Source: Planomonospora sp. ID67723
GTDB taxonomy: Bacteria; Actinomycetota; Actinomycetes; Streptosporangiales; Streptosporangiaceae
NCBI RefSeq assembly: GCF_015711605.1
Contig: NZ_JABTEZ010000003.1
Coordinates: forward strand, 992,001 to 1,056,000
DNA: 64,000 bases
Direction of reading: 5' to 3'
Made by a program: the position numbers and the translations under genes. Positions 1-64,000 of the stretch are shown piece after piece. The notes beneath the pieces are model-generated. The model was not told the DNA's origin, searched no databases, and saw nothing but the letters and a program-made list of their open reading frames with translations. How positions within the stretch are numbered: the stretch's first letter is position 1; each line of letters opens with the position of its first letter.

Positions 1-465
1 GGAGGTGACCAGCCCGGTCGAGATGCCCACCAGCGTCACCGGCACGCTTCCGGCGGTCGCGGTGTTGCTCACCAGCCGGTTGACCAGCTCGCCGGTCGGT
101 GACCGGCGGGTCTCGGCGATGTCGAGCGAGAGCAGGTGGGCGGTCAGCCGCACCCGCACGGACGCCGTGGCGGAGGCGGTGGCGGCGGCTCCGGCCACCA
201 TGCCGGCGATCTCGGCGCATGCCGTGAGGACCAGCACCAGGACCAGTCCCACCGCGGCGCTCCGCGCTCCGCGGCCCGTGAGGGCCTCGTCCACCGCGGA
301 GGCCAGGACGGCGGGCAGGGCCAGCACGGCGCCGGAGGAGGCGATGGTGGCGGCGGCGACCACCGCCAGCGGCGCCCGTGCGCCGCGCGCGAGGGAGGCG
401 AGCAGGCGGTCACCGTGTTTCCGCGTCGCCCGCTCTCGCGGCGGGTCCGGCACGGGATCTGGCAT
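1..465 (-). CDS. ABC exporter, N-terminal transmembrane part (partial, runs off the window)
   Basis: Reading the minus strand from ATG at 465, preceded by a GGGAGACG ribosome site, gives 155 codons with no stop before the window edge. After a basic start (MPDPVPDPP, then RERATRKHGDRLLASL), two hydrophobic stretches lie near residues 33-55 and 75-98. They are followed by a segment with SLDIAETRRSPTGELVNRLVSNT, typical of the first transmembrane helices and the first cytoplasmic loop of type I ABC exporters. The ATPase domain would lie beyond the window. The gene is downstream of, and on the same strand as, the lanthipeptide precursor gene, so export of the modified peptide is the natural role. 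Family assignment is firm; the substrate is inferred. Confidence 0.8.
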   Translation of the reverse strand, partial: MPDPVPDPPRERATRKHGDRLLASLARGARAPLAVVAAATIASSGAVLALPAVLASAVDEALTGRGARSAAVGLVLVLVLTACAEIAGMVAGAAATASATASVRVRLTAHLLSLDIAETRRSPTGELVNRLVSNTATAGSVPVTLVGISTGLVTS

Positions 466-511
466 CGTCTCCCTCTCTGCGTGGCGGATCCGCCGGGACG
501 GCGGGCCCGCG

Positions 512-545
512 CTTCCGGCGGGGCGGGAACCCGCCCCGCCGGAAG
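512..545 (-). terminator. Very strong GC hairpin between precursor and exporter genes
   Basis: An essentially perfect 16-bp inverted repeat (512-527 against 530-545) has only two central bases between the arms. It sits 82 bases past the precursor stop and 46 bases before the exporter start. There is no T-run after it on the minus strand, so it may act as a partial terminator or as a barrier to 3' exonucleases that raises precursor mRNA over exporter mRNA. Confidence 0.65.
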
Positions 546-627
546 GCCTACCGGGGGTCTGGCCCGTCACACCGCGGTGAACACCAGCCGGCGCCCACCT
601 GCGGTCCCTGGGCGAGACCCGGCGGGA

Positions 628-762
628 TCAGTACGTGTACCCGGAGCCGTTGCAGCTGTTGAAGCAGGTACGGATGTTGACCTCGCAGGTGGAGTTGCAG
701 TCGCGGAGCTGGGTCTCCTCGGTCGCGGGGAGCATCTCCAGGGCGTTGATGTCGAGTTCCAT
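628..762 (-). CDS. Lanthipeptide precursor peptide (44 aa)
   Basis: The ATG at 762 is preceded by AAGAAGGAAGGAACC. A longer in-frame reading upstream passes through low-complexity sequence and lacks this site. The 44-residue product has an acidic leader (MELDINALEMLPATEE) and a C-terminal core with Cys at 22, 26, 33 and 37, plus Ser/Thr at 24, 25, 32, 36, 40 and 43. The leader pattern (L..LP.T) resembles class IV lanthipeptide leaders such as venezuelin. The only proline is residue 12. The gene sits directly after the synthetase and peptidase genes and before an ABC exporter. Modification probably gives thioether rings; topology cannot be read from sequence. Cys22 has only Thr14 and Thr17 upstream. 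Confidence 0.85.
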   Translation of the reverse strand: MELDINALEMLPATEETQLRDCNSTCEVNIRTCFNSCNGSGYTY

Positions 763-819
763 CGCGGTTCCTTCCTTCTTGCCGGTTTCTTCCGGGGCTG
801 TCGCCCCGCTCGGGGTACC

Positions 820-849
820 GCCGGCACGTCCGGGCGGGGACGTGCCGGC
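820..849 (-). other. Perfect 12-bp hairpin between peptidase and precursor genes
   Basis: The arms 820-831 and 838-849 are exact reverse complements around a 6-base loop, in the 132-base gap between the peptidase stop (895) and the precursor start (762). A smaller 6-bp stem lies at 793-808. With no T-run, it could be an attenuator or an RNA-processing site that uncouples precursor expression from the enzyme genes. Confidence 0.6.
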
Positions 850-894
850 CACCGGCGGGGTCCGGGCATGTGTCCGCCCGGCCCCGCCGGAGGT

Positions 895-2721
895 CTACGG
901 AGGGTTGCGCCGATCGCACGGCAGCGGGCGGCGGCCCGCGCCCTCGCTGAGGAAGCCGACGACGCGGTCGAGGACGAGGTGCCCGCCGGCCTCGGACAGC
1001 GGATCGTGGCCGGCGCCGGGGACCTCCAGGTAGGTCAGGTCGGCGCCACCGCGGTGCCCGCTTCCGCACAGCCGGTCGCGCAGGCGCCGGGAGTGGGCGA
1101 CCGGGATGACCGGGTCCTGCTCACCGTGGACGATGAGCAGGGGCAGCCGCATCCGGTCGGCCAGCCGCAGCAGGTCGCGGGGGCCGAGGTCGTCGTCGAT
1201 CTCCTCGCGGCCGCCGAGCCGGTCGATCAGGTGGCGCACCTCGGGCGGCCCGTCGGCGTGCAGGTGCCGCCCGGACAGGAACGGGGCGACGACCGCGGCG
1301 CGGGACCACAGGCCGGGCCGGGCGGCGGCGGCCAGCAGCGCCAGGTAGGCGCCGTAGCTGGGGCCGTACAGCATCGGCCGTTCGCGGCCCGGCCCGCGCG
1401 CGGCGGACAGGGCGCGGCCCAGATGCAGGACGTCGTCCAGGTCGGGGCCGCCCCAGGCGCCGCGGACGGCGTCGCGGTGCGCCGCGCCGTATCCGGTGCT
1501 GCCCCGCTGGTTGGGCGCGACCACGGCGATCCCCGCAGCGGCCAGGCGCCGGAACAGCGGGTCGAAACCGAGCTGCCAGGAGGACTCGGGGCCGCCGTGC
1601 AGCGCGAGCACCGCCCGGCGGGCCGCGCCGGGATCGCCGTACACGACGGCCTCGATGTCTCCCGCCGGGCCGTCGTAGCCGCGCACGGAGGGCTGCGCCC
1701 ACCGCGGGCGGGAAAGGCGTCGGACGGCACGTGACCGGGACGGCCGGACCGCGGTGATCAGAACGGGCGGGTGGTCGGGCGTGCTGTGGACCAGGTGCAG
1801 CCCGGTGTCACCCCAGTGGGCCCTCCGGTACAGGACGCCTGCCGGGAGGTCGACCTCCCGGCAGGCGTCCTCCACCAGGTCGTGCAGGAGCAGATGGGAG
1901 CGGACGCCGCGGGTGACCGCCAGCGCCAGGTGCCGTCCGGCGGGGTCCAGGGCCAGCGGTGTCACACCGCCCTCGATCGCGTTCAGCCGGTCGGGGAAGG
2001 CGGTGGGCCCCTCGTGGCCGTGGCGCCGGACACCCAGCCGGTAGGCGCCGTCGCGGCGCGCGGCGGTGAGCAGTACCCCGGTGCGGGGGGCTGCCAGCAG
2101 CAGGTGCTCGTCACCGGCCAGGCCGCCCAGGGGGGCCAGGACGCCGCGTGAGAGGTCCAGCACCACGGTGCCCCCCGCCCCGGCCCGGCCGGAGGCCAGG
2201 GCGAGGCGGTCGCCGGTCCCGTCGAGCCAGACTCCCCCGTTGACCAGGACCGGGAGTTCGGCGATCGGCTCGGGTGGTTCGTCCCGGCCGGACAGGCGCC
2301 AGACCGTGGTCCTCCGGTTCGTGTCGGCCTCGAAGGCCAGGGCGGCGGTTCCGGGGACCGGGCCGGCGAGGAGCCTGAGGGCGGGACCGCCGACGGTGGC
2401 CAGCCGGCGTTCCTCGGCCGGGGCGTCGCCGTCCCGGGAGGGGACGGCCAGCAGGAGGCGGTGTACGCCGCCGTCCGGGCGGCACAGCAGCACGCGGCCG
2501 TCGTCGGTGGCGACCGGTGTGGTCTGCGGGCTTTCTCCGCCGGGGCCGTGCAGGATCCGGGCCCGCGGGGCGCTCCCCGTGAGGTCCCACAGCTCCGGGG
2601 CCAGGCGGTGGCCGCGGCGCACCAGGCAGGCGGCGTACCGCCCGCCCCCGGAGAAGCAGAAGTTGATCCGCCGGACATCCGGGAGGACCCCTCGCCCGGT
2701 CGCGGAGACGATCCTGCTCAT
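895..2721 (-). CDS. Prolyl-oligopeptidase family (S9) serine peptidase, probable leader peptidase
   Basis: This 608-residue protein has an N-terminal beta-propeller-like half (about residues 15-340) and a C-terminal alpha/beta hydrolase. The catalytic triad is visible as Ser455 in GPSYGAY, Asp536 in HGEQDPVIP and His572 in GAGHDP; HGGPESSW near 375-382 supplies the oxyanion region. There is no signal peptide, so it should act in the cytoplasm. The ATG at 2721 shares its A with the synthetase stop codon (TGATG), so the two are translationally coupled; the reading frame is open further upstream but only inside the synthetase gene. A prolyl oligopeptidase, FlaP, matures the class III lanthipeptide flavipeptin. 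By analogy this enzyme should cut after Pro12, the only proline in the precursor. The peptidase family is clear; the substrate is inferred. Confidence 0.88.
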   Translation of the reverse strand: MSRIVSATGRGVLPDVRRINFCFSGGGRYAACLVRRGHRLAPELWDLTGSAPRARILHGPGGESPQTTPVATDDGRVLLCRPDGGVHRLLLAVPSRDGDAPAEERRLATVGGPALRLLAGPVPGTAALAFEADTNRRTTVWRLSGRDEPPEPIAELPVLVNGGVWLDGTGDRLALASGRAGAGGTVVLDLSRGVLAPLGGLAGDEHLLLAAPRTGVLLTAARRDGAYRLGVRRHGHEGPTAFPDRLNAIEGGVTPLALDPAGRHLALAVTRGVRSHLLLHDLVEDACREVDLPAGVLYRRAHWGDTGLHLVHSTPDHPPVLITAVRPSRSRAVRRLSRPRWAQPSVRGYDGPAGDIEAVVYGDPGAARRAVLALHGGPESSWQLGFDPLFRRLAAAGIAVVAPNQRGSTGYGAAHRDAVRGAWGGPDLDDVLHLGRALSAARGPGRERPMLYGPSYGAYLALLAAAARPGLWSRAAVVAPFLSGRHLHADGPPEVRHLIDRLGGREEIDDDLGPRDLLRLADRMRLPLLIVHGEQDPVIPVAHSRRLRDRLCGSGHRGGADLTYLEVPGAGHDPLSEAGGHLVLDRVVGFLSEGAGRRPLPCDRRNPP

Positions 2722-5600
2722 CACGGCCGCGCCCACCGCGCCGGGCCGGTGGCCGCCGGGTCCGTCGGGCCGTCGCCGGGCGGGTCGGCCATCCAGGGGC
2801 GCGGCCCGCCGCGGCGCAGCCGGTGCAGGAAGTCCAGCACCCCGGCCAGGCCGGTGTTCCAGCCGACGGTCACCTCGGTCGTGCTCTCGTCCGGAACCAC
2901 CAGCAACCCGTCGCGGACGACGGCACGCGCCCACAGGCACCCGGCCAGTTCCTCGGCCAGCTCGTGGTAGACCGGCTCGCCCAGGACGTCGGCCATGTCG
3001 AGGAGGAACTGCCCGTCGCCGGCGAGTCCGTGGCAGGCCGCCGTTCCCGAGCTCAGGCGGTGCGCGTGCACGGCGACCGCGGCGCCTCTGGCGGCGTCCA
3101 GGAAACGCCGGTCACCGGTGGTCGCGTACAGGCGGATGAGGAACGTGCCCACGCCAGAGGAACCGCTGCACCAGTGCGGAAGCCTGTCCTCCCCGCCGGG
3201 GGCGCCCGCCCACCAGACGGCGTCGCCGTGGCGGTCGGCCGCGGCCAGCAGGGTCTCTCCGGCCGCCACGGCCGTCTCCAGGCAGTCCCCACGCCCCAGA
3301 GCGGCGCCCGCGGCCAGCAGGCAGGCGCCGACGCCGGCGACGCCGTGGGCGAAGCCGTAGTGCACCACGCCCGCCAGCCCGGAGTCGAAGTCCTCGGGAA
3401 TCGGCCACATCACCGTCCCGGGGGTCCGCCGGGCGGCCTTCAGCAGCGCGTCGGCGCACTCTCCGGCCCGCTCGCGGAAGCGGGTGTCGCCGGTTGCGTG
3501 CCAGAAGTGCAACAGGGCCAGCCCCGTTCCGGCCAGACCGTGGCACACGTCCGGGTTCGGCCAGCTCGTCGGCAGGCCCAGTGCGAGGTCGGCGCCGGCC
3601 GCGCGCAGACCGTCGTCGCCGAGCGCGCGGCCGGCCTCGTACAGACCCCAGGCGATCCCGGCGCGACCGAAGTACAGCCCCGGAGAGGGCCGGTGCTCAC
3701 CGGCGACGCGGCGCGCCGTCCAGCCCGCCGCGTCCCTCAGGCCCACCGGCAGTCCGGCGTGCGGTCCCGGCGGCCCCGCCTGCGCCGATCGGCCGGAGGC
3801 CGCGGCGGGCTCGTGCCCCGCCAGCGAGGCGAGCAGGGTGAGCACTCCGGCCGATCCGTACTGCACGGCGCACGGATCGGTGGTCGCTCCGTATCCGCTC
3901 GCCCCCTTGACGGGCCACAGCGCGCCGCGCGCCGCGGGGTCGGCGACCGCGACCGGGGAGATCGTCCGCAGGATGTGGGCGAGCCCGTCATCGAGCAGGC
4001 GATCCTGCTCGGCCGTGCCCAGCCGGTAGCCGTTCGGAGTCCCGGCACGGGTCGCCGGCGGGACCGGTACGGCGGCCACGCCGTCCAGGAACGCCCGTAC
4101 CCGCTCCAGATCCCAGCGCCGTGCGGGTTCCTGCCTCATCAGACCGAGGAAGAGCGGGACCAGCGCCGTCGCCACCGGATCGCCCGCGGTGGCGACGCTC
4201 ACCAGCGTGTTCAGCCGTGCGTCCCACGACCGCGTCCCGGCGGGCCGGTCCTCCGCCAGCACCGGCTGGCAGTCGGTGGCCATGAAGAACACCGTCGCCC
4301 CGAGTGCGAACAGGTCGGCCTCCGGGCCGGGCGCGGGGCCGTACTCGGCACCCCGGACCTGTTCGGGTGGAGCGTAACCGGGAGTGAACGTCCGCACCAC
4401 CGGCGTGCCGGGCACCGCGGTCGTCTCCAGATCGATCAGCAGGCAGCCGTCGCCGGTGACGACGACGTTGTTCGGCGTCAGGTCCCGCAGCACGTATCCC
4501 CGGCCGTGCACCACGGAGACCAGAGCGGCCAGCCGCCGGGCCAGGCCCACCACCGTGGCGTGGCGGTCCGGATCCGGCGGGGAGAAGCGCCGCTCACCGG
4601 CCCATCCGGTGAGCACGCTCCCGGCGAGGCGCTCCTGCGCGAGGAAGAGGTTGTCGTCCTGCTCGAACAACGCCACTTTGCGTGCCGTGACGCCCAGCGG
4701 GGCGAACAGGTCGAGCATGCGCGCCTCGTGGCGGAGCCGGTCGCGGCCGTCCCGCCCGTGCAGGCCGGCGCCCAGGTGCGGGCGGGCCTGCTTGACCACC
4801 ACCTGGCCGCCGGTCATCCGATCCTCGGCCAGGAAGACCCCTCCCTTGGCGCCGTGCCGGACGGCCTGGCGCACCACGAACCGGTCGGCCAGCAACACCG
4901 CCTCCGGCACGGCGGCCCGAGCCGGCACCCGGCCGGACTCGAACGGGCACCGCGCCCACTCCGGAGGGGAGTACCACGCCCTGCGCTCGTCGGTCACCCT
5001 GGTGCCGTCGGGCGCGGTCAGCCGCGAGGCGTAGGTTCCGTCGTTGTCCAGCTCGTCGGGGGCGGAGAACACCCCGAAGCGGTAGTGCACCAGGCTGCCG
5101 GGGCGGTAGGCACGATCGGACAGGATCGGCGGGCCGGGCAGGCCGAAGGTGGCCCGGTGCAGCTCCTCGGCGGTCGCCACGGCGGTCTCGTCGTCGGGCG
5201 GGTAGACCGTGAGGAACTTGCCGACCGATCCGCGATCCCGCTCACGTGAGAGGAGGGCGCCCGTCTCACCGAGTGTGGCGGCGAACTTGAACGGGCAGCG
5301 ACGGCGGCCCAGTACCTCCGCCACCCTCGCCAGCACCACGGGGGCCGACAACGGCGTCGCCGACACATGGAGCTTCCAGCCCTGGGCGCGCCTCACCGAA
5401 CCCGCCGGAGCCGCATAGGTCCACGGCGTACCGGGGCGGATCTCCCAGCCGGGGGAGACGGGTCTTCCCCGGGCGGGTCCCGCGCCGGCGTTCACCGCGT
5501 CCGCCGCCCGGCCCGCCACCCGGTCCAGGGTCGCCCTGGCGATGTCCTCCAGCAGATGGCGATCTCCGTCCGGACGCTCGCCCTCACCCGTACTCCGCAC
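2721..5600 (-). CDS. Lyase-kinase-cyclase lanthipeptide synthetase, zinc-site complete (class IV-like)
   Basis: About 959 residues in three domains. The N-terminal phosphoSer/Thr lyase-like part (to about 235) carries GWKLHVSA and CPFKFAA. The Ser/Thr kinase (about 240-510) has the VVVKQ lysine near 270, LRDLTPNN near 372-378 and an IDLE metal-binding Asp near 390. The LanC-like cyclase (about 570-930) has GFAHGVAG, HWCSG and CHGLAG; Cys811, Cys856 and His857 keep the 45-residue spacing of the LanC zinc site. Class III enzymes usually lack these ligands, so LanL (class IV) fits better. The GTG at 5600 lies 7 bases after GAGAGG; a GTG at 5606 is the alternative but is too close. Coupled to the peptidase gene downstream. 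It dehydrates and cyclises the 44-aa precursor. Confidence 0.88.
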   Translation of the reverse strand: MRSTGEGERPDGDRHLLEDIARATLDRVAGRAADAVNAGAGPARGRPVSPGWEIRPGTPWTYAAPAGSVRRAQGWKLHVSATPLSAPVVLARVAEVLGRRRCPFKFAATLGETGALLSRERDRGSVGKFLTVYPPDDETAVATAEELHRATFGLPGPPILSDRAYRPGSLVHYRFGVFSAPDELDNDGTYASRLTAPDGTRVTDERRAWYSPPEWARCPFESGRVPARAAVPEAVLLADRFVVRQAVRHGAKGGVFLAEDRMTGGQVVVKQARPHLGAGLHGRDGRDRLRHEARMLDLFAPLGVTARKVALFEQDDNLFLAQERLAGSVLTGWAGERRFSPPDPDRHATVVGLARRLAALVSVVHGRGYVLRDLTPNNVVVTGDGCLLIDLETTAVPGTPVVRTFTPGYAPPEQVRGAEYGPAPGPEADLFALGATVFFMATDCQPVLAEDRPAGTRSWDARLNTLVSVATAGDPVATALVPLFLGLMRQEPARRWDLERVRAFLDGVAAVPVPPATRAGTPNGYRLGTAEQDRLLDDGLAHILRTISPVAVADPAARGALWPVKGASGYGATTDPCAVQYGSAGVLTLLASLAGHEPAAASGRSAQAGPPGPHAGLPVGLRDAAGWTARRVAGEHRPSPGLYFGRAGIAWGLYEAGRALGDDGLRAAGADLALGLPTSWPNPDVCHGLAGTGLALLHFWHATGDTRFRERAGECADALLKAARRTPGTVMWPIPEDFDSGLAGVVHYGFAHGVAGVGACLLAAGAALGRGDCLETAVAAGETLLAAADRHGDAVWWAGAPGGEDRLPHWCSGSSGVGTFLIRLYATTGDRRFLDAARGAAVAVHAHRLSSGTAACHGLAGDGQFLLDMADVLGEPVYHELAEELAGCLWARAVVRDGLLVVPDESTTEVTVGWNTGLAGVLDFLHRLRRGGPRPWMADPPGDGPTDPAATGPARWARP

Positions 5601-5772
5601 AGCCACGCCTCTCGAACCCCCATCACCCTCGCCCGACGATCAGCACGGGTCCGGGCGGGCACGGACCGGCCGGCGCCCCACGGCGGAAAGACCGCCCGTC
5701 CTCGCGCTCCACCGGGAACCCGCCGAACGGATCCACGCTGCGGGAATGCTCTCTGACCGCGTTTGCGGGCGA

Positions 5773-5812
5773 CTTGGAGGCGCTTCTTGCGAACCGCTTG
5801 GAACCGCTTGGA
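5773..5812 (-). promoter_or_regulatory. Direct TCCAAG repeats upstream of the synthetase gene
   Basis: Read on the minus strand, the sequence has two tandem TCCAAGCGGT units 10 bases apart, a weaker CGCAAG about one helix turn on, and a third TCCAAG. They lie about 170-210 bases before the synthetase start. Helix-turn-spaced direct repeats are the usual binding pattern of SARP activators, and a SARP-type gene is nearby. The rest of 5607-5929 shows no gene and is probably the operon leader and promoter. Confidence 0.5.
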
Positions 5813-5929
5813 GCCACCGGGAACCGCGGCTCGGACCGGGAGTCGGTGATCGTGGAGTTCCGAGAACCAGGTCGTGGCGGGACGCATCGCCCGCCTGACC
5901 CCGTCCTCGGTCCCGCGGGTCCGCACACG

Positions 5930-5966
5930 CCTGACCCCGGCCGCGGGATCCGGGGCCGGGGTCAGG
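5930..5966 (-). terminator. Hairpin terminator after the secreted small-protein gene
   Basis: A perfect 13-bp stem (5930-5942 with 5954-5966) and an 11-base loop lie 10 bases beyond the stop codon at 5977. The left-arm motif CCTGACCCC also recurs near 5894. Confidence 0.7.
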
Positions 5967-5976
5967 GCGGCGCATG

Positions 5977-6219
5977 CTATTCGTGGTAGAGGTACAGGTC
6001 GAAGAAGGAACCGGCGCGCCTGCACTGGAAGTCCACGGCATTGGTGGTGAAGAGGGCTCTGACGCCGGCGCTGCTGCAGCCACCGCTGGTCGTGTGGTGG
6101 CCTGCGAACCACCAGCCTCCGGCGAACTGCGCGGAAGCGGCCGTCGCGGGAGCGGCCGTGGCTCCAAGGACCAGGCCCCCGGCTATCAGCGCCGCTGCGG
6201 CCAGACGACGAGTTCTCAT
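5977..6219 (-). CDS. Small secreted Cys-containing protein of unknown function (80 aa)
   Basis: The ATG at 6219 follows AGGAAGAGA. Residues 1-28 form a clear Sec signal peptide: basic MRTRR, a hydrophobic Ala/Leu core, and an APATA-A cleavage region. The mature part of about 50 residues is rich in aromatic residues (GGWWFAGHH; SFFDLYLYHE at the end) and has two Cys (48 and 66) that could form a disulfide. I recognise no family. It lies between the lanthipeptide synthetase and the SARP-type activator on the same strand. It has its own terminator, and upstream it has the TCCAAG repeat type found at the synthetase promoter. It may be a co-regulated extracellular factor or peptide; that is inference. 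Confidence 0.7.
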   Translation of the reverse strand: MRTRRLAAAALIAGGLVLGATAAPATAASAQFAGGWWFAGHHTTSGGCSSAGVRALFTTNAVDFQCRRAGSFFDLYLYHE

Positions 6220-6319
6220 TCTCTTCCTGCCCTTCGTCAAGAGGTGCGCCCGTGAACGGCGATTCCGGTGAGAACCGCCCCGGGGCGCGTGATTTCCTGC
6301 CAAAGGGTGCATCGGCATG

Positions 6320-6336
6320 CTTGGAAAGCACTTGGA
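6320..6336 (-). promoter_or_regulatory. Paired TCCAAG repeats upstream of the secreted small protein
   Basis: Two CTTGGA hexamers (TCCAAG on the minus strand) start at 6320 and 6331, exactly 11 bases apart, about 100 bases upstream of the ATG at 6219. They match the repeats at 5773-5812. Likely an activator site for the neighbouring SARP-type protein. Confidence 0.45.
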
Positions 6337-6402
6337 GGATCACCCGGGAGGCTCTCCCGGCGGACGCGGAATCGCCGGCAGATCCGCTTCGGAGACCTGG
6401 AC

Positions 6403-9400
6403 TCAGCCCGCACGCCGCGGCGCCGCGCTCCGTCCCTCCGAGGCGATGAGCCCGAGCTCCGCCGCCGCCCGGTCCCGCCATCGCACGAGCCCGTTGCGGC
6501 CCGCCAGCCGCGCCAGCGTCACCAGGTGCCGGACGGCGGTCTCCCGCTCGCCCAGGGCGGAGGCGAGCAGGGCCAGGAACCAGTCCACCGGCCCCGCGAG
6601 CGCGATCGCGGAGCCCGCCGAGATGCCGCCGCTGTGCGGCAGCAGCGCCGAGTAGCTCGCCTGGCAGGCGGAAACGTCGCCGAGGGCCGTCTGCGCCGCC
6701 GCCTGCAGGCAGGTCATGGTCAGCCAGGACCAGTCGCGGGGCGGAGTGCGCCAGCCGTGCTCGACCAGCCCGCGTGCCTGGGCGGTACGGCCCTGCGCGC
6801 ACAGATGCAGGATCCGCGCGTCATTGTCCATGGTGGCGTGAATGCCGGCGATCGAGTCGATCAGCGCTCCGGCGTCGGCCATGGAACCGCGATGGAAGTG
6901 CAGCATGATGCGCCCGGTGTCCACCACCGCGCCCGCGTACCACATGCCGAGCCGCCCGGCCTGCTGCTCGGCCTCGCCGTACAGGACGTCGGCGTCGTCG
7001 AAGCATCCCTCCAGGACCAGCCTGCCGGCGCGCCACATCGTGTGCTGGAAGCGAGGCCAGGGAAGCGGCAGCCGTTCCAGGCTCGCATCGCAGCGGGCGG
7101 CGGCCTCGTCCGCGCCGGCCAGGTCGAACAACTGCAACCGGTGGTGGGTGAACAGCATCTGCGCGAGCAGCTCGACCTCGGGCGTGCGGGTACGCGCGGC
7201 CAGGCCGAGCAGTTCGGTGGCGATCTCCAGCAGCTCGCGGGAACGGACCGACTGGGGCAGCGAGAGCTGCCGCGCGTTGAGAGTCTGCATCAGCAGGTGC
7301 GGATCACCGAGCCGGCGGGCCGTCTCGACGGCCTCGGCCGACAGGAGGTCGCAGCGCGGGTCGTCACTGCCGTCGTAGAGCTCCTGCGCCAGCCCGCCCA
7401 GCAGCCGCACGCGATCGGCTCCGTCGCCCGGGGGCAGGTGGCTCAGCGCCGTCTCGAACCGGCGCACCAGATGCAGTTCCACCTCTTCGTAGGGGTTGCG
7501 CAGGGTCCACACCGAAGGGGCGTCCAGCGCGGTCAACGCGCGGATCGTCAGCATGGGGTCGTTCCGCCCGGAGGCGCGGTCGCTGCGGTCGGCGACGCGG
7601 ATGGCCTGCGCCCGCGCTCTGCGGGCGCCGAGGGCGTCCCCGGCCGCCAGCAGCGCGCGAACCTGGTGAAGCAGGAGGTCGACGTGGTCGAGGGGGTCGC
7701 CCGCGGAGGCGCCGTGGGCCTCGACCGCCCGGCCCCACCACAGGGCCGCCTCCTCGTAGGCCAGCCGCAGAGATGCCTGCCGGGCGGCGGCACGGGCCCA
7801 GCGCGCCGCCTCGCCGTAGGCCGCCGGGCCGGCCTCGACGGCGTGGTGGGCGATGACGGCCACGTCCACGCCGGGACGGGCGGCCAGGGCGGCCATCACC
7901 TCCCGGTGCACCGCCGCCCTGCGCAGCGCGGGAAGGTCGCGCAGGAGGGCCTCGCGGACCAGGTCGTGGGCGAAGGCCATGTGCGGAGGGCAGGAGACGA
8001 GCAGCCCGGCCTGGGCGGCCTGGTCCAGCACGCCGTACACCTCTGCCGGCGCCGCCCGGCAGGCCTGGGCGACGACACCGGGATCGAACTGCCTGCCGAT
8101 GACCGCGGAGGCGTTGAGGGCCTCGACGGCCTGCGGACCCAGCGCGGCCACCCGCCGCCGGATGAGGTCGGCGACCGCGACCGGTACGGCGCCCAGCGTG
8201 CCGCCCTGGGCGAGCATGCGGGTCGTCTCCCTGGCGAACAGGGGGTTCCCGCCGGTGCGTTCGGTCAGCCGCCGGGCGGTCGGCCCGTCCAGTTCGACGC
8301 CCATGCCGTGGGCGATGGTCTTTATGGTCTCGGGGCCGAGGCCGGTGAGGCGGATGTGGAGCAGGTCGTGGCGGGCCAGCCGGCCGAGCACGTCGTCCAG
8401 GTGCAGGCGGTCCGGCCCGTCGCGGAAGGCGGTGACCAGCGTGACGGGGACGGGCTCGGCGGAATCGGCCAGCAGTGTGACCAGGTCGCTGAGCAGCCGG
8501 AGCGAAGCGGGATCGGCCCAGTGCAGGTCGTCCAGGATGACGACCAGGGGCCGGGAGCGCGCGGCGGCCCTCAGCCAGTCCGCGATGGCCTGGTGGCGGC
8601 GCAGCAGCGCGGCCTCGGTGGATCCCGCGGGGGTCTCGTCGTCCAGGAGGCCGGCCAGAGCCCGGCGGTCGGGCGGGGGACAGACCTGGGTGAGCGCGCG
8701 CAGGAGCTGCAGCCACGGCCACAGGGGCGGGGAGCCCTCGGTCTCGGGGCAGCGGCCCCAGAGCACCGGGCGGCCGGCGGTGGCGCAGCGGTCGCGGAAC
8801 GCTCCGAGCAGCCACGTCTTGCCGATGCCCGGCTCGCCGCTCACCGCCGCGGTCGCCACCTCCCCCCGTTCCGGCAGGGTTTCCAACTCGGCCAGCTGCC
8901 GCTCCCTGCCGTGCGGGGCACGCGGTCTCGCGGGGGACGCGGGGACGGCCTCCGCGGGGGCGGAGGGGAGCATGAGTGAGTCGGCCTGCCGGAGAATGGC
9001 CTCCTCCAGGGTCCGCAGCCCGGGACCGGGGTCCAGGCCCAACTGGTCGGCGAGCAGCCTTCCGGCGCGGCGCAGTACGGCCAGCGCGTCGGCCTGCCGC
9101 CCGGTGCGGTAGAGGGCCAGTGCCAGCAGGTGCCACAGCCGCTCACGCAGCGGGTGCGCGGCCGACTCGGCCTCCAGGCTGGTGACGACGGCCTGAGGGC
9201 GGCCGAGATCCAGTTGCGCCCGGGCACGCCGCTCGACCGCGACAAGACGCAGCTCGGACAGGCGGGCGACCTCAGAGGAGGCCCACAGCTCGCCGGTGAA
9301 CTCACCGTAGGGCGGCCCGTTCCAGAGCCGCAGCGCCGCCTCCGAACAGGCGAGCGCCTCCTCGGGCGGCAGCGACTCCGACCGGGTGACGAGTTCGGTG

Positions 9401-9714
9401 AACCGGCGCGCGTCGAGGTCGGTCGCGACGAGCAGGTATCCGGGGGGCCGCCCGACGAGCAGCCGGGGGAGGGCGCGTGGCGGACGTCCCGGTTCGATGG
9501 CCCGGCGCAGGTTGGACACGTACGCCTGAATCGTGGCCACCGCGCTCGGCGGAGACGCGTCGCCGTACAGATCCTCGATCAGGGTGCCGGTGGAGACGAC
9601 CGCTCCGCCCGCGACCAGCAGCCGGGCGAGCACCGCGCGCTGGCGCGGACCGCCGAGCCTGACGGGAACCCCGTCGCCGTAGACCTCGATCGGGCCGAGA
9701 ACCCGGAACTTCAT
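6403..9714 (-). CDS. Large SARP-type transcriptional activator with AAA/NB ATPase and helical C-terminus
   Basis: About 1103 residues. Residues 1-97 form an OmpR-like winged helix (starts MKFRVLGPIEV, with RAVLARLLV and a SNLRRAI recognition region). Residues 98-245 form a bacterial transcriptional activation (BTAD) domain. A nucleotide-binding module follows, with Walker A GEPGIGKTW near 293-301 and Walker B VVILDDLHWAD near 400. The last 500 residues look like helical TPR-type repeats. This is the layout of AfsR/large SARP regulators, which switch on specialised-metabolite clusters. ATG 9714 gives the family's usual start; GTG at 9723 is the alternative. It is the obvious candidate regulator of the lanthipeptide and small secreted protein genes downstream. 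Confidence 0.85.
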   Translation of the reverse strand: MKFRVLGPIEVYGDGVPVRLGGPRQRAVLARLLVAGGAVVSTGTLIEDLYGDASPPSAVATIQAYVSNLRRAIEPGRPPRALPRLLVGRPPGYLLVATDLDARRFTELVTRSESLPPEEALACSEAALRLWNGPPYGEFTGELWASSEVARLSELRLVAVERRARAQLDLGRPQAVVTSLEAESAAHPLRERLWHLLALALYRTGRQADALAVLRRAGRLLADQLGLDPGPGLRTLEEAILRQADSLMLPSAPAEAVPASPARPRAPHGRERQLAELETLPERGEVATAAVSGEPGIGKTWLLGAFRDRCATAGRPVLWGRCPETEGSPPLWPWLQLLRALTQVCPPPDRRALAGLLDDETPAGSTEAALLRRHQAIADWLRAAARSRPLVVILDDLHWADPASLRLLSDLVTLLADSAEPVPVTLVTAFRDGPDRLHLDDVLGRLARHDLLHIRLTGLGPETIKTIAHGMGVELDGPTARRLTERTGGNPLFARETTRMLAQGGTLGAVPVAVADLIRRRVAALGPQAVEALNASAVIGRQFDPGVVAQACRAAPAEVYGVLDQAAQAGLLVSCPPHMAFAHDLVREALLRDLPALRRAAVHREVMAALAARPGVDVAVIAHHAVEAGPAAYGEAARWARAAARQASLRLAYEEAALWWGRAVEAHGASAGDPLDHVDLLLHQVRALLAAGDALGARRARAQAIRVADRSDRASGRNDPMLTIRALTALDAPSVWTLRNPYEEVELHLVRRFETALSHLPPGDGADRVRLLGGLAQELYDGSDDPRCDLLSAEAVETARRLGDPHLLMQTLNARQLSLPQSVRSRELLEIATELLGLAARTRTPEVELLAQMLFTHHRLQLFDLAGADEAAARCDASLERLPLPWPRFQHTMWRAGRLVLEGCFDDADVLYGEAEQQAGRLGMWYAGAVVDTGRIMLHFHRGSMADAGALIDSIAGIHATMDNDARILHLCAQGRTAQARGLVEHGWRTPPRDWSWLTMTCLQAAAQTALGDVSACQASYSALLPHSGGISAGSAIALAGPVDWFLALLASALGERETAVRHLVTLARLAGRNGLVRWRDRAAAELGLIASEGRSAAPRRAG

Positions 9715-9789
9715 CCCTACCACCCATGGTCGGCACAGTAGGTGCGGCCACTGCGACAGGAACGAACTTCACGTATCAAACATCGCTTC

Positions 9790-9798
9790 CGCTTGGAG
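9790..9798 (-). promoter_or_regulatory. Single TCCAAGCGG motif upstream of the SARP-type gene
   Basis: The minus strand carries TCCAAGCGG about 80 bases before the activator start. It is identical over nine bases to the unit repeated at the synthetase promoter. One copy only, so autoregulation is a tentative reading. Confidence 0.35.
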
Positions 9799-9882
9799 AT
9801 CAAGTATGTCCGGAACCTGTGACAATCCCTCATCCCGGGAGGGCGGCACCGGTCGGGGCGGCCTCCGACGAGCGGTGATCCG

Positions 9883-10677
9883 CTATAGGCGATCGCGCAG
9901 GAGGGCGCCGAACTCGGTCTCGAACAGGTCGTAGCGGTGGCGCAGGCCGGCTCCCGGCCAGTCGCCGGGCAGGAGGCCGGGCGGGAGCAGGGGGTCGGTG
10001 AGCAGGTGCCGAAGGATCGCGGCGGCCAGGACGAACCGGTCGGCCACCGGGATCGCCGCGTCGAACTCATCGCGCAGCGCGCGCGCCCGGTCCGCCCATG
10101 CGGGAAGGTCCCACAACGACGCCGCCAGGGCGGCCGGGTCGCCCTCCGGTACGGCCCGCAGGAACGTGCACTGCCCGGTGACGAGGGCGGGCCCGACCTC
10201 TCCGGCGAGCTCCGAACCCGCGGCGGCAGGGCCGGGCGCGTCTCCGCCCGGAGAGTCCCGGACCAGGTTGTCGGGACGCATCCACACGCCCTCGCGGATC
10301 TCGGCCATGCGCGACGCCGCCATGGCGTCGCGGAACGCGGCGCGTTCGGCGGCCGGCCGCCGCTCGGCGGTGACGATCGCGACCTCCCACGAGCCGTCCC
10401 AGTCACGGGTGACGGGTGAGCGGCTGGCGTCCTGGCGTGCCTGGCGTTCCCGCAGGCGCTCGCTGAGCCGGTAGTCGCCGCCCTCCTGAACGAGGTCGCC
10501 CGCCGCCACCATGCGCGAGAGCGCCACCCGGACCGTGCCCTCGGAGATGCCGAACAGTTCGCCCGCGCGCACCAGGTGGCGGGCCTTCAGATGGGGCGGG
10601 TGGGTGCCCAGCAGCGTGCTGAGGACGACCGAGCGCGCGGTCAGCGGCCGGAGGCCCGGAGAGTCTTCGTTCTTCAT
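9883..10677 (-). CDS. PaaX-like transcriptional regulator
   Basis: 264 residues from ATG 10677 (MKNEDSPGLRPLTARSV). The N-terminal winged helix reads STLLGTHPPHLKARHLVRAGELFGISEGTVRVALSRMVAAGDL. The middle and C-terminal PaaX domains contain WDGSWEVAIV, EGVWMRPDNL and a helical tail ending LLRDRL. PaaX regulators repress phenylacetate or related acyl-CoA catabolism and respond to CoA esters. The gene diverges from an acyl-CoA dehydrogenase-like gene across a 113-base AT-richer gap with a wide ATTAC/GTAAT dyad (10747-10782), so it probably controls that gene. No good ribosome site is visible, so a longer start cannot be excluded. Confidence 0.82.
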   Translation of the reverse strand: MKNEDSPGLRPLTARSVVLSTLLGTHPPHLKARHLVRAGELFGISEGTVRVALSRMVAAGDLVQEGGDYRLSERLRERQARQDASRSPVTRDWDGSWEVAIVTAERRPAAERAAFRDAMAASRMAEIREGVWMRPDNLVRDSPGGDAPGPAAAGSELAGEVGPALVTGQCTFLRAVPEGDPAALAASLWDLPAWADRARALRDEFDAAIPVADRFVLAAAILRHLLTDPLLPPGLLPGDWPGAGLRHRYDLFETEFGALLRDRL

Positions 10678-10790
10678 CGGCAGCCCAGAGCTTAGAGCCG
10701 GCGGGGCGACCGCGCCCGCGAGGGGGTGTCGGTGCGATCCTCTTCCATTACATCTTTTCATCGCATGTCGGAAAAACGTAATATCAAGCC

Positions 10791-12542
10791 ATGGCTTCCT
10801 ACCTCGTCGAGCCGGTCGACCGGCTGCCCTTCGGCACCCCGGACAAGTCCCGGCGCTACGCCACCGAGCGCTATCCGGGCGCGGCCGGGCTGAACTGGTA
10901 CGGCTCCGACCCCACGCTGCACTTCCTGATGCGCCGCCACCTCGGTGCCGGGGGTCTGGAGTGGGCCGCCCCGCACCTGGAACGGGCCGGCGCGCTGATG
11001 GCCGGACCGATCCTGGCCTGCGCCGAGGAGACCGACCGCAACCCGCCCCGCCTGGAGCGTTACGACCGCTGGGGCCGCGACGTCAGCCGGATCGTCATGC
11101 CGCCGTCCTTCGAGGCGGCCCGCAGCGAGCTGGTCGCGCGGAGCTTCACCCGGCCGGAGTTCGCCAGGGAGGCCGAGGAGGCCGGGGCCGACCCGGCGGC
11201 CATGGCCGCGGCCTGGCACTACCTGCTCTACCAGGCCGACATCGGCATGGGCTGCGCGCTCGGCACCGGCGGTGACATGGTCGTGCTGATGGCCGAGGCG
11301 TTCGCACCCGAGGACGTCAAGGAGCGGGTCCGGGAGATCTTCGCCGACGGCATGTTCTCCGGCGAGGCCGCGCAGATGTTCACCGAGCGGGCCGGAGGCT
11401 CCGACCTCGGCGCGCTGGAGTCCACCGCCACCCCCGACGGCGACGCCTGGCGGCTCGACGGCTTCAAGTGGTTCGCCTCCAACGCCAACGGCTCGGCCTT
11501 CGTCGTGCTCGCCAAGCCCGAGGGCGCCGCGGACGGCGTGCGCGGCGTCTCGCCCTTCCTGGTGCTGCGCGAGCGCCGCGACGGGAGCCACAACGGCATC
11601 CGGATCCGCCGGCTCAAGGACAAGCTCGGCACGCGCTCCGTCGCCTCGGCGGAGGTCGAGTTCGCCGGCGCCGAGGCGTTCCTGCTCGCCCCGGACCCGC
11701 GCGGCACCGGCGACGGCAAGGGCCTGGCCCGGATGATGACGCTCACCAACGGCGCCCGCCTCGCCATCGCCATGATGGGCCTGGGCTGCGCCCGCCGCGC
11801 GCTGGTGGAGGCGATCTGCTACGCCCGGAGCCGTGAGGCCTTCGGCGCCGCGCTCATCGACCAGCCGCTCATGCGCCGCAAGCTCGCCGAGCTGATCGTC
11901 GAGGTCGAGGCCGCCCAGGCGCTGGTCTTCGACGGCACGCTCAACCCCGGCCTGCGCCTGGCCCCCGCCCTGGCCAAGCTCCGCGCCGCCCGGCTCGGCG
12001 TCACCGCGGCCAGCGACGCGATCGAGGTCCACGGGGGCAACGGCTACATCGAGCAGTGGCCGGTCGCCCGCATCCTGCGCGACGCCCAGGTCAACACGAT
12101 CTGGGAGGGCGGCGACAACATCCTGTGCCTGGACGTACGGCGGGCGATGCTGAAGGAGGCCGCCCACGAGCCGTTCCTGGACCGGCTGGCGGAGGCCGTA
12201 CGGCAGGCGCCGCCCGGTGACGAGGCCACCGTCTCGCTGGTCCGCAGCCGGATCGAGGACCTGCGAAAGGCGATCACCGCCTGGTCGGGCCTCGACCCGG
12301 TCGCGGCCGAGGCCCGGCTGTTCGCACTGGCCCGGTTCATGTGCGACGTCTACGCCGCCGCCCTGCTGCTGGAGCAGGCCGGCTGGGAGCGGCGCGAGCT
12401 GGGCGCCGACCGCAAGGCCCTGGTGGCCCGGCTGTACGCCGACGCCCACCTCGCCGACCATGGCCCGCTGCGAGGGATCGACCGCCCGGCCGAGGAGCTG
12501 ACCCGCTTCGACGACCTCCTGGCGGGTGCCCTCACCTTCTAG
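10791..12542 (+). CDS. AidB-like acyl-CoA dehydrogenase family flavoprotein
   Basis: 583 residues. FAD/acyl-CoA dehydrogenase motifs are seen in order: GMFSGEAAQMFTERAGGSDLGALE (about 185-208), FKWFASNANG, DKLGTRSVASAEVEF, ARRALVEAICYARSREAFG, EVHGGNGYIEQWPVARILRDAQVNTIWEG, and GGDNILCLDVRRAML. The WEG.DNILCLDV block, the long N-terminus and the C-terminal extension match the AidB/IBR3-like branch more than a short-chain dehydrogenase. AidB proteins bind FAD and are linked to alkylation-stress protection; other members oxidise acyl-CoAs. The PaaX-like gene diverging from it favours an acyl-CoA substrate. Family call firm, substrate unknown. Confidence 0.88.
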   Translation: MASYLVEPVDRLPFGTPDKSRRYATERYPGAAGLNWYGSDPTLHFLMRRHLGAGGLEWAAPHLERAGALMAGPILACAEETDRNPPRLERYDRWGRDVSRIVMPPSFEAARSELVARSFTRPEFAREAEEAGADPAAMAAAWHYLLYQADIGMGCALGTGGDMVVLMAEAFAPEDVKERVREIFADGMFSGEAAQMFTERAGGSDLGALESTATPDGDAWRLDGFKWFASNANGSAFVVLAKPEGAADGVRGVSPFLVLRERRDGSHNGIRIRRLKDKLGTRSVASAEVEFAGAEAFLLAPDPRGTGDGKGLARMMTLTNGARLAIAMMGLGCARRALVEAICYARSREAFGAALIDQPLMRRKLAELIVEVEAAQALVFDGTLNPGLRLAPALAKLRAARLGVTAASDAIEVHGGNGYIEQWPVARILRDAQVNTIWEGGDNILCLDVRRAMLKEAAHEPFLDRLAEAVRQAPPGDEATVSLVRSRIEDLRKAITAWSGLDPVAAEARLFALARFMCDVYAAALLLEQAGWERRELGADRKALVARLYADAHLADHGPLRGIDRPAEELTRFDDLLAGALTF

Positions 12543-12911
12543 TTTCGATCGCGGCGGCGCGGCGGCGCAGGTGCTCGCGGTAGGGGTCGACCAGGGTGGG
12601 CCGGTATTGCGGGACACGCTGGAGACGCTGTGGTTCGGGGATGCGGGCGTGGCGTTTGACGGTGTTCAGGGACAGATCCAAGCGACGAGCGCATTCAGCA
12701 CGTGGCGGGCATCGATGGGGACATCGGTCAGGCTGCGCTGGTGACAGCCGTGCATGCGCGTCGTCGGGGCCTCGCAGTCCGGACAGGCCACCGGCCCGTC
12801 CGGGATGCGCGCCCGCACCCGGATCCGCTCGCCCTCATCGATCACGTCCTCCACGACCAGCGGCGACAACCTCGAAAACACCGTGCTCACGAGTTCGTCG
12901 ACATCATGCAT
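12543..12911 (-). pseudogene. ISL3-family transposase remnant
   Basis: From ATG 12911 the minus strand encodes about 70 residues of an ISL3 N-terminus with a zinc ribbon (CPDCEAPTTRMHGCHQRSL). At about 12680 the reading jumps frame into a later transposase segment, ARRLDLSLNTVKRHAR followed by YRPTLVDPYREHLRRR. Everything between these parts of a normal ISL3 transposase (over 400 residues long) and the catalytic domain is missing. No terminal inverted repeats were found. It abuts the stop of the AidB-like gene. Confidence 0.7.
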
Positions 12912-12919
12912 GACTTACC

Positions 12920-13258
12920 GTGACACGCAAGGGCGTTCCGTCACCACCGAATCTGCGACAGCGCCCCGCGGCGGGGCACTGGGCGTTCTTCGAGTGCTGG
13001 AACGAGCCTGCGATGCGCTGCGTGCCCGGAAAGGGAAACTACGAGTCCATCTCTGACGGTGCTCCGCTGGTGCGGTTGGTGCGTCTCCCGGCGGACGACT
13101 TCGACAGCGGTCTCGTCCCGAGCCTCTACGGCAAGGTCCTGCGCTGGGGACCCGGATGGTGGATCCGCCATCCGGGCGCGAACGGGTCGGCGGAGACGCT
13201 CGCGATCGCCGCGCAGCTGCGGGCCGTCGAGGCCGATCCCGGATCCGGGCTTCGCTGA
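12920..13258 (+). CDS. Hypothetical protein, possibly a remnant
   Basis: A 112-residue reading frame from GTG 12920 with no convincing ribosome site. The C-terminal two thirds look protein-like (RLVRLPADDFDSGLVPSLYGKVLRWGPGWW, then HPGANGSAETLAIA), whereas the first 35 residues look random. It lies between an ISL3 remnant and a DUF4259 gene in a region full of broken genes, so it may be the tail of a deleted gene. I recognise no family. Positions 13259-13420 show no gene. Confidence 0.35.
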   Translation: MTRKGVPSPPNLRQRPAAGHWAFFECWNEPAMRCVPGKGNYESISDGAPLVRLVRLPADDFDSGLVPSLYGKVLRWGPGWWIRHPGANGSAETLAIAAQLRAVEADPGSGLR

Positions 13259-13420
13259 GATCGGTGCTTACGCAGGGTAGCGGCCTCTGGTGAGCTTTAC
13301 TACAAGATCGCCAGGAGTCTGGTCCGTTCCTGGTCCGTCAGAGCGGAAGCGTGTCCCCAGCGGTCGTGCCGGGTCATCCACGGTGGGATACACAGCGTGA
13401 CGATCGGGCGTGCGGCCTGT

Positions 13421-13837
13421 CTACTTTGGCCGAGTGAGCGCGTCCCGGACCGGGGCCAGGGCCGCCATAGCCTCGGGGAAGGCATCCGACTCCTCCCACA
13501 ATTGCCGCCATTCGGAATCCTCCGTGCACACCCGATCCAGGGCGTGGAGTGCGAGGGGCACCAGGTCGTCGGGGATCTCGACGCCGTCACCTTCCAGCAG
13601 GAAGTCCGGCGCGTACGGTGAGGTGATCGGCGGCCCGCCCCGCTGGGTGGCGACGATCGCCGCCGCCGCGATTGCCTCGCAGGCAAGATCGCTGTCCAGG
13701 TAGCCCGCCTGGCCCGCGACGGCCGCCAATGTCTGCCGGATCCGCGCCGGGCGCTTTTCGGTCGGTGCGTCGTGCAGATCACCGCACCAGTCAGCGGCGG
13801 TGTCGTTGTCGAACGGTCCCACATCCCATGTACCCAT
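13421..13837 (-). CDS. DUF4259 domain protein
   Basis: 138 residues. The ATG at 13837 gives MGTWDVGPFDNDTAADWCGDL, the hallmark start of DUF4259, with AGGA nine bases upstream. Further conserved-looking segments are YLDSDLACEAIAAAAIVA and LVPLALHALDRVCTEDSEW, ending PVRDALTRPK. Small, soluble, mostly helical and acidic. Function unknown. It is intact although its neighbours on both sides are decayed. Confidence 0.8.
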   Translation of the reverse strand: MGTWDVGPFDNDTAADWCGDLHDAPTEKRPARIRQTLAAVAGQAGYLDSDLACEAIAAAAIVATQRGGPPITSPYAPDFLLEGDGVEIPDDLVPLALHALDRVCTEDSEWRQLWEESDAFPEAMAALAPVRDALTRPK

Positions 13838-13891
13838 GACAGGAGTCCTATCGGATCCCACCGACAGGCCGGGAGGGCGTCGCAGAGAGTG

Positions 13892-14092
13892 TCACAGCGT
13901 GCGGACATCGACCGCGATGAAGTCGAAGCCGTCCTGCTTGCGTTCACACACGTCGAACTCGACGGTGTCACCGGGATGGAGTTCGTGGCGGCCGGTGGTG
14001 ACGATCTCACTGAAGTGCGCGAAGGCGTCCCGCCCTGCGGGCAGGCCGGAGGAGATCGTGCTCCAGCCCTGCTCGGCTTTTCAGAACCTCAT
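13892..14092 (-). pseudogene. Cold-shock-domain-like protein, inactivated by an early stop
   Basis: Read on the minus strand from ATG 14092: M-R-F-stop, then KAEQGWSTISSGLPAG, RDAFAHFSEIVTTG and HELHPGDTVEFDVCERKQ, ending IAVDVRTL. The downstream part is a recognisable cold-shock-like OB fold with its FAHFS RNA-binding motif. The TGA at 14081-14083 falls exactly where this family has Trp (TGG), so one G-to-A change explains the loss. No alternative start is obvious after the stop. Read as a pseudogene of about 66 residues; a base-call error is the alternative. Confidence 0.6.
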
Positions 14093-14313
14093 GGTCCCGA
14101 GTGTCATCCTGCACATTGCCAGACGGGTCGCGGGCGAGCGGCAGTGAGGCTGCGACTCGTCCGGCCCATGCGCGGTGGGCCTCCGTGGGTATGGGCGCGG
14201 ACCGGTCGTCGTCGTGGCCGGGCCTGTCGGCTCCCAGCACCCGTGTCCGGGGCGTGCCAGGTGAGCGGATACCCAGGTGAGATCAGTACACGGAGCTCAT
14301 ATCCTCATGGACC

Positions 14314-15630
14314 ATGACCGTGGGCTTCCTGTTCTGTGCCGATCCGCTCCTGACCCGACGGGTCGACCCGCACTTCGAGCCGGAGGCGCTGGCCGTACGA
14401 GACAGGGGCGGACGCCTGGCGCTGATCGATCACGATGCGCTGGTGGCCGGCCGGGCCGGGGAGGCGGTGGCGCGGGTGCCGGACGGGTTCGGCCCGGTCT
14501 GGTATCGCGGCTGGATGCTCCGCTCCGCGCAGTACGCGGCGCTGGAGAAGGCGCTACGGGCCAAGGGCTGCCGCCTGCTCACCGGCGCCGGCGGCTACCG
14601 CCGTGCCCACGAGCTGCCCGGCTGGCTGCACTGCTTCTGGGAGCTGACGCCGCGAACGGCCGTGGTGCCGATGGCGCCGGGCGAACGTGCGCCGCGCGGG
14701 CAGCGGCTGGCCCGGCTGGCGGGCGGGCTGGGAGAGACGGGCTTCGTGGTCAAGGACTACGTCAAGTCACGCAAGCACGAGTGGCTGCAAGCGTGTTACG
14801 CGCCCGACCTGGACACGCTGGAGCGAGTGGTGGCCCGGTTCGTCGAGCTGCAGGGCGAGGACCTGACCGGTGGCCTGGTGATCCGACAGTTCGAGCACTT
14901 CACCGGGGCGCAGGTGCGGGTGTGGTGGGTGGACGGGGAGGCGGTGTTCGCCGGGCCGCACCCCGACGGCCCCGACGACGTCGTCGAGCAGCCCGAGATC
15001 GTGGACGATGTGCGCGAGGCGGTTCAAAACCTCGGCATCCGGTTCGTCACAACCGATCTCGCACGGCGGGCCGACGGGGCCTGGCGGGTCATCGAGGTGG
15101 GCGACGGGCAGGTGAGCGACTGGCCGTCTGCGGCCGACCCCGGGGTGCTGGCCGACGCGCTGCTCGTTGCCAAGGGGTACGGCTTCCGTGTGAGTAAATA
15201 CGATCCTGCGCTCCGTGACGAGCAGGGTGTGTTCCTCGGCGACGACTGGACGGCGATCAGCGAAGTCGGCGAGGTCTTCGGCGGGGTGGTGCTGACGCGG
15301 GAACGGTACGAGGCGGTGGAGGACGCATACCTGCAGGCGGTGGCGCTGCTGGCCGGTGAATCCGGGGTGGAGCGGCTGACCGTCCGGCAGCCGGAGGGCG
15401 CCGCCCTGCCCGAAGGGAAGAATCTCGCGCTGGAGGAAGCACTGGAGGTCGTGCGCGCCATGCTCAGGGAGGGGACGTGGTGCAGGTTGGAGGACGGTAA
15501 CCGGTTCCACGTCTACGCCGGATATGACTACTACCTGCACGTGGCGTCTTCCGAACCGTGTGGTGAGGCCGTTGGGCGGATTCACCGGTTGGGCCTGTTC
15601 GTCGAGGACGAGCCTGCCTGGGGCCCGTGA
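14314..15630 (+). CDS. R2K-clade ATP-grasp protein fused to a C-terminal unknown domain
   Basis: 438 residues. Residues 1-290 match actinobacterial ATP-grasp proteins of the R2K type: VWYRGWMLRSAQYAAL near 62-77, GFVVKDYVKSRKHEW near 143-157 supplying the paired lysines, LVIRQFEHF near 188, and an acidic RVIEVGDGQVSDW metal-binding end near 257-269. Such enzymes ligate or modify peptides or nucleotides; the substrate is unknown. Residues 291-438 (starting FRVSKYDPALRDEQGVF) form a separate domain with EDAYLQAVALL and VYAGYDYYLHV. It begins at an in-frame GTG, as if a once separate gene had been fused. ATG 14314 is the chosen start; no strong ribosome site is seen. Confidence 0.72.
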   Translation: MTVGFLFCADPLLTRRVDPHFEPEALAVRDRGGRLALIDHDALVAGRAGEAVARVPDGFGPVWYRGWMLRSAQYAALEKALRAKGCRLLTGAGGYRRAHELPGWLHCFWELTPRTAVVPMAPGERAPRGQRLARLAGGLGETGFVVKDYVKSRKHEWLQACYAPDLDTLERVVARFVELQGEDLTGGLVIRQFEHFTGAQVRVWWVDGEAVFAGPHPDGPDDVVEQPEIVDDVREAVQNLGIRFVTTDLARRADGAWRVIEVGDGQVSDWPSAADPGVLADALLVAKGYGFRVSKYDPALRDEQGVFLGDDWTAISEVGEVFGGVVLTRERYEAVEDAYLQAVALLAGESGVERLTVRQPEGAALPEGKNLALEEALEVVRAMLREGTWCRLEDGNRFHVYAGYDYYLHVASSEPCGEAVGRIHRLGLFVEDEPAWGP

Positions 15631-15657
15631 ACCGCGCGGGCCCGGGAGCCCGACCGG

Positions 15658-16167
15658 TCACGGGCGGCCGTCCAGCGGTCCGGAAGCCGCCGACCCGGGG
15701 GCGGGACCACCGGTCCCGCCGGCCCTTTCCTCATCCCACCGGTCGAGGAGCTTGGGGAACTCCCGTGCCATGAAGGCGTACATGTCGCGCATGTGCTCGA
15801 GCCGGGCACGGGCGGTGGGATGGTCGCCCACCGCGCTGAGCCCTTGCTCGGCCAGTGCGGCGAAGGCGGTGAATTCGGTCATCTTCGTCCGGAACGCACG
15901 CCCGAAGACGTCTTCGGCCAGCCGGTAGTGATCCCGGCGTGCCCGCGGAGGGCGGTAGCGCTCGACGAGCCCGCCTCGCTCCAGTTGGTGCAGAGCCACG
16001 CTCATGCTGCTCTTGGCCACCCCGAGCCTCTCGCACAGCCCGGGGGCGTCGGCGGCTTCACCGGTTTCGGCGAGCAGGCACCCCATCACCCGGGCGGCGG
16101 TGCGGCTGAGGCCCAGCCGCTCGAAGTGCAGCCCGGCACTCTCCACGAATTCCTCAACGTCCGCCAT
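15658..16167 (-). CDS. GbsR/MarR-family transcriptional regulator
   Basis: 169 residues. The helix-turn-helix lies at about residues 20-75, with SRTAARVMGCLL, the recognition part GVAKSSMSVALHQLERGGLVER, and the wing RPPRARRDHYRLAEDVF. The C-terminal helix (ARLEHMRDMYAFMAREFPKLLDRW) is for dimerisation. GbsR-type proteins usually repress adjacent genes and respond to small ligands. ATG 16167 is 16 bases from an 18-bp palindrome in the divergent gap, which is probably its operator. The regulated neighbour appears to have been the now broken SDR gene. Confidence 0.82.
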   Translation of the reverse strand: MADVEEFVESAGLHFERLGLSRTAARVMGCLLAETGEAADAPGLCERLGVAKSSMSVALHQLERGGLVERYRPPRARRDHYRLAEDVFGRAFRTKMTEFTAFAALAEQGLSAVGDHPTARARLEHMRDMYAFMAREFPKLLDRWDEERAGGTGGPAPGSAASGPLDGRP

Positions 16168-16183
16168 GAAGGCATCTTAGTTT

Positions 16184-16201
16184 GTTCGGAACGTTCCGAA
16201 C
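16184..16201. promoter_or_regulatory. 18-bp perfect palindrome, probable regulator operator
   Basis: GTTCGGAACGTTCCGAAC is fully self-complementary and lies between the GbsR/MarR start (16167) and the divergent SDR remnant. Its size and place fit a dimeric MarR-type operator that would govern both directions. Confidence 0.65.
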
Positions 16202-16216
16202 GCTTAGGATTTCCGC

Positions 16217-17134
16217 ATACCTCGCCCCGAACCCCTCACCATCGCCATCACCGGTGCCAACTCCGGCATCGGCCTGCGAGCCGCGCAGCGGCTGGCCGCG
16301 CACGGCCATCGGATCCTGGTCCTGTGCCGCGACCCGCACCGGGGCCGCACCGCTCTGGAGACGATCAACGCCGGTGTCGCCCACCCCGCCACCCTCGTCA
16401 TAACCGACCTGGCGGACCCCGAGTCCATCGACGCGGCGGCCGGCCGGATCTCCGGTGAGGTCGGCCATCTCGACGTCCTGATCAACAACGCCGCGGTGTT
16501 CGACCAGACGATGCGCGCGCCCGCGTTCACCGCATCCGGCCACGAGCTGTTCTGGGCGACCAACCACCTCGGCTCCTTCCAGCTCACCGCCCGCCTCAGC
16601 CCGCTGCTCGCCGTCGCGCCCAGCCCTCGGCTGATCAACGTCGCGAGCAAGGGGCTGATCACCATGCCCCGCATCGCGATCCGCTTCGACCACCTCGACG
16701 ATCCCGGCTGGTACAGCCCGACCAAGGCCTACTACCACGCCTAACTGGCCCAGATCATGGCCACCTACTCGCTGGCCCTGCGGGCGCGCGGCGCGCTGGA
16801 CGTCGCCTGTGTCCGCGTGCCCGCCGTACGGCTCGACGCCGACCGCCTTGCCACCCTGCCGTGGATCCTGCGGGCTCTGTACGCGCCCAAGAACCGGCTC
16901 GCGATCCCCGCCGAACGCCTGGGCGAGACCTACGCGGCTCTGGCCATCCGTACCGGCACCTAGCAGGAGCACGCCGATCCCGCATCCCCGGGCAGATCCG
17001 CGTTGCGCGGCGTCTACCTGGACGAGAACCTCCGGCCGGTCGACGCCCCCGCCTCCGCCTACGACACACAGGCACGGGAACGGCTGTGGGCAGTCTCCCA
17101 GGAGGCCACCGGTGAACCGTCCTGGGCCTGGTGA
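16217..17134 (+). pseudogene. Short-chain dehydrogenase/reductase pseudogene
   Basis: One frame gives a full SDR: TGANSGIGLRAAQRLAAHG (cofactor loop), DVLINNAAVFDQTM (NNA motif), LINVASKGL (the Ser region), and YSPTKAYYHA before the first stop. Two stops interrupt it: TAA at 16742-16744, where relatives have Ser-Lys, and TAG at 16961-16963. No start codon exists in the open stretch from 16208; an ATA at 16217 sits where ATG is expected. The frame otherwise stays in phase to TGA 17132-17134. The catalytic YxxxK is disturbed (Y-S-P-T-K remains). Likely a dead oxidoreductase once controlled by the adjacent regulator. Confidence 0.75.
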
Positions 17135-17426
17135 AGTGCCGGGCACTGCAAGGAACACGTTTGCCCGCCGGAAGTCGGCGGCGTGGGGCCGTGGGGCGAG
17201 CCCACCCCGCGGCGGTGTCCGGCGCTGTCTTCCCCCCTCGCCGCCGCCGCGGCTGCCGGCCCGATCCGCAGGGCGGATCGCGCGGTCGCGCGCCTCAGGC
17301 GGTACCGCGCGCTGGCCTCTCGGGCGGGCCAGGCGCGCGGTGGTCTACCGCTGCCGGTCCCTGCTGGTCGCGACTTCGGGCCGGCTCTCATGATTCACAG
17401 GACAGGCCTCAGGCCAGGTAGCGCAG

Positions 17427-18699
17427 TCACAGGTACGGCGCAGCCAGTGCCACCGTGACCACCGTGACGATCAGGCCGTACTTGGTGAACTGCCAGAAGC
17501 TGATCGGTGTGCGGTTGCGGGCCGCGATGCCCAGCACGACCACGTTGGCCGCGGCGCCGACCGCGGTGGCGTTGCCGCCCAGGTCGGCGCCGAAGGCCAG
17601 CGCCCACCACAGCACCTGGGCGTGGTCGTTGCCGCCGTTGGCCTGCACGAGCTGCTCGACGATCGGGCTCATGGTCGCCACGTACGGGATGTTGTCGACG
17701 ATGGCCGACAAACCGGCCGAAGCCCACAGCAGTCCCATGGTCGTCAGCTCCAGCTGACCTGCGGTGGCGCCGACCGCGACCTGCGACAGCTGCCCGATGA
17801 CGCCGGTCTCGACCAGGGCGCCGACCATGACGAACAGGCCGGCGAAGAACACCAGCGTGGGCCACTCCACCTCGGCGATCGCCTGCTCGGTCGTCACCTT
17901 CGTGGCGGCCACCAGGATCCCGGCACCCAGGATCGCCACCACCGACGGCTCGTAGTGCAGCGCCGGGTGCAGCACGAAGGCGGCCATCACCAGCGCGAGC
18001 ACGGCCAGGCTCTGCCACAGCAGCCGCCGGTCGGCGATCGCCTCGCGCTCGTCCAACGCCATGATCTGCACCGCCCGCTCGGGGTCGTAGCGGAAGGAGC
18101 GGCCGAACATGAACCAGCACAACCCGACGAACACGATCATGAGCACGACGACCAAGGGCGCCATGTGGACGAGGAAGTCGTTGAAGCTCAGCCCGCCCCG
18201 GCTGGCGATGATGATGTTGGGTGGGCCGCCGACCAGGGTGGCGGCCCCGCCGATGTTGGAGGCCATCGCCTCGGCGATGAGGAACGGCGCGGCCGGCAGC
18301 GCCAGCCGCTCGCACACCAGGAATGTCACCGGTGCGATCAGCAGCACGGTGGTGACGTTGTCCAGCAGCGCCGACGCGACCGCGGTGATGAGCACCAGCA
18401 GGACCATCAGCCGAAACGGCCGCCCCCGGGCCTTCTTGGCGGCCCAGATCGCCAGGTACTCGAAAAGACCGGTCTCCTTGAGCACCCCGACGATGACCAT
18501 CATGCCCAGCAGCAGGAAGACGACGTTCCAGCCGATGCCGGCGTGCTCGGAGAAGAACGCCGCCTCCGCATCCGTGGCGTGGATGAGCAACATGATGCCG
18601 GCGCCGCCGAGGGCGGCGGCGACCCGGTGGATCTTCTCGGTGGCGATGCGCGTACGCGCCCAGGAACACCGCCACCGACACCCAGGCGAGCACGCTCAT
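17427..18699 (-). pseudogene. ArsB/NhaD-type ion transporter with an N-terminal frameshift
   Basis: From ATG 18699 the first 17 codons read MSVLAWVSVAVFLGAYA. The frame is then lost near 18646-18652 and resumes in another frame as IATEKIHRVAAALGGAGIMLLI. From there about 400 residues are intact: many membrane helices, SALLDNVTTVLLIAPVTF, AMASNIGGAATLVGGPPNIII (the hallmark substrate loop), and a second copy SAIVDNIPYVATMSPI with FGADLGGNATAVGAAANV. A loss of two bases (or gain of one) explains the break; an internal start such as ATG 18593 would drop the first helix. The ATG overlaps the stop of a truncated CBS-domain gene (ATGA), so the two formed an operon. Confidence 0.7.
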
Positions 18700-19003
18700 G
18701 CGGCAAGCACTCGCTCCAGCAGCGCCTGCAGCGTGACCGCCCCGGCCAGCCAGCCCCGCTCCACCACAGCGACCAGCGGGCTGTGCGTGCGGGCCATCAG
18801 CGCCGCCAGCTCCAGCACGGTGGCGTCCGGGTCGGTGATTGGCAGCTCACGCGGCCGGGGCGGCAGGCAGTCACGCACCGTCCGGCCGCTCAGAGCGCGC
18901 AGGAAACCGTCGGCGTGCGCTTCGTCCACCACCCGGGCCAGGGCCGGATCATCCTGGCAGTAGGCGGCCCAGGCGGCCAGGCCGTCGATGAGGTCATCGA
19001 CCG
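18696..19003 (-). pseudogene. CBS-domain protein, 3' remnant
   Basis: The minus strand up to TGA 18698-18696 encodes about 100 residues: AVDDLIDGLAAWAAYCQDD, an acidic linker, then one CBS half (GRTVRDCLPPRPRELPITDPDATVLELAALM followed by HSPLVAVVERGWLAGAVTLQALL). The 5' part is absent, because beyond the inverted repeat at 18976-19009 the opposite strand encodes an ABC ATPase. The stop overlaps the transporter ATG, which suggests the original gene encoded a CBS sensor for that transporter. Confidence 0.6.
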
Positions 19004-19009
19004 CCTGGC
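18976..19009. repeat. 16-bp inverted repeat at a rearrangement junction
   Basis: The arms 18976-18991 and 18994-19009 are reverse complements with one mismatch, around two bases. The truncated CBS gene ends here from the left and the truncated ABC ATPase gene begins here to the right. A break or inversion at this palindrome is the simplest reading. Confidence 0.6.
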
Positions 19010-19559
19010 GCTCACTCCCTATGCCGACCGCCGCGCCCGAGCCCTGTCCATGGGCAACCTGCAGCGCCTGGCCCTGGCCAAAGCCCTCATCCACGCCCCC
19101 GACCTGCTCGTGCTGGACGAGGCGGTCAACGGCCTCGACCCGGCGGGCGTCGTGGAGATCCGCACCCTGCTGGCCGGCCTGGCCTGCGATCACGGCGTCA
19201 CCGTGTTCCTGTCCAGCCACCTGCTGGCCGAGGTCGCCCGCCTGGCCACCCGAATCGGCATCATCCACCGCGGCCGTCTCCGTCAGGAGATCGGCGCCGA
19301 CAGGCTGGAGGCGCACCTGCACCGCCGGTTGCATGTGAGCACCCGCGACGACGTCGGCGCCCGCGCCGTCCTGGCCGCGGCCGGATTCACCAGCGCCGAC
19401 GCGGACCAGATCACCCTCACCGCCGCCCTCGCGATCGAACGCCCCGACGAGATCGCCACCCTGCTGGTGCGGGCCGGGCATCCGCCCACCCGGCTGCTGG
19501 TGGAGACCGAAGACCTGGAAACCTACTTCCTGCGCGTGGTGGGAGCCGGCGATGCGTGA
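18990..19559 (+). pseudogene. ABC transporter ATPase lacking its N-terminal half
   Basis: In frame to TGA 19559 the sequence reads RLALTPYADRRARALSMGNLQRLALAKALI, LLVLDEAVNGLDPAGVVEIRTLL (signature and Walker B) and FLSSHLLAEVARLATRIGIIHRGRL, with a normal C-terminus. The first about 130 residues, including Walker A and the Q-loop, are missing. No ribosome site is present; the first in-frame ATG (19048) would start inside the signature. Without Walker A it cannot bind ATP normally. It overlaps the permease start by 8 bases, as in an intact ABC-2 operon. Confidence 0.7.
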
Positions 19560-20331
19560 AGCGCTCTGGGCGGAACTGCTCAAACTGCGGCGCAGCCGCC
19601 TGCCCTGGCTGACCATGCTCGCCTTCACCATCGCCGCTGCTGTGTGCGGGCTGTTCATGTTCATCCTGACCGACCCGGCCCGCGCCCGCTCCCTCGGCCT
19701 GATCGGTGACAAGGCACAGCTCAGCGGAGCCGACGCCGACTGGTCCGGCTACCTGGCCCTGCTGGCCCAGGCGGTCGGCGTGGGCGGCCTGCTGATCTAC
19801 GGGATGATCGCCATCTGGCTGTTCGGCCGCGAGTTCAGCGACCACACCGCCAAAGACCTGCTGGCCCTGCCCACCTCCCGCACCGCTGTCGTCGCCGCCA
19901 AGTTCACCGTCGCGGGAATCTGGGCGGTGCTGCTGGCCGTCTGGACCGTACTGCTCGGCCTGCTCATCGGCGCGCTGCTGGAGCTGCCCGGCGCCTTGGC
20001 TCAGACGCTGGCCGCCGGGGTCGTACGGATTCTTCTGGTCGCGGTGATGGCAGTCACGCTCACCACCCCGTTCGCGCTGGCCGCCAGCCTCGGGCGCGGT
20101 TACCTGGCCGCGGTCGCCGTCATGTTCGCCGTCGTGTTCTGCACCCAGATCATCGCCGCCCTCGGCTACGGCGCCTACTTCCCCTGGTCCGTCCCCGGGC
20201 TGTACGCCGACATCGCCGGACCCGATCAGAATCCGCCCGGCCTCCTCGGATACCTGCTGGTGGCGGCGGTCGGCATCGCCGGAGCGCTCACCACGGCGGC
20301 CTGGTGGCAGCGGGCCGACCACAACCGCTGA
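19552..20331 (+). CDS. ABC-2 type transporter permease
   Basis: 259 residues, starting at an ATG that overlaps the end of the ATPase remnant. The basic N-terminus (MREALWAELLKLRRSRLPW) is typical of ABC-2 permeases of the DrrB/NatB type. About six membrane helices follow, with the conserved LFGREFSDHTAKDLLALPTSR loop after the second. The product would pair with an ATPase to export a drug, lipid or peptide. The adjacent ATPase is truncated, so unless a partner is supplied elsewhere this permease is orphaned. Its own frame is intact. Confidence 0.82.
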   Translation: MREALWAELLKLRRSRLPWLTMLAFTIAAAVCGLFMFILTDPARARSLGLIGDKAQLSGADADWSGYLALLAQAVGVGGLLIYGMIAIWLFGREFSDHTAKDLLALPTSRTAVVAAKFTVAGIWAVLLAVWTVLLGLLIGALLELPGALAQTLAAGVVRILLVAVMAVTLTTPFALAASLGRGYLAAVAVMFAVVFCTQIIAALGYGAYFPWSVPGLYADIAGPDQNPPGLLGYLLVAAVGIAGALTTAAWWQRADHNR

Positions 20332-20564
20332 CCGCCCCTACCGCAGCCGCAGCAGCTGAGCACGTCTTGGCGCCTGCGCGGCGAAGTGCGAATCGGAGAG
20401 CGGCCGCGGAGGAGTCCGGGAGCACGGCCGCCAGGTGACCGGCGTCCCATGCCGCGACCGCGTCCGTCCCGTCACCGAACGCGTCGCCTCCCAGGCATAG
20501 GCGCGGCCCTCCCGGGAACGGGCATGCGCAACCATTCGGTCAACTTCCGGCAAGGAGATCTCTC

Positions 20565-20744
20565 ATGGCAGCGCGATACGTGGTGAAGAAGACCTCGGCG
20601 GGATTCCGCTTCAACCTGGTGGCCGGCAACGGCGAGATCATCGCGACCAGTGAGTCGTACACGACCAAGGCCGGAGCGCTGAAAGGCATCGAGGCCGTGA
20701 GGACCAATGCCGACGCGCCGGTCGACGACCGGACCGGCAGCTGA
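20565..20744 (+). CDS. YegP-like DUF1508 small protein (59 aa)
   Basis: ATG 20565 follows AAGGAGATCTCTC, an excellent ribosome site. The product (starting MAARYVVKKTSAGFRFNLVAGNGE, with ESYTTKAGALKGIEAVR) matches the DUF1508/YegP fold: a beta-hairpin, then the conserved Y-x-x-K-x-x-A-x-x-G-I motif. It carries one copy of the domain, where E. coli YegP has two. The function of the family is unknown. A strong terminator follows at 20785, so it is monocistronic. The 20332-20564 gap holds no other gene I can see. Confidence 0.85.
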   Translation: MAARYVVKKTSAGFRFNLVAGNGEIIATSESYTTKAGALKGIEAVRTNADAPVDDRTGS

Positions 20745-20784
20745 GTCCGCACCCGGACCGGGGCCTCACCGGCCCTGTCCGCCG

Positions 20785-20820
20785 CCGGGCGCCGTACCGG
20801 CTCGCCGGTACGGCGCCCGG
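20785..20820 (+). terminator. Hairpin terminator after the DUF1508 gene
   Basis: Perfect 16-bp inverted repeat (20785-20800 with 20805-20820), CTCG loop, 40 bases past the stop codon. No T-run, as is common in actinomycetes. Confidence 0.8.
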
Positions 20821-20929
20821 GATGAGGGCAAAGCCCAGGGGGTCGGCCGCCGCCGCCGTCGCCGATTGCCTAACGTGGTGTTAGAGGTCCTGGCCGAGCA
20901 GGCGCGGGCGGTCTCGGGGGAGATGTGCC

Positions 20930-23878
20930 GTGGAAGCGACGGAGCGTGGTCGTGTTTCGGAGGAGGGGCGGGGTACCGGCCCTTCTGACGCATCCGCGGT
21001 GCCGGCACTGGATCTGCTGGCCGGGCTGACGGCCCGCCTGCTCGACGCACCGGCCGCGCTGGTGTCCGTGGCCGATTCCGAACGGCAGGTCGTGGTCAGC
21101 GCGGTCGGGCCGGCCGGACCGAAGATGAGGCGGGCGCCGCTGTCACCTCCCTTGTGCGAGCGCGTCGCGGTCGCCGGCGGACCGGTCGTGGTGCGCGACA
21201 CCCATGCCGACGGGCGGCTGGGAGACGACAGGGCCGTCGGGACGCTGGAGGCGCTCGCCTGCGCCGGGTTTCCGCTGCACGGGCCCGACGGGCAGGTGCT
21301 CGGGGCTCTGTGCGCGATCGACACCGAGCCGCACGACTGGGATCGTGCGCGCCTGGAACTGGTCGGCGACCTCGCCCGGCTCGCGGAGGACGAGATCGCC
21401 TCGTGGCCGGCCCACCGGGAGGCGCTCCGGTTGTGGACGGTCCTCGAGCGCGCCCCCGACGCGTTCATCTCCGTCGACGCGGCGGGGATGGTGAGCGCCT
21501 GGAACGCCGCGGCCGAGCAGCTGTTCGGCTGGACCCGGAACGAGGCCGTCGGCCGGTCCCCGGGTGAGCTGATCGTCCCACCGCGGCTGCGGCGCCGCTA
21601 CCAGGAGGAGCTGGGCCGGGTGCGTGAGCGGGGCGCCCCGGCGGCGTCCGGGCACCGGGTGGAGCTGACGGTCGTGGACCGGAGCGGCCGGGAGTTCCCC
21701 GTCGAGGCGGCGCTGCAGGTCGACGTCGAACACGACGAGCCGGTCGTGCACGCCTTCCTGCACGACATCAGCGAGCGTCACGCCGACAGGCGGGAGCTGG
21801 AAGAGAAGCAGGTGTTCCTGCAGGCGTTGCTGGACAGTCTGGACACCGGGGTGGTCGCCTGCGACAGCGAGGGGCGCCTGGCGCTGTTCAACCGGGCGCT
21901 GCGTGACATTCACGGCGTGCCCGAAAAGCCGGTGGACGTGGACGCCTGGGCCGGCGACTACCATCTGTTCGCCCCGGACGGAGAGACCAGGCTGTCCGCC
22001 GAACAGGTGCCGCTGGCGCGGGCGTTCGCCGGAGAGCACGTCGACGGCCAGCAGATCATGGTCTGCGCGCCCGGCAGGACGCCGCGCCGGTTCGTGGTCA
22101 ACAGCCGCCCGATCGACACTCCCGACGGGCACCGCCTGGGCGCGGTGGCCGCCATGCACGACATCACCGACCACCACCGTGCCGAGGTGCTGCGCACCGC
22201 CCAGCACGCCGTCGCCCAGGCGCTGGCCGAGGCGAACTCCAGCGAGCAGGCGGCCACCGACGTGGTCGCCGCGGTCGGCGGCGTGCTGGGCTGGTGCTGC
22301 GGCGAGTACTGGCAGGTCACCGCAGACGAAGCCGCCATCACCCGCATCGGTTTCTGGAGCAGGCCCGACCGGGACCTGTCGGCCTTCGCGGGAGAACAGA
22401 GAGCGCTGCTCCCCGACCAGGGGCTTCCGGGGATGGTGCGGGCCGGCCGCCGTGCGCTGTGGATCTCCGACCTGCCCACCGATCCCCGTGATTTCCCGCG
22501 CAAGCCGGAGGCGCTGCAGGCGGGTCTGCACGCGGCCATCGGCCTTCCCGTGTCCAGCGGCCGGCAGGTACTGGGCGTGCTGCTCTTCTTCTCCGAGTCC
22601 GCCGAGGCGCCCGACGACGACCTGCTCGACCTGCTCGACGGGATCTGCGCCCACGCGGGCCGTTACATGGAGCGCCGCCGCGCCGAGGAGCTCGCCCTGG
22701 CCCTGGCCGCCACCCGCCGGCAGTTCGACCAGGTCATCGCGCAGCTCAACGACAACGTGTGGACCGCGGAGGTCATGCCTGACGGCAGGGCGCGCCCGGT
22801 GTACGTCAGCTCCCAGGGCGCCGGTGTGCTCGGCGGGCGGGTGTCCACCGACACCGAGGGCGACATGATCAAGATCATCGCTCGTTATCTGCACCCCGAC
22901 GACCGGGACGTCTTCGCCGGCTTCTGCGCCGAGCTCGCCTCCGGCAGCCCGGCGCAGCTCGAATACCGCCTCATCGGCGTGGACGGCGTCACCCGCTGGA
23001 TCTGGACCCGCGGAATGCCCCGCCGCGAGGGCGAGCGGTTGTTCGTCGACGGGATCTCCACCGACGTCACCGAGCGCCATCGGCTGGCCGAGGAGCGCGA
23101 GCGCCTGCTGGCCCAGGAGCAGCGGCAGGTGCGCCAGCTGAAGGAACTCGACCGGATGAAGGACGAGTTGGTCGCCGTGGTCAGCCACGAGCTGCGCTCA
23201 CCGATCGGAGCCATCCGCGGCTACGCGGAGATGCTCTTGGACGATCCCGAGCTGACCGGCGAGCACCGCGCGTTCACCGACGTCATCGACCGCAAGAGCG
23301 CCCACCTGCAGAGTCTGGTCGACGACCTGCTGGATCTGGCGCGGCTCGACGCCGGGGGCGTCGCCATCGAGCCACGTCCGGTGTCGCTGACCCGGCTCGT
23401 GAGCCAGAGCGTGGACGACCATCGGCCCTCCGCCGAAGCCAAGCAGATCACCGTCACCTCCGAGCTGGACCGTCACCTGCGCGTGCACGCCGATCCGGTA
23501 CGGCTGCGCCAGGTGCTGGACAACCTGCTGTCGAACGCCGTGAAGTACACCCCGGCCGGTGGCGCCGTCACCGTCGCCGCCCGCCACACCGACTGCGACG
23601 ACGAGCGCCCGGACCGGGACGTCACGGTCACCCTCACCGTCGCCGACACCGGAATCGGCATCCCCCCGGAGCAGTACCCGCAGTTGTTCTCCCGGTTCTT
23701 CCGCGCCTCCACCGCCCACGAGTCCGGGATCAAGGGCACCGGTCTGGGCCTGGCGATCACCCGGGCGATCGTCACCGCGCACGGCGGCACCATCACCGCA
23801 GCCCCGCGACCCGGCGGCGGCACGATCTTCACCATGTGCCTGCCGGTCAATCCCCCGCCGGAGGAAGACGCCGGGTGA
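20930..23878 (+). CDS. Multi-sensor histidine kinase (GAF-PAS-PAS-GAF-PAS-HisKA-HATPase)
   Basis: 982 residues from GTG 20930, with GGGGGAGA just upstream. Soluble, no membrane helices. Domains in order: GAF (about 25-150), PAS (165-280, WNAAAEQLFGWTRNEAVG), PAS (290-420), GAF (425-580, with a GWCCGEYW Cys pair), PAS/PAC (590-720), HisKA with His753 in VVSHELRSPIGAI, and a catalytic domain with LDNLLSNAVKY (N box), VADTGIGIP (G1) and GTGLGLAI (G2). An autokinase that reads several cytosolic signals, possibly redox or light. No response regulator gene is adjacent, so its partner is elsewhere. All catalytic boxes are intact. Confidence 0.9.
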   Translation: MEATERGRVSEEGRGTGPSDASAVPALDLLAGLTARLLDAPAALVSVADSERQVVVSAVGPAGPKMRRAPLSPPLCERVAVAGGPVVVRDTHADGRLGDDRAVGTLEALACAGFPLHGPDGQVLGALCAIDTEPHDWDRARLELVGDLARLAEDEIASWPAHREALRLWTVLERAPDAFISVDAAGMVSAWNAAAEQLFGWTRNEAVGRSPGELIVPPRLRRRYQEELGRVRERGAPAASGHRVELTVVDRSGREFPVEAALQVDVEHDEPVVHAFLHDISERHADRRELEEKQVFLQALLDSLDTGVVACDSEGRLALFNRALRDIHGVPEKPVDVDAWAGDYHLFAPDGETRLSAEQVPLARAFAGEHVDGQQIMVCAPGRTPRRFVVNSRPIDTPDGHRLGAVAAMHDITDHHRAEVLRTAQHAVAQALAEANSSEQAATDVVAAVGGVLGWCCGEYWQVTADEAAITRIGFWSRPDRDLSAFAGEQRALLPDQGLPGMVRAGRRALWISDLPTDPRDFPRKPEALQAGLHAAIGLPVSSGRQVLGVLLFFSESAEAPDDDLLDLLDGICAHAGRYMERRRAEELALALAATRRQFDQVIAQLNDNVWTAEVMPDGRARPVYVSSQGAGVLGGRVSTDTEGDMIKIIARYLHPDDRDVFAGFCAELASGSPAQLEYRLIGVDGVTRWIWTRGMPRREGERLFVDGISTDVTERHRLAEERERLLAQEQRQVRQLKELDRMKDELVAVVSHELRSPIGAIRGYAEMLLDDPELTGEHRAFTDVIDRKSAHLQSLVDDLLDLARLDAGGVAIEPRPVSLTRLVSQSVDDHRPSAEAKQITVTSELDRHLRVHADPVRLRQVLDNLLSNAVKYTPAGGAVTVAARHTDCDDERPDRDVTVTLTVADTGIGIPPEQYPQLFSRFFRASTAHESGIKGTGLGLAITRAIVTAHGGTITAAPRPGGGTIFTMCLPVNPPPEEDAG

Positions 23879-24044
23879 CGCGCGGTCCCCGGCGAACGCG
23901 CCGACGGGAGCGGCGGCCCCGGCGACCGAAGGGAGACCGGCCTGCTCGTGCATCGGATCGGCAACAGAGCGCCGGCGGGCTATGGACAGCGCGGACTCCG
24001 GAAGGGGATTCTGTCGGCCAACCTCCCAGCGGTAAGGATCGCCC

Positions 24045-24920
24045 GTGGACTCCGCTCTGACCAGTGTCTTCTTGCCCGCCGCCCTCGCCGTCATCATGTT
24101 CGGCCTCGGACTGGGGCTGACCGTCGCGGACTTCCGCCGCGTGGTCGTCTACCCGAAGGCCGCCTTCCTCGCCCTCCTCTGCCAGATCGTCGTGCTGCCG
24201 CTGATCTGCTTCGGGCTCGTGCGCGCCTTCGGACCGGCACCCGGCCTCGCCGTCGGCATGATGCTGTTGGCCGCCTCGCCGGGCGGCACCAGCGCCAACC
24301 TCTACAGCCACCTGTTCGGCGGCGACGTCGCGCTCAACGTGACCCTGACCGCGATCAACTCCGTCCTCGCCGTCTTCACGCTGCCGCTGGTCACCAACCT
24401 GGCCATCGCCCACTTCCAGGGCGGGGGCGGTCAGGTGGGCCTGCAGTTCGACAAGACCGCGCAGGTCTTCCTGATCGTCCTGATCCCCGTCGCGATCGGC
24501 ATGGCGGTCAGGGCCAGGTCCGCGGGCTTCGCCACCCGGATGGAGAAGCCCGTCAAGATCCTGTCCGCGGTGATCCTGCTGGCCGTGATCATCGGGGCGA
24601 TCGTCAAGGAGGCGGGGAACCTCGGCGGCTACATCGCCTCGGTCGGGCTGATCACTCTGCTGTTCAGCGTGCTCAGCCTCACCGTCGGCTACTGGGTGCC
24701 CCGCCTGGCCGGGGTGGGGGCGCGCCAGGCCATCGCCTCCTGCATGGAGATCGGCATCCACAACAGCACCCTGGCGATCACCGTGGCCATCAGCCTGCTG
24801 GGCAGCACCGAGACCGCCATCCCGGCGGCTGTCTACGGCGTGCTGATGTTCTTCACCGCGGCCGCCGCAGGAGTGCTCCTGCGGCGGCGCGCGGCACAGG
24901 AGGTCGAAGCGCCTGTCTGA
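24045..24920 (+). CDS. Bile acid:sodium symporter (BASS) family transporter
   Basis: 291 residues from GTG 24045, with GGTAAGGATC just upstream. Nine to ten hydrophobic helices. BASS hallmarks are visible: FGLGLGLTVADFRRV near the start, ASPGGTSANLYSHLFGGDVALNV (the unwound helix that coordinates sodium) and the late MEIGIHNSTLAITVA motif. Family members import organic anions such as pantoate, pyruvate or bile acids with sodium. The substrate cannot be told here. It lies 166 bases after the histidine kinase on the same strand and could share its regulation. It converges on the FtsX-type permease gene. Confidence 0.87.
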   Translation: MDSALTSVFLPAALAVIMFGLGLGLTVADFRRVVVYPKAAFLALLCQIVVLPLICFGLVRAFGPAPGLAVGMMLLAASPGGTSANLYSHLFGGDVALNVTLTAINSVLAVFTLPLVTNLAIAHFQGGGGQVGLQFDKTAQVFLIVLIPVAIGMAVRARSAGFATRMEKPVKILSAVILLAVIIGAIVKEAGNLGGYIASVGLITLLFSVLSLTVGYWVPRLAGVGARQAIASCMEIGIHNSTLAITVAISLLGSTETAIPAAVYGVLMFFTAAAAGVLLRRRAAQEVEAPV

Positions 24921-24952
24921 TCGCGTCCCGCCGGGTCCCGCCGGGGCGGCTG

Positions 24953-27373
24953 TCAGCGGCCCCGGCGCACGGCCGCCAGCGCCGGGACCACCGCCGCGCC
25001 CACGGCCAGCACCAGGCAGCCGCCGATCACGCCGAGCACGACCGGCCACGGGACGATCAGCGGCACGGGAGCGCCGATCTTCTCGCTGAGCCCCGACCGC
25101 ATGCCCAGCAGCGCCGGGAACGCGACCGCCACGCCGAGCGCGGTGCCGAGCGCGGTCACGACGGCCGACTCGGCGGCGACCGCCCCGAGCACCTGACGGG
25201 GCGTGGCCCCCGCCATCCGCAGCACCCGGAAGTCGGCGGCGCGCCCCGCGGTGGCCATCACCATGGTGTTCGCGACCGCCAGACCGGTGTAGCCCACCGC
25301 CATGCCCACCAGGATCAGGGTGAAGATCCAGACGAGTCGATCCTCCTCGTCACCCGCGTTCCTCGCGTAGGCGTCCGCGCCGAGCACCCGGCCGCCGGGG
25401 ATCTCGGCCCGGACCGCGCCGTCGACGAGGACCTCCCCGGTCAGGGCGGAGGGATCATGGGACCGTACGGTGTCCCGGGGAAGCAGGACGGCGACCGGGG
25501 CGTCGGCGACGACGGCCGTCACGACCAGGGTCTCGGTGCGGCCGTCCTCGAAGGCCAGGGTGACCGCGCCGCCCGCCCGCCAGCCGCGCTCGTCCGCCAG
25601 CCACCGGGCCACGACCGCACCGAGCTCTGTGCCGCCGGCGCCGTCGCCGCCCCGGACCGCGCCCGGAGAACCCTCGACGACCTCCAGCCGGTCCGCCGAC
25701 CGGGCCAGCGCCTCGGGGGTGATCCCGGCGGCCTCCAGCGGCGGCCCTCCCTCGCCGTACACCGTGGTCGGCAGCAGCGCGACCCCGCCCGCCGCGGCGA
25801 CGGCGGCGTCCGACAGGCCGGGTGTGCCGTCCGGCACCACCACCGCCTCCGCCCGCACCGCCGCGGTCCGGCCCAGCGCGAAGGCTCCCGCCGTCGTCTG
25901 CGTCATGCCGGTGACCAGCACCGTGAACCCCACGGTGACCAGGATCGGCGCGGCGGTGGCCGCGGTACGGCGCACCGCGGCCAGCAACTCCTCGCGCACC
26001 AGCATCCCGGCGGCGCCCCGGGTCCGGGAGAGCGGCCAGGAGAGCACCCGGACGACCGGCGGGACGACCACCGGGGCGAGCAGGGTCAGGCCCAGGATCA
26101 GCGCCATCGCGGCGTACAGGCAGTAGTTCACGATCGCGTCGGCCGCGGCCCCGGCCGTGGCCGCGGCGAGCCCGATTCCGAGTGCGGTCAGAACCGCCCC
26201 GCCGATCCACCGCGCCGGGGTCATCGGGCGCCGGTCCACCTCGGCCTCGCGCAGCGCCTCCAGCGGGCGTACCCGCCCGGCTCTGCGCGAGGCCGACCAG
26301 ACGGCGAGCAGGGCGACGCCCAGCCCGATCCCGAACGAGGCGACCGGCGGCCAGAGCGCGGCCCGCACCGAGAAGCCCGGCGGTTCGAAGCCGGCCTCGA
26401 CCAGCAGCCCGCCGAGCGCGGGGGCCAGAACCGCCCCCAGCACCGCTCCGGCCGCGGCTGCGACGGCGCCGACCGCGAGCGCCTCGCCGTACACCATCAG
26501 CCGCACCTGCCGGGGTGCGGCGCCCACCAGCCGCAGCAGCCCGAACTCCCGCCGCCGCTGGACCACGCCGAACGCGAACGTGGACGCCACCACGAACACC
26601 GAGACGAACCCGGAGACGGCCGCCATGCCCGCCAGGACCTGCGTGCCGATCCATCGCGTCCGCGCGTCGGACCGCGGTTCCAGCGCCGCCCGCGCGTCCC
26701 CGGCGAGCACCTCGCCCTCACCGCCGACGATCTCGCGGGCCATGCGCTCGACACGGGCCGGATCCGCGTCCGCCGCGGTCACCAGCCCGATCACCCGCAC
26801 CCCGCCGGAGAGCCGGGCCGCCGCGGCGTCGGTCACATGGAAACCCGGCGCGTCGAGGGTGCCGGTCACGGTGTAGGGCACCGGTCCGGCGGCGGTGAGC
26901 AGGGTCACCGGGGAGCCGGGGGAGATGCCCAGCGCCCGGTCGAGCACCACCTCGCCGTCCCGCTCGGGCGGCCTGCCCTCCACCGGCCCGTACGGCGCCA
27001 GCGCCACGCTCGACCAGCCGTGGCCGCGCGAGTACCCGGGAACCGGACGGCCGCCGACGACCGCCTGGGCGTAGAAGGACCGGTCGGCGACGGCCGCCGT
27101 CACCCCGGGGACGCCGCGCAACCGGCCGGTGAGAACCGTGACGGCCTCCGGAGACCAGGGCCGGTCCTCCAGGAAGAAGCCCTCCGCCTGCTCGGCGGCG
27201 GGGGCGCGGACCAGCACGCCGGTGCCCTCGTACCGGTCCGGGACGCGGGGCGCGGCCGACACGTACACCAGGGCCGTCATCGAGATGAGGGCCACGCCCA
27301 GGCAGAGGGCGACGAACGCCCCGGCGAAGCCGCTCCACCGGCCCCGCACCATGATCAGGGCCGTCCTCAGCAC
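24953..27373 (-). CDS. ABC transporter permease, double FtsX/MacB-type
   Basis: 806 residues from GTG 27373. One N-terminal helix (FAGAFVALCLGVALISMTALV), a periplasm-facing domain of about 200 residues, three helices (the first FtsX block, about 245-375), further helices near 390-470, a second extracytoplasmic domain, and a final three-helix FtsX block (about 665-800, QVLGAVAAESAVVTALGTALG). This duplicated FtsX layout is typical of actinobacterial MacB-like exporters that expel antimicrobials or lipids or sense the cell wall. The start overlaps the ATPase stop by 7 bases, so the two are translationally coupled. Substrate unknown. Confidence 0.87.
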   Translation of the reverse strand: MLRTALIMVRGRWSGFAGAFVALCLGVALISMTALVYVSAAPRVPDRYEGTGVLVRAPAAEQAEGFFLEDRPWSPEAVTVLTGRLRGVPGVTAAVADRSFYAQAVVGGRPVPGYSRGHGWSSVALAPYGPVEGRPPERDGEVVLDRALGISPGSPVTLLTAAGPVPYTVTGTLDAPGFHVTDAAAARLSGGVRVIGLVTAADADPARVERMAREIVGGEGEVLAGDARAALEPRSDARTRWIGTQVLAGMAAVSGFVSVFVVASTFAFGVVQRRREFGLLRLVGAAPRQVRLMVYGEALAVGAVAAAAGAVLGAVLAPALGGLLVEAGFEPPGFSVRAALWPPVASFGIGLGVALLAVWSASRRAGRVRPLEALREAEVDRRPMTPARWIGGAVLTALGIGLAAATAGAAADAIVNYCLYAAMALILGLTLLAPVVVPPVVRVLSWPLSRTRGAAGMLVREELLAAVRRTAATAAPILVTVGFTVLVTGMTQTTAGAFALGRTAAVRAEAVVVPDGTPGLSDAAVAAAGGVALLPTTVYGEGGPPLEAAGITPEALARSADRLEVVEGSPGAVRGGDGAGGTELGAVVARWLADERGWRAGGAVTLAFEDGRTETLVVTAVVADAPVAVLLPRDTVRSHDPSALTGEVLVDGAVRAEIPGGRVLGADAYARNAGDEEDRLVWIFTLILVGMAVGYTGLAVANTMVMATAGRAADFRVLRMAGATPRQVLGAVAAESAVVTALGTALGVAVAFPALLGMRSGLSEKIGAPVPLIVPWPVVLGVIGGCLVLAVGAAVVPALAAVRRGR

Positions 27374-28203
27374 GACGCCTCCAGCACGGCCATCCGCGCC
27401 GCGATCAGCTCGGGGCTCAGCCCCCGCTCCGCCGGCGCGGGGCCCGGCCCGCCGCCGGAGCCGCCGGACCGGTCCTCACCGGCAGGAGCACCGGCGGTGA
27501 ACTCGTCCACCACCCGGCCGTCGGCGAGCAGGAGCACCCGATCGGCGCGGGAGGCGGCAACCGGGTCGTGGGTCACCATGATCACTGTCTGGCCCCGGTG
27601 GTCGGTGAGGTCGCGCAGCAACCTGAGCACCTCCCGCGAGGCCGCGCTGTCCAGCGCCCCCGTGGGCTCGTCGGCGAAGAGCACCGCGGGCCTGGTGATC
27701 AGCGCGCGGGCGATCGCCACCCGCTGCCGCTCACCGCCGGACAGCTCGCCCGGCCGGTGCCCGGCCCGCTGCGCCAGCCCCACCTCGGCCAGCGCGGCGC
27801 GCACCTCCGCGTCCCGGGGCCGGATCCCGGCCAGCCGCAGCGGCAGGGCCACGTTCTGCTCGGCGGTCAGCGCGGAGACCAGGTTGAAGGACTGGAAGAC
27901 GAACCCGATCCGCTCCCTGCGCAGCAGGGTCAGCGCGGTCTCGTCCAGAGGGCCGAGCTCGGTCCCGTCGATGGTCACCTCGCCTCCGGTGGGCCGGTCC
28001 AGCCCGGCCGCGCAGTGCAGCAGGGTGGATTTGCCGGAGCCGGAAGGGCCCATCACGGCGGTGAAGGTGCCCGCGAGGAAGGAGACGGTCATCGCATCCA
28101 GCGCGGTGACCGTCCCGGCCGCGGAGCCGTACACCTTGCTCACCGACCGCAGCCGGACGGTCTCGATCGCCGTGGAGGGCGTCGTGGAAGTCGCAGTCGT
28201 CAT
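27367..28203 (-). CDS. MacB/LolD-type ABC transporter ATP-binding protein
   Basis: 278 residues from ATG 28203. Walker A MGPSGSGKST, Q-loop FVFQSFNL, signature LSGGERQRVAIARAL, Walker B AVLFADEPTGALD and the H-loop MVTHDPVAASRADRV are all present. LLHCAAGLD and PTGGEVTIDG are typical of the LolD/MacB subfamily. The C-terminal 45 residues are Gly/Pro-rich and extend beyond the usual domain. Coupled to the FtsX-type permease downstream. The divergent gap to the two-component system (28204-28355) suggests that this system controls the transporter. Confidence 0.9.
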   Translation of the reverse strand: MTTATSTTPSTAIETVRLRSVSKVYGSAAGTVTALDAMTVSFLAGTFTAVMGPSGSGKSTLLHCAAGLDRPTGGEVTIDGTELGPLDETALTLLRRERIGFVFQSFNLVSALTAEQNVALPLRLAGIRPRDAEVRAALAEVGLAQRAGHRPGELSGGERQRVAIARALITRPAVLFADEPTGALDSAASREVLRLLRDLTDHRGQTVIMVTHDPVAASRADRVLLLADGRVVDEFTAGAPAGEDRSGGSGGGPGPAPAERGLSPELIAARMAVLEASC

Positions 28204-28355
28204 GGCGCAAGCCAACGCCGCGGGCGGTTGCGGCGCACTGGCGGCAGGACGAGGAAGAAGACTACATCTGGCACTACTGCCCAGACCGTGCGGAACCGTT
28301 ACGGTCGGGGCATGGACCCTGTTTCCAGCCCCGTTCCGGAGCGGGCGGCGGGCCG

Positions 28356-29726
28356 GTGCCCACGGTGGCCGGCCGGGATCCCGTGAGCCCTGCGCGTCCG
28401 GGAAGCTCCGCGAGCGCCGAGGTCACCGCGAGCGCCGAGGTCACCGCGAGTCCCGTGAGTCCTGCGAGCGCGGGCGGTCCGGGAGGACCGAAGGGGACGC
28501 CACCGGTCGCGCGGACCGCGCTGGAGGCGCTCACCCGGCGGCCGCTGGGTTTCCTGCGCTCCTCGTGGCCGTGGCGGTCCCTGGCGTACCTGCTGTCCGG
28601 CGCGCTGTTCGGGATCGTCACGTTCACCCTGATCGACATCGCGATCCTCTTCGGCATCCCGGCGGCCGTGGCGCTCGGCATGCTCACCATCGCGGGCGGC
28701 GGGCTCGTGATCGGGCGGTTCGAGCGGTGGCGGTTGCGACTGGTCGACACCGCGCCCGTCCCGGACCCGCACGGCGGATCCCCGGAGCCGGGTCTGCGCG
28801 CCTGGCTGCGCGTCCGCCTGGGGGAGCAGTCCACCTGGCGGGAGTTCGGATACACGCTGGCCTCCCTGCTGGCCCTGGGATGGATCGACCTGGGGGTGCT
28901 CGTCCTGGCCGGCGGGCTCCCGGGGATGCTGCTCACGGCGCCGCTCCAGCCGGGCTCGCCGCTGCCCCTGGGGCTGTTGCTGGCCGTCGTCGGGGCCGTG
29001 CTCCTGCCGGTCACCGCCTACCCGGTCGCGGCCTGGGCCGGGGCGCGGGCGCTCCTGACCCGGGTGATCCTGGTTCCCCGCGACGCCGAGCTGATCGAGG
29101 TCGTGCGGTCCCGGGCCCGCCTGGTCGACGCCTTCGAGCTGGAACGCCGCCGGATCGAGCGGGACCTGCACGACGGCGCGCAGCAGCGGCTGGTCGCGCT
29201 CACGCTCTCACTGGGAATGGCCCGGCTCGACCTGGAGCCGGGCTCTCCCGCGGCCGGACGGGTCGCCGAGGCGCACGAGCAGGCGCTGCTCGCCCTGGCC
29301 GAGCTGAGAGAGCTGATCCGGGGCGTGCACCCGAAGGTCCTCACCGATCTCGGCCTGGCCGACGCCGCCCTCGACGTGGCCGGACGCTCGCCCGTCCCCG
29401 CCGAGGTCGACATCGTGCTGCCCGTGCGCCTGCCCGGCCCGGCCGAGGCCGCGGCCTACTTCGTGATCACCGAGGCGCTCGCCAACGTCGCCAGGCACAG
29501 CCGGGCGAGCCGCTGCCGGATCAGGGGGCACCTGGCCGGGGAGACGTTCGTCATGGAGATCGCGGACGACGGGGCCGGCGGGGCCGACCCGGCGGCGGGC
29601 ACCGGACTGGCGGGACTGGCCGACCGGGTAGCCGCCGTCGGCGGCAGGATGTCGCTGTCCAGCCCGGCGGGAGGACCGACCCTGCTGAGGGTGGAGATCC
29701 CGCGCGGGGACGGCCCGGCCGGATGA
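28356..29726 (+). CDS. NarL-family sensor histidine kinase (HisKA_3)
   Basis: 456 residues from GTG 28356. The first 45 residues are low complexity, partly encoded by an 18-bp tandem repeat, so a later start is possible. Membrane helices lie near 75-130 and 160-235 in an actinobacterial sensor region. The dimerisation helix carries RRRIERDLHDGAQQRLVAL, with the phospho-accepting His near 272. The ATPase part has VITEALANVARHS (N box) and EIADDGAGGADPAAGTGLAGLADRV (G boxes). It should phosphorylate the response regulator encoded 43 bases downstream. It diverges from the MacB-like transporter, a common pairing for envelope-stress or antibiotic sensing. Confidence 0.88.
   Translation: MPTVAGRDPVSPARPGSSASAEVTASAEVTASPVSPASAGGPGGPKGTPPVARTALEALTRRPLGFLRSSWPWRSLAYLLSGALFGIVTFTLIDIAILFGIPAAVALGMLTIAGGGLVIGRFERWRLRLVDTAPVPDPHGGSPEPGLRAWLRVRLGEQSTWREFGYTLASLLALGWIDLGVLVLAGGLPGMLLTAPLQPGSPLPLGLLLAVVGAVLLPVTAYPVAAWAGARALLTRVILVPRDAELIEVVRSRARLVDAFELERRRIERDLHDGAQQRLVALTLSLGMARLDLEPGSPAAGRVAEAHEQALLALAELRELIRGVHPKVLTDLGLADAALDVAGRSPVPAEVDIVLPVRLPGPAEAAAYFVITEALANVARHSRASRCRIRGHLAGETFVMEIADDGAGGADPAAGTGLAGLADRVAAVGGRMSLSSPAGGPTLLRVEIPRGDGPAG
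28411..28446 (+). repeat. 18-bp tandem repeat (two copies) in the kinase N-terminus
   Basis: The unit CGAGCGCCGAGGTCACCG occurs twice in tandem and encodes SAEVTA-SAEVTA in frame; a third, diverged unit follows. Repeat slippage here would alter only a disordered N-terminal tail, or untranslated leader if the true start is downstream. Confidence 0.75.
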
Positions 29727-29769
29727 GGGACGCGCCGGGCGGCTGTGGTGACGATCGGAGGAGTTGCGC

Positions 29770-30405
29770 GTGCGTGTGGTGCTGGCGGAGGACTCCGTCC
29801 TGCTCAGGGAAGGGCTGGCCGGCCTGCTGGAGCGCTTCGGCCACACCGTGGCCGCCGCCGTCGGCGACGCCCCGGCGTTGCTGGCCGCCGTCGAGGAGCA
29901 CGGGCCGGAGATCGTGGTCACCGACGTGCGGATGCCCCCCGGCTTCGCCGACGAGGGACTGCGCGCCGCGCTGACCCTGCGCCGGGCCCGTCCGGACCTG
30001 CCCGTGCTGGTCCTCAGCCAGTACGTCCAGCAGGCCTATGTCGCCGAGCTGATGGGACCGGGGATCGGTTACCTGCTCAAGGACCGGATCGGGCACGTCG
30101 AGGAGTTCGCCGACGCACTGGAACGGGTCGCCGCCGGAGGCACCGTCGTCGACCCCGAGGTGGTCAGGCAGCTCCTCGCCAGGCGCCGCGACCCGCTGCA
30201 GCGCCTCACCCCGCGGGAACGCGAGGTCCTGGCGCTCGTCGCGGAGGGCCGCTCCAACGCCGCCGTCGCCCGCGCCCTCGTCGTCACGGAGGCCGCCGTC
30301 GCCAAGCACATCGCCGGCATCCTCGCCAAGCTCGACCTGCCCCCGGCGGGCGACGACCACCGGCGGGTCCTGGCCGTCCTGGCCTACCTCAGGGGCAGGG
30401 ACTGA
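29770..30405 (+). CDS. NarL/FixJ-family response regulator
   Basis: 211 residues. GTG 29770 is chosen because the GGAGGAG at 29757-29763 is 6 bases upstream; a TTG at 29764 would abut it. The receiver domain has VVLAEDSVLLREGL (acidic pocket), VVTDVRMPPG with the phospho-accepting Asp near 53, and YLLKDRIG with the conserved Lys. The C-terminal LuxR-type helix-turn-helix is LTPREREVLALVAEGRSNAAVARAL and VAKHIAGILAKLDL. It forms a pair with the kinase gene just upstream and probably regulates the divergent MacB-like exporter. Confidence 0.9.
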   Translation: MRVVLAEDSVLLREGLAGLLERFGHTVAAAVGDAPALLAAVEEHGPEIVVTDVRMPPGFADEGLRAALTLRRARPDLPVLVLSQYVQQAYVAELMGPGIGYLLKDRIGHVEEFADALERVAAGGTVVDPEVVRQLLARRRDPLQRLTPREREVLALVAEGRSNAAVARALVVTEAAVAKHIAGILAKLDLPPAGDDHRRVLAVLAYLRGRD

Positions 30406-30428
30406 CCGGCGGCCTCCGGCCCGGAACC

Positions 30429-31025
30429 TCAGATACCGAACGCCGCCAGCGTCGCCCACGCCGAGCCCGCGCCGCTGACCACCCCGGCCGCGACCTGGGC
30501 CGGGGTGTGGTGGCCGAGCCGCACCCGCGCCCAGCAGATCAGCGCCACCAGCATCGCCCCCACCGCCACGGTCGGTACGGCCGGCAGCACGTGGGCCAAT
30601 AGCACCACGGTGCCCGCCGACACGGCGGCGTGGAAGGAGATCTTCCACCTGAGCGTGATCGGGACCGTCAGGGCCAGCGCCGCCAGCATCGCCGAGACCG
30701 TGGCGACCAGCAGCCGGGGCGCGTCCAGCAGGACGAGGAGCACGAGCGCGGCGACCACCGCGACCATCGCCACCAGCAGCGGCCTGGTCCGGCTCTCCCG
30801 GTCGACCAGATGGTGGGAGTCGAGCCGTCCGGAGCGGACCCCGGCCATGATCACTCCGGCCGGGACCCCGCCGCACAGCGCCGAGGCCACCAGCCCCCAC
30901 CCCGCGCCCGGCCAGCCGCCGGTCACCAGCCCGATGAGCGGCGGCAGCACGATGACCAGCGCCTGCGGGGCGAACAGCCCGGTCACCCACCGCGCGACCC
31001 GCGTGCCCACCCTGGAGTCCGGCAT
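30429..31025 (-). CDS. PAP2-like membrane protein
   Basis: About 198 residues from ATG 31025, preceded by GGGGGGCAGGGGGC; a GTG at 31046 is an alternative that begins just after the dapD stop. Six hydrophobic helices. Possible PAP2 motifs are DRESRTRPL (KX6RP-like), KISFHAAVSAGTV and GHHTPAQVAAG, in the right order, although the central SGH motif is weak (SFHA). PAP2 proteins dephosphorylate lipid phosphates such as undecaprenyl pyrophosphate. It lies directly downstream of dapD on the same strand. Catalytic activity is uncertain. Confidence 0.65.
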   Translation of the reverse strand: MPDSRVGTRVARWVTGLFAPQALVIVLPPLIGLVTGGWPGAGWGLVASALCGGVPAGVIMAGVRSGRLDSHHLVDRESRTRPLLVAMVAVVAALVLLVLLDAPRLLVATVSAMLAALALTVPITLRWKISFHAAVSAGTVVLLAHVLPAVPTVAVGAMLVALICWARVRLGHHTPAQVAAGVVSGAGSAWATLAAFGI

Positions 31026-31050
31026 CGCCCCCTGCCCCCCGGTCACGGCG

Positions 31051-32028
31051 TCAGTCGTTGGCGTGCAGGGCGCTGTTGAGCTCCACGCCGGTGCCCTGGC
31101 GGGGGACGGCCTCGACGGCGCCGGTGGTGGAGTTGCGGCGCAGCAGCAGCCCGGAGGAGCCGGAGAGCTCGGCGGCCTTGACGACCCGCCCGTCGGGGAG
31201 GGTCACCTTGGTGCCGGCGGTGACGTAGAGGCCGGCCTCCACGACCGCGTCGTCGCCCAGGGAGATGCCGACACCGCTGTTGGCGCCCAGCAGGCAGCGC
31301 CGCCCGATGGAGATGACCTGCTTGCCGCCGCCCGACAGGGTGCCCATGATCGAGGCGCCGCCGCCGACGTCGGAGCCGTCGCCCACGACGACGCCCGCGG
31401 AGATGCGGCCCTCGACCATGGAGGCGCCGAGGGTGCCGGCGTTGAAGTTGACGAAGCCCTCGTGCATCACCGTCGTGCCGGAGGCCAGGTGCGCGCCGAG
31501 GCGGACGCGGTCGGCCTCGGCGATCCGGACGCCGGCCGGCACCACGTAGTCGACCATCCGGGGGAACTTGTCGATGCCGTAGACGGTCACCTGGCCGCGG
31601 GCGCGCAGGCGCAGCCGTACCTCCTCGAAACCCTCGACCGGGCACGGGCCGTGGTTGGTCCACACGACGTTGCTGAGCAGGCCGAACAGGCCGTCGAGGT
31701 TCTGCCCGTGCGGCTGGACGAGGCGGGCGGAGAGCAGGTGGAGCCGGAGGTAGGCGTCGTGCGCGTCGGCGGGCGGCTCCGACAGCTTGGCGATCCCGGT
31801 CTCCACGGCGACCACCTCCACGCCGCGGTCGGCGTCGGGGCCGAGCAGCGCGGCGACGGAGGGGCCGAGGGCCGCCGCGGCCTCCTGCCCGGTCAGCCGC
31901 CGGGTGCCCGTGGAGGGGGGCTCGCCCAGCCGGGGGGAGGGGAACCAGGTGTCGAGCACGGTCCCGTCGGGAGTGATGGTCGCGATGCCGGCGCCGTGGG
32001 CGCCGGAGGTCTGAGGTGCTGCGTTCAC
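31051..32028 (-). CDS. dapD: 2,3,4,5-tetrahydropyridine-2,6-dicarboxylate N-succinyltransferase
   Basis: 325 residues from GTG 32028; a TTG at 32037 is possible. The N-terminal domain contains [23 protein letters not shown] left-handed beta-helix of hexapeptide repeats follows ([34 protein letters not shown], then [19 protein letters not shown]), ending NSALHAND. This is the actinobacterial DapD type. It succinylates tetrahydrodipicolinate in the succinylase branch to meso-diaminopimelate and lysine. A TACGCT -10-like element lies 9 bases before GTG 32028 with no ribosome site, which suggests a leaderless transcript. Confidence 0.93.
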
Positions 32029-32220
32029 AGGGACCAAGCGTAGTGATACATCGGGGGCGGACAGGGGCGGGCTCCCCCGCCGGGCGGGCGCGCGAGCCCG
32101 TCCGCCCGGGGATCGGGAACATCGGGACGGATCACGCGCCCGGCGTGCCGGAGTGGCTGAGATTTCGCGCTGCGGTCACCGGTAGCATCGGTTCTCCGAC
32201 CACTCGATGAAGGAGCAACC

Positions 32221-34188
32221 GTGTCTGCCGTGCCGCAACTGCGTATCACCCTCGCCGGAGCCGAGCGTGTGGTGGCGGAGGGCACGACGTACGGCGAAGC
32301 CCTCGGCGCCGACGGGCGCTCCGTGGTCGCCGCCCGGGCGGGCGGCGAGCTGAAGGACCTCGCCGCGGCCGTGGCCGACGGCGACGTGATCGAGCCGGTC
32401 GAGGCCGGCAGCGCCGACGGCCGGGCGATCGTCCGCCACTCCACCGCGCACGTCATGGCCCAGGCCGTCCAGGAGATCTTCCCCGAGGCGAGGCTCGGCA
32501 TCGGCCCGCCGGTCGAGAACGGCTTCTACTACGACTTCGACGTGAAGAACCCGTTCACCCCCGACGACCTCAAGCGCATCGAGAAGCGCATGCGCGAGAT
32601 CGTCAAGCAGGGGCAGGTCTTCTCCCGCAGGCCCGTCTCCGACGAGGCCGCCCGCGAGGAGCTGGCCGCGGAGCCGTACAAGCTGGAGCTCATCGGGCTC
32701 AAGGGCGGCGCGGCCGACGAGGAGAGCGTCGAGGTGGGCGGCGGCGAGCTGACCATCTACGACAACCTCGACCCCAAGACCGGCGAGCTGTGCTGGAAGG
32801 ACCTGTGCCGCGGCCCGCACGTGCCGACCACCCGGTCCATCCCGGCCTTCAAGCTGATGCGCTCCGGCGGCGCCTACTGGCGGGGCAGCGAGAAGAACCC
32901 GCAGCTCCAGCGGATCTACGGCACCGCCTGGGAGTCGCGCGAGAAGCAGGACGAATACCTCCACCTGCTGGAGGAGGCCGAGAAGCGCGACCACCGCAAG
33001 CTGGGCGCCGAGCTCGACCTGTTCTCCTTCCCCGACGAGCTGGGCTCCGGGCTCCCGGTCTTCCACCCCAAGGGCGGCGTGATCCGCAAGATCATGGAGG
33101 ACTACTCCCGGCGCCGGCACGAGGAGGCGGGATACTCCTTCGTCAACACCCCGCACATCACCAAGGACAACCTCTACAAGGTCTCCGGCCACCTGGACTG
33201 GTACGCCGACGGCATGTTCCCACCCATGGAGCTGGAGGGGGCCAAGTACTACCTCAAGCCGATGAACTGCCCGATGCACAACCTGATCTTCCGGGCGCGC
33301 GGGCGGTCCTACCGCGAGCTGCCGCTGCGGATGTTCGAGTTCGGCACGGTCTACCGCTACGAGAAGTCCGGTGTGGTGCACGGCCTGACCCGGGTGCGCG
33401 GCCTGACCCAGGACGACGCGCACATCTACTGCACCCGCGAGCAGATGCGCGACGAGCTGGCCTCGCTGCTGCGCTTCGTGCTCGACCTGCTGCGCGACTA
33501 CGGCCTGAGCGACTTCTACCTGGAGCTGTCCACCAAGGACCCGGTCAAGTTCGTCGGCACCGACGAGGACTGGGAGGAGGCCACCCAGACGCTGCGCGAG
33601 GTCGCCGAGTCGGAGAACCTCGAGCTCGTCCTCGATCCGGGCGGCGCGGCGTTCTACGGGCCGAAGATCTCGGTGCAGGCGCGCGACGCGATCGGCCGCT
33701 CGTGGCAGATGTCGACGATCCAGCTCGACTTCAATCTGCCGCAGCGCTTCGAGCTGGAGTACCAGTCGGCCGACGGCTCGCGGCAGCGGCCCGTCATGAT
33801 CCACCGGGCGCTGTTCGGCTCGATCGAGCGGTTCTTCGGCGTCCTGGTCGAGCACTACGCGGGCGTGTTCCCGCCCTGGCTCGCCCCGGTGCAGGCCGTC
33901 TGCATCCCGATCGCCGAGGCCCACGCGCCCTACCTGCAGGACGTGGCCAAGAAGGCCCGCGAGCGGGGCGTCCGGATCGAGGTGGACGCCTCCGACGACC
34001 GCATGCAGAAGAAGATCCGCAACGCGCAGAAGGCCAAGGTGCCGTTCATGCTGCTGGCGGGTGACGAGGACATCGCAGGCGGCGCGGTCTCCTTCCGCTT
34101 CCGCAACGGTGAGCAGAAGAACGGCGTCCCGGTCGAGCAGGCGATCGACGAGATCGTCGACGCGATCGAGCGCCGCGTCCAGGTCTGA
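32221..34188 (+). CDS. thrS: Threonyl-tRNA synthetase
   Basis: 655 residues from GTG 32221, preceded by GAAGGAGCAACC. TGS domain (about 1-60), editing domain (70-225, with [16 protein letters not shown], the HxxxH metal site), class II catalytic core (MNCPMHN motif with zinc Cys near 347, [16 protein letters not shown], and the [16 protein letters not shown] motif 3 region) and a C-terminal anticodon-binding domain (from about 550). All motifs are complete. It charges tRNA-Thr. A TAGCAT -10-like hexamer lies at 32183-32188. No T-box leader is seen. Confidence 0.97.
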
Positions 34189-34213
34189 CCTGCGCCCACC
34201 CCGCACCACCACC

Positions 34214-34249
34214 CCGTCGCCGGCCGTGCCCCGTCGCGGCCGGCGACGG
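34214..34249 (+). terminator. Hairpin terminator after thrS
   Basis: A perfect 13-bp stem (34214-34226 with 34237-34249) and a 10-base loop lie 25 bases beyond the thrS stop. Confidence 0.7.
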
Positions 34250-34355
34250 CGGGCCGGTCATCGGCCGCTCAGCGGACCCTCAAGGGTGATTACGCACCGC
34301 TGTGACACGATCGCGGAGCGTTGACAGTGGAGATGGCCGCCCGCACAGTGGATGC

Positions 34356-35369
34356 GTGTCTTGCCTCATTCTTGATGACTTTGTCGATCTGTCCGGATGG
34401 CGGGGTTTCGCTCCCGGTGGCGTCCCGTCCGCGGAGATCTCCATCGCGCCCGGCCCGGTCCTCCCGCCGAGCCGGACCGCCGTGGTCTCGGCGTCCGCCG
34501 CCGGTCACTTCCTGGAGCGCTCCGTAGGCCCGGTGGATCTGCGGGGCTTCGACGACATCGAGCTGTGGGCCGGCGGGGACCGGCTCGCCGACGGGACTGC
34601 CGAGCGGCCGTTCTTCTGCGAGGTGCGGCTGGGCTCGGCGGAGGCCCCGATCGCCTCCGCCGCCAACCGCTGGCACCGGTACGTCCCGGTCGCGGACCCC
34701 GGCTCGCCTCAGCGGGTGCTGTTCTCCCTGGACGACCTGCCCGCCTCGGTCCGCACCGCCTGCTCGGCGATCCGGATCACCTTCCTCGACGCTCCCGCGT
34801 CGGTACGGCTCACGCCTCCCGCGGCCGTGCGGCCCCAGCTGCTGGCCGACGTCGACGCGGCCCTGCTCGCCCGCCTGGACGACCGCCTGAGCCTGGGCGG
34901 CACGCCGGTCAGGGCGGTCCTGCAGGTGGCGCGGGACCAGGCCAAGCCCTACCTCCTGCTCGTCAATCACTCGATCGAGCACGCGCTCACCCGGGTCCCC
35001 GGGGAGGAGATCAGAACCGACTTCACCCGGAACGGCTTCGTGGTCCGGTCGGCGGGCGTGCCGTACGACCTCGGCTACCGGATCGAGGTGGTGGCCGAGC
35101 GCAGGGAAGAGGTCGCGGCGCTGCTGGAGTTCGTGCTGGCGGAACTGGGCCCCGGCTCGACGTTGCGGGTCGGTGGAGTGGAGTTTCCGGTCGACTGGCC
35201 CGCCCCGTGGGAACGGCTCCTGGACGGGACGGGTGAGGCCCTCCGTGAAGAGCGGACCTCCCTGCTCATCTCGATCCCGGCCGTGACGCGCCCCAGGGTC
35301 GTTCCGCGCCGCGCCGTCCTTCCGCACCGCGGCATCCCGGCTGAGGCGGCGTACCACGCCGACAGGTGA
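34356..35369 (+). CDS. Protein of unknown function, beta-rich N-terminus
   Basis: 337 residues from GTG 34356, giving MSCLILDDFVDLSGW; a GTG at 34302 would add 18 unconvincing residues. The first about 150 residues look like a beta-sandwich (VDLRGFDDIELWAGGDRL, RPFFCEVRLGS, RWHRYVPV, LFSLDDLPASVRTACSAIRITFLD), similar in style to carbohydrate-binding or tail-fibre modules. The rest (about 165-310) has RTDFTRNGFVVRSAGVPYDLGYRIEVV and ALLEFVLAELGPGSTLRVGGVEFPVDW. That resembles phage-tail or injection-system accessory proteins of the DUF4255 type, but the match is weak. No partner genes are nearby. Function unknown. Confidence 0.6.
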   Translation: MSCLILDDFVDLSGWRGFAPGGVPSAEISIAPGPVLPPSRTAVVSASAAGHFLERSVGPVDLRGFDDIELWAGGDRLADGTAERPFFCEVRLGSAEAPIASAANRWHRYVPVADPGSPQRVLFSLDDLPASVRTACSAIRITFLDAPASVRLTPPAAVRPQLLADVDAALLARLDDRLSLGGTPVRAVLQVARDQAKPYLLLVNHSIEHALTRVPGEEIRTDFTRNGFVVRSAGVPYDLGYRIEVVAERREEVAALLEFVLAELGPGSTLRVGGVEFPVDWPAPWERLLDGTGEALREERTSLLISIPAVTRPRVVPRRAVLPHRGIPAEAAYHADR

Positions 35370-35471
35370 GCCGTCGCCGGATCCCGCGGGTGGCGGCCCC
35401 GGTCTCGTGGCGGGGCTCCTTGATCGGCGGTCTCCGGAACATGCCGATCTTCGTCTTGGATATTGACTGAT

Positions 35472-35492
35472 CGTTACAGATATAGGGTAACG
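35472..35492. promoter_or_regulatory. Dyad operator upstream of the TetR-type gene
   Basis: CGTTAC (35472-35477) and GTAACG (35487-35492) form an inverted repeat with a 9-base spacer, ending 8 bases before the ATG at 35501. The position suits autorepression by the TetR-type protein. Confidence 0.55.
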
Positions 35493-35500
35493 TGAGGCGC

Positions 35501-36103
35501 ATGGCCAGGACGAGAGAGTTCGACACCGACGCGGTGGTCGATGCCGCGATCGGCGTCTTCTGGCGCAAGGGCTATGCCGCGACCTCGATCCAGGATCTGG
35601 TCGAGGCCACCGGGATCGGCCGCGGCTCGCTGTACGCCGCGTTCGGCAGCAAGGACGGGCTCTACGAAGCCGCGCTCGCACGCTACGCCGAGCAGTCCAC
35701 CTCCGACGTCGCCGCACGCCTGGAGGGCGCGGCCCCGGCTCGCGACGTGCTCCGTGACCTGTTGCTCTACATCGTCGACACGACCGTCACCGACCCGGAG
35801 CGGCGCGGCTGCCTGATCACCAACACCGCGACCGAGCGGCTGCCGCACGACCGGGTCGCGGCCCGGGTGGTCGGCGGGGCGTTCGACCGCAACGCCGTGG
35901 CCGTCACCGCCGTGTTGCGCCGCGCCCGTGAGCGCGGCGAACTGCCGCCCGACGCCGATGTGACCGCGATGGCCGACCTCGTCGTGACGACGATCCAGGG
36001 GCTGCGCGTCCAGGGCAAGGCCGGCGCCGACCGCCGGCGGCTGGCCACGGTCGTTGACTTGGTGCTATCTGTACTGTTCATTCAAGATAGGAGTTCGCTA
36101 TGA
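35501..36103 (+). CDS. TetR-family transcriptional regulator
   Basis: 200 residues from ATG 35501, with GTGAGGCGC just before it. The N-terminal helix-turn-helix reads VDAAIGVFWRKGYAATSIQDLVEATGIGRGSLYAAFGSKDGLYEAAL. The C-terminal ligand domain has RRGCLITNTATERLPHD and ADLVVTTIQGLRVQGKAG, the pattern of the TetR_C branch that regulates oxidoreductases or efflux. Its TGA overlaps the ATG of the next gene (ATGA), so it is co-transcribed and coupled with the reductase. A dyad upstream is a plausible operator. Confidence 0.88.
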   Translation: MARTREFDTDAVVDAAIGVFWRKGYAATSIQDLVEATGIGRGSLYAAFGSKDGLYEAALARYAEQSTSDVAARLEGAAPARDVLRDLLLYIVDTTVTDPERRGCLITNTATERLPHDRVAARVVGGAFDRNAVAVTAVLRRARERGELPPDADVTAMADLVVTTIQGLRVQGKAGADRRRLATVVDLVLSVLFIQDRSSL

Positions 36104-37008
36104 CCACCGTCGCGCTGTTGGGCACCGGGATCATGGGTGCGGCCATGGCACGCAACCTGGCGAAGGCGGGCCACGAGGTCAGGGTGTGGAACCGGACCGA
36201 GGAGAAGGCCCTGCCGCTGCGGGCCGAGGGCGTCGCCGTCTCCACCGGTCCGGCTGAGGCCGTGGCCGGCGCAGACGTCGTGATCACGATGCTGAACGAC
36301 GGCGACACGGTCCATGACGTCATGTCCGCCGCCGTTCCCGGGTTGCGGGCCGGGCAGGCGTGGGCGCAGATGAGCACGGTGGGCGTGGCCGCCATCGACC
36401 GGCTCGGCGCTTTCGCCCGGTCGCACGGACTGGTGTTCGTGGACGCGCCCGTGCAGGGGACCCGGCAGCCCGCCGAGGCCGGCACCCTGGTCATCCTCGC
36501 GGCGGGACCCGCCGACGAGCGGCTCGAGCCCGTCTTCGCCGCCGTCGGCAGCAAGACCCTGTGGGTCGGGGAGGCGGGCGCCGCCACCCGGCTCAAGCTC
36601 GCCACGGTCGGCTTCGGGATCGCGATGACCTCCGTGCTGGCCGAGGCGCTCGCCCTGGCCAAGGGGCTCGATGTGGATCCGGCGCTGTTCGGCCAGGTGA
36701 TCACCGGCGGGCCGATGGACAGCCCCTATCTCCAGGCCAAGATGAAGGCCGTGCTGGACGAGGACTACTCGCCCAGCTTCACCGTGCGCAACGCCGAGAA
36801 GGACACCCGGCTCATCGCCGAGGCGGCCGAGGCCGCCGGAGTCTCGGTGGACCTGGCCGAGGCCGCCGGTGCGCGGTTGCGGCGGGCCGGGACACAGGGG
36901 CACGGAGACGACGACATGGTGGCGAGCTACTTCGCCGGGTTCCTCCCCGGCGCCCCGCGCCGGGAGCACAACGGGGCCGTCGGACGGGGAGCCGCCGCTC
37001 CGGCCTGA
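36100..37008 (+). CDS. NAD(P)-dependent beta-hydroxyacid dehydrogenase/imine-reductase-like oxidoreductase
   Basis: 302 residues. Rossmann start VALLGTGIMGAAMARNLAKAGHEVRVWNRTEEKA; substrate loop FVDAPVQGTRQPAEAGTLVILAAG (the DxPVxG motif); catalytic Lys near KLATVGFGIAM; and a helical C-terminal domain with PMDSPYLQAKMKAVLDEDYSPSFTVRNAEKD. This is the 3-hydroxyisobutyrate dehydrogenase superfamily. The arginine in NRT suggests NADP preference. It overlaps the TetR gene start-to-stop and is likely its target. The substrate is not evident. The C-terminal tail after about residue 285 is low complexity. Confidence 0.87.
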   Translation: MTTVALLGTGIMGAAMARNLAKAGHEVRVWNRTEEKALPLRAEGVAVSTGPAEAVAGADVVITMLNDGDTVHDVMSAAVPGLRAGQAWAQMSTVGVAAIDRLGAFARSHGLVFVDAPVQGTRQPAEAGTLVILAAGPADERLEPVFAAVGSKTLWVGEAGAATRLKLATVGFGIAMTSVLAEALALAKGLDVDPALFGQVITGGPMDSPYLQAKMKAVLDEDYSPSFTVRNAEKDTRLIAEAAEAAGVSVDLAEAAGARLRRAGTQGHGDDDMVASYFAGFLPGAPRREHNGAVGRGAAAPA

Positions 37009-37126
37009 CCGAGGCGGACCCCGACCGGCCGGATCCGGGTGGTGGCCGGAGCGACGCCGGCGCCGTGCCCGCGCGGGGCGTCGCCGCCGGTGCGGTCCCC
37101 GGCGACGGCCGGTCGCCGCGGAGGCG

Positions 37127-37681
37127 TCAGAGTTCGGCCCCGGCCTCCCCGGCGGGCTCGAAACCGGGTTCGCCGGGCAGCCGGACGTCGTCGACGTTGA
37201 CGTTGACCTCGACGACGCGCATGCCCAGCATCCGGCTGACCGTGCGGGCCACGTTGGTCTTGACCTCGTTGGCAACGTCCATGACCGCGTGGCCGTACTC
37301 GGCCACGATCGCCACGTCCACGGCGACGGTACGGTCCTGGACGTGGGCGACGACGCCCCGGGGGCCGCGCCTGGCGCCGGCGCGCTCGCGCGCCGGGTCG
37401 ATCGCATGAGCGGGGTCCTCGCCCATGTCGGCGACGCCGGCCACCTCGAGCGTGGCGAGGGCGGCGACCTTCTCGACCACTTCGTCGGCCACCTTGATCC
37501 GGCCCTTCACCACGGCCGAGGACGTCGGCTCGGGGGCCGAGGCGACGGACATGCTCAGGGAGAACGGGCGAACGGTGGCGCTCGCCTCGGCGGGAGACCC
37601 GGAGGCCTCGGGAGCCTCCGCCTCCTCGGTGATCTCCCCGGTGGGCCGCTCCAGGGGTTCCTCGACGGAGACGTCGGTCAT
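37127..37681 (-). CDS. Asp23/Gls24 family envelope-stress protein
   Basis: 184 residues from ATG 37681, with GAGGAG 6 bases upstream; ATG 37702 is an alternative without a ribosome site. The acidic, disordered N-terminus of about 65 residues (rich in Glu, Ala, Pro and Ser) precedes the Asp23 domain: GRIKVADEVVEKVAALATLEVAGVADM, VAVDVAIVAEYGHAVMDVANEVKTNVARTVSRMLGMRVVEVNVNVDDV. Gls24/Asp23 proteins associate with the membrane and respond to alkaline or envelope stress. It diverges from the HIT gene. Confidence 0.87.
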   Translation of the reverse strand: MTDVSVEEPLERPTGEITEEAEAPEASGSPAEASATVRPFSLSMSVASAPEPTSSAVVKGRIKVADEVVEKVAALATLEVAGVADMGEDPAHAIDPARERAGARRGPRGVVAHVQDRTVAVDVAIVAEYGHAVMDVANEVKTNVARTVSRMLGMRVVEVNVNVDDVRLPGEPGFEPAGEAGAEL

Positions 37682-37824
37682 GGCTTGCTCCTCGGCTGTC
37701 ATCTGGCTCGCTCGCTGGGATTCTGCCGGAAGTATGCCGTATATGTCCGCTGCTGATGGGGAAAAGCAGCCCGACTGGGATGCCGCCAGAACGCGCGGAT
37801 CTGCCTGGCAATATGCTGACCGCC

Positions 37825-38394
37825 ATGAGCGACGAGCCGCAGCACGGGACGGAGCCTGGGACGCAGCACGGGGCAGGGACTCCCGACGCGTTCGCCCGGC
37901 TCTGGACTCCCCACCGGATGGCCTACATCAAGGGGGAGAACAAGCCGACCGGCGCGGGCCCGGGGGACGGCTGCCCGTTCTGCGACATCCCGAAGCTGAG
38001 CGACGAGGACGGGCTGGTCGTCGCGCGGGGAGAGAAGGTCTACGCCGTCCTCAACCTCTACCCCTACAACTCCGGTCACCTGCTCGTGTGCCCCTACCGG
38101 CACGTGCCGGACTACACGGACCTGGACGGCGCCGAGACCGCCGAGCTGGCCGCCTTCACCCAGCGCGGGCTGGCCGCGCTGCGCAAGGCCAGCGGGGCTC
38201 AGGGCTTCAACGTGGGGATGAACCTCGGCGTCGTGGCGGGCGCGGGCATCGCCGCCCACCTGCACCAGCACGTGGTGCCCCGATGGGGCGGCGACACCAA
38301 CTTCATGCCGGTGGTCGGCCAGACCAAGGTGCTGCCTCAGCTGTTGCGCGACACCAGGTCGTTGCTGGCGGACTGCTGGCCCGGCGGCTCGTAG
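37825..38394 (+). CDS. HIT-family nucleotide hydrolase/phosphorylase
   Basis: 189 residues from ATG 37825; ATG 37813 is an in-frame alternative. CPFCDIPKL supplies a possible zinc-Cys pair. Core HIT features are VYAVLNLYPYNSGHLLVCPYRHV and the HLHQHVVPRW histidine triad near 155-160. It resembles the mycobacterial HIT protein encoded next to thrS and pgsA, reported as a diadenosine tetraphosphate phosphorylase. Here it is separated from both by insertions. The 3' end overlaps the convergent membrane-protein gene by 58 bases. Confidence 0.88.
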   Translation: MSDEPQHGTEPGTQHGAGTPDAFARLWTPHRMAYIKGENKPTGAGPGDGCPFCDIPKLSDEDGLVVARGEKVYAVLNLYPYNSGHLLVCPYRHVPDYTDLDGAETAELAAFTQRGLAALRKASGAQGFNVGMNLGVVAGAGIAAHLHQHVVPRWGGDTNFMPVVGQTKVLPQLLRDTRSLLADCWPGGS

Positions 38395-40586
38395 GGCGTC
38401 TGCTCGCGCTCCCGCAGGACCGCGACGCCCGCCGACAGGGCCAGCGGTACGGCCAGCGCCAGGGCCATGGAGAGCACGGCCGCGCCCGAGTCGTTGACCA
38501 GCATGCCGACGACCCCGCTGACCAGGGTGCCGATCAGCCCGGCCTTCAGCGCGGGAGAGTGCTCGAAGGCGGCCGGCAGCACTCCGGCGCTGGCGGCCGC
38601 GGGCCGCAGCAGCGTGTAGACGAGGAACGCGGCCGCGACGATCACGATCGGCATCAGGTTCGGGCTGAGCAGCGTGCCGATCATCGCGCCGAACTTGCGG
38701 CCGATCACGTCCATCGCCTCGCCGGTGAACACCTGGCCGACGAACCGGCCCAGGTGGGTCTGGGAACCGGGCGGGCGCAGGTAGTCGAGGTAGGCGATCG
38801 CCATCACGGTGACGCCGCCCGCCGCCACGAGCGCGCCCAGCCGGACGACCGAGATCCGGCGGCCGGACAGGAGCAGGGCGGTGACCGCGATGCCGGGCAC
38901 GAACGCGATCACACCGCCGAAGTCGCTGCCCACCCCCGGCCAGCCGCCGAGGATCATCGCCGAGCAGCCGAGCGTCATCACGACGGCGACCCCCGCGCCC
39001 CGGTGCCCCAGACGCGCGAGCAGGTGGGCGAGTGCCGTGCCCAGCAGCAGCACCGAGGTGGCGAACAGGGCGAAGGGGATGTTGCCCAGGCCGTAGTACC
39101 GCGCGCCGACCACGGCGGTGTAGCCCATCACGCTGTTGAGCTGCAGGGTCGTCCCGGTCAGCAGGTCGCCGGCGAGGACCGCCGCGGTGACCGCCGTGAC
39201 GATCGCCAGTGGCCCGAGCGGGCGGCTGCGCCGCAGCGCGCCGGGAACGTTCCGGGCGCGGGAGCGCAGGTTCCGGGGGCCCGAACCGCGTCGTCCCCGG
39301 CTGACGAGGAACCGGAACGCGGCCGACCACAGGAACGGCACCACCAGGGCCACCGCCGCCAGCAGGAGGGCGGCTCCTGCGATCCCCCCGGCGAGGGAGA
39401 GCACGGGCGTCCCGGCGTGCCGCCAGTCGGTGAGGTTGACCAGGTAGGTCGCGACCGGCAGTGAGGCGAGGACGACGGCGGCCACGCGCACCCGGCCCAA
39501 CCCGCGTCCGCGGCGCAGCAGCAGGAACGCGATGACATAGAACAGGACCTGGAGCACGGCGACGGTGGTGAAGAAGGCCCCGCCGATCTCTCTGATCGTC
39601 TGACCCGCGACGTCGGCGGCGATCAGCTCGGCCCGCGCGCTCGCGATCCCGCCGGTACGGCTCTCGCCCGCCCGCCAGGCGGTCCCGACCACCGAGGGCG
39701 GAACCGGGGCGCCGATCACCGACAGCACCGTGGCCGTGATGTCCGGCAGGATCGTGACGTCCTCGCGGTGGGTGGAGGCCGCGCCGAGGAAGCGGTCCTG
39801 GCCGCCGGCGCCCGCGCGCATCATGGCGACCCGCAGGTGCGGCTGGGCTCCGTGGTCGGACAGGCCCGCCAGCAGCACGGTGGCGTCCCCGGGAAGCACG
39901 CTGAGCACCGCCCCGGCCTTGGCGTCGGCCCGCAGCAGCGCGGTCGACCGCTGCTGCGCGGTGAGCGCGTCCTCGACGCGGGGGAGGCGGTCCTCGGCCA
40001 GGTAGGGCCGGATGAGGTCGTCCACGTCGACCGCGACCACCCGGCACCGGGCGAGCGCCTCGGCCCGGACCTGCGCGGGGGAGGGGGCGTAGTGGTCGAC
40101 CTTCCCGGACCGGTCGGCCAGGGCCAGCGCGGCCCCCGGCCCGATCGCGAGCGTGCAGTCGCCGGCGGCGCGTACGGCCTCGCCGAGCGTGCCGGCGCCG
40201 CGTTGCCCGGCCACCCGGTGCAGGTAGTCGTAGTCGGGAATGACCGCGCCGCCCTTGACGGGCTCGGGCACCGGCGGCAGGCCGCAGCCGTACCCGACGG
40301 CGGATCTGATCCCGGCCGACACGGTCAGCCAGGCGTCATAGGGGCAGGTCACCCTGCCCACCGTGCGGACCGAGAGAGAACCCGCGGCGCTCTGGCCGGC
40401 CAGCTGCCACAGGTTGGGCGTGCCCTCCGGGCTCAGATCGCTCCACAGCAGCCCGGGAACCCCGATCAGGACCACCCGCCCGTCCGCGGGAACGGAGGGG
40501 GCCTCGGCCCTGACCGCAGCGGCCTGCGCGGCTCCCGGCCACAGCACGCTCAGCAGCAGCGCGGCCGTGATCAGCGTCCGCCTCAC
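38337..40586 (-). CDS. Membrane protein with extracytoplasmic alkaline-phosphatase-like domain
   Basis: 749 residues from GTG 40586, preceded by AGGGAGGTCACCG; the frame is open far upstream but only as a shadow of the next gene. Signal peptide (LITAALLLSVLWPGAAQA). The extracytoplasmic domain (about 40-385) has GVPGLLWSDLSPEGTPNLWQLAG, VSAGIRSAVG, VLLAGLSDHGAQPHL and LPDITATVLSVIGAPVP. These echo phosphatase/sulfatase folds, but the metal ligands are only partly conserved. About ten helices follow (390-740). This architecture is a conserved actinobacterial membrane protein of unknown role, perhaps in envelope metabolism. Its stop lies inside the convergent HIT gene. Confidence 0.75.
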   Translation of the reverse strand: MRRTLITAALLLSVLWPGAAQAAAVRAEAPSVPADGRVVLIGVPGLLWSDLSPEGTPNLWQLAGQSAAGSLSVRTVGRVTCPYDAWLTVSAGIRSAVGYGCGLPPVPEPVKGGAVIPDYDYLHRVAGQRGAGTLGEAVRAAGDCTLAIGPGAALALADRSGKVDHYAPSPAQVRAEALARCRVVAVDVDDLIRPYLAEDRLPRVEDALTAQQRSTALLRADAKAGAVLSVLPGDATVLLAGLSDHGAQPHLRVAMMRAGAGGQDRFLGAASTHREDVTILPDITATVLSVIGAPVPPSVVGTAWRAGESRTGGIASARAELIAADVAGQTIREIGGAFFTTVAVLQVLFYVIAFLLLRRGRGLGRVRVAAVVLASLPVATYLVNLTDWRHAGTPVLSLAGGIAGAALLLAAVALVVPFLWSAAFRFLVSRGRRGSGPRNLRSRARNVPGALRRSRPLGPLAIVTAVTAAVLAGDLLTGTTLQLNSVMGYTAVVGARYYGLGNIPFALFATSVLLLGTALAHLLARLGHRGAGVAVVMTLGCSAMILGGWPGVGSDFGGVIAFVPGIAVTALLLSGRRISVVRLGALVAAGGVTVMAIAYLDYLRPPGSQTHLGRFVGQVFTGEAMDVIGRKFGAMIGTLLSPNLMPIVIVAAAFLVYTLLRPAAASAGVLPAAFEHSPALKAGLIGTLVSGVVGMLVNDSGAAVLSMALALAVPLALSAGVAVLREREQTPYEPPGQQSASNDLVSRNS

Positions 40587-40675
40587 CGGTGACCTCCCTG
40601 GTCGTGGGCCCAGCGCCCCATCGGATGCTCTGGCACCGTAGGGGAAGATCGGGGTCCGGGTCCAGCGAACCGGTT

Positions 40676-42253
40676 TCAGGGAAGGACGGCCCGGCTCGCG
40701 GGACTCTCGTTGTGCAGGCGGTCCAGCGCGGAGACGAGGTATGTCCCGCCGCCCGGCAGGGCGAAGGTCTGGCGGGTGCCGGCGGAGGCGGGGACGACCG
40801 CGACCAGGTTGCGGGCGTCGGCGACGGCGCACGGACCCACCTCGCCGGAGGTGACCCGGTAGACGGCGTAGGCCCGCGCGCCTGCCGAGGCCTTCCACAT
40901 GAGCGTGGCGCCCTGGATCCTGACGTTGTCCGGGCCGGCCGGGGCACGGCCGCCGCGTTCCTTGATCAGGGGCATCAGCGCCGGGCGGGAGTAGTGGTCG
41001 CGGGCGATCCGGTCCATCACGCCGAGCGGGTTGCCGCCGACCTGCCTGGCGCTGAAGTAGACGTCGCCGAGGACCTCCGGGTATGCACGGTTGCGGGTGA
41101 GGTGCGAGGGGAGCTCGCCGGGTTTGCGCCACGCCGGGGTGTCGGTGGCGCCGACGCGGTAGAGGGCCTGGCCGATGTACAGGTGCACGCCGGTGCCCCG
41201 GACCTCCTTGGCCCACCAGGGCGTCAGCACGTCGTAGTCGGCGATCCGGAAGCCGCGCGGCCAGTAGAGCTGCGGCATGACGTAGTCGACCGTGCCGCTG
41301 CGGATCCAGTGGCGGGAGTCGGCGTAGATGGCGTCGTAGGCCGACATGCCGCTGGTGGCCGAGCCGGTCGGGTCGTTGGACTTGTTGCGCCAGATGCCGA
41401 ACGGGCTGATGCCGAACTTCACGGGCTTCCTGGTCGCGTGAACGACCCGGTCGACCTGGGCGATGAGCTTGTTGACGTTGGCGCGGCGCCAGTCGGCCAG
41501 CTTCGCGCCGCCGCCGTACCGGGCGAAGGCGTCGCCGTCGGCGAACTTCTTGCCGCCGCCGGGATAGGGGTAGAAGTAGTCGTCGAAGTGCACGCCGTCG
41601 ACGTCGTAGCGCTCGACCACGTCCTTGATGACCGCGGTGACGTGGTCGCGGACCGCCGGCAGGCCGGGGTTGTAGTAGAGGCGGCCCTCGTGCTTGACGA
41701 CCCAGTCGGGGTGGACGCGGGCCGGGTGGGTGGCCGGCAGCCTGCTCACGTTGGTGTCGTAGGCCGCCCGGTAGGGGTTGAACCAGGCGTGGAACTCCAT
41801 GCCGCGCTTGTGCGCCTCGGCGGTCAGGAAGGGCAGCGGGTCCCAGCCGGGGTCCTTGCCCGCCGTACCGGTCAGGAACTTCGACCACGGCTCCAGCGCG
41901 GAGCGGTAGAACGCGTCGGAGGCCGGGCGGACCTGGACGAACACCGCGTTGAACCGGCGCTTGGCGGCCTTGTCGAGGAGTTTGACGTACTCGGCCCGCT
42001 GCTGGGCGGCCGTCAGGCCGGTCCGGGTCGGCCAGTCGATGTTGTTCACGGTGGCGATCCAGACCCCGCGCAGTTGCCGCTTGGGGTATTTCGCGTCGAC
42101 CGGGCACGACGCCGCGGCGACCACCGCGCCGGGTGCGGGCGCGGCGGCTCCGGAGGGATCGGCGGCGCCGGCGCCGGGACCGAAGGTGTGGGCGGCGCCG
42201 AGGGTGAGAGCGGAGAGGGCGGCTGCGGCAAGCAGGGGACGTCCGGTTCGCAT
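40676..42253 (-). CDS. Secreted glycoside hydrolase-like protein (GHL10/DUF187, YngK-like)
   Basis: 525 residues from ATG 42253. Signal peptide MRTGRPLLAAAALSALTLGAAHT, then a Pro/Ala linker. The TIM-barrel GHL10 domain (about 60-390) has QLRGVWIATVNNIDWPTRTGL, FNAVFVQVRPASDAFYRSALEPWSKFLTG, FHAWFNPYRA, DGVHFDDYFYPYP, KFGISPFGIWRNKS and YVMPQLYWPRGF. Asp residues in the HFDDYFYP motif are likely catalytic. The C-terminal 100 residues form a small beta domain (DNVRIQGATLMWKASAGARAYAVYR). Such proteins are thought to act on glycans or peptidoglycan-linked sugars outside the cell. It lies 89 bases upstream of the phosphatase-like membrane-protein gene on the same strand. Confidence 0.88.
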   Translation of the reverse strand: MRTGRPLLAAAALSALTLGAAHTFGPGAGAADPSGAAAPAPGAVVAAASCPVDAKYPKRQLRGVWIATVNNIDWPTRTGLTAAQQRAEYVKLLDKAAKRRFNAVFVQVRPASDAFYRSALEPWSKFLTGTAGKDPGWDPLPFLTAEAHKRGMEFHAWFNPYRAAYDTNVSRLPATHPARVHPDWVVKHEGRLYYNPGLPAVRDHVTAVIKDVVERYDVDGVHFDDYFYPYPGGGKKFADGDAFARYGGGAKLADWRRANVNKLIAQVDRVVHATRKPVKFGISPFGIWRNKSNDPTGSATSGMSAYDAIYADSRHWIRSGTVDYVMPQLYWPRGFRIADYDVLTPWWAKEVRGTGVHLYIGQALYRVGATDTPAWRKPGELPSHLTRNRAYPEVLGDVYFSARQVGGNPLGVMDRIARDHYSRPALMPLIKERGGRAPAGPDNVRIQGATLMWKASAGARAYAVYRVTSGEVGPCAVADARNLVAVVPASAGTRQTFALPGGGTYLVSALDRLHNESPASRAVLP

Positions 42254-42395
42254 GGACCTCAGTGTGGCATCGGGCCCGTGATGCTTTGGCCGAAAGAACG
42301 AAATGGTTCCGTGATCCCCCTGTGACGGGAGTGGCCCCCGGGAGGCGTGGGACCGGGCCGCAGAGCCGCCCGGCCGCACGCCTCCCGCGCACCGG

Positions 42396-44525
42396 TCAGC
42401 CGGTGACCTTCTCGACCAGGTGGGAGGGGAGCGGCTCGTAGCGCAGGAAGGTGCGCTGGAAGGTGCCCGTCCCGTGGGACATCGACCGCAGGTCGATGGC
42501 GTAGCGGGTGATCTCCAGCTCCGGCACCTCGGCCCGGACCAGGGTGCGCCCGACGCCGACCGGTTCGGTGCCCAGGACGCGGCCCCGGCGCGAGGACAGG
42601 TCGGACATCACCGAGCCGACGTGATCGTCGGAGACCAGCACCGCCACCTCGTCGACCGGTTCCAGCAGCAGCGTCGGAACCTTGGCCGCGGCCTCCTTGA
42701 GCGCGAGCGCCCCGGCGATCTGGAAGGCCATGTCGGAGGAGTCGACCGAGTGGGCCTTGCCGTCGTAGAGCGTCACCCGGACGTCCACCATCGGGTACCC
42801 GGCGACCACGCCGCGCGCCATCTGGGTCCGCACGCCCTTCTCCACCGAGGGGATGAACTGGCGCGGCACCACGCCGCCGACGATCTTGTCCACGAACTCG
42901 AAGCCCCCGCCCGACGGCAGCGGCTCGACCTCCAGGTGGCAGATGGCGTACTGGCCGTGCCCGCCGGTCTGCTTGACGTTGCGCCCCAGCACCTGGCACC
43001 TGCCGCCGAAGGTCTCGCGCAGCGGCACCCGCAGGGCGATCTTCTCCACCTCGACGCCGTGCCGCTTGCTCAGCCGGTCCAGCAGCACGTCGGCGTGGGC
43101 CTCCCCCATGCACCAGAGCACCAGCTGCTTGGTCTCGGGGTTGTTCTCCAGGCGGAGGGTCGGGTCCTCGGCCACGAGGCGGCCCAGAGCCTGGCCGAGC
43201 TTGTCGTCGTCGGCCTTGGACTTGGCCTGGATCGCGACCGGGAGCAGCGGGTCCGGCATGGTCCACGCCGTCATCAGCAGCGGGTTGTCCTTGTCGGAAA
43301 GGGTGTCGCCGGTCTCCGCGCGCGACAGCTTGGCCACCGCCACGATGTCGCCGGCCACGCACTTGGCCGCGGGCCGCTGGAGCTTGCCGAGGGGGGAGGA
43401 GAGCGAGCCGATGCGCTCGTCCAGGTCGTGGTCCTCGTGCCCGCGGTCGGCCAGGCCGTGCCCGGAGACGTGCACGGTGGCGTCCGGGCGCAGCGTCCCG
43501 GAGAACACCCGGACCAGGCTGATGCGGCCCACGTAGGGGTCGCTGGTGGTCTTGACGACCTCGGCCACGAGGGGGCCCTCGGGGTCGCAGACGATGCCGG
43601 ACACGGGCTTGCCGTCGATCGTGGTGATCTCCGGCATGGGGTGTTCCACGGGAGAGGGGAACCCCTGGGTGATGAGCTCCAGGACCTCGGCCGCGCCCAC
43701 GCCGGTCCCCGTGGCCAGCACCGGATAGAAGCCGCCGCGCGCGACCGCCTTCTCCAGGTCGTCGACGAGGACCTTGGTGTCGATCTCCTCGCCCGCGAGG
43801 TAGCGGTCCATCAGGGACTCGTCCTCGCTCTCCTGGATGATCCCCTCTATCAGGTCGCCGCGGTACTGCTCGATCTGGTTCTGGTAGTCGGGCCCGGGGG
43901 CGTTCTCGGTCCGGACGCCGGTGGCGTAGTTGAAGAACTTCTGCGACAGCAGCCCGATCAGGCCGTTCACCTTGCCGTTGGTCACCACCGGCAGATACAG
44001 CGGGGCCACGCCGTCGCCGAAGGCGTCCTGGCAGGTGGTGAGCACCTCTTCGAAGTCGGCCCGCTGGTGGTCGATCTTGGTGATCACGACCGCGCGCGGC
44101 ATGCCGACCGCCGCGCACTCCTCCCAGAGCATCTTGGTCAGGCCGTCCACGCCGTCGGCCGCCGAGACGACGAACAGCGCGGCGTCGGCGGCGCGCAGGC
44201 CCGCGCGCAGGTCGCCGACGAAGTCGGCGTACCCGGGCGTGTCCAGCAGGTTGATCTTGATGTCGTTGTGGAGCACCGGGGCCACGGTGAGGTTCACCGA
44301 GCGCTGCTGCCGCACTTCGACCTCGTCGAAGTCGCTGACGGTGGTCCCGTCCTCGATGCGGCCGGTCCGCTGGATGGTCTTCGTCGCCGCCAGCAGCGAC
44401 TCGACCAGGGTCGTCTTGCCTGAGCCCGAATGGCCGACCAGCACCACGTTGCGCACCATGTCCGGCCGGTCGGCCATGAGTGCCCTGCCCGCGGCTCCCG
44501 CTGTGCCGGCTGCCTTCTCCGCCAT
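42396..44525 (-). CDS. Elongation factor G-like GTPase (EF-G paralogue)
   Basis: 709 residues from ATG 44525, with GGGAGGCGAC upstream. The G domain has GHSGSGKTTLVESLL (G1), LLDTPGYADFVGDLRAGLRAADAALFVV (G3) and VVITKIDHQRADFEEV (G4, TKID where canonical EF-G has NKMD). Domains II-V follow, with LPSGGGFEFVDKIVGGVVPRQFIPSVEKGV (domain IV) and ending GTGTFQRTFLRYEPLP. It differs from housekeeping FusA in G1 and G4 and belongs to the actinobacterial EF-G2-like group, whose ribosomal role is unclear. It stands alone, away from rpsL-rpsG. Confidence 0.85.
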   Translation of the reverse strand: MAEKAAGTAGAAGRALMADRPDMVRNVVLVGHSGSGKTTLVESLLAATKTIQRTGRIEDGTTVSDFDEVEVRQQRSVNLTVAPVLHNDIKINLLDTPGYADFVGDLRAGLRAADAALFVVSAADGVDGLTKMLWEECAAVGMPRAVVITKIDHQRADFEEVLTTCQDAFGDGVAPLYLPVVTNGKVNGLIGLLSQKFFNYATGVRTENAPGPDYQNQIEQYRGDLIEGIIQESEDESLMDRYLAGEEIDTKVLVDDLEKAVARGGFYPVLATGTGVGAAEVLELITQGFPSPVEHPMPEITTIDGKPVSGIVCDPEGPLVAEVVKTTSDPYVGRISLVRVFSGTLRPDATVHVSGHGLADRGHEDHDLDERIGSLSSPLGKLQRPAAKCVAGDIVAVAKLSRAETGDTLSDKDNPLLMTAWTMPDPLLPVAIQAKSKADDDKLGQALGRLVAEDPTLRLENNPETKQLVLWCMGEAHADVLLDRLSKRHGVEVEKIALRVPLRETFGGRCQVLGRNVKQTGGHGQYAICHLEVEPLPSGGGFEFVDKIVGGVVPRQFIPSVEKGVRTQMARGVVAGYPMVDVRVTLYDGKAHSVDSSDMAFQIAGALALKEAAAKVPTLLLEPVDEVAVLVSDDHVGSVMSDLSSRRGRVLGTEPVGVGRTLVRAEVPELEITRYAIDLRSMSHGTGTFQRTFLRYEPLPSHLVEKVTG

Positions 44526-44721
44526 GTCGCCTCCCGTGTCGTCGCGAGGGGCGGTCGCGCGCAACCGCGCCCTCGGGTCCGCATGCCGCGTCCGGACACC
44601 GCAAGGACGCGGTGTGTTCACCAAATACCCATGTGGCGAATATCACAAGAGGACTGGCCGGATCCGCTTGCGGAGCGTTGGATGCGCGCCCGCGGGCGGG
44701 GTGGCCTACGATCAGAGCGCG

Positions 44722-45339
44722 ATGCTGAAACTTCTGCGACCTGCCGTCACCCGAGTGCTGACCCCCCTGGGCAGGGTGCTCGTCAGCCGGGGGATCGGCC
44801 CTGACGCGATCACCGTGATCGGCACGTTCGGCACCGTCGCCGCCGCCCTTTTCTTCTATCCCCGGGGCCAGCTGTTCGCGGGCACGGTGGTGATCACGAT
44901 CTTCGTGCTGGCCGACCTCCTCGACGGGGTCATGGCCCGCATGACCGGGCCGGGCAGCGTCTGGGGAGCCTTCCTCGACTCGACCCTCGACCGGGTCGGC
45001 GACGCCGCGATCTTCTCCGGGCTCGTGCTCTGGTTCGTCGTCAGCGGCGAGCGGGTGCTGGCCGGGGTGGCGCTGTTCTGCCTCGTCGCCGGCGCGCTGG
45101 TCTCCTATGTCAAGGCCAGGGCCGAAGGGCTGGGCATGACCTGCGACGTCGGCCTGGCCGAGCGCCCGGAGCGCCTGGTGGTGGGGCTGGTCTCGGTGGG
45201 CCTGTCCGGTCTCGGCGTGCCGTACATCCTGCCCGCCGGTCTCTGGCTGCTCGCGGCCGCCAGCGCGGTCACGGTCGTGCAGCGTCTGGTCCACGTCCGC
45301 CGCCAGGCCGCCTCCGTTCCTCCCCAGACCCTCCGCTGA
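44722..45339 (+). CDS. pgsA1: Phosphatidylinositol phosphate synthase (CDP-alcohol phosphatidyltransferase)
   Basis: 205 residues from ATG 44722. The CDP-alcohol phosphotransferase motif is complete: DLLDGVMARMTGPGSVWGAFLDSTLDR (D-G-x2-A-R-x8-G-x3-D-x3-D). About six membrane helices. In actinobacteria this enzyme joins CDP-diacylglycerol and inositol 1-phosphate to make phosphatidylinositol phosphate. The next genes are the acyltransferase and PimA of phosphatidylinositol mannoside synthesis, which fixes the substrate by context. Only 11 bases separate it from the acyltransferase. Confidence 0.93.
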   Translation: MLKLLRPAVTRVLTPLGRVLVSRGIGPDAITVIGTFGTVAAALFFYPRGQLFAGTVVITIFVLADLLDGVMARMTGPGSVWGAFLDSTLDRVGDAAIFSGLVLWFVVSGERVLAGVALFCLVAGALVSYVKARAEGLGMTCDVGLAERPERLVVGLVSVGLSGLGVPYILPAGLWLLAAASAVTVVQRLVHVRRQAASVPPQTLR

Positions 45340-45350
45340 CCGGGAGAAGC

Positions 45351-46265
45351 ATGACCGACAAGCCGTCTCTGCAGGATCGTCTCGTCGCGGCCGGGTTCGG
45401 CGCGGGCTGGGCGGTCGTCCCCCTCCTGCCCGAGCGTCTGACCACCCGGGCCTTCGACGCCGCCGCCGACCGGCTGTGGCGGCGCCGGGGGAGGGCGGTG
45501 CTCCGGCTGGAGGCCAACCTCGCCAGGGTCAGGGGCACCTCGCCCGACGACCCGGACGTGCGGGCGCTGAGCCGCGAGGGCATGCGCTCCTATTTCCGTT
45601 ACTTCCACGAGGTTTTCCGGCTGCCGTCCATCCCGCGCCAGGAGGTCGTCGCCCGCACCCACGTCACCGGCGGGGAGCGGATCTTCGAGAACCTGGAGAA
45701 GGGGCGCGGCGTGGTGCTCGCCCTGCCGCACACGGGCAACTGGGACCAGGCGGGCGCCTGGCTCACCGGCTGCGGCCACCCGTTCACGACCGTGGCCGAA
45801 CGGCTCAAGCCCGAGTCGCTGTTCCGCCGCTACACGGCCTTCCGCGAGGGGCTCGGCATGGAGGTGCTCCCGCTGACCGGCGGCGACGGCCACAACTTCG
45901 GCACGCTGGCCCAGCGGCTGCGCGCCGGCCGGGCGGTCGCCCTGCCCGCCGAGCGCGACCTGACGGCCAAGGGGGTCGAGGTCCGGTTCTTCGGCGCCGC
46001 CACCCGCATGCCCGCGGGCCCCGGGCTGCTGGCCGTGCACACCGGGGCCGCGCTGCTGCCGGCGCTGCCGTACTTCAGGGGCCGCGACTGGGGCCTGGAC
46101 ATCGCCGAGGAGATCGAGGTGCCCGCCGAGGGCACCCGCCAGGAGAAGACGGCCGCCGTCATGCAGCGCCTGGCGGTCGCCTTCGAGAAGGGGATCTCCG
46201 AGCACCCCCAGGACTGGCACATGCTCCAGCGCCTCTGGCTCGACGACCTGGAGCCCAGACCGTGA
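45351..46265 (+). CDS. Phosphatidylinositol mannoside acyltransferase (lauroyl acyltransferase family)
   Basis: 304 residues from ATG 45351, with CGGGAGAAGC upstream. The HX4D catalytic motif is visible in LALPHTGNWDQAGAW (about 124-138). FTTVAERLKPESLFRRYTAFREGLGMEVLPL and AVALPAERDLTAKGVEVRFFG complete the LpxL-like fold. It acylates the mannose of PIM1/PIM2 on the cytoplasmic face of the membrane, like mycobacterial PatA. It lies between the PIP synthase and PimA genes in one operon. Confidence 0.93.
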   Translation: MTDKPSLQDRLVAAGFGAGWAVVPLLPERLTTRAFDAAADRLWRRRGRAVLRLEANLARVRGTSPDDPDVRALSREGMRSYFRYFHEVFRLPSIPRQEVVARTHVTGGERIFENLEKGRGVVLALPHTGNWDQAGAWLTGCGHPFTTVAERLKPESLFRRYTAFREGLGMEVLPLTGGDGHNFGTLAQRLRAGRAVALPAERDLTAKGVEVRFFGAATRMPAGPGLLAVHTGAALLPALPYFRGRDWGLDIAEEIEVPAEGTRQEKTAAVMQRLAVAFEKGISEHPQDWHMLQRLWLDDLEPRP

Positions 46266-46305
46266 GAGCCGCGACCGGGCCCGACGCGGCGAGCGGAGCG
46301 GAGCA

Positions 46306-47433
46306 GTGAGAATAGGCATCGTCTGCCCGTACACCTGGGATGTGCCCGGGGGCGTCCAGGCGCACATCCGCGACCTCGCCGAGGCGCTCATCGCCGACGG
46401 CCACCAGGTCGAAGTGATCGCCCCGGCCGCCGACGACGCGCCGCTGCCCTCCTACGTGACGCCCGCCGGGCGCGCCGTGCCCGTGCCCTACAACGGTTCG
46501 GTGGCGAGGCTGGCGTTCGGGTTCCTGTCCGCCGGCCGGGTGCGCCGGTGGATCCGCGAGGGCCGGTTCGACGTGCTGCACGTGCACGAGCCGTTCGTGC
46601 CGAGCCTGGGCGTCCTGGCCTGCTGGGCGGCGAAGGGGCCGATCGTGGCCACCTTCCACGCCTCCTACCAGCGATCGCGGGCGTTGTCGGTCTCGGCTCC
46701 GGTCCTGCAGACCGCGGTGGAGAAGATCACCGGCAGGATCGCCGTGTCGGACGCCGCGCGCACGACCCTCGTCGAGCACATGGGCGGCGACGCCGTGCTC
46801 ATCCCGAACGGGGTGACGGTGAGCCGTTACGCCGAGGCGGAGCCGCTGCCCGGCTGGGACGAGGGCGAGGTGATCGGCTTCCTGGGACGGATGGACGAGC
46901 CCCGCAAGGGGCTGCCCGTGCTGCTGGAGGCCTTCGCGCTGCTGGCGCCCGTGCGGCCCGGGCTGCGCCTGCTCATCGCCGGCCCGGGCGACGCCGCGGA
47001 GGTGCTGGAGAAGGTCCCGGCCGAGTTCCGCGACCGGGTGGGCCTGCTGGGCATGGTCAGCGAGGAGGACAAGGTCCGGGCCTACCACACGGTCGACGTC
47101 TTCTGCGCTCCCAACCTCGGCGGGGAGAGCTTCGGCATCGTGCTCACCGAGGCGATGTCCGCCGGGGCCGCGATCCTGGCCAGCGACATTCCCGCGTTCC
47201 GCAGGGTTCTCGACGAGGGCCAGGCCGGGGCGCTGTTCGAGACGGGCGACGCCGCCTCGCTCGCCCGCGAGGCCGCGGCGCTGCTGGACGACCCCGCCCG
47301 CCGGGCCAAGCTCTCGGACGAGGCCCGCACCGCCGTGTGGAAGTACGACTGGTCCACCGTCGCCCGCGACGTGGTCCGCGTCTACGAGACGGTCGCGAGT
47401 GCGTCCGGGGTGGAGGAGGACGACCGGTCGTGA
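46306..47433 (+). CDS. pimA: Phosphatidylinositol alpha-mannosyltransferase
   Basis: 375 residues from GTG 46306, preceded by GGAGCGGAGCA. GT-B (GT4) fold: MRIGIVCPYTWDVPGGVQAHIRDLAEAL at the N-terminus, DVLHVHEPFVPSLG, RIAVSDAARTTLVEHMG, IPNGVTVSRY, FLGRMDEPRKGLPVLLEAF and the donor-site EX7E motif in GESFGIVLTEAMSAGAAILASDIPAFR. It transfers mannose from GDP-mannose to phosphatidylinositol, the first PIM step. Its TGA overlaps the GTG of the next gene. Confidence 0.96.
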   Translation: MRIGIVCPYTWDVPGGVQAHIRDLAEALIADGHQVEVIAPAADDAPLPSYVTPAGRAVPVPYNGSVARLAFGFLSAGRVRRWIREGRFDVLHVHEPFVPSLGVLACWAAKGPIVATFHASYQRSRALSVSAPVLQTAVEKITGRIAVSDAARTTLVEHMGGDAVLIPNGVTVSRYAEAEPLPGWDEGEVIGFLGRMDEPRKGLPVLLEAFALLAPVRPGLRLLIAGPGDAAEVLEKVPAEFRDRVGLLGMVSEEDKVRAYHTVDVFCAPNLGGESFGIVLTEAMSAGAAILASDIPAFRRVLDEGQAGALFETGDAASLAREAAALLDDPARRAKLSDEARTAVWKYDWSTVARDVVRVYETVASASGVEEDDRS

Positions 47434-47972
47434 CGACCACGCTGATCCTGGTGGTGGGTGCGCTCGTGGTGCTCACCGCCGTCTACGTCTCCTGGCGGGC
47501 GGGCCGGCTGGACCGGCTGCACATCCGGCTGGAGCTGGCCCGCGAGGCGCTGGACGCCGCCCTCGTACGGCGGGCCGCCGTCTGCCTTGAGCTGGCCGCC
47601 TCCCGGATCCTGGATCCGGCGACCAGCCTGGTGCTGGCCGCCGGCGCCCACGAGGCCCGTACGGCGGCGGGCCCCGAGGAGCGCGAGCGCGCCGAGAGCG
47701 ACCTGTCGCGCACGCTCCGGGCGGTGCTGGACCAGGACCGCTTCCGGGAGAAGCTGGCCGAGACCCCGGCCGGCCCCGAACTGCTGGAGGAGCTCGACGC
47801 CGCGGTGGCCAAGGTGGTCTACGCCCGCCGCTTCTACAACAACGCGGTCGGCGTCACGCGCGCGGCCCAGCGCCGCTGGCTGGCCCGCACCTTGCGGCTG
47901 GCCGGACACACGGAGTATCCGGACTTCTTCGAGATCGACGACGATCCTCCGTACGCTCTGGCCGCGGAGTAG
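47430..47972 (+). CDS. Membrane-anchored protein of unknown function (LemA-like)
   Basis: 180 residues from GTG 47430, overlapping the pimA stop (GTGA). One N-terminal helix (TLILVVGALVVLTAVYVSW) is followed by a cytoplasmic helical domain with RLDRLHIRLELAREALDAALVRRAAV and KVVYARRFYNNAVGVTRAAQRRW. The second half recalls LemA-family coiled coils (RRFYN.AV), but the match is short. It is coupled to pimA, so a role around PIM assembly or the inner membrane is possible. No catalytic motif seen. Confidence 0.72.
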   Translation: MTTTLILVVGALVVLTAVYVSWRAGRLDRLHIRLELAREALDAALVRRAAVCLELAASRILDPATSLVLAAGAHEARTAAGPEERERAESDLSRTLRAVLDQDRFREKLAETPAGPELLEELDAAVAKVVYARRFYNNAVGVTRAAQRRWLARTLRLAGHTEYPDFFEIDDDPPYALAAE

Positions 47973-48077
47973 CGGTTCCCGCGGGCAGGTCTCCCATCAG
48001 GCGTCAAGCCGACTGCCCGACATGTTCGGCACGGGTAAGCTCGTGGGGATTTGAGGTCCGATTTGAGGAGATGTACC

Positions 48078-49088
48078 GTGCGGCTGCCCCGGATGATCGC
48101 CGTCACGCTGGCCGGAGCGGCGGTCCTGGCGCCGGCCGCGGCCTGCTCGTCCGACGACCCCGCCCCGGGCAAGGCTCCGCAGGCGGCCACCACCGCACCT
48201 CCGACACCCACCCCCGAGCCGACCCACCCCTTCACCGGGCTGCCCGGCGCGGCCCGCAGGCCGGTGCTCGCGGCGAAGATCGAGAACACCTCGGCGGGCA
48301 AGCCCCAGCTCGGCCTCAAGAGCGCGGACATCGTCTACGTCGAGCAGGTCGAGGCGGGCCTGACCCGGTTGATGGCGATCTTCTCCTCGAAGATCCCGGC
48401 CAAGATCGGCCCGGTCCGCAGCGCCCGCATCTCCGACCTGCACATCGCCCCCCAGTTCGGCAGGCCCGCCTTCGCCTACTCGGGCGCGCAGACCAAGATG
48501 CTCCCGCACATCGCGGCCGCCTCGCTGTTCGACGTCTCCGACAGCCGCGCTCCCGGGGCCTACTTCCGCCAGCCCGGCCGCTACGCCCCCTACAACCTGT
48601 TCGCCAACACCCGGCAGTTGCTGGCCAAGGCGCCCAAGGCGAGCAGGGCCAAGGACATCGGCTTCACCTTCGGCGAGGCGCCCGCCGAGGGCGGGGTGCC
48701 CAGGAAGACCTTCAACGTGAAGTACCCCGCCGCCCGCTTCACCTTCGGCTGGTCGGAGAAGGCGGGCAAGTGGCTGATCTGGCAGGACGGCGAGAAGGAC
48801 ATGGCGGCCGAGGGCGGCCAGCTCGGAGCCCCCACGATCGTCGTGCAGTACACCAAGACCGAGCGCTCGGAGTTCCACGACAAGAACCAGAGCTACACGC
48901 CCCTGGTGCACACCGTCGGCAAGGGCCGGGCGGTCGTGCTCCGCGACGGCATGGCGTTCAAGGCCAGGTGGTCGCGGGCGGGGGAGAAGGACGGCACCGC
49001 CTTCACCACCGAGGCCGGGGAGCCGATGAACTTCGCCCCGGGACAGGTCTGGGTCGTGCTCGCCGCGCCCAAGCCCGTCATCCCCTGA
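48078..49088 (+). CDS. DUF3048 (YerB-like) lipoprotein
   Basis: 336 residues from GTG 48078, with GAGGAGATGTACC upstream. Lipoprotein signal with lipobox APAAAC (Cys near 24), then a Thr/Pro linker. The DUF3048 domain reads HPFTGLPGAARRPVLAAKIENTSAGKPQLGL, VYVEQVEAGLTRLMAIF, GPVRSARISDLHIAPQFG, and at the end VVLRDGMAFKARWSRAGEKDGTAF. Extracytoplasmic, function unknown; related to Bacillus YerB. It lies between the PIM operon and pdxS. Confidence 0.88.
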   Translation: MRLPRMIAVTLAGAAVLAPAAACSSDDPAPGKAPQAATTAPPTPTPEPTHPFTGLPGAARRPVLAAKIENTSAGKPQLGLKSADIVYVEQVEAGLTRLMAIFSSKIPAKIGPVRSARISDLHIAPQFGRPAFAYSGAQTKMLPHIAAASLFDVSDSRAPGAYFRQPGRYAPYNLFANTRQLLAKAPKASRAKDIGFTFGEAPAEGGVPRKTFNVKYPAARFTFGWSEKAGKWLIWQDGEKDMAAEGGQLGAPTIVVQYTKTERSEFHDKNQSYTPLVHTVGKGRAVVLRDGMAFKARWSRAGEKDGTAFTTEAGEPMNFAPGQVWVVLAAPKPVIP

Positions 49089-49243
49089 GGCGCAAGCCGT
49101 ACATCCTGTCCAACATAAGCGAACAAGCGGGACAAGGTGGCGTGTAAGGGAATGGGTGTACCACCGCCTACGATGAAGATGTGGCGGCCGCCCCGATGGG
49201 CCGCCCGTGATCCGCAGCAACCAGCCGTCGTGAGGTAGAGACC

Positions 49244-50158
49244 GTGTCCAGCAGCACGCCCGAAGTCACCGAGACCGCCGTCACCGGAACCGCCCGGGTG
49301 AAGCGCGGTATGGCCGAGATGCTCAAGGGCGGCGTCATCATGGACGTCGTCACCCCCGAGCAGGCCAAGATCGCCGAGGACGCCGGGGCCGTCGCCGTCA
49401 TGGCCCTGGAGCGCGTTCCCGCCGACATCCGCGCCCAGGGCGGTGTCTCGCGGATGAGCGACCCCGACATGATCGACGGCATCATCAACGCCGTCTCCAT
49501 CCCGGTGATGGCCAAGGCCCGCATCGGCCACTTCGCCGAGGCGCAGGTCCTGCAGTCGCTGGGCGTCGACTACATCGACGAGTCCGAGGTCCTCACCCCG
49601 GCCGACTACGCCAACCACATCGACAAGTGGCAGTTCACCGTGCCCTTCGTCTGCGGTGCGACCAACCTGGGCGAGGCGCTGCGCCGCATCACCGAGGGCG
49701 CGGCCATGATCCGCTCCAAGGGTGAGGCCGGCACCGGCGACGTCTCCAACGCCGTCACCCACATGCGCACGATCCGCGGGGAGCTGCGGAGGCTCTCCTC
49801 GCTGCCCGAGGACGAGCTCTACGTCGCGGCCAAGGAGCTGCAGGCGCCGTACGAGCTGGTGGCCGAGGTCGCCAAGGCCGGCAAGCTGCCCGTCGTGCTG
49901 TTCACCGCGGGCGGCATCGCCACCCCGGCCGACGCCGCGATGATGATGCAGCTCGGCGCCGAGGGCGTGTTCGTCGGCTCGGGCATCTTCAAGTCCGGCA
50001 ACCCCGCCCAGCGTGCCGCCGCGATCGTCAAGGCCACGACCTTCCACGACGACCCCGACGTCGTCGCCAAGGTCTCCCGCGGCCTGGGCGAGGCCATGGT
50101 CGGCATCAACGTCGACGAGATCCCCGTCCCGCACCGCCTGGCCGAGCGCGGCTGGTAG
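49244..50158 (+). CDS. pdxS: Pyridoxal 5'-phosphate synthase lyase subunit
   Basis: 304 residues from GTG 49244 (GAGGTAGAGACC upstream). TIM barrel with [64 protein letters not shown] (active-site lysines), [27 protein letters not shown] and [29 protein letters not shown]. It forms a dodecamer with PdxT and makes PLP from ribose 5-phosphate, glyceraldehyde 3-phosphate and ammonia. A TACGAT -10-like element lies at 49169-49174. pdxT follows after 167 bases. Confidence 0.97.
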
Positions 50159-50185
50159 CGCACACCCGCGGAGGATTCCGCACCG

Positions 50186-50210
50186 GGCGGCATCCGTACA
50201 GGGTGCCGCC
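50186..50210 (+). terminator. Hairpin with T-run between pdxS and pdxT
   Basis: 10-bp stem (50186-50195 with 50201-50210, one G-T pair), 5-base loop, then TTTCCC. It could stop part of transcription after pdxS and set the PdxS:PdxT ratio. Confidence 0.6.
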
Positions 50211-50325
50211 TTTCCCATGACCGGAGGGGGACGGGCCCGCGGGGCGGGCGCGGATGAACCGGCACGTCCGGCGCGTTGAACGGCAGGGACTACCCTCTTA
50301 CGGCAGATCAGATGAAAGGACGCCC

Positions 50326-50907
50326 GTGCCCACGATCGGTGTGTTCGCCCTGCAGGGGGACGTTCGCGAGCATGTGCGCTCGCTGGAGGAGGCGGGCGCC
50401 AGGGCGGTGCCCGTACGGCGCCCCGCAGAGCTGGAGGCCGTCGACGGACTGGTCATCCCCGGCGGGGAGTCCACCACGATGTGGAAGCTCGCCGAGACCT
50501 TCGACCTGCTCGAACCCCTGCGGATGCGGGTCAAGAGCGGCATGCCCGCCTACGGCTCCTGCGCCGGCATGATCATGCTTGCCGACCGGATCGAGGGCGG
50601 CATCGAGGGGCAGCAGACCGTCGGCGGCATCGACATGACGGTCCGCCGCAACGCCTTCGGGCGCCAGATCGACTCCTTCGAGGCCGACATCGACTTCGCC
50701 GGCCGCGGTTCGGTGCGGGCGGTGTTCATCAGGGCCCCATGGGTGGAATCGGTCGGGCCGGAGGTCGAGGTGCTGGCACTGGCCGAACCGGGGGATAGGA
50801 TCGTCGCGGTCCGCCAGGGACCGCTGCTCGCCACGTCGTTCCACCCGGAACTCACCCCAGACGCGGGCGTGCATCCATACTTCGTTGAGATGGTTAGGGA
50901 GCTTTAG
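50326..50907 (+). CDS. pdxT: Pyridoxal 5'-phosphate synthase glutaminase subunit
   Basis: 193 residues from GTG 50326 (GAAAGGACGCCC upstream). Class I glutaminase: [27 protein letters not shown] (oxyanion), [11 protein letters not shown] with the nucleophile Cys near 83, [15 protein letters not shown], and the catalytic His-Glu in SFHPEL near 174-176. It supplies ammonia to PdxS. Three bases separate it from yebC, so the two genes are co-transcribed. Confidence 0.96.
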
Positions 50908-50910
50908 CCG

Positions 50911-51663
50911 ATGTCGGGCCACTCCAAATGGGCGACGACCAAGCACAAGAAGGCCGCGCTCGACTCCAAGCGCGGCAAGCTGTTCGCCAAGCTCATCAAG
51001 AACATCGAGGTCGCGGCCCGGACCGGGGGGCCTGACCCGGACGGCAACCCGACCCTGTACGACGCCATCACCAAGGCGCGCAAGAGCTCGGTGCCGATCG
51101 ACAACATCGAGCGTGCCCGCAAGCGCGGCGGCGGCCTGGAGGCCGGCGGCGCCGACTGGCAGACCATCATGTACGAAGGCTACGCTCCCGGCGGCGTCGC
51201 GGTGCTGATCGAGTGCCTCACCGACAACCGCAACCGCGCGGCCTCCGAGGTCCGCGTCGCGCTGACCCGCAACGGCGGCTCCCTGGCCGATCCGGGGTCG
51301 GTCTCCTACATGTTCAACCGCAAGGGCGTCGTGATCGTGCCCAAGGGGGAGCTGTCGGAGGACGACGTGCTGACGGCCGTCCTCGACGCCGGCGCCGAGG
51401 AGGTCAACGACCTGGGCGAGAGCTACGAGGTCGTCTCCGAGGCCGGCGACCTGGTCCCGGTCCGCAAGGCCCTGCAGGAGGCCGGGATCGACTACGACTC
51501 CGCCGAGTCCAGCTTCATGCCGACCATGAACATCCAGCTCGACGAAGAGGGCGCCCGCAAGGTGTTCCGCCTGATCGACGCGCTGGAGGACAGCGACGAC
51601 GTGCAGAACGTCTGGTCGAACGCCGACGTCTCGGACGAGGTCCTGGAGAAGCTCGACGCCTGA
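50911..51663 (+). CDS. yebC: YebC/PmpR-family protein
   Basis: 250 residues from ATG 50911. Characteristic start [28 protein letters not shown], then [12 protein letters not shown] and [29 protein letters not shown]. Long regarded as a transcriptional regulator; recent work on the family points to easing ribosome stalling. It sits 3 bases after pdxT and in the usual actinobacterial place before ruvC, although here an antiporter gene intervenes. A strong terminator follows. Confidence 0.95.
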
Positions 51664-51672
51664 CCTCCGGTC

Positions 51673-51700
51673 GCGGACGCCCCCGTGCGGGGGCGTCCGC
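51673..51700 (+). terminator. Hairpin terminator after yebC
   Basis: Perfect 12-bp stem (51673-51684 with 51689-51700) with a GTGC loop, 10 bases past the stop. Confidence 0.85.
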
Positions 51701-51853
51701 GGCATCGCGGGGTTTCCGGCGGCGGCGCGGGGACGCCGGGCTGGGCGGACACGGGGCTGCCTCGCATCTCCCGTGGGATTCTGCGCCCTTTTAAGGGATT
51801 CCGGGATCGACTGAGAGGTTTGCACCCCTCCGTGGGGGTATTTCCGCGAGATC

Positions 51854-53131
51854 ATGGGGAACACGGATCTCCTCTTCGCGGTGGCCGGCGCCGGTGCCCT
51901 GCTCGCGGCGGTCCTGCCGAGGCTGCTCAGGCGGCGGCCCTTCTCGCTTCCGATGGCCTGCCTGATCGGCGGGATCCTCCTCTACCTGCTTCCGCTGGAC
52001 CTGCCCCGGCTCGATCCCGTGGCGCACCGGGTCGCGGTCGAGCGTGTCACCGAGATCTGCGTGCTCATCTCGCTGATGGGCGCGGGGCTGGCGATCAACC
52101 GGCCCTTCGGGTGGCGGCGGTGGGCCTCCACCTGGCGGCTGCTGGCCTGGACGATGCCGCTGACCGTGGCGGCGGTCGCCTGCGCCACCTGGGGGCTGCT
52201 GGGCTGGCCGCCCGCAGCGGCGCTGCTGCTGGGCGCCGTGCTGGCCCCGACCGACCCGGTGCTCGCCTCCGACGTCCAGGTCGGCGAGCCGGTCGACTCC
52301 GAGAAGGCTGACGACGAGGTGCGTTTCACCCTCACCTCGGAGGCGGGGCTCAACGACGGGCTGGCCTTCCCGCTCGTCTACGCCGCGATCGCGATGGCGC
52401 TCGCCGGGGGCTCCGGGTGGGTCGCGGAGTGGACCCTCACCGACCTGCTCTACAAGTGCGGCGCGGGCGTGCTGGGCGGGCTGGCGGTCGGCCGGGCGCT
52501 GGGCCGGCTGTTCTTCCGCGCGCAGGTGCGGGACCTGCGGCTGGCCGAGCACCGGGACGGTTTCGTCGCCCTGGCGGCGACCTTCCTGGCGTACGGCCTC
52601 ACCGAGCTGGCCCACGGGTACGGGTTCATCGCGGTGTTCGTGGCGGCGTGCACGATCAGGGCGGCCGAGCGCACCCACGGCTACAACGGGGTGCTCCACG
52701 GCTTCATCGAGCAGGTCGAGCGGCTGCTCACCGCCTGGCTGATCCTGCTGCTCGGCGGGTTCGTGGCAGGCGGCGGCCTGTCCTCGCTCACCTGGCGGGG
52801 AGCGGCGGTCGTGCTGCTCCTGCTCCTGGTGATCCGTCCGCTGACCGGCTGGCTCGCCGGGCTGGGGGGACGGGCGGGGCCCCGCGAGCAGGGCGTGATC
52901 GCGTTCTTCGGGATCCGGGGCATCGGCTCGCTCTTCTACCTCGCCTACGCCCTCGGCCAGGCCGACTTCGGCGTGCCCGCCGAGGAGCTCTGGGCGGTGG
53001 TGGCGTTCACCGTACTGGCCTCGGTGGTCCTGCACGGGATCACGGCGACGCCGGTGATGGCCCGCCTGGACCGCATGCGCGTCAGGGCGGCCGAGCGCAC
53101 CGAGGGCGAGCCCGCCACCCAGCATCCCTGA
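51854..53131 (+). CDS. CPA1-family sodium/proton antiporter
   Basis: 425 residues from ATG 51854. About 12 membrane helices. Signature stretches are GAVLAPTDPVLASDVQVGEP, RFTLTSEAGLNDGLAFPLVYAAI (the ND ion-binding pair) and GVIAFFGIRGIGSLFYLAYAL near the C-terminus. No cytoplasmic TrkA or nucleotide-binding tail. It exchanges protons for sodium or potassium. Flanked by the yebC terminator and the ruvC start, it is its own unit inserted into an otherwise conserved housekeeping order. Confidence 0.9.
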   Translation: MGNTDLLFAVAGAGALLAAVLPRLLRRRPFSLPMACLIGGILLYLLPLDLPRLDPVAHRVAVERVTEICVLISLMGAGLAINRPFGWRRWASTWRLLAWTMPLTVAAVACATWGLLGWPPAAALLLGAVLAPTDPVLASDVQVGEPVDSEKADDEVRFTLTSEAGLNDGLAFPLVYAAIAMALAGGSGWVAEWTLTDLLYKCGAGVLGGLAVGRALGRLFFRAQVRDLRLAEHRDGFVALAATFLAYGLTELAHGYGFIAVFVAACTIRAAERTHGYNGVLHGFIEQVERLLTAWLILLLGGFVAGGGLSSLTWRGAAVVLLLLLVIRPLTGWLAGLGGRAGPREQGVIAFFGIRGIGSLFYLAYALGQADFGVPAEELWAVVAFTVLASVVLHGITATPVMARLDRMRVRAAERTEGEPATQHP

Positions 53132-53245
53132 TCCCCGCCCGGCCGGGAACGGCCGGCTCTCTTCACCACGGCCTCCGTGCGCGGGTCGCCGCCAAGCGGT
53201 AGAGTCGGGCACCGAACAGGTGTTCGGCGGGTGGGAGGCGTGTCG

Positions 53246-53848
53246 GTGCGGGTGCCCGAGCTGCGGGTGATGGGGGTCGATCCGGGACTGACCCGATGCG
53301 GGCTCGGCGCGGTGGAGGGACGGCCCGGTGCGCCCCTGACCCTGGTCAAGGTGGGGGTCGTGCGCACCTCGGCCGACGACGAGATCGGCGCCCGGCTGGT
53401 GGCCGTCGAGACCGGGATCGAGCAGTGGCTCGACGAGGTCAGGCCCGACGCCGTGGCCGTCGAGAGGGTCTTCGCCCAGCACAACCTCAGAACCGTGATG
53501 GGCACCGCGCAGGCCTCGGCCGTCGCGATCCTGTGCGCCTCGCGCCGGGGGATCCCCGTCGCCCTGCACACCCCGTCGGAGGTGAAGGCCGCCATCACCG
53601 GCAGCGGCACGGCCGACAAACGGCAGGTGGGCGCCATGGTGACCCGGCTGCTGCGGCTGGACGCGATGCCCAAGCCCGCCGACGCCGCCGACGCCCTGGC
53701 GCTCGCCATCTGCCACGTGTGGCGGGGCGGGGCGCAGAACCGGCTGGCCGAGGCGCTGGCCCGGGCCACGACGGGCCCGGGCACCACCGCGGCGGCCTAC
53801 TTCCGCGGCCGGGGCCGCGCCGGACATTCGAGAGGGAGCGCGCAGTGA
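53246..53848 (+). CDS. ruvC: Holliday junction resolvase RuvC
   Basis: 200 residues. GTG 53246 is 7 bases after GGGAGG; GTG 53240 is too close. RNase H-like fold with catalytic acidic residues in [25 protein letters not shown], and the late [12 protein letters not shown]. It cuts Holliday junctions symmetrically with RuvAB. The TGA overlaps the ruvA GTG. The C-terminal 30 residues are a basic Gly/Arg tail. Confidence 0.96.
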
Positions 53849-54465
53849 TCGCCTCGGTGCGGGGACGGGTGGCCGCGATCGGGCCCGACGGGGCGGTGGT
53901 CGAGGTCGGCGGGATAGGGGTGCTGGTGCACTGCACGCCGGCCACGCTCGCCACGCTGCGCGCGGGGGAGGAGGCCCGGCTGGCCACCTCGCTGGTGGTC
54001 CGCGAGGAGTCCCTCACCCTGTACGGCTTCGCCGACGACGACGAGCGCCGGATCTTCGAGCTGGTGCAGGGCGCCAGCGGGGTCGGCCCCAAGGTGGCGC
54101 TGGCGATGCTGGCCGTGCACACGCCCAACAGTCTCCGGGTGGCCGTGGCCGGCGCCGACGTCAAGGCGCTGACCAGGGTTCCCGGAGTGGGGCCCAAGGG
54201 CGCGCAGCGCATCATCGTGGATCTCAAGGACAAGCTCGGAGCCCCCGAGGAGGCCGTCAACGCCGCGCTCGACGGCCGCGTGTTCGCACCCGCCTGGCGG
54301 GACCAGGTCCACTCCGGCCTGGTCGGCCTCGGCTACTCGGCCAAGGACGCCGACGAGGCCGTCGCCGCGGTGAGCCCGCAGGCCGACGCCGCGCTGGCGG
54401 AGGGCCGGACCCCGCAGGTGGCGGCGCTGCTCAAGGCCGCACTCCGGACGCTGAGCGTCCGGTGA
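53845..54465 (+). CDS. ruvA: Holliday junction branch-migration protein RuvA
   Basis: 206 residues from GTG 53845, overlapping the ruvC stop. OB fold ([30 protein letters not shown]), two helix-hairpin-helix motifs ([44 protein letters not shown]) and a C-terminal RuvB-binding domain ([19 protein letters not shown]). It tetramerises on four-way junctions and loads RuvB. Confidence 0.96.
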
Positions 54466-54576
54466 GGGGCGCTTCCCCGTGGTCGTGGCAGGGATCGGAG
54501 GTCTCCGGCGGCAGGGCCCGGCGGGCGGCGGGCCGCGGCGGGGAGACGACTCCCGTTCGAGTGAAGGCAGGCTGAT

Positions 54577-55635
54577 GTGAGTTCGGAACGCGACCTGGTC
54601 TCGGCGGAGGCCGAGGGCGACGAGCGGCTGATCGAGGCGGCGCTGCGGCCCAGGCGGCTGGAGGAGTTCATCGGCCAGGCGCGGGTTCGCGAGCAGCTCT
54701 CGCTGGTGCTGCACAGCGCGCTGCGGCGCAACCGGCCGCCGGATCACGTGCTGATGAGCGGCTCGCCGGGGCTCGGCAAGACGACCCTCTCAATGATCAT
54801 CGCGACCGAGCTGGGCGTGCCGCTCCGCATCACCTCCGGCCCCGCCCTGGAGCGGGCCGGCGACCTCGCGGCGATCCTCTCGACGCTGTCGGAGGGCGAG
54901 GTCCTGTTCATCGACGAGATCCACCGCATGGCCCGTCCGGCGGAGGAGATGCTCTACCTCGCGATGGAGGACTTCCGGGTCGACATCGTGGTGGGCAAGG
55001 GACCCGGCGCGACCGCGATCCCTCTGGAGATCGCGCCGTTCACGCTGGTCGGCGCCACCACCCGGGCGGGTCTGCTGCCCGCGCCGCTGCGCGACCGGTT
55101 CGGGTTCGTCGCGCACATGGACTTCTACGAGGTCGCCGAGCTGGAGCGGGTGCTGAACCGCTCGGCGCGCCTGCTCGGCCTGGAGCTCCCCGGAGACGCG
55201 GCGCACGAGATCGCCGGGCGTTCCCGGGGCACCCCCCGGATCGCCAACCGGCTGCTGCGCCGGGTCCGCGACTTCGCAGAGGTCCGCGCCGAAGGAGTGA
55301 TCACCAAGGACATCGCCTCGGCCGCGCTGAACCTCTACGAGGTCGACGCGCAGGGGCTCGACCGGCTGGACCGGGCGGTGCTGGGGGCGCTGCTGCGCAG
55401 GTTCGGCGGCGGCCCCGTCGGCCTGTCCACGCTGGCCGTCGCGGTGGGGGAGGAGCCGGAGACCGTGGAGGTGGTCGCGGAGCCGTTCCTGGTCCGGCAG
55501 GGACTGCTGGCCCGCACGCCCCGCGGCCGGGTCGCGACCGCCGCCGCCTGGATCCACCTGGGGATGACGCCGCCGCCCGACGCCTTCGGCGCCGCGGTCG
55601 CCGTCGATCTGACGCAGCCGCCGGAACAATCCTGA
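54577..55635 (+). CDS. ruvB: Holliday junction DNA helicase RuvB
   Basis: 352 residues from GTG 54577. Walker [12 protein letters not shown], Walker [10 protein letters not shown], sensor 1 [21 protein letters not shown], sensor 2 [19 protein letters not shown] and a C-terminal winged helix ([42 protein letters not shown]). It drives branch migration. Separated from ruvA by 111 bases with no terminator seen. Confidence 0.97.
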
Positions 55636-55859
55636 CGTCGTCTTTTCGCATGGGAGCCGGAAAGGCCGGTCACGGGTCAATGACAAGGTCTCGAAACGGG
55701 AACTTCTCCGCGTGCTGAATCGTGCCCTCGTTGCCGCGCTCCGAACAGCTCGCCTAAACTCCGTGGCTTGGCTGGCTGTGTAGGCTGACGTGCTGAGCGG
55801 CGTGGCCGTATACGACGTCCGGCGCCAGGCCGGTCATTCTTAAGCGAAGGAGCGGCCCC

Positions 55860-56219
55860 ATGGGCGGCAACTACTCAAGCCTCATCATGATCGCTCTGAT
55901 GGTCGTGGTCTTCTACTTCCTGCTGATCCGCCCGCAGCGCAAGCGGCAGCAGGAGCAGATCCAGATGCAGAACTCCCTCATGCCGGGGACCCGCGTCATG
56001 ACCACGACCGGTCTTTTCGCCACCGTGGTCGAGATCGACGCCGACGACGTGATCCTGGAGATCGCGGACGGCGTCCGGACCCGCTGGGTCAAGGCCGCCA
56101 TCGGGCGTGTGCTGACCCCCGTCGAGGACGCCGAGGAGAACCTCACGGCCACCGACGACGTGGTGGAGACCTCCGAGCAGCAGGGCGGCGACCAGGACTC
56201 CACCACCAAGAAGTCCTGA
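55860..56219 (+). CDS. yajC: Preprotein translocase subunit YajC
   Basis: 119 residues from ATG 55860, with AAGGAGCGGCCC upstream. One N-terminal helix (LIMIALMVVVFYFLLIRPQRKRQQEQ), then the YajC beta domain (NSLMPGTRVMTTTGLFATVVEIDADDVILEIADGVRTRWVKAAIGRVL) and an acidic tail. First gene of a yajC-secD-secF operon. A TAGGCT -10-like hexamer lies near 55780 in the 224-base upstream gap, which shows no gene. Confidence 0.95.
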   Translation: MGGNYSSLIMIALMVVVFYFLLIRPQRKRQQEQIQMQNSLMPGTRVMTTTGLFATVVEIDADDVILEIADGVRTRWVKAAIGRVLTPVEDAEENLTATDDVVETSEQQGGDQDSTTKKS

Positions 56220-56264
56220 GTAGGCTCACCACCAATCCCCTATAGCCGAAAGAACTGACGACCA

Positions 56265-58037
56265 GTGGCCCGACCGACCAGTGGCCAGAGCAGACCGGGG
56301 CGCGTGCTCCTGGTGCTTCTGGCGCTCATTCTCGCCATGGGCGGGGTGATGTTCCTCAACAAGGCGCTCACCCCCGAATATGGCCTCGACCTCGCCGGCG
56401 GCACGACAGTGACGCTGCAGCCCATCACGCCGGACGGGAGCGACCCCTCAGAGGAGAGCATCGACCTGGCCGTGAACATCATCCGAGACCGGGTGAACGG
56501 CAGCGGCATCTCCGACGCCGAGGTCGTCAAAGCAGGCACGAACATCGTCATCTCCGTCCCGGGAGTCGGGCAGGAGGAAGTCGTCAAGCTGGTCGGCACC
56601 ACCGCGGAGCTGAGGTTCCGCCAGGTGCTGGCGGTCACGGACGGATCGGCCACGGGCGAGCTGCCCACCCAGGCGCCGACGCCGTCCGCCTCGCCCACGG
56701 CCACTGGGCAGAAGAAGACCACCCGCACGCCGAAGCCGCCCGCGACCGCGGCGCCCGACCCCAGCGCCACCCCCGCGGGACGCGGCCTGTCCTCGGCGCT
56801 GACCAACCCCTCGGCCGCGCCCAGCACGGCCCCGACGGCCACTCCGGCTCCCTCGGCCGCGCCGAGCGGGAGCGCCACGCCGTCGGCCGCCCCCAGCGGG
56901 AGCGCCGCCCCGTCCGGGCAGCCGGTCGAGGACCCGATGGCGGGAGTCGACCCCACCGGGATCGACCCGGCGGTGCTCGAGCAGTTCCAGAAGCTCGACT
57001 GCTCGAAGAAGGACCCGGGCCGGGGCGCGCAGGACGACCCCGCCAAGCAGATCGTCGCCTGCTCCGAGGACGGGCTGGCCAAGTACGTCCTCGACAAGGC
57101 GGCCGTGCAGGGATCCGAGATCAGCAGTGCGAGCTCCGGGGTCCGCGAGACCGGTGAGTGGGTCGTCAACCTCGACTTCAAGAGCGCGGGCGCGGCCGAG
57201 TGGGCCAAGCTCACCGGCCAGGCCTACAGCGCCGCTCCGCCCCGCAACCAGCTCGGCGTGGTCCTCGACGGCGTCGTGATCACCGCGCCCGTCTCCAACG
57301 GTCCCATCCCCGGCGGAAGGACCGAGATCTCCGGCAGCTTCAACCAGGTGACCGCCACCGAGCTGGCCAACCAGCTCAAGTACGGCGCGCTGCCGCTGAA
57401 GTTCGAGAAGAGCTCCATCGAGGAGGTCTCCTCCACCCTGGGCGCCGACCAGCTCCGCGGCGGTCTGATCGCCGGCGCGATCGGCCTGGCCCTGGTGGTC
57501 GTCTACTCGATGCTCTACTACCGGGGTCTGGGCGTCGTCTCGGTGCTCAGCCTCGCGGTCGCCTCGATCCTGACCTACCAGGCGGTGGTGCTGCTCGGCC
57601 ACTTCGCGGGCTTCCGGCTCTCGCTGCCGCACATCATCGGCCTCATCGTCTCGATCGGCATCACCGCGGACTCGTTCATCGTCTACTTCGAGCGCATCCG
57701 CGACGAGATGAAGGAAGGCCGCCGCTCGCTGCGCACGGCCGTCGAGGTCGCCTGGGTCCGGGCCCGGCGCACGATCCTGATCGCGGACGCGGTCATGTTC
57801 ATCGCCGCGCTGGTGCTGTACTTCCTGGCGGTCGGCGGCGTGGCCGGGTTCGCGTTCGCGATGGGCCTGACCACCCTCATCGACATCGTCGTGGTGTTCA
57901 TGTTCACCAAGCCGTTCGTCGCGATGCTGGCCCGCCTGAAGTTCTTCGCCAAGGGGCACCCGCTCTCCGGCCTGGACGCCGAGCGCATGAGCGCCCAGCC
58001 GGCCGCCGGCCCCAAGACCGTTTCGCAGGAGGCATGA
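56265..58037 (+). CDS. secD: Protein translocase subunit SecD
   Basis: 590 residues from GTG 56265. First helix (VLLVLLALILAMGGVMFL), then YGLDLAGGTTVTLQP and the P1 domain. Between about residues 130 and 225 there is a long Pro/Ala/Ser/Thr insertion with SAAPSGSA-type repeats. Then the remaining P1 region with GVVLDGVVITAPVSNGPIPGGRTEISG and five helices containing IGITADSFIVYFERIRDEMKEG. With SecF it uses the proton gradient to pull exported proteins across the membrane. The stop shares its last base with the secF start. Confidence 0.95.
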   Translation: MARPTSGQSRPGRVLLVLLALILAMGGVMFLNKALTPEYGLDLAGGTTVTLQPITPDGSDPSEESIDLAVNIIRDRVNGSGISDAEVVKAGTNIVISVPGVGQEEVVKLVGTTAELRFRQVLAVTDGSATGELPTQAPTPSASPTATGQKKTTRTPKPPATAAPDPSATPAGRGLSSALTNPSAAPSTAPTATPAPSAAPSGSATPSAAPSGSAAPSGQPVEDPMAGVDPTGIDPAVLEQFQKLDCSKKDPGRGAQDDPAKQIVACSEDGLAKYVLDKAAVQGSEISSASSGVRETGEWVVNLDFKSAGAAEWAKLTGQAYSAAPPRNQLGVVLDGVVITAPVSNGPIPGGRTEISGSFNQVTATELANQLKYGALPLKFEKSSIEEVSSTLGADQLRGGLIAGAIGLALVVVYSMLYYRGLGVVSVLSLAVASILTYQAVVLLGHFAGFRLSLPHIIGLIVSIGITADSFIVYFERIRDEMKEGRRSLRTAVEVAWVRARRTILIADAVMFIAALVLYFLAVGGVAGFAFAMGLTTLIDIVVVFMFTKPFVAMLARLKFFAKGHPLSGLDAERMSAQPAAGPKTVSQEA

Positions 58038-59071
58038 TGGCCGGCCTCGTAAGCCGCCTGTACCGGGGCGAGGTCAACGTCGACTTCGTCGGACGCCAGA
58101 AGCTCTGGTACGGCCTGTCCGCCTTCCTGCTGGTGGTCTCCATCGCGGGCCTGGTCGTCAACGGACTGAACCTGGGCGTGGAGTTCAAGGGCGGGTCCGT
58201 CTTCTCCTTCAAGGCCTCCTCGGCCGCCATCGAGGATGTCCGGGACACGTTCGTCGAGGCGGGCGTGCACGAGACGATCGTGCAGACGACCAACAACGGC
58301 TGGCGGGTCACCACCGAGAGCCTCCCGGCCGAGCAGGTGACCGCGGTCCAGAAGGCGGTCGCCGGTGAGTTCGGCCTCAAGCAGACCGACGTCACCCTCC
58401 AGGTGATCGGCGCCTCGTGGGGCGGTCAGGTCGCGGACAAGGCCGTCATCGGCCTGATCGTCTTCATGCTGGCGATCATCCTGTACCTGACGATGGCCTT
58501 CGAGTGGAAGATGGCGCTGGCCGCCATCGTCGCGCTGATCCACGACCTGGTCATCACCGCGGGCGTCTACGCCTGGTCCGGTTTCGAGGTCACCCCGGCG
58601 ACCCTGCTGGGCTTCCTGACGATCCTCGGATACTCGCTCTACGACGCCGTCGTGGTGTTCGACATGATCAAGGAGGTCACGGCCAAGCTCGGCACGACCT
58701 CCAAGATCACCTACACCCAGGCCGCCAACGACGCGCTGAACCACACGCTGATCCGGTCGCTGAACACCACCCTGGTGGCGATCCTGCCGGTGGCGGCGAT
58801 CCTGTTCATCGGCACCACGCTGTTCGGCGCGGGCACGCTGAAGGACCTCTCGCTGGCCCTGTTCGTGGGAATGCTCGTCGGCACCTACTCCTCGCTGTGC
58901 GTGGCGACCCCGCTGCTGGTGACGCTGAAGGAGCGCGAGCCGCGCTACCAGGCGATCGCCCGCAGGCTCGCCTCCACGGGCGGCGGGTCGGGGGCCAAGG
59001 CCGCCCGCCAGCCGGTCGCCGCCGGGGCCGCCAAGGCCACGACGACGGACGACAAGCGCAAGAAGAAGTAG
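58037..59071 (+). CDS. secF: Protein translocase subunit SecF
   Basis: 344 residues. Two ATGs (58034, 58037) follow AGGAGGC; the second has better spacing. FVGRQKLWYGLSAFLLVVSIAGLVV (helix 1), LGVEFKGGSVFSF, a short periplasmic domain, then helices with LLGFLTILGYSLYDAVVVFDMIKE and HTLIRSLNTTLVAILPVAAILF. Basic C-terminus (DDKRKKK). Partner of SecD, translationally coupled to it. A long hairpin terminator follows. Confidence 0.95.
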   Translation: MAGLVSRLYRGEVNVDFVGRQKLWYGLSAFLLVVSIAGLVVNGLNLGVEFKGGSVFSFKASSAAIEDVRDTFVEAGVHETIVQTTNNGWRVTTESLPAEQVTAVQKAVAGEFGLKQTDVTLQVIGASWGGQVADKAVIGLIVFMLAIILYLTMAFEWKMALAAIVALIHDLVITAGVYAWSGFEVTPATLLGFLTILGYSLYDAVVVFDMIKEVTAKLGTTSKITYTQAANDALNHTLIRSLNTTLVAILPVAAILFIGTTLFGAGTLKDLSLALFVGMLVGTYSSLCVATPLLVTLKEREPRYQAIARRLASTGGGSGAKAARQPVAAGAAKATTTDDKRKKK

Positions 59072-59077
59072 ATCGAA

Positions 59078-59124
59078 ATGAGAACGCCTCCGCTCTCCGG
59101 GAAGGGGAGCGGAGGCGTTCTCAT
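59078..59124 (+). terminator. 18-bp hairpin terminator after secF
   Basis: Perfect stem 59078-59095 with 59107-59124 and an 11-base loop; the stem begins 6 bases past the secF stop. It closes the yajC-secD-secF unit. Confidence 0.88.
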
Positions 59125-59207
59125 AGGCGTCCGGCGGGTTCCGCCCCGATGCGCGGCCGTACCCGCGGCGCCGTGACCCACCGGCGTTCTCCAGCAGGGA
59201 TGTGACC

Positions 59208-59726
59208 ATGAGCGACCTGAGCCGGCTGATCCTGGACCGGATCCGCGACGTGCCCGACTATCCGAGGCCGGGGGTGCTGTTCAAGGACATCACCCCGCTG
59301 CTCGCCGACCCCGAGGCGTTCTCCGCGGTGACGGACGAGTTCGCCGGGCTCCACGAGGTGGACAAGATCGTCGGGATCGAGGCCCGCGGGTTCATCCTGG
59401 GCGCGCCCGCGGCCTACAAGGCCCGTGCCGGATTCGTTCCGATGCGAAAGAAAGGAAAACTGCCCTCCGAGACACTTGATGAGTCCTACGATCTGGAGTA
59501 CGGGTCCGCCACCATCGAGGTCCATCGGGACGCCTTCGCCCCCGGCGATCGGGTTCTGATCGTCGACGACGTGCTCGCCACCGGAGGTACGGCGCGTGCG
59601 GCGGTGGAGCTGGTCCGCAGGGCGGGCGCCGAGGTCGTCGCCGTCGCCGTGCTCATGGAACTGGACTTCCTCAAGGGGCGAGAGCGGCTCGCCGGAGTCG
59701 AACTGCACCCCCTTGTGATCGTCTGA
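59208..59726 (+). CDS. apt: Adenine phosphoribosyltransferase
   Basis: 172 residues from ATG 59208; GTG 59202 is possible. Type I PRTase: DVPDYPRPGVLFKDITPLLADPEAF, IVGIEARGFILGAPAAYKARAGFVPMRKKGKLP, and the PRPP loop VLIVDDVLATGGTARAAVELV. It salvages adenine to AMP. Located between secF and relA, the usual actinobacterial order. Confidence 0.96.
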   Translation: MSDLSRLILDRIRDVPDYPRPGVLFKDITPLLADPEAFSAVTDEFAGLHEVDKIVGIEARGFILGAPAAYKARAGFVPMRKKGKLPSETLDESYDLEYGSATIEVHRDAFAPGDRVLIVDDVLATGGTARAAVELVRRAGAEVVAVAVLMELDFLKGRERLAGVELHPLVIV

Positions 59727-59763
59727 TCCACCCCGCGCAGGCAAGCATGCGACCCGGTCTGGA

Positions 59764-59769
59764 TACACT
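59764..59769 (+). promoter_or_regulatory. Likely -10 element for relA
   Basis: TACACT, a good sigma-70-type -10 hexamer, lies 32 bases before the relA GTG at 59802, and a GAGGAG ribosome site intervenes. No clear -35 is seen. Confidence 0.45.
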
Positions 59770-59801
59770 GAGGGATCTGGACTCGAACGTGAGGAGTCTG
59801 A

Positions 59802-62159
59802 GTGCCCCGTGATGTGGTCGTGCCCGACGTGACCGCCGGCGGTGGCGGTCCCGATATGGCCGTCCCGGCAGGCGATGCCGGTTCCGCCATGTCCGGAGCC
59901 ACCGAGGAGAAACCGGCGGTGCGGCGAAGGCTCGCCCGCTTTGGGGGGCAATGGGGTGGCGCCATGAACCCGGTGCTTGAGCCGCTGTTCCGGACGGTCC
60001 GCGCGACCCATCCGAAGGCCGACCTGCGGCTGATCGAGCGCGCCTACGATGTGGCGGCCTACCACCACCGCGACCAGAAGCGCAAGAGCGGCGACCCCTA
60101 CATCACCCACCCTCTGGCGGTCGCGACCATCCTGGCCGAGCTGGGCACCGACGACGAGACGCTCTGCGCCGCGCTGCTGCACGACACCGTCGAGGACACC
60201 GCCTACGGCCTGGACGAGCTGCGCTCCGACTTCGGCGACAACATCGCGCTGCTGGTCGACGGCGTCACCAAGCTCGACAAGGTCAAGTTCGGCGACGCCG
60301 CCCAGGCCGAGACCGTGCGCAAGATGGTCGTCGCGATGTCCCGCGACATCCGGGTGCTGATCATCAAGCTCGCCGACCGGCTGCACAACATGCGCACCAT
60401 GCGCTACCTGCCCGAGCACAAACGGCAGCAGAAATCCCGCGAGACGCTGGAGATCTTCGCCCCGCTCGCCCACCGGCTGGGCATGAACACCATCAAGTGG
60501 GAGCTGGAGGACCTCGCGTTCGCCATGCTCTACCCCAAGCGATACGACGAGATCGCCCGGATGGTGTCCAAGCGCGCCCCCCGCAGGGACCTGTTCCTGC
60601 AGGAGGTCATCGAGAACGTCTCCGCCGACCTGCGCGAGGCCAAGATCCGCGCCGAGGTCAAGGGCCGCCCCAAGCACTACTACTCGGTCTACCAGAAGAT
60701 GATCGCGCGCGACGTCGCCTTCGACGACATCTACGACCTGGTGGGCATCCGGGTGCTGGTCGACACGGTCCGCGACTGCTACGCCGCCCTCGGAACGATC
60801 CACGCGCGATGGAACCCGGTGCCCGGCCGGTTCAAGGACTACATCGCGATGCCCAAGTTCAACATGTACCAGTCGCTGCACACCACGGTGATCGGCCCCG
60901 AGGGCAAGCCGGTGGAGCTGCAGATCCGCACCCACTCCATGCACCACCGGGCCGAGTACGGCGTCGCCGCGCACTGGAAGTACAAAGAGGACATGAACAC
61001 CTCCGGTCCCGCCGGAGGGAAGCTGAAGCCCGCCAGCGACATGGCGTGGCTCCGCCAGCTCCTGGACTGGCAGAAGGAGACCGCCGATCCGGGCGAGTTC
61101 CTGGAGTCGCTCAGGTTCGACCTGTCGGTCTCCGAGGTCTACGTCTTCACCCCCCGGGGCCAGGTGATCGCCCTGCCGGAGGGCGCGACCCCGGTCGACT
61201 TCGCCTACGCCGTGCACACCGAGGTCGGCCACCGCTGCATCGGCGCCCGGGTCAACGGCCGCCTGGTGCCCCTGGAGTCCCGGCTGGGCAACGGCGACAC
61301 CGTCGAGATCTTCACCTCCAAGTCGCCGGACGCGGGCCCGTCCCGCGACTGGCTGAAGTTCGTCAAGTCCGGCCGCGCCCGAAACAAGATCCGCCAGTGG
61401 TTCTCCAAGGAGCGCCGCGAGACCGCGATCGAGGCGGGCAAGGAGGCCATCGGCCGGGCCATGCGCAAGCAGGGCCTTCCGCTGCAGCGTCTGATGTCCG
61501 GAGAGTCCCTCCTGGCGCTCGCCAGGGACCTGCGCTACCCGGACGTCTCCTCGCTCTACGCGGCCGTCGGAGAGGGCCACGTGGCCGCCCAGTCGGTCGT
61601 GCAGAAGCTGGTGCAGTCCATCGGAGGCGTGGAGAGCGCCGAGGAGGACATCGCCGAGGCCGCGGTCCCGACGAAGCTCCGCGGCCGCCCCCGCGGCGGA
61701 GGCGGCGCGGGCGTGGTGGTCGCGGGCGACTCCGACGTCTGGGTACGGCTCTCGCGCTGCTGCACCCCCGTCCCCGGCGACGAGATCGTCGGCTTCGTCA
61801 CCCGGGGGCACGGCGTCTCGGTCCACCGCACCAACTGCCCCAACGTGGAGCAGCTCAGGGCCGAGCCGGACCGGCTGGTGGAGGTCTCCTGGTCGCCCGG
61901 CGGCGACTCGGTCTTCCTGGTGGCCATCCAGGTGGAGGCCCTGGACCGGCCCCGGCTGCTCTCGGACGTCACCCGGACCCTGTCCGACCAGCACGTGAAC
62001 ATCCTGTCGGCGTCGGTGACGACCTCCCGCGACCGGGTCGCGATCAGCAAGTTCACCTTCGAGATGGGCGACCCCAAGCACCTCGGCCACGTCCTGAAGG
62101 CCGTCCGCAACATCCAGGGCGTCTACGACGTCTACCGGGTCAGCGGCGCCGGAAGCTGA
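59802..62159 (+). CDS. relA: Bifunctional (p)ppGpp synthetase/hydrolase (RelA/SpoT)
   Basis: 785 residues from GTG 59802 (GAGGAGTCTGA upstream). HD hydrolase domain (about 70-220) with [19 protein letters not shown] and the LLHDTVEDT metal motif near 126. Synthetase domain (about 250-365) with [14 protein letters not shown] and [17 protein letters not shown] (about 445-505, [27 protein letters not shown]), a zinc-finger region ([32 protein letters not shown]) and a C-terminal ACT domain. Both catalytic halves look intact. It governs the stringent response. The acidic, Gly-rich first 50 residues are an actinobacterial extension. Confidence 0.96.
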
Positions 62160-62195
62160 GCGGCACCCCGGCACACCACGGCGCACCACGGCGAC

Positions 62196-62236
62196 GCGAA
62201 GGGCGTGGGACCACCCGGTGGTCCCACGCCCTTCGC
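62196..62236. terminator. Bidirectional terminator between convergent relA and DUF349 genes
   Basis: A near-perfect 41-base palindrome: 20-base arms 62196-62215 and 62217-62236 around a single base. It lies 36 bases past relA and 19 bases past the opposing gene. Confidence 0.88.
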
Positions 62237-62255
62237 TCAGCGGGTCGGCGGCGGG

Positions 62256-63485
62256 TCAGGAGAACTCGGCGAGCGTGCGCTCGGCCTCCTCAAGCCAGGA
62301 ACGGCGCGCGGCCAGAGCCTCCTCGGCCTCCTTGGCCTCCTTCTCCTTGCCCGCGGCGCCGGCCTTGGCCAGGCGGGCCTCCAACTGCTCGATGGACCGG
62401 CGGAGCTGGTCCACCGTGTTCTGCGCGCGGGCGCGGGCCTCGGGGTTGGAGCGCTTCCACTCCGCCTCCTCCGCCTTGCGGACGGCCTCGTCCACCTTGC
62501 GCAGCCCGCCCTCCAGGCGGTCACGCTGCTCGCGGGGGACCGGACCGGCCTCCTCCCAGCGCTCCAGGATGCCGCGCAGGGCGGCCCTGGCGGTGCGGGC
62601 GTCGGAGATCGGCAGGATCTTCTCCGCCTCGGTCAGGAGCTGCTCCTTGACCTCGGCGTTGGCCGCCAGCGAGGCGTCCCGCTCGGCGAAGACCGCGGAG
62701 CGGGCCTGGAAGAACTGGTCCTGGGCTTCCTTGAACCGGCCCCAGAGCTCGTCCTCGACGTCGCGGGAGGCGCGGCCGGCCGCCTTCCACTGCCGCATCA
62801 GCTCGCGGTAGGCGGAGGCGGTGTTCCCCCAGTCGGTGGAGGTGGACAGGGCCTCGGCCTCGGCCACGATCCGCTCCTTGGTGGAGCGCACGCCCTCGCG
62901 CTGCTCGTCCAGGCCCGCGAAGTAGGCCTTGCGCCGCTTGGCGAAGGACGTGCGGGCGGCCGACAGGCGCTTCCACAGCGCCGCCTCGGTGACCCGGTCG
63001 ATCCGCTCGGCGGCTTTCCACTCCTCCACCAGCTGACGCAGGCGCTCGCCGCCGGTCTTCCAGTGGGTGGTGTCCTCGGCGATGCGCTCGGCCTCGGCGA
63101 CGATCCGCTCCTTGATGCCCTTGGCCTCCGCGCGGGCCACGTCACGGGCGGCCTTGACCTCCTCACGGCGCTGGGCGACCAGCTCCGTGAGCGCGCTCAG
63201 CCGGTTCAGCAGCGAGTCGAGGTCACCGACCGCGTGCGCGTCGGTGATCGCTTCGCGGAGCTTGACAATGGTCGCCTCGGCCTGGGCGGGCGGCAGGTCG
63301 GTGCCGCGGACCCGCTGCTCCAGCAGCGTGACCTGCCCGGCCAGCTCGTCGAATTTGCGGCGGAAGTAGGCGAGCGCCTCCTCCGGCTCGCCGGCCTGCC
63401 AGGACCCGACGGCCCGCTCTCCCTCAGCCGTACGCACGTAGACGGTGCCGTCGTCGTCTACCCGGCCCCACGGGTCGGTGCTCAC
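62256..63485 (-). CDS. DUF349 coiled-coil protein
   Basis: 409 residues. GTG 63485 follows GGGAGGACACG and gives MSTDPWGRVDDDGTVYVRT; ATG 63506 would add seven residues with a weaker site. After a short beta N-terminus the protein is almost all charged helix, with three DUF349 repeats each holding a W-K-x-A or E-x-W core (WKTGGERLRQLVEEWKAAERI; YRELMRQWKAAGRASRDVEDELWGRFKEAQDQFFQAR; LRGILERWEEAGPVPREQRDRLEGGLRKV). Cytoplasmic. Conserved in actinobacteria, often beside relA and a cyclophilin gene. Function unknown. Confidence 0.9.
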   Translation of the reverse strand: MSTDPWGRVDDDGTVYVRTAEGERAVGSWQAGEPEEALAYFRRKFDELAGQVTLLEQRVRGTDLPPAQAEATIVKLREAITDAHAVGDLDSLLNRLSALTELVAQRREEVKAARDVARAEAKGIKERIVAEAERIAEDTTHWKTGGERLRQLVEEWKAAERIDRVTEAALWKRLSAARTSFAKRRKAYFAGLDEQREGVRSTKERIVAEAEALSTSTDWGNTASAYRELMRQWKAAGRASRDVEDELWGRFKEAQDQFFQARSAVFAERDASLAANAEVKEQLLTEAEKILPISDARTARAALRGILERWEEAGPVPREQRDRLEGGLRKVDEAVRKAEEAEWKRSNPEARARAQNTVDQLRRSIEQLEARLAKAGAAGKEKEAKEAEEALAARRSWLEEAERTLAEFS

Positions 63486-63558
63486 CGTGTCCTCCCGCAC
63501 TTTCATCAGCCTTTCCGGGACCGACCGGTCCCGGGTCCGTATGCCTGGTTGTATTACG

Positions 63559-64000
63559 TCAGCTCGTGGCGGACATTGTCACGTCTTTGATCTCGACGGT
63601 TTTCTTCGGGGCCCCGGTTCCGTCGGGTCCCGGGGTGATGACGCCGGCCTTGTTCACCTTGTCGACGATCTCCAGGCCCTTGGTAACCGTACCGAACGGG
63701 GTGTAGTTCGCGGGCAGCCCGGCATCGCCGTACACGATGAAGAACTGGCTGCCGTTGGTGTCGGGGCCGCTGTTGGCCATGGCCACCACGCCGCGGGTGT
63801 ACTTCGCGCCGGTCAGGTTCTCGTTGACGAAGCGGTAGCCGGGGCCGCCCTGGCCGTCGGTCTGGGACGTGCCGTCGGCCTTGGCCAGCGGGTCGCCGCA
63901 CTGCAGGACCGGGAACTGCTCGGAGCCCAGGCGGTGGCACTTGGAACCGTCGAAGTAGTCCTTCGAGGCGAGGAAGGCGAAGGACCCGACGGTGCAGGGG
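63559..64000 (-). CDS. Cyclophilin-type peptidyl-prolyl cis-trans isomerase (partial, 5' end outside the window)
   Basis: The minus strand from the window edge to the stop at 63559 encodes about 146 residues: FAFLASKDYFDGSKCHRLG, LQCGDPLAKADGTSQTDGQGGPGYRFVNENL, VAMANSGPDTNGSQFFIVYGDAGLP, YTPFGTVTKGLEIVDKV and the end KKTVEIKDVTMSATS. The active-site FFI and GDP motifs are present. Actinobacterial members of this kind usually carry an N-terminal membrane anchor, which would lie outside the window. It speeds proline isomerisation during folding. Confidence 0.93.
   Translation of the reverse strand, partial: PCTVGSFAFLASKDYFDGSKCHRLGSEQFPVLQCGDPLAKADGTSQTDGQGGPGYRFVNENLTGAKYTRGVVAMANSGPDTNGSQFFIVYGDAGLPANYTPFGTVTKGLEIVDKVNKAGVITPGPDGTGAPKKTVEIKDVTMSATS

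Follow-up and report, generated by a model that had tools for sequence, protein, structure and literature searches.

The left end of the window (the whole 64,000-nt stretch of DNA analysed here) carries, at positions 1 to 5606 and on the minus strand throughout, genes for a lanthionine synthetase (LanL), an S9 peptidase, a 44-amino-acid (aa) precursor, and an ABC exporter (Table 1). This one-strand set with its Cys-rich precursor had been proposed in an earlier note on this DNA and is borne out, as is the coupling of its first two genes by TGATG. With its inferred start, the first exporter half amounts to 589 aa; the gene continues beyond the left edge of the window, at 8696-10465 of locus L005, in which the second ABC half lies at about 8726-6801, beyond the 64,000 nt.

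Table 1. Features of the lanthipeptide locus, in window positions
Feature	Position	Strand	Basis or remark
lanL, class IV lanthionine synthetase	2721..5606	-	at most 961 aa; GTG start inferred
C813 zinc-ligand codon	3168-3170	-	LanL alignment
C858 + H859 zinc-ligand codons	3030..3035	-	LanL alignment
TGATG, lanL stop overlapping S9 start	2719..2723	-	read in sequence at 2723-2719
lanP-like S9 serine peptidase gene	895..2721	-	Pfam Peptidase_S9 match
lanA precursor, 44 aa	628..762	-	NCBIfam NF038157 match
Predicted core, starting at Cys22	628..699	-	unit reading and statistics; leader/core border inferred; stop codon within coordinates
First ABC exporter half (ABC_membrane + ABC_tran)	1..465	-	start about 465, inferred; gene passes left edge

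The synthetase is, judged by its sequence, a plain class IV LanL with predicted dehydration and cyclisation activity. It scores 1054.1 bits against the class IV model (NCBIfam NF038150; cut-off, 650) and 414.8 bits against the model of the class III synthetases (LanKC), below the cut-off of 575, and Pfam recognises in one chain the RamC_N (lyase region), Pkinase (Ser/Thr kinase), and LANC_like (cyclase) domains. Class III LanKC synthetases are the class without zinc ligands; here, the full Cys-Cys-His (CCH) site that the earlier note described is present in the cyclase (C813, C858, and H859 of P0001). The note's term “LanL-like” holds as regards this class IV site and falls short as regards the score, by which the enzyme is a LanL outright. 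A class III or hybrid class III/IV synthetase is rejected, given the LanKC score under the cut-off and the zinc ligands. Across an alignment of 81 LanL rows, of which those of L062, L079, and L084 are fragmentary, the CCH site occurs in 62 of the 78 readable rows and in all 39 readable rows with S9; K272, D375, and N380 are conserved in 62/62 CCH rows, and D392 is conserved in at least 97%.

The pairing of a class IV synthetase with a peptidase, which the earlier note took to suggest an undescribed product and maturation route, is not unusual: LanL is followed by an S9 gene in 39 of 80 loci in a first census and in 53 to 54 of 90 loci in a second (26 strong cases and 1 weak case among 30 loci, and 27 cases among 60, these 60 having been hand-picked going down the list of LanL matches without an earlier locus). 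The two censuses are not independent because their genomes overlap. Pairwise identities of LanL and S9 are closely correlated (r = 0.985 over 38 loci; 0 of 2,000 permutations as high), and the order LanL then S9 recurs at LanL identities of 39 to 91%, so that chance neighbourhood is rejected on both counts. On the LanL tree (77 rows), S9 presence changes 4 times, versus 26.0 with shuffled labels. An ABC pair scoring at least 300 bits accompanies 19 of 27 S9-bearing loci (the homologous pair is absent from the other 8) versus none of 33 S9-less loci. Among 30 LanKC loci with about 1.5 kb of flank, all from the higher-scoring LanKC matches (FlaP-type clusters elsewhere are reported in papers), none has an S9 gene, and the idea that the S9 gene here was borrowed from class III is rejected on this count. 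LanL plus S9 is the common state in its lineage and not a cross of classes III and IV. S9 peptidases had already been named for class III and IV lanthipeptides in a 2023 review (PMC10885120, in the portion available). S9-like matches also occur in six genomes of one genus of the class, where the stretches examined hold no LanL, the exception being a 27-bit partial LanL match in L157.

The earlier claim of a dedicated peptidase stands insofar as the cluster has its own S9 enzyme, whose start overlaps the lanL stop. The product matches Pfam Peptidase_S9 at 76 bits (cut-off, 22.6), the catalytic triad S455/D536/H572 is shared by all 40 S9 rows, and the enzyme joins a strand-rich N-terminal domain, which we take to be a beta-propeller, to an alpha/beta hydrolase. 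The best Foldseek matches of its structure model (mean pLDDT, 82.3; alignment of 19 of the 40 S9 rows) are acylaminoacyl peptidases, and the 50 matches listed comprise these, an S9 carboxypeptidase, puromycin hydrolases, and other S9 peptidases. Neither among those matches nor among the 21 returned by phmmer from solved structures is kinship closest to prolyl oligopeptidases: the sole phmmer match of that name, 7c72, ranks 13th. The same entry bears the title puromycin-hydrolyzing peptidase in the Foldseek listing. We regard the label “prolyl oligopeptidase” for this enzyme as doubtful, and the likeness to FlaP claimed in the earlier note is weakened by these nearest solved relatives and, further, by precursors of three S9-bearing loci in which no proline precedes the first Cys.

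A FlaP-like route, with the S9 enzyme cutting after Pro12 once the rings have formed and a zinc aminopeptidase trimming the remaining leader, is a tentative option, to which we give appreciably less than an even chance. The 44-aa precursor (P0003) contains no proline other than Pro12, LP is present in 25 of 25 leaders of a first precursor set, M1 peptidases are matched three times in the genome, and FlaP itself is described as cutting after proline with subsequent trimming (review excerpt, PMC10885120); on the other side stand, besides the acylaminoacyl peptidase structures, 7 of 22 further precursors, all from the S9-bearing loci L227, L246, and L251 (in L251, all three precursors), that lack a proline ahead of the first Cys, whereas 17 of 17 S9-less precursors examined keep one. 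Because S9-less class IV leaders also have it, the leader proline does not track the S9 enzyme and is rejected as its marker. That the S9 enzyme is an accessory hydrolase and that an unclustered AplP-like M1 enzyme removes the leader seems improbable: SflA does rely on an enzyme encoded outside its cluster, as outlined in part of PMC10885120, and 33 of the 60 LanL loci have no adjacent S9, but the TGATG overlap of the two genes and the co-divergence of S9 with LanL speak against this reading.

The precursor matches the ALQxL class IV leader model NCBIfam NF038157 at 30.4 bits (cut-off, 19) over all 17 positions, a model that spans these leader positions only and carries nothing about core or peptidase, and it is 93 to 98% identical to the precursors of L006 to L008. 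Its predicted core, CNSTCEVNIRTCFNSCNGSGYTY, can be divided into the units CNST, CEVNIRT, CFNS, and CNGS and a tail, GYTY. The CEVNIRT unit is longer than most units. Under a near-constant leader, cores of this kind read as tandem C...[S/T] units: among 47 precursors, Ser/Thr stands directly before the next Cys in 108 of 129 cases (10,000 shuffles: mean, 46.0; highest, 65) and at +3 of the last Cys in 33 of 45 (shuffle mean, 15.7), and the position ahead of the first Cys holds Ser/Thr in just 2 of 47. These shuffles ignore relatedness, the cores having been collapsed at 70% identity for 25 precursors (the first set, from 28) and by eye for the other 22. In 17 S9-less control precursors (about one per visible type), Ser/Thr precedes the next Cys in 5 of 25 cases, versus 6.6 expected.

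The first 25 come mostly, not all, from loci whose LanL is at least 65% identical: the 3-kb stretches of L111 and L121 hold neither LanL nor S9, and the L123 precursor adjoins a LanL for which the S9 appears in L250. Loci at or above that identity also supplied two members of the remaining 22 (L229 and L253), and the grouping into close and deeper precursors is a loose one; the 22 omit first-set members, a near-duplicate found in L254, and the version of one L240 precursor that begins further upstream. S9-bearing precursors of L031 to L078 lie outside the 47 and, counted separately (n = 15, near-copies merged), go partly against the rule. Venezuelin-type precursors with S9 break the unit rule (9/24), and all 8 of them carry Thr ahead of the first Cys; seven other S9-bearing precursors keep the unit rule (11/13) but have Ser/Thr at +3 of the last Cys in only 1 of 7. 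By these counts, the unit rule belongs to lineages and not to S9 as such.

The residues could also be joined in the opposite sense, the usual forward direction, with the dehydro residue N-terminal and Cys C-terminal (for example, Thr17-Cys22, Thr25-Cys33, and Thr32-Cys37); the rings would then overlap, with one Cys left free or in a disulfide. In 20 of 25 first-set precursors, a Ser/Thr lies five residues ahead of the first Cys (-5), and one of the venezuelin rings, Cys50-Dhb31, has this direction (excerpt of PMC2843593). We nevertheless consider forward rings unlikely: the -5 residue is missing in 5 of 25, one Cys is left without a partner, the +3 Ser/Thr of the last Cys goes unexplained, and the unit arrays start with Cys and finish with Ser/Thr.

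Our preferred explanation, which we hold to be probable as a whole, is a class IV lanthipeptide operon with consecutive, Cys-first rings, leader removal by the S9 enzyme, and ABC export; the likelihoods given to the alternatives concern single steps and do not sum to one with it. By its membership among LanL enzymes, the synthetase would recognise the 44-aa precursor by its conserved leader, phosphorylate Ser/Thr and eliminate the phosphate, as is established for LanL enzymes, and join Cys thiols to the dehydro residues at its zinc cyclase. Within every unit, Cys would be linked to the terminal Ser/Thr (Cys22-Thr25, Cys26-Thr32, Cys33-Ser36, and Cys37-Ser40), and the core statistics and the venezuelin precedent point to four consecutive, non-overlapping rings with Cys N-terminal. 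The S9 peptidase would then cut away the leader, wholly or for the most part, without a strict need for proline before the cleavage site, an aminopeptidase would perhaps trim afterwards, and the two ABC halves may pair as a heterodimeric exporter. We put at somewhat under even chances the extension of this scheme to a large class IV family: a single LanL type, in most cases coupled to an S9 peptidase that does not depend on proline, would turn highly variable cores into two to five consecutive C-to-[S/T] rings, each with Cys N-terminal. If true, loci with as many as four precursors, whose units vary behind a near-constant leader, would amount to a modular peptide library made by nature, with a sequence-readable ring code. 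Class IV leader removal is poorly understood, and synthetase, peptidase, and exporter are here encoded together; if the explanation is right, the gene sequence could reveal ring topology, and class IV peptides could be released with the S9 enzyme.

The claim of an undescribed product and maturation route holds in part: the predicted product is unmatched in the literature searched, with incomplete coverage of key class IV papers, and a search for CxxT together with lanthipeptide gave 0 matches, but the LanL + S9 pairing is common and S9 was already named for class IV. The locus would add a member to a known LanL + S9 type, its distinctive point being a core grammar that offers a testable ring rule. 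Characterised class IV lanthipeptides numbered four by the 2022 count in the available part of PMC9576775. The venezuelin cluster (venL-venA-venT-venH) shares class IV LanL chemistry and the zinc cyclase, and, like the product predicted here, venezuelin has Cys N-terminal in three of its four rings (Cys34-Dhb39, Cys45-Dha49, and Cys32-Dhb43), one of them a CxxxS unit with Cys next; its rings overlap, unlike those predicted here, and its cluster, as excerpted, has no protease gene and a separate ATPase and permease (PMC2843593). In Streptomyces loci whose precursors are venezuelin-type, LanL shares 40 to 42% identity with the enzyme here, and our core does not match the venezuelin-type core TCxCVGLLTLLNTVCxGISCA. 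SflA (Streptomyces sp. NRRL S-1022), likened by description only, is a class IV product with non-interlaced rings, two versus the four predicted here (PMC8358304, in part), and its cluster is described, in the review excerpt, as having no protease and depending on the unclustered enzyme, versus the clustered S9 here (PMC10885120). The LanIV product of Streptomyces sp. DvalAA-43 has three dehydrations and two rings (excerpt of PMC9576775); in L028, which carries this strain name, the LanL is 46 to 47% identical to ours, no S9 was found, and the core is of another type, ending in CRWHTSGC. Flavipeptin with FlaP (PMC10885120) and noursin with NorP (PMC10206099), again likened by description and from partial texts, have an S9 enzyme in the cluster, as here, but combine it with a class III LanKC synthetase rather than a class IV LanL.

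The lanthipeptide cluster in the window is of an ordinary kind by its gene set and a new member by its product. The synthetase, P0001, carries RamC_N, kinase, and LANC_like domains (Pfam) and scores 1054.1 bits against the class IV LanL model NF038150 (cut-off, 650), versus 414.8 bits against the LanKC model, which is under that model's cut-off of 575. The precursor, P0003, matches the ALQxL family of class IV lanthipeptides (NF038157; 30.4 bits, cut-off 19), whose leader has 30 matches in 22 of 297 genomes. Upon alignment, CCH zinc ligands are present in 62 of 78 readable LanL rows; the other 16 (DFH, DFR, DAH, or CCC) are all distant loci without an S9 peptidase.

The synthetase, peptidase, precursor, and exporter genes named in the earlier note all lie on the minus strand, and TGATG joins the synthetase and S9 peptidase genes. 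The ABC exporter gene (membrane and ATPase domains; Pfam) extends beyond the window's left edge, where a second ABC half (L005, start inferred) with only ATPase-type domains (Pfam) follows and overlaps it. The 8.3-Mb genome, in which the window occupies G000:C3:992001-1056000, also encodes a second LanL, a LanM, and a LanKC (class III; locus L164, G000:C3:756000-767000). The ABC pair adjoining this LanKC is a homolog of the class IV pair (44 to 46% identity), a hint of exporter exchange between lanthipeptide classes.

The earlier note took the combination of LanL and peptidase as a pointer to an undescribed product and maturation route. The combination recurs: in a first census, a genome scan yielding 80 LanL loci, S9 lies downstream of LanL in 39. 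Its start is ~300 bases or less from LanL, except in L032, where the best S9 segment starts mid-protein. S9 is present in all 17 loci whose LanL is at least ~65% identical (Planobispora, Planomonospora, Microbispora, Nonomuraea, and others); the other 22 S9 loci belong to Actinomadura, Kitasatospora, Kribbella, and a single unplaced Streptosporangiales genome. Within the window's GTDB family, LanL occurs in 92 of 295 genomes, and 27 of 30 listed loci have an S9 match in their flank (one weak, 48 bits); same-strand downstream S9 was found in 27 of 60 further LanL loci, both samples overlapping the first census. None of 30 class III loci has S9 in its flank. Based on these counts, the pairing is a lineage trait within class IV, neither exceptional nor general. 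LanL and S9 divergence are correlated (r = 0.985, 38 loci), and on a quick LanL tree with long branches, for which change counts are unsure, S9 requires four changes (three forced by well-supported branches) versus 26.0 in shuffles.

The earlier note called the peptidase a dedicated prolyl oligopeptidase; "prolyl oligopeptidase" is the name under which Pfam covers the entire family. The enzyme is an S9 peptidase, with the catalytic triad intact in 40/40 rows, but its closest solved proteins, by sequence and by Foldseek on the predicted fold (mean pLDDT, 82.3), are acylaminoacyl peptidases at ~20 to 22% identity. Pro12 is the sole proline of P0003, and post-proline cutting is possible at the window's own cluster. 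Among 22 further precursors, seven (from L227, L246, and L251, all S9-bearing loci) lack a proline ahead of the first Cys; L227 and L246 each also encode a proline-bearing precursor, and L251 encodes none. Strict post-proline cutting is therefore unlikely as a general rule. The genome has three M1 peptidase matches, and these enzymes might trim leaders.

Loci encode up to four precursors, with near-constant leaders (close to MELDINALDMLPAxEESxL) and variable cores. Of the 129 Cys residues that follow another Cys in 47 precursors, 108 have Ser/Thr immediately in front of them (10,000 shuffles: mean 46.0, highest 65). Of 45 last Cys residues, 33 have Ser/Thr at +3 (15.7 in shuffles); only two of the 47 precursors have Ser/Thr immediately in front of the first Cys. 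In some cores the array is perfect, for example CIAT-CTVT-CQTT-CTIT in L251. We take this to be a unit, mostly C-x2-6-[S/T], whose Cys would close on the Ser/Thr ending that unit, a regularity that makes ring topology directly testable. Two sets of S9-bearing precursors count against the pattern. In seven from Kribbella, Kitasatospora, and others, Ser/Thr precedes the next Cys in 11/13 cases but occupies +3 of the last Cys in just 1/7. Eight of venezuelin type show 9/24, and in all eight Thr precedes the first Cys. Seventeen S9-less precursors show no enrichment before the next Cys (5/25; 6.6 expected), although one of the seventeen, that of L083, has two C...[S/T] units.

In PMC2843593, the MS topology of venezuelin places Cys45-Dha49 ahead of Cys50, and in two further rings Cys is likewise N-terminal to its partner. 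A LanL enzyme can thus form Cys-first rings, the closure predicted for the present family. The literature searched (including PMC10885120, PMC7268733, PMC8960859, PMC9576775, PMC12328550, PMC2843593, PMC8358304, PMC13380574, and PMC10206099, with two central class IV papers outside this scope) gave no description of the window locus, its product, or the unit rule; PMC7268733 uses LanPB for a prolyl oligopeptidase in a class III family.

Features neighboring the cluster in the window
Feature	Position	Strand	Remarks
SARP-type regulator (BTAD, AAA_16)	6403-9723	-	Pfam; upstream of lanL
Small protein	5977-6318	-	two Cys; signal-like stretch by eye; without Pfam match

The SARP-type protein is a candidate cluster regulator; it has 91 to 92% identity to its counterparts in L006 to L008, with weaker or partial matches in L013, L015, and L020. 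Relatives of the small protein also precede lanL in L012, L016, and L020 (31 to 51% identity).

A class IV family without S9 (L255-L259, L261, L263-L267, L269, and L271-L276) has a strongly conserved precursor of 36 to 41 aa, mostly MSFDV...LTNC...CTDN, in many genomes of the GTDB family. The venezuelin peptide type occurs with two different maturation modules: loci with Actinomadura precursors (L033, L036, L037, L040-L044, L048-L051, L054, L062, and L078) have S9 and mostly the ABC pair too; those with Streptomyces precursors (L045-L047, L052, L053, L055, and L070) have a different ABC match and no S9.
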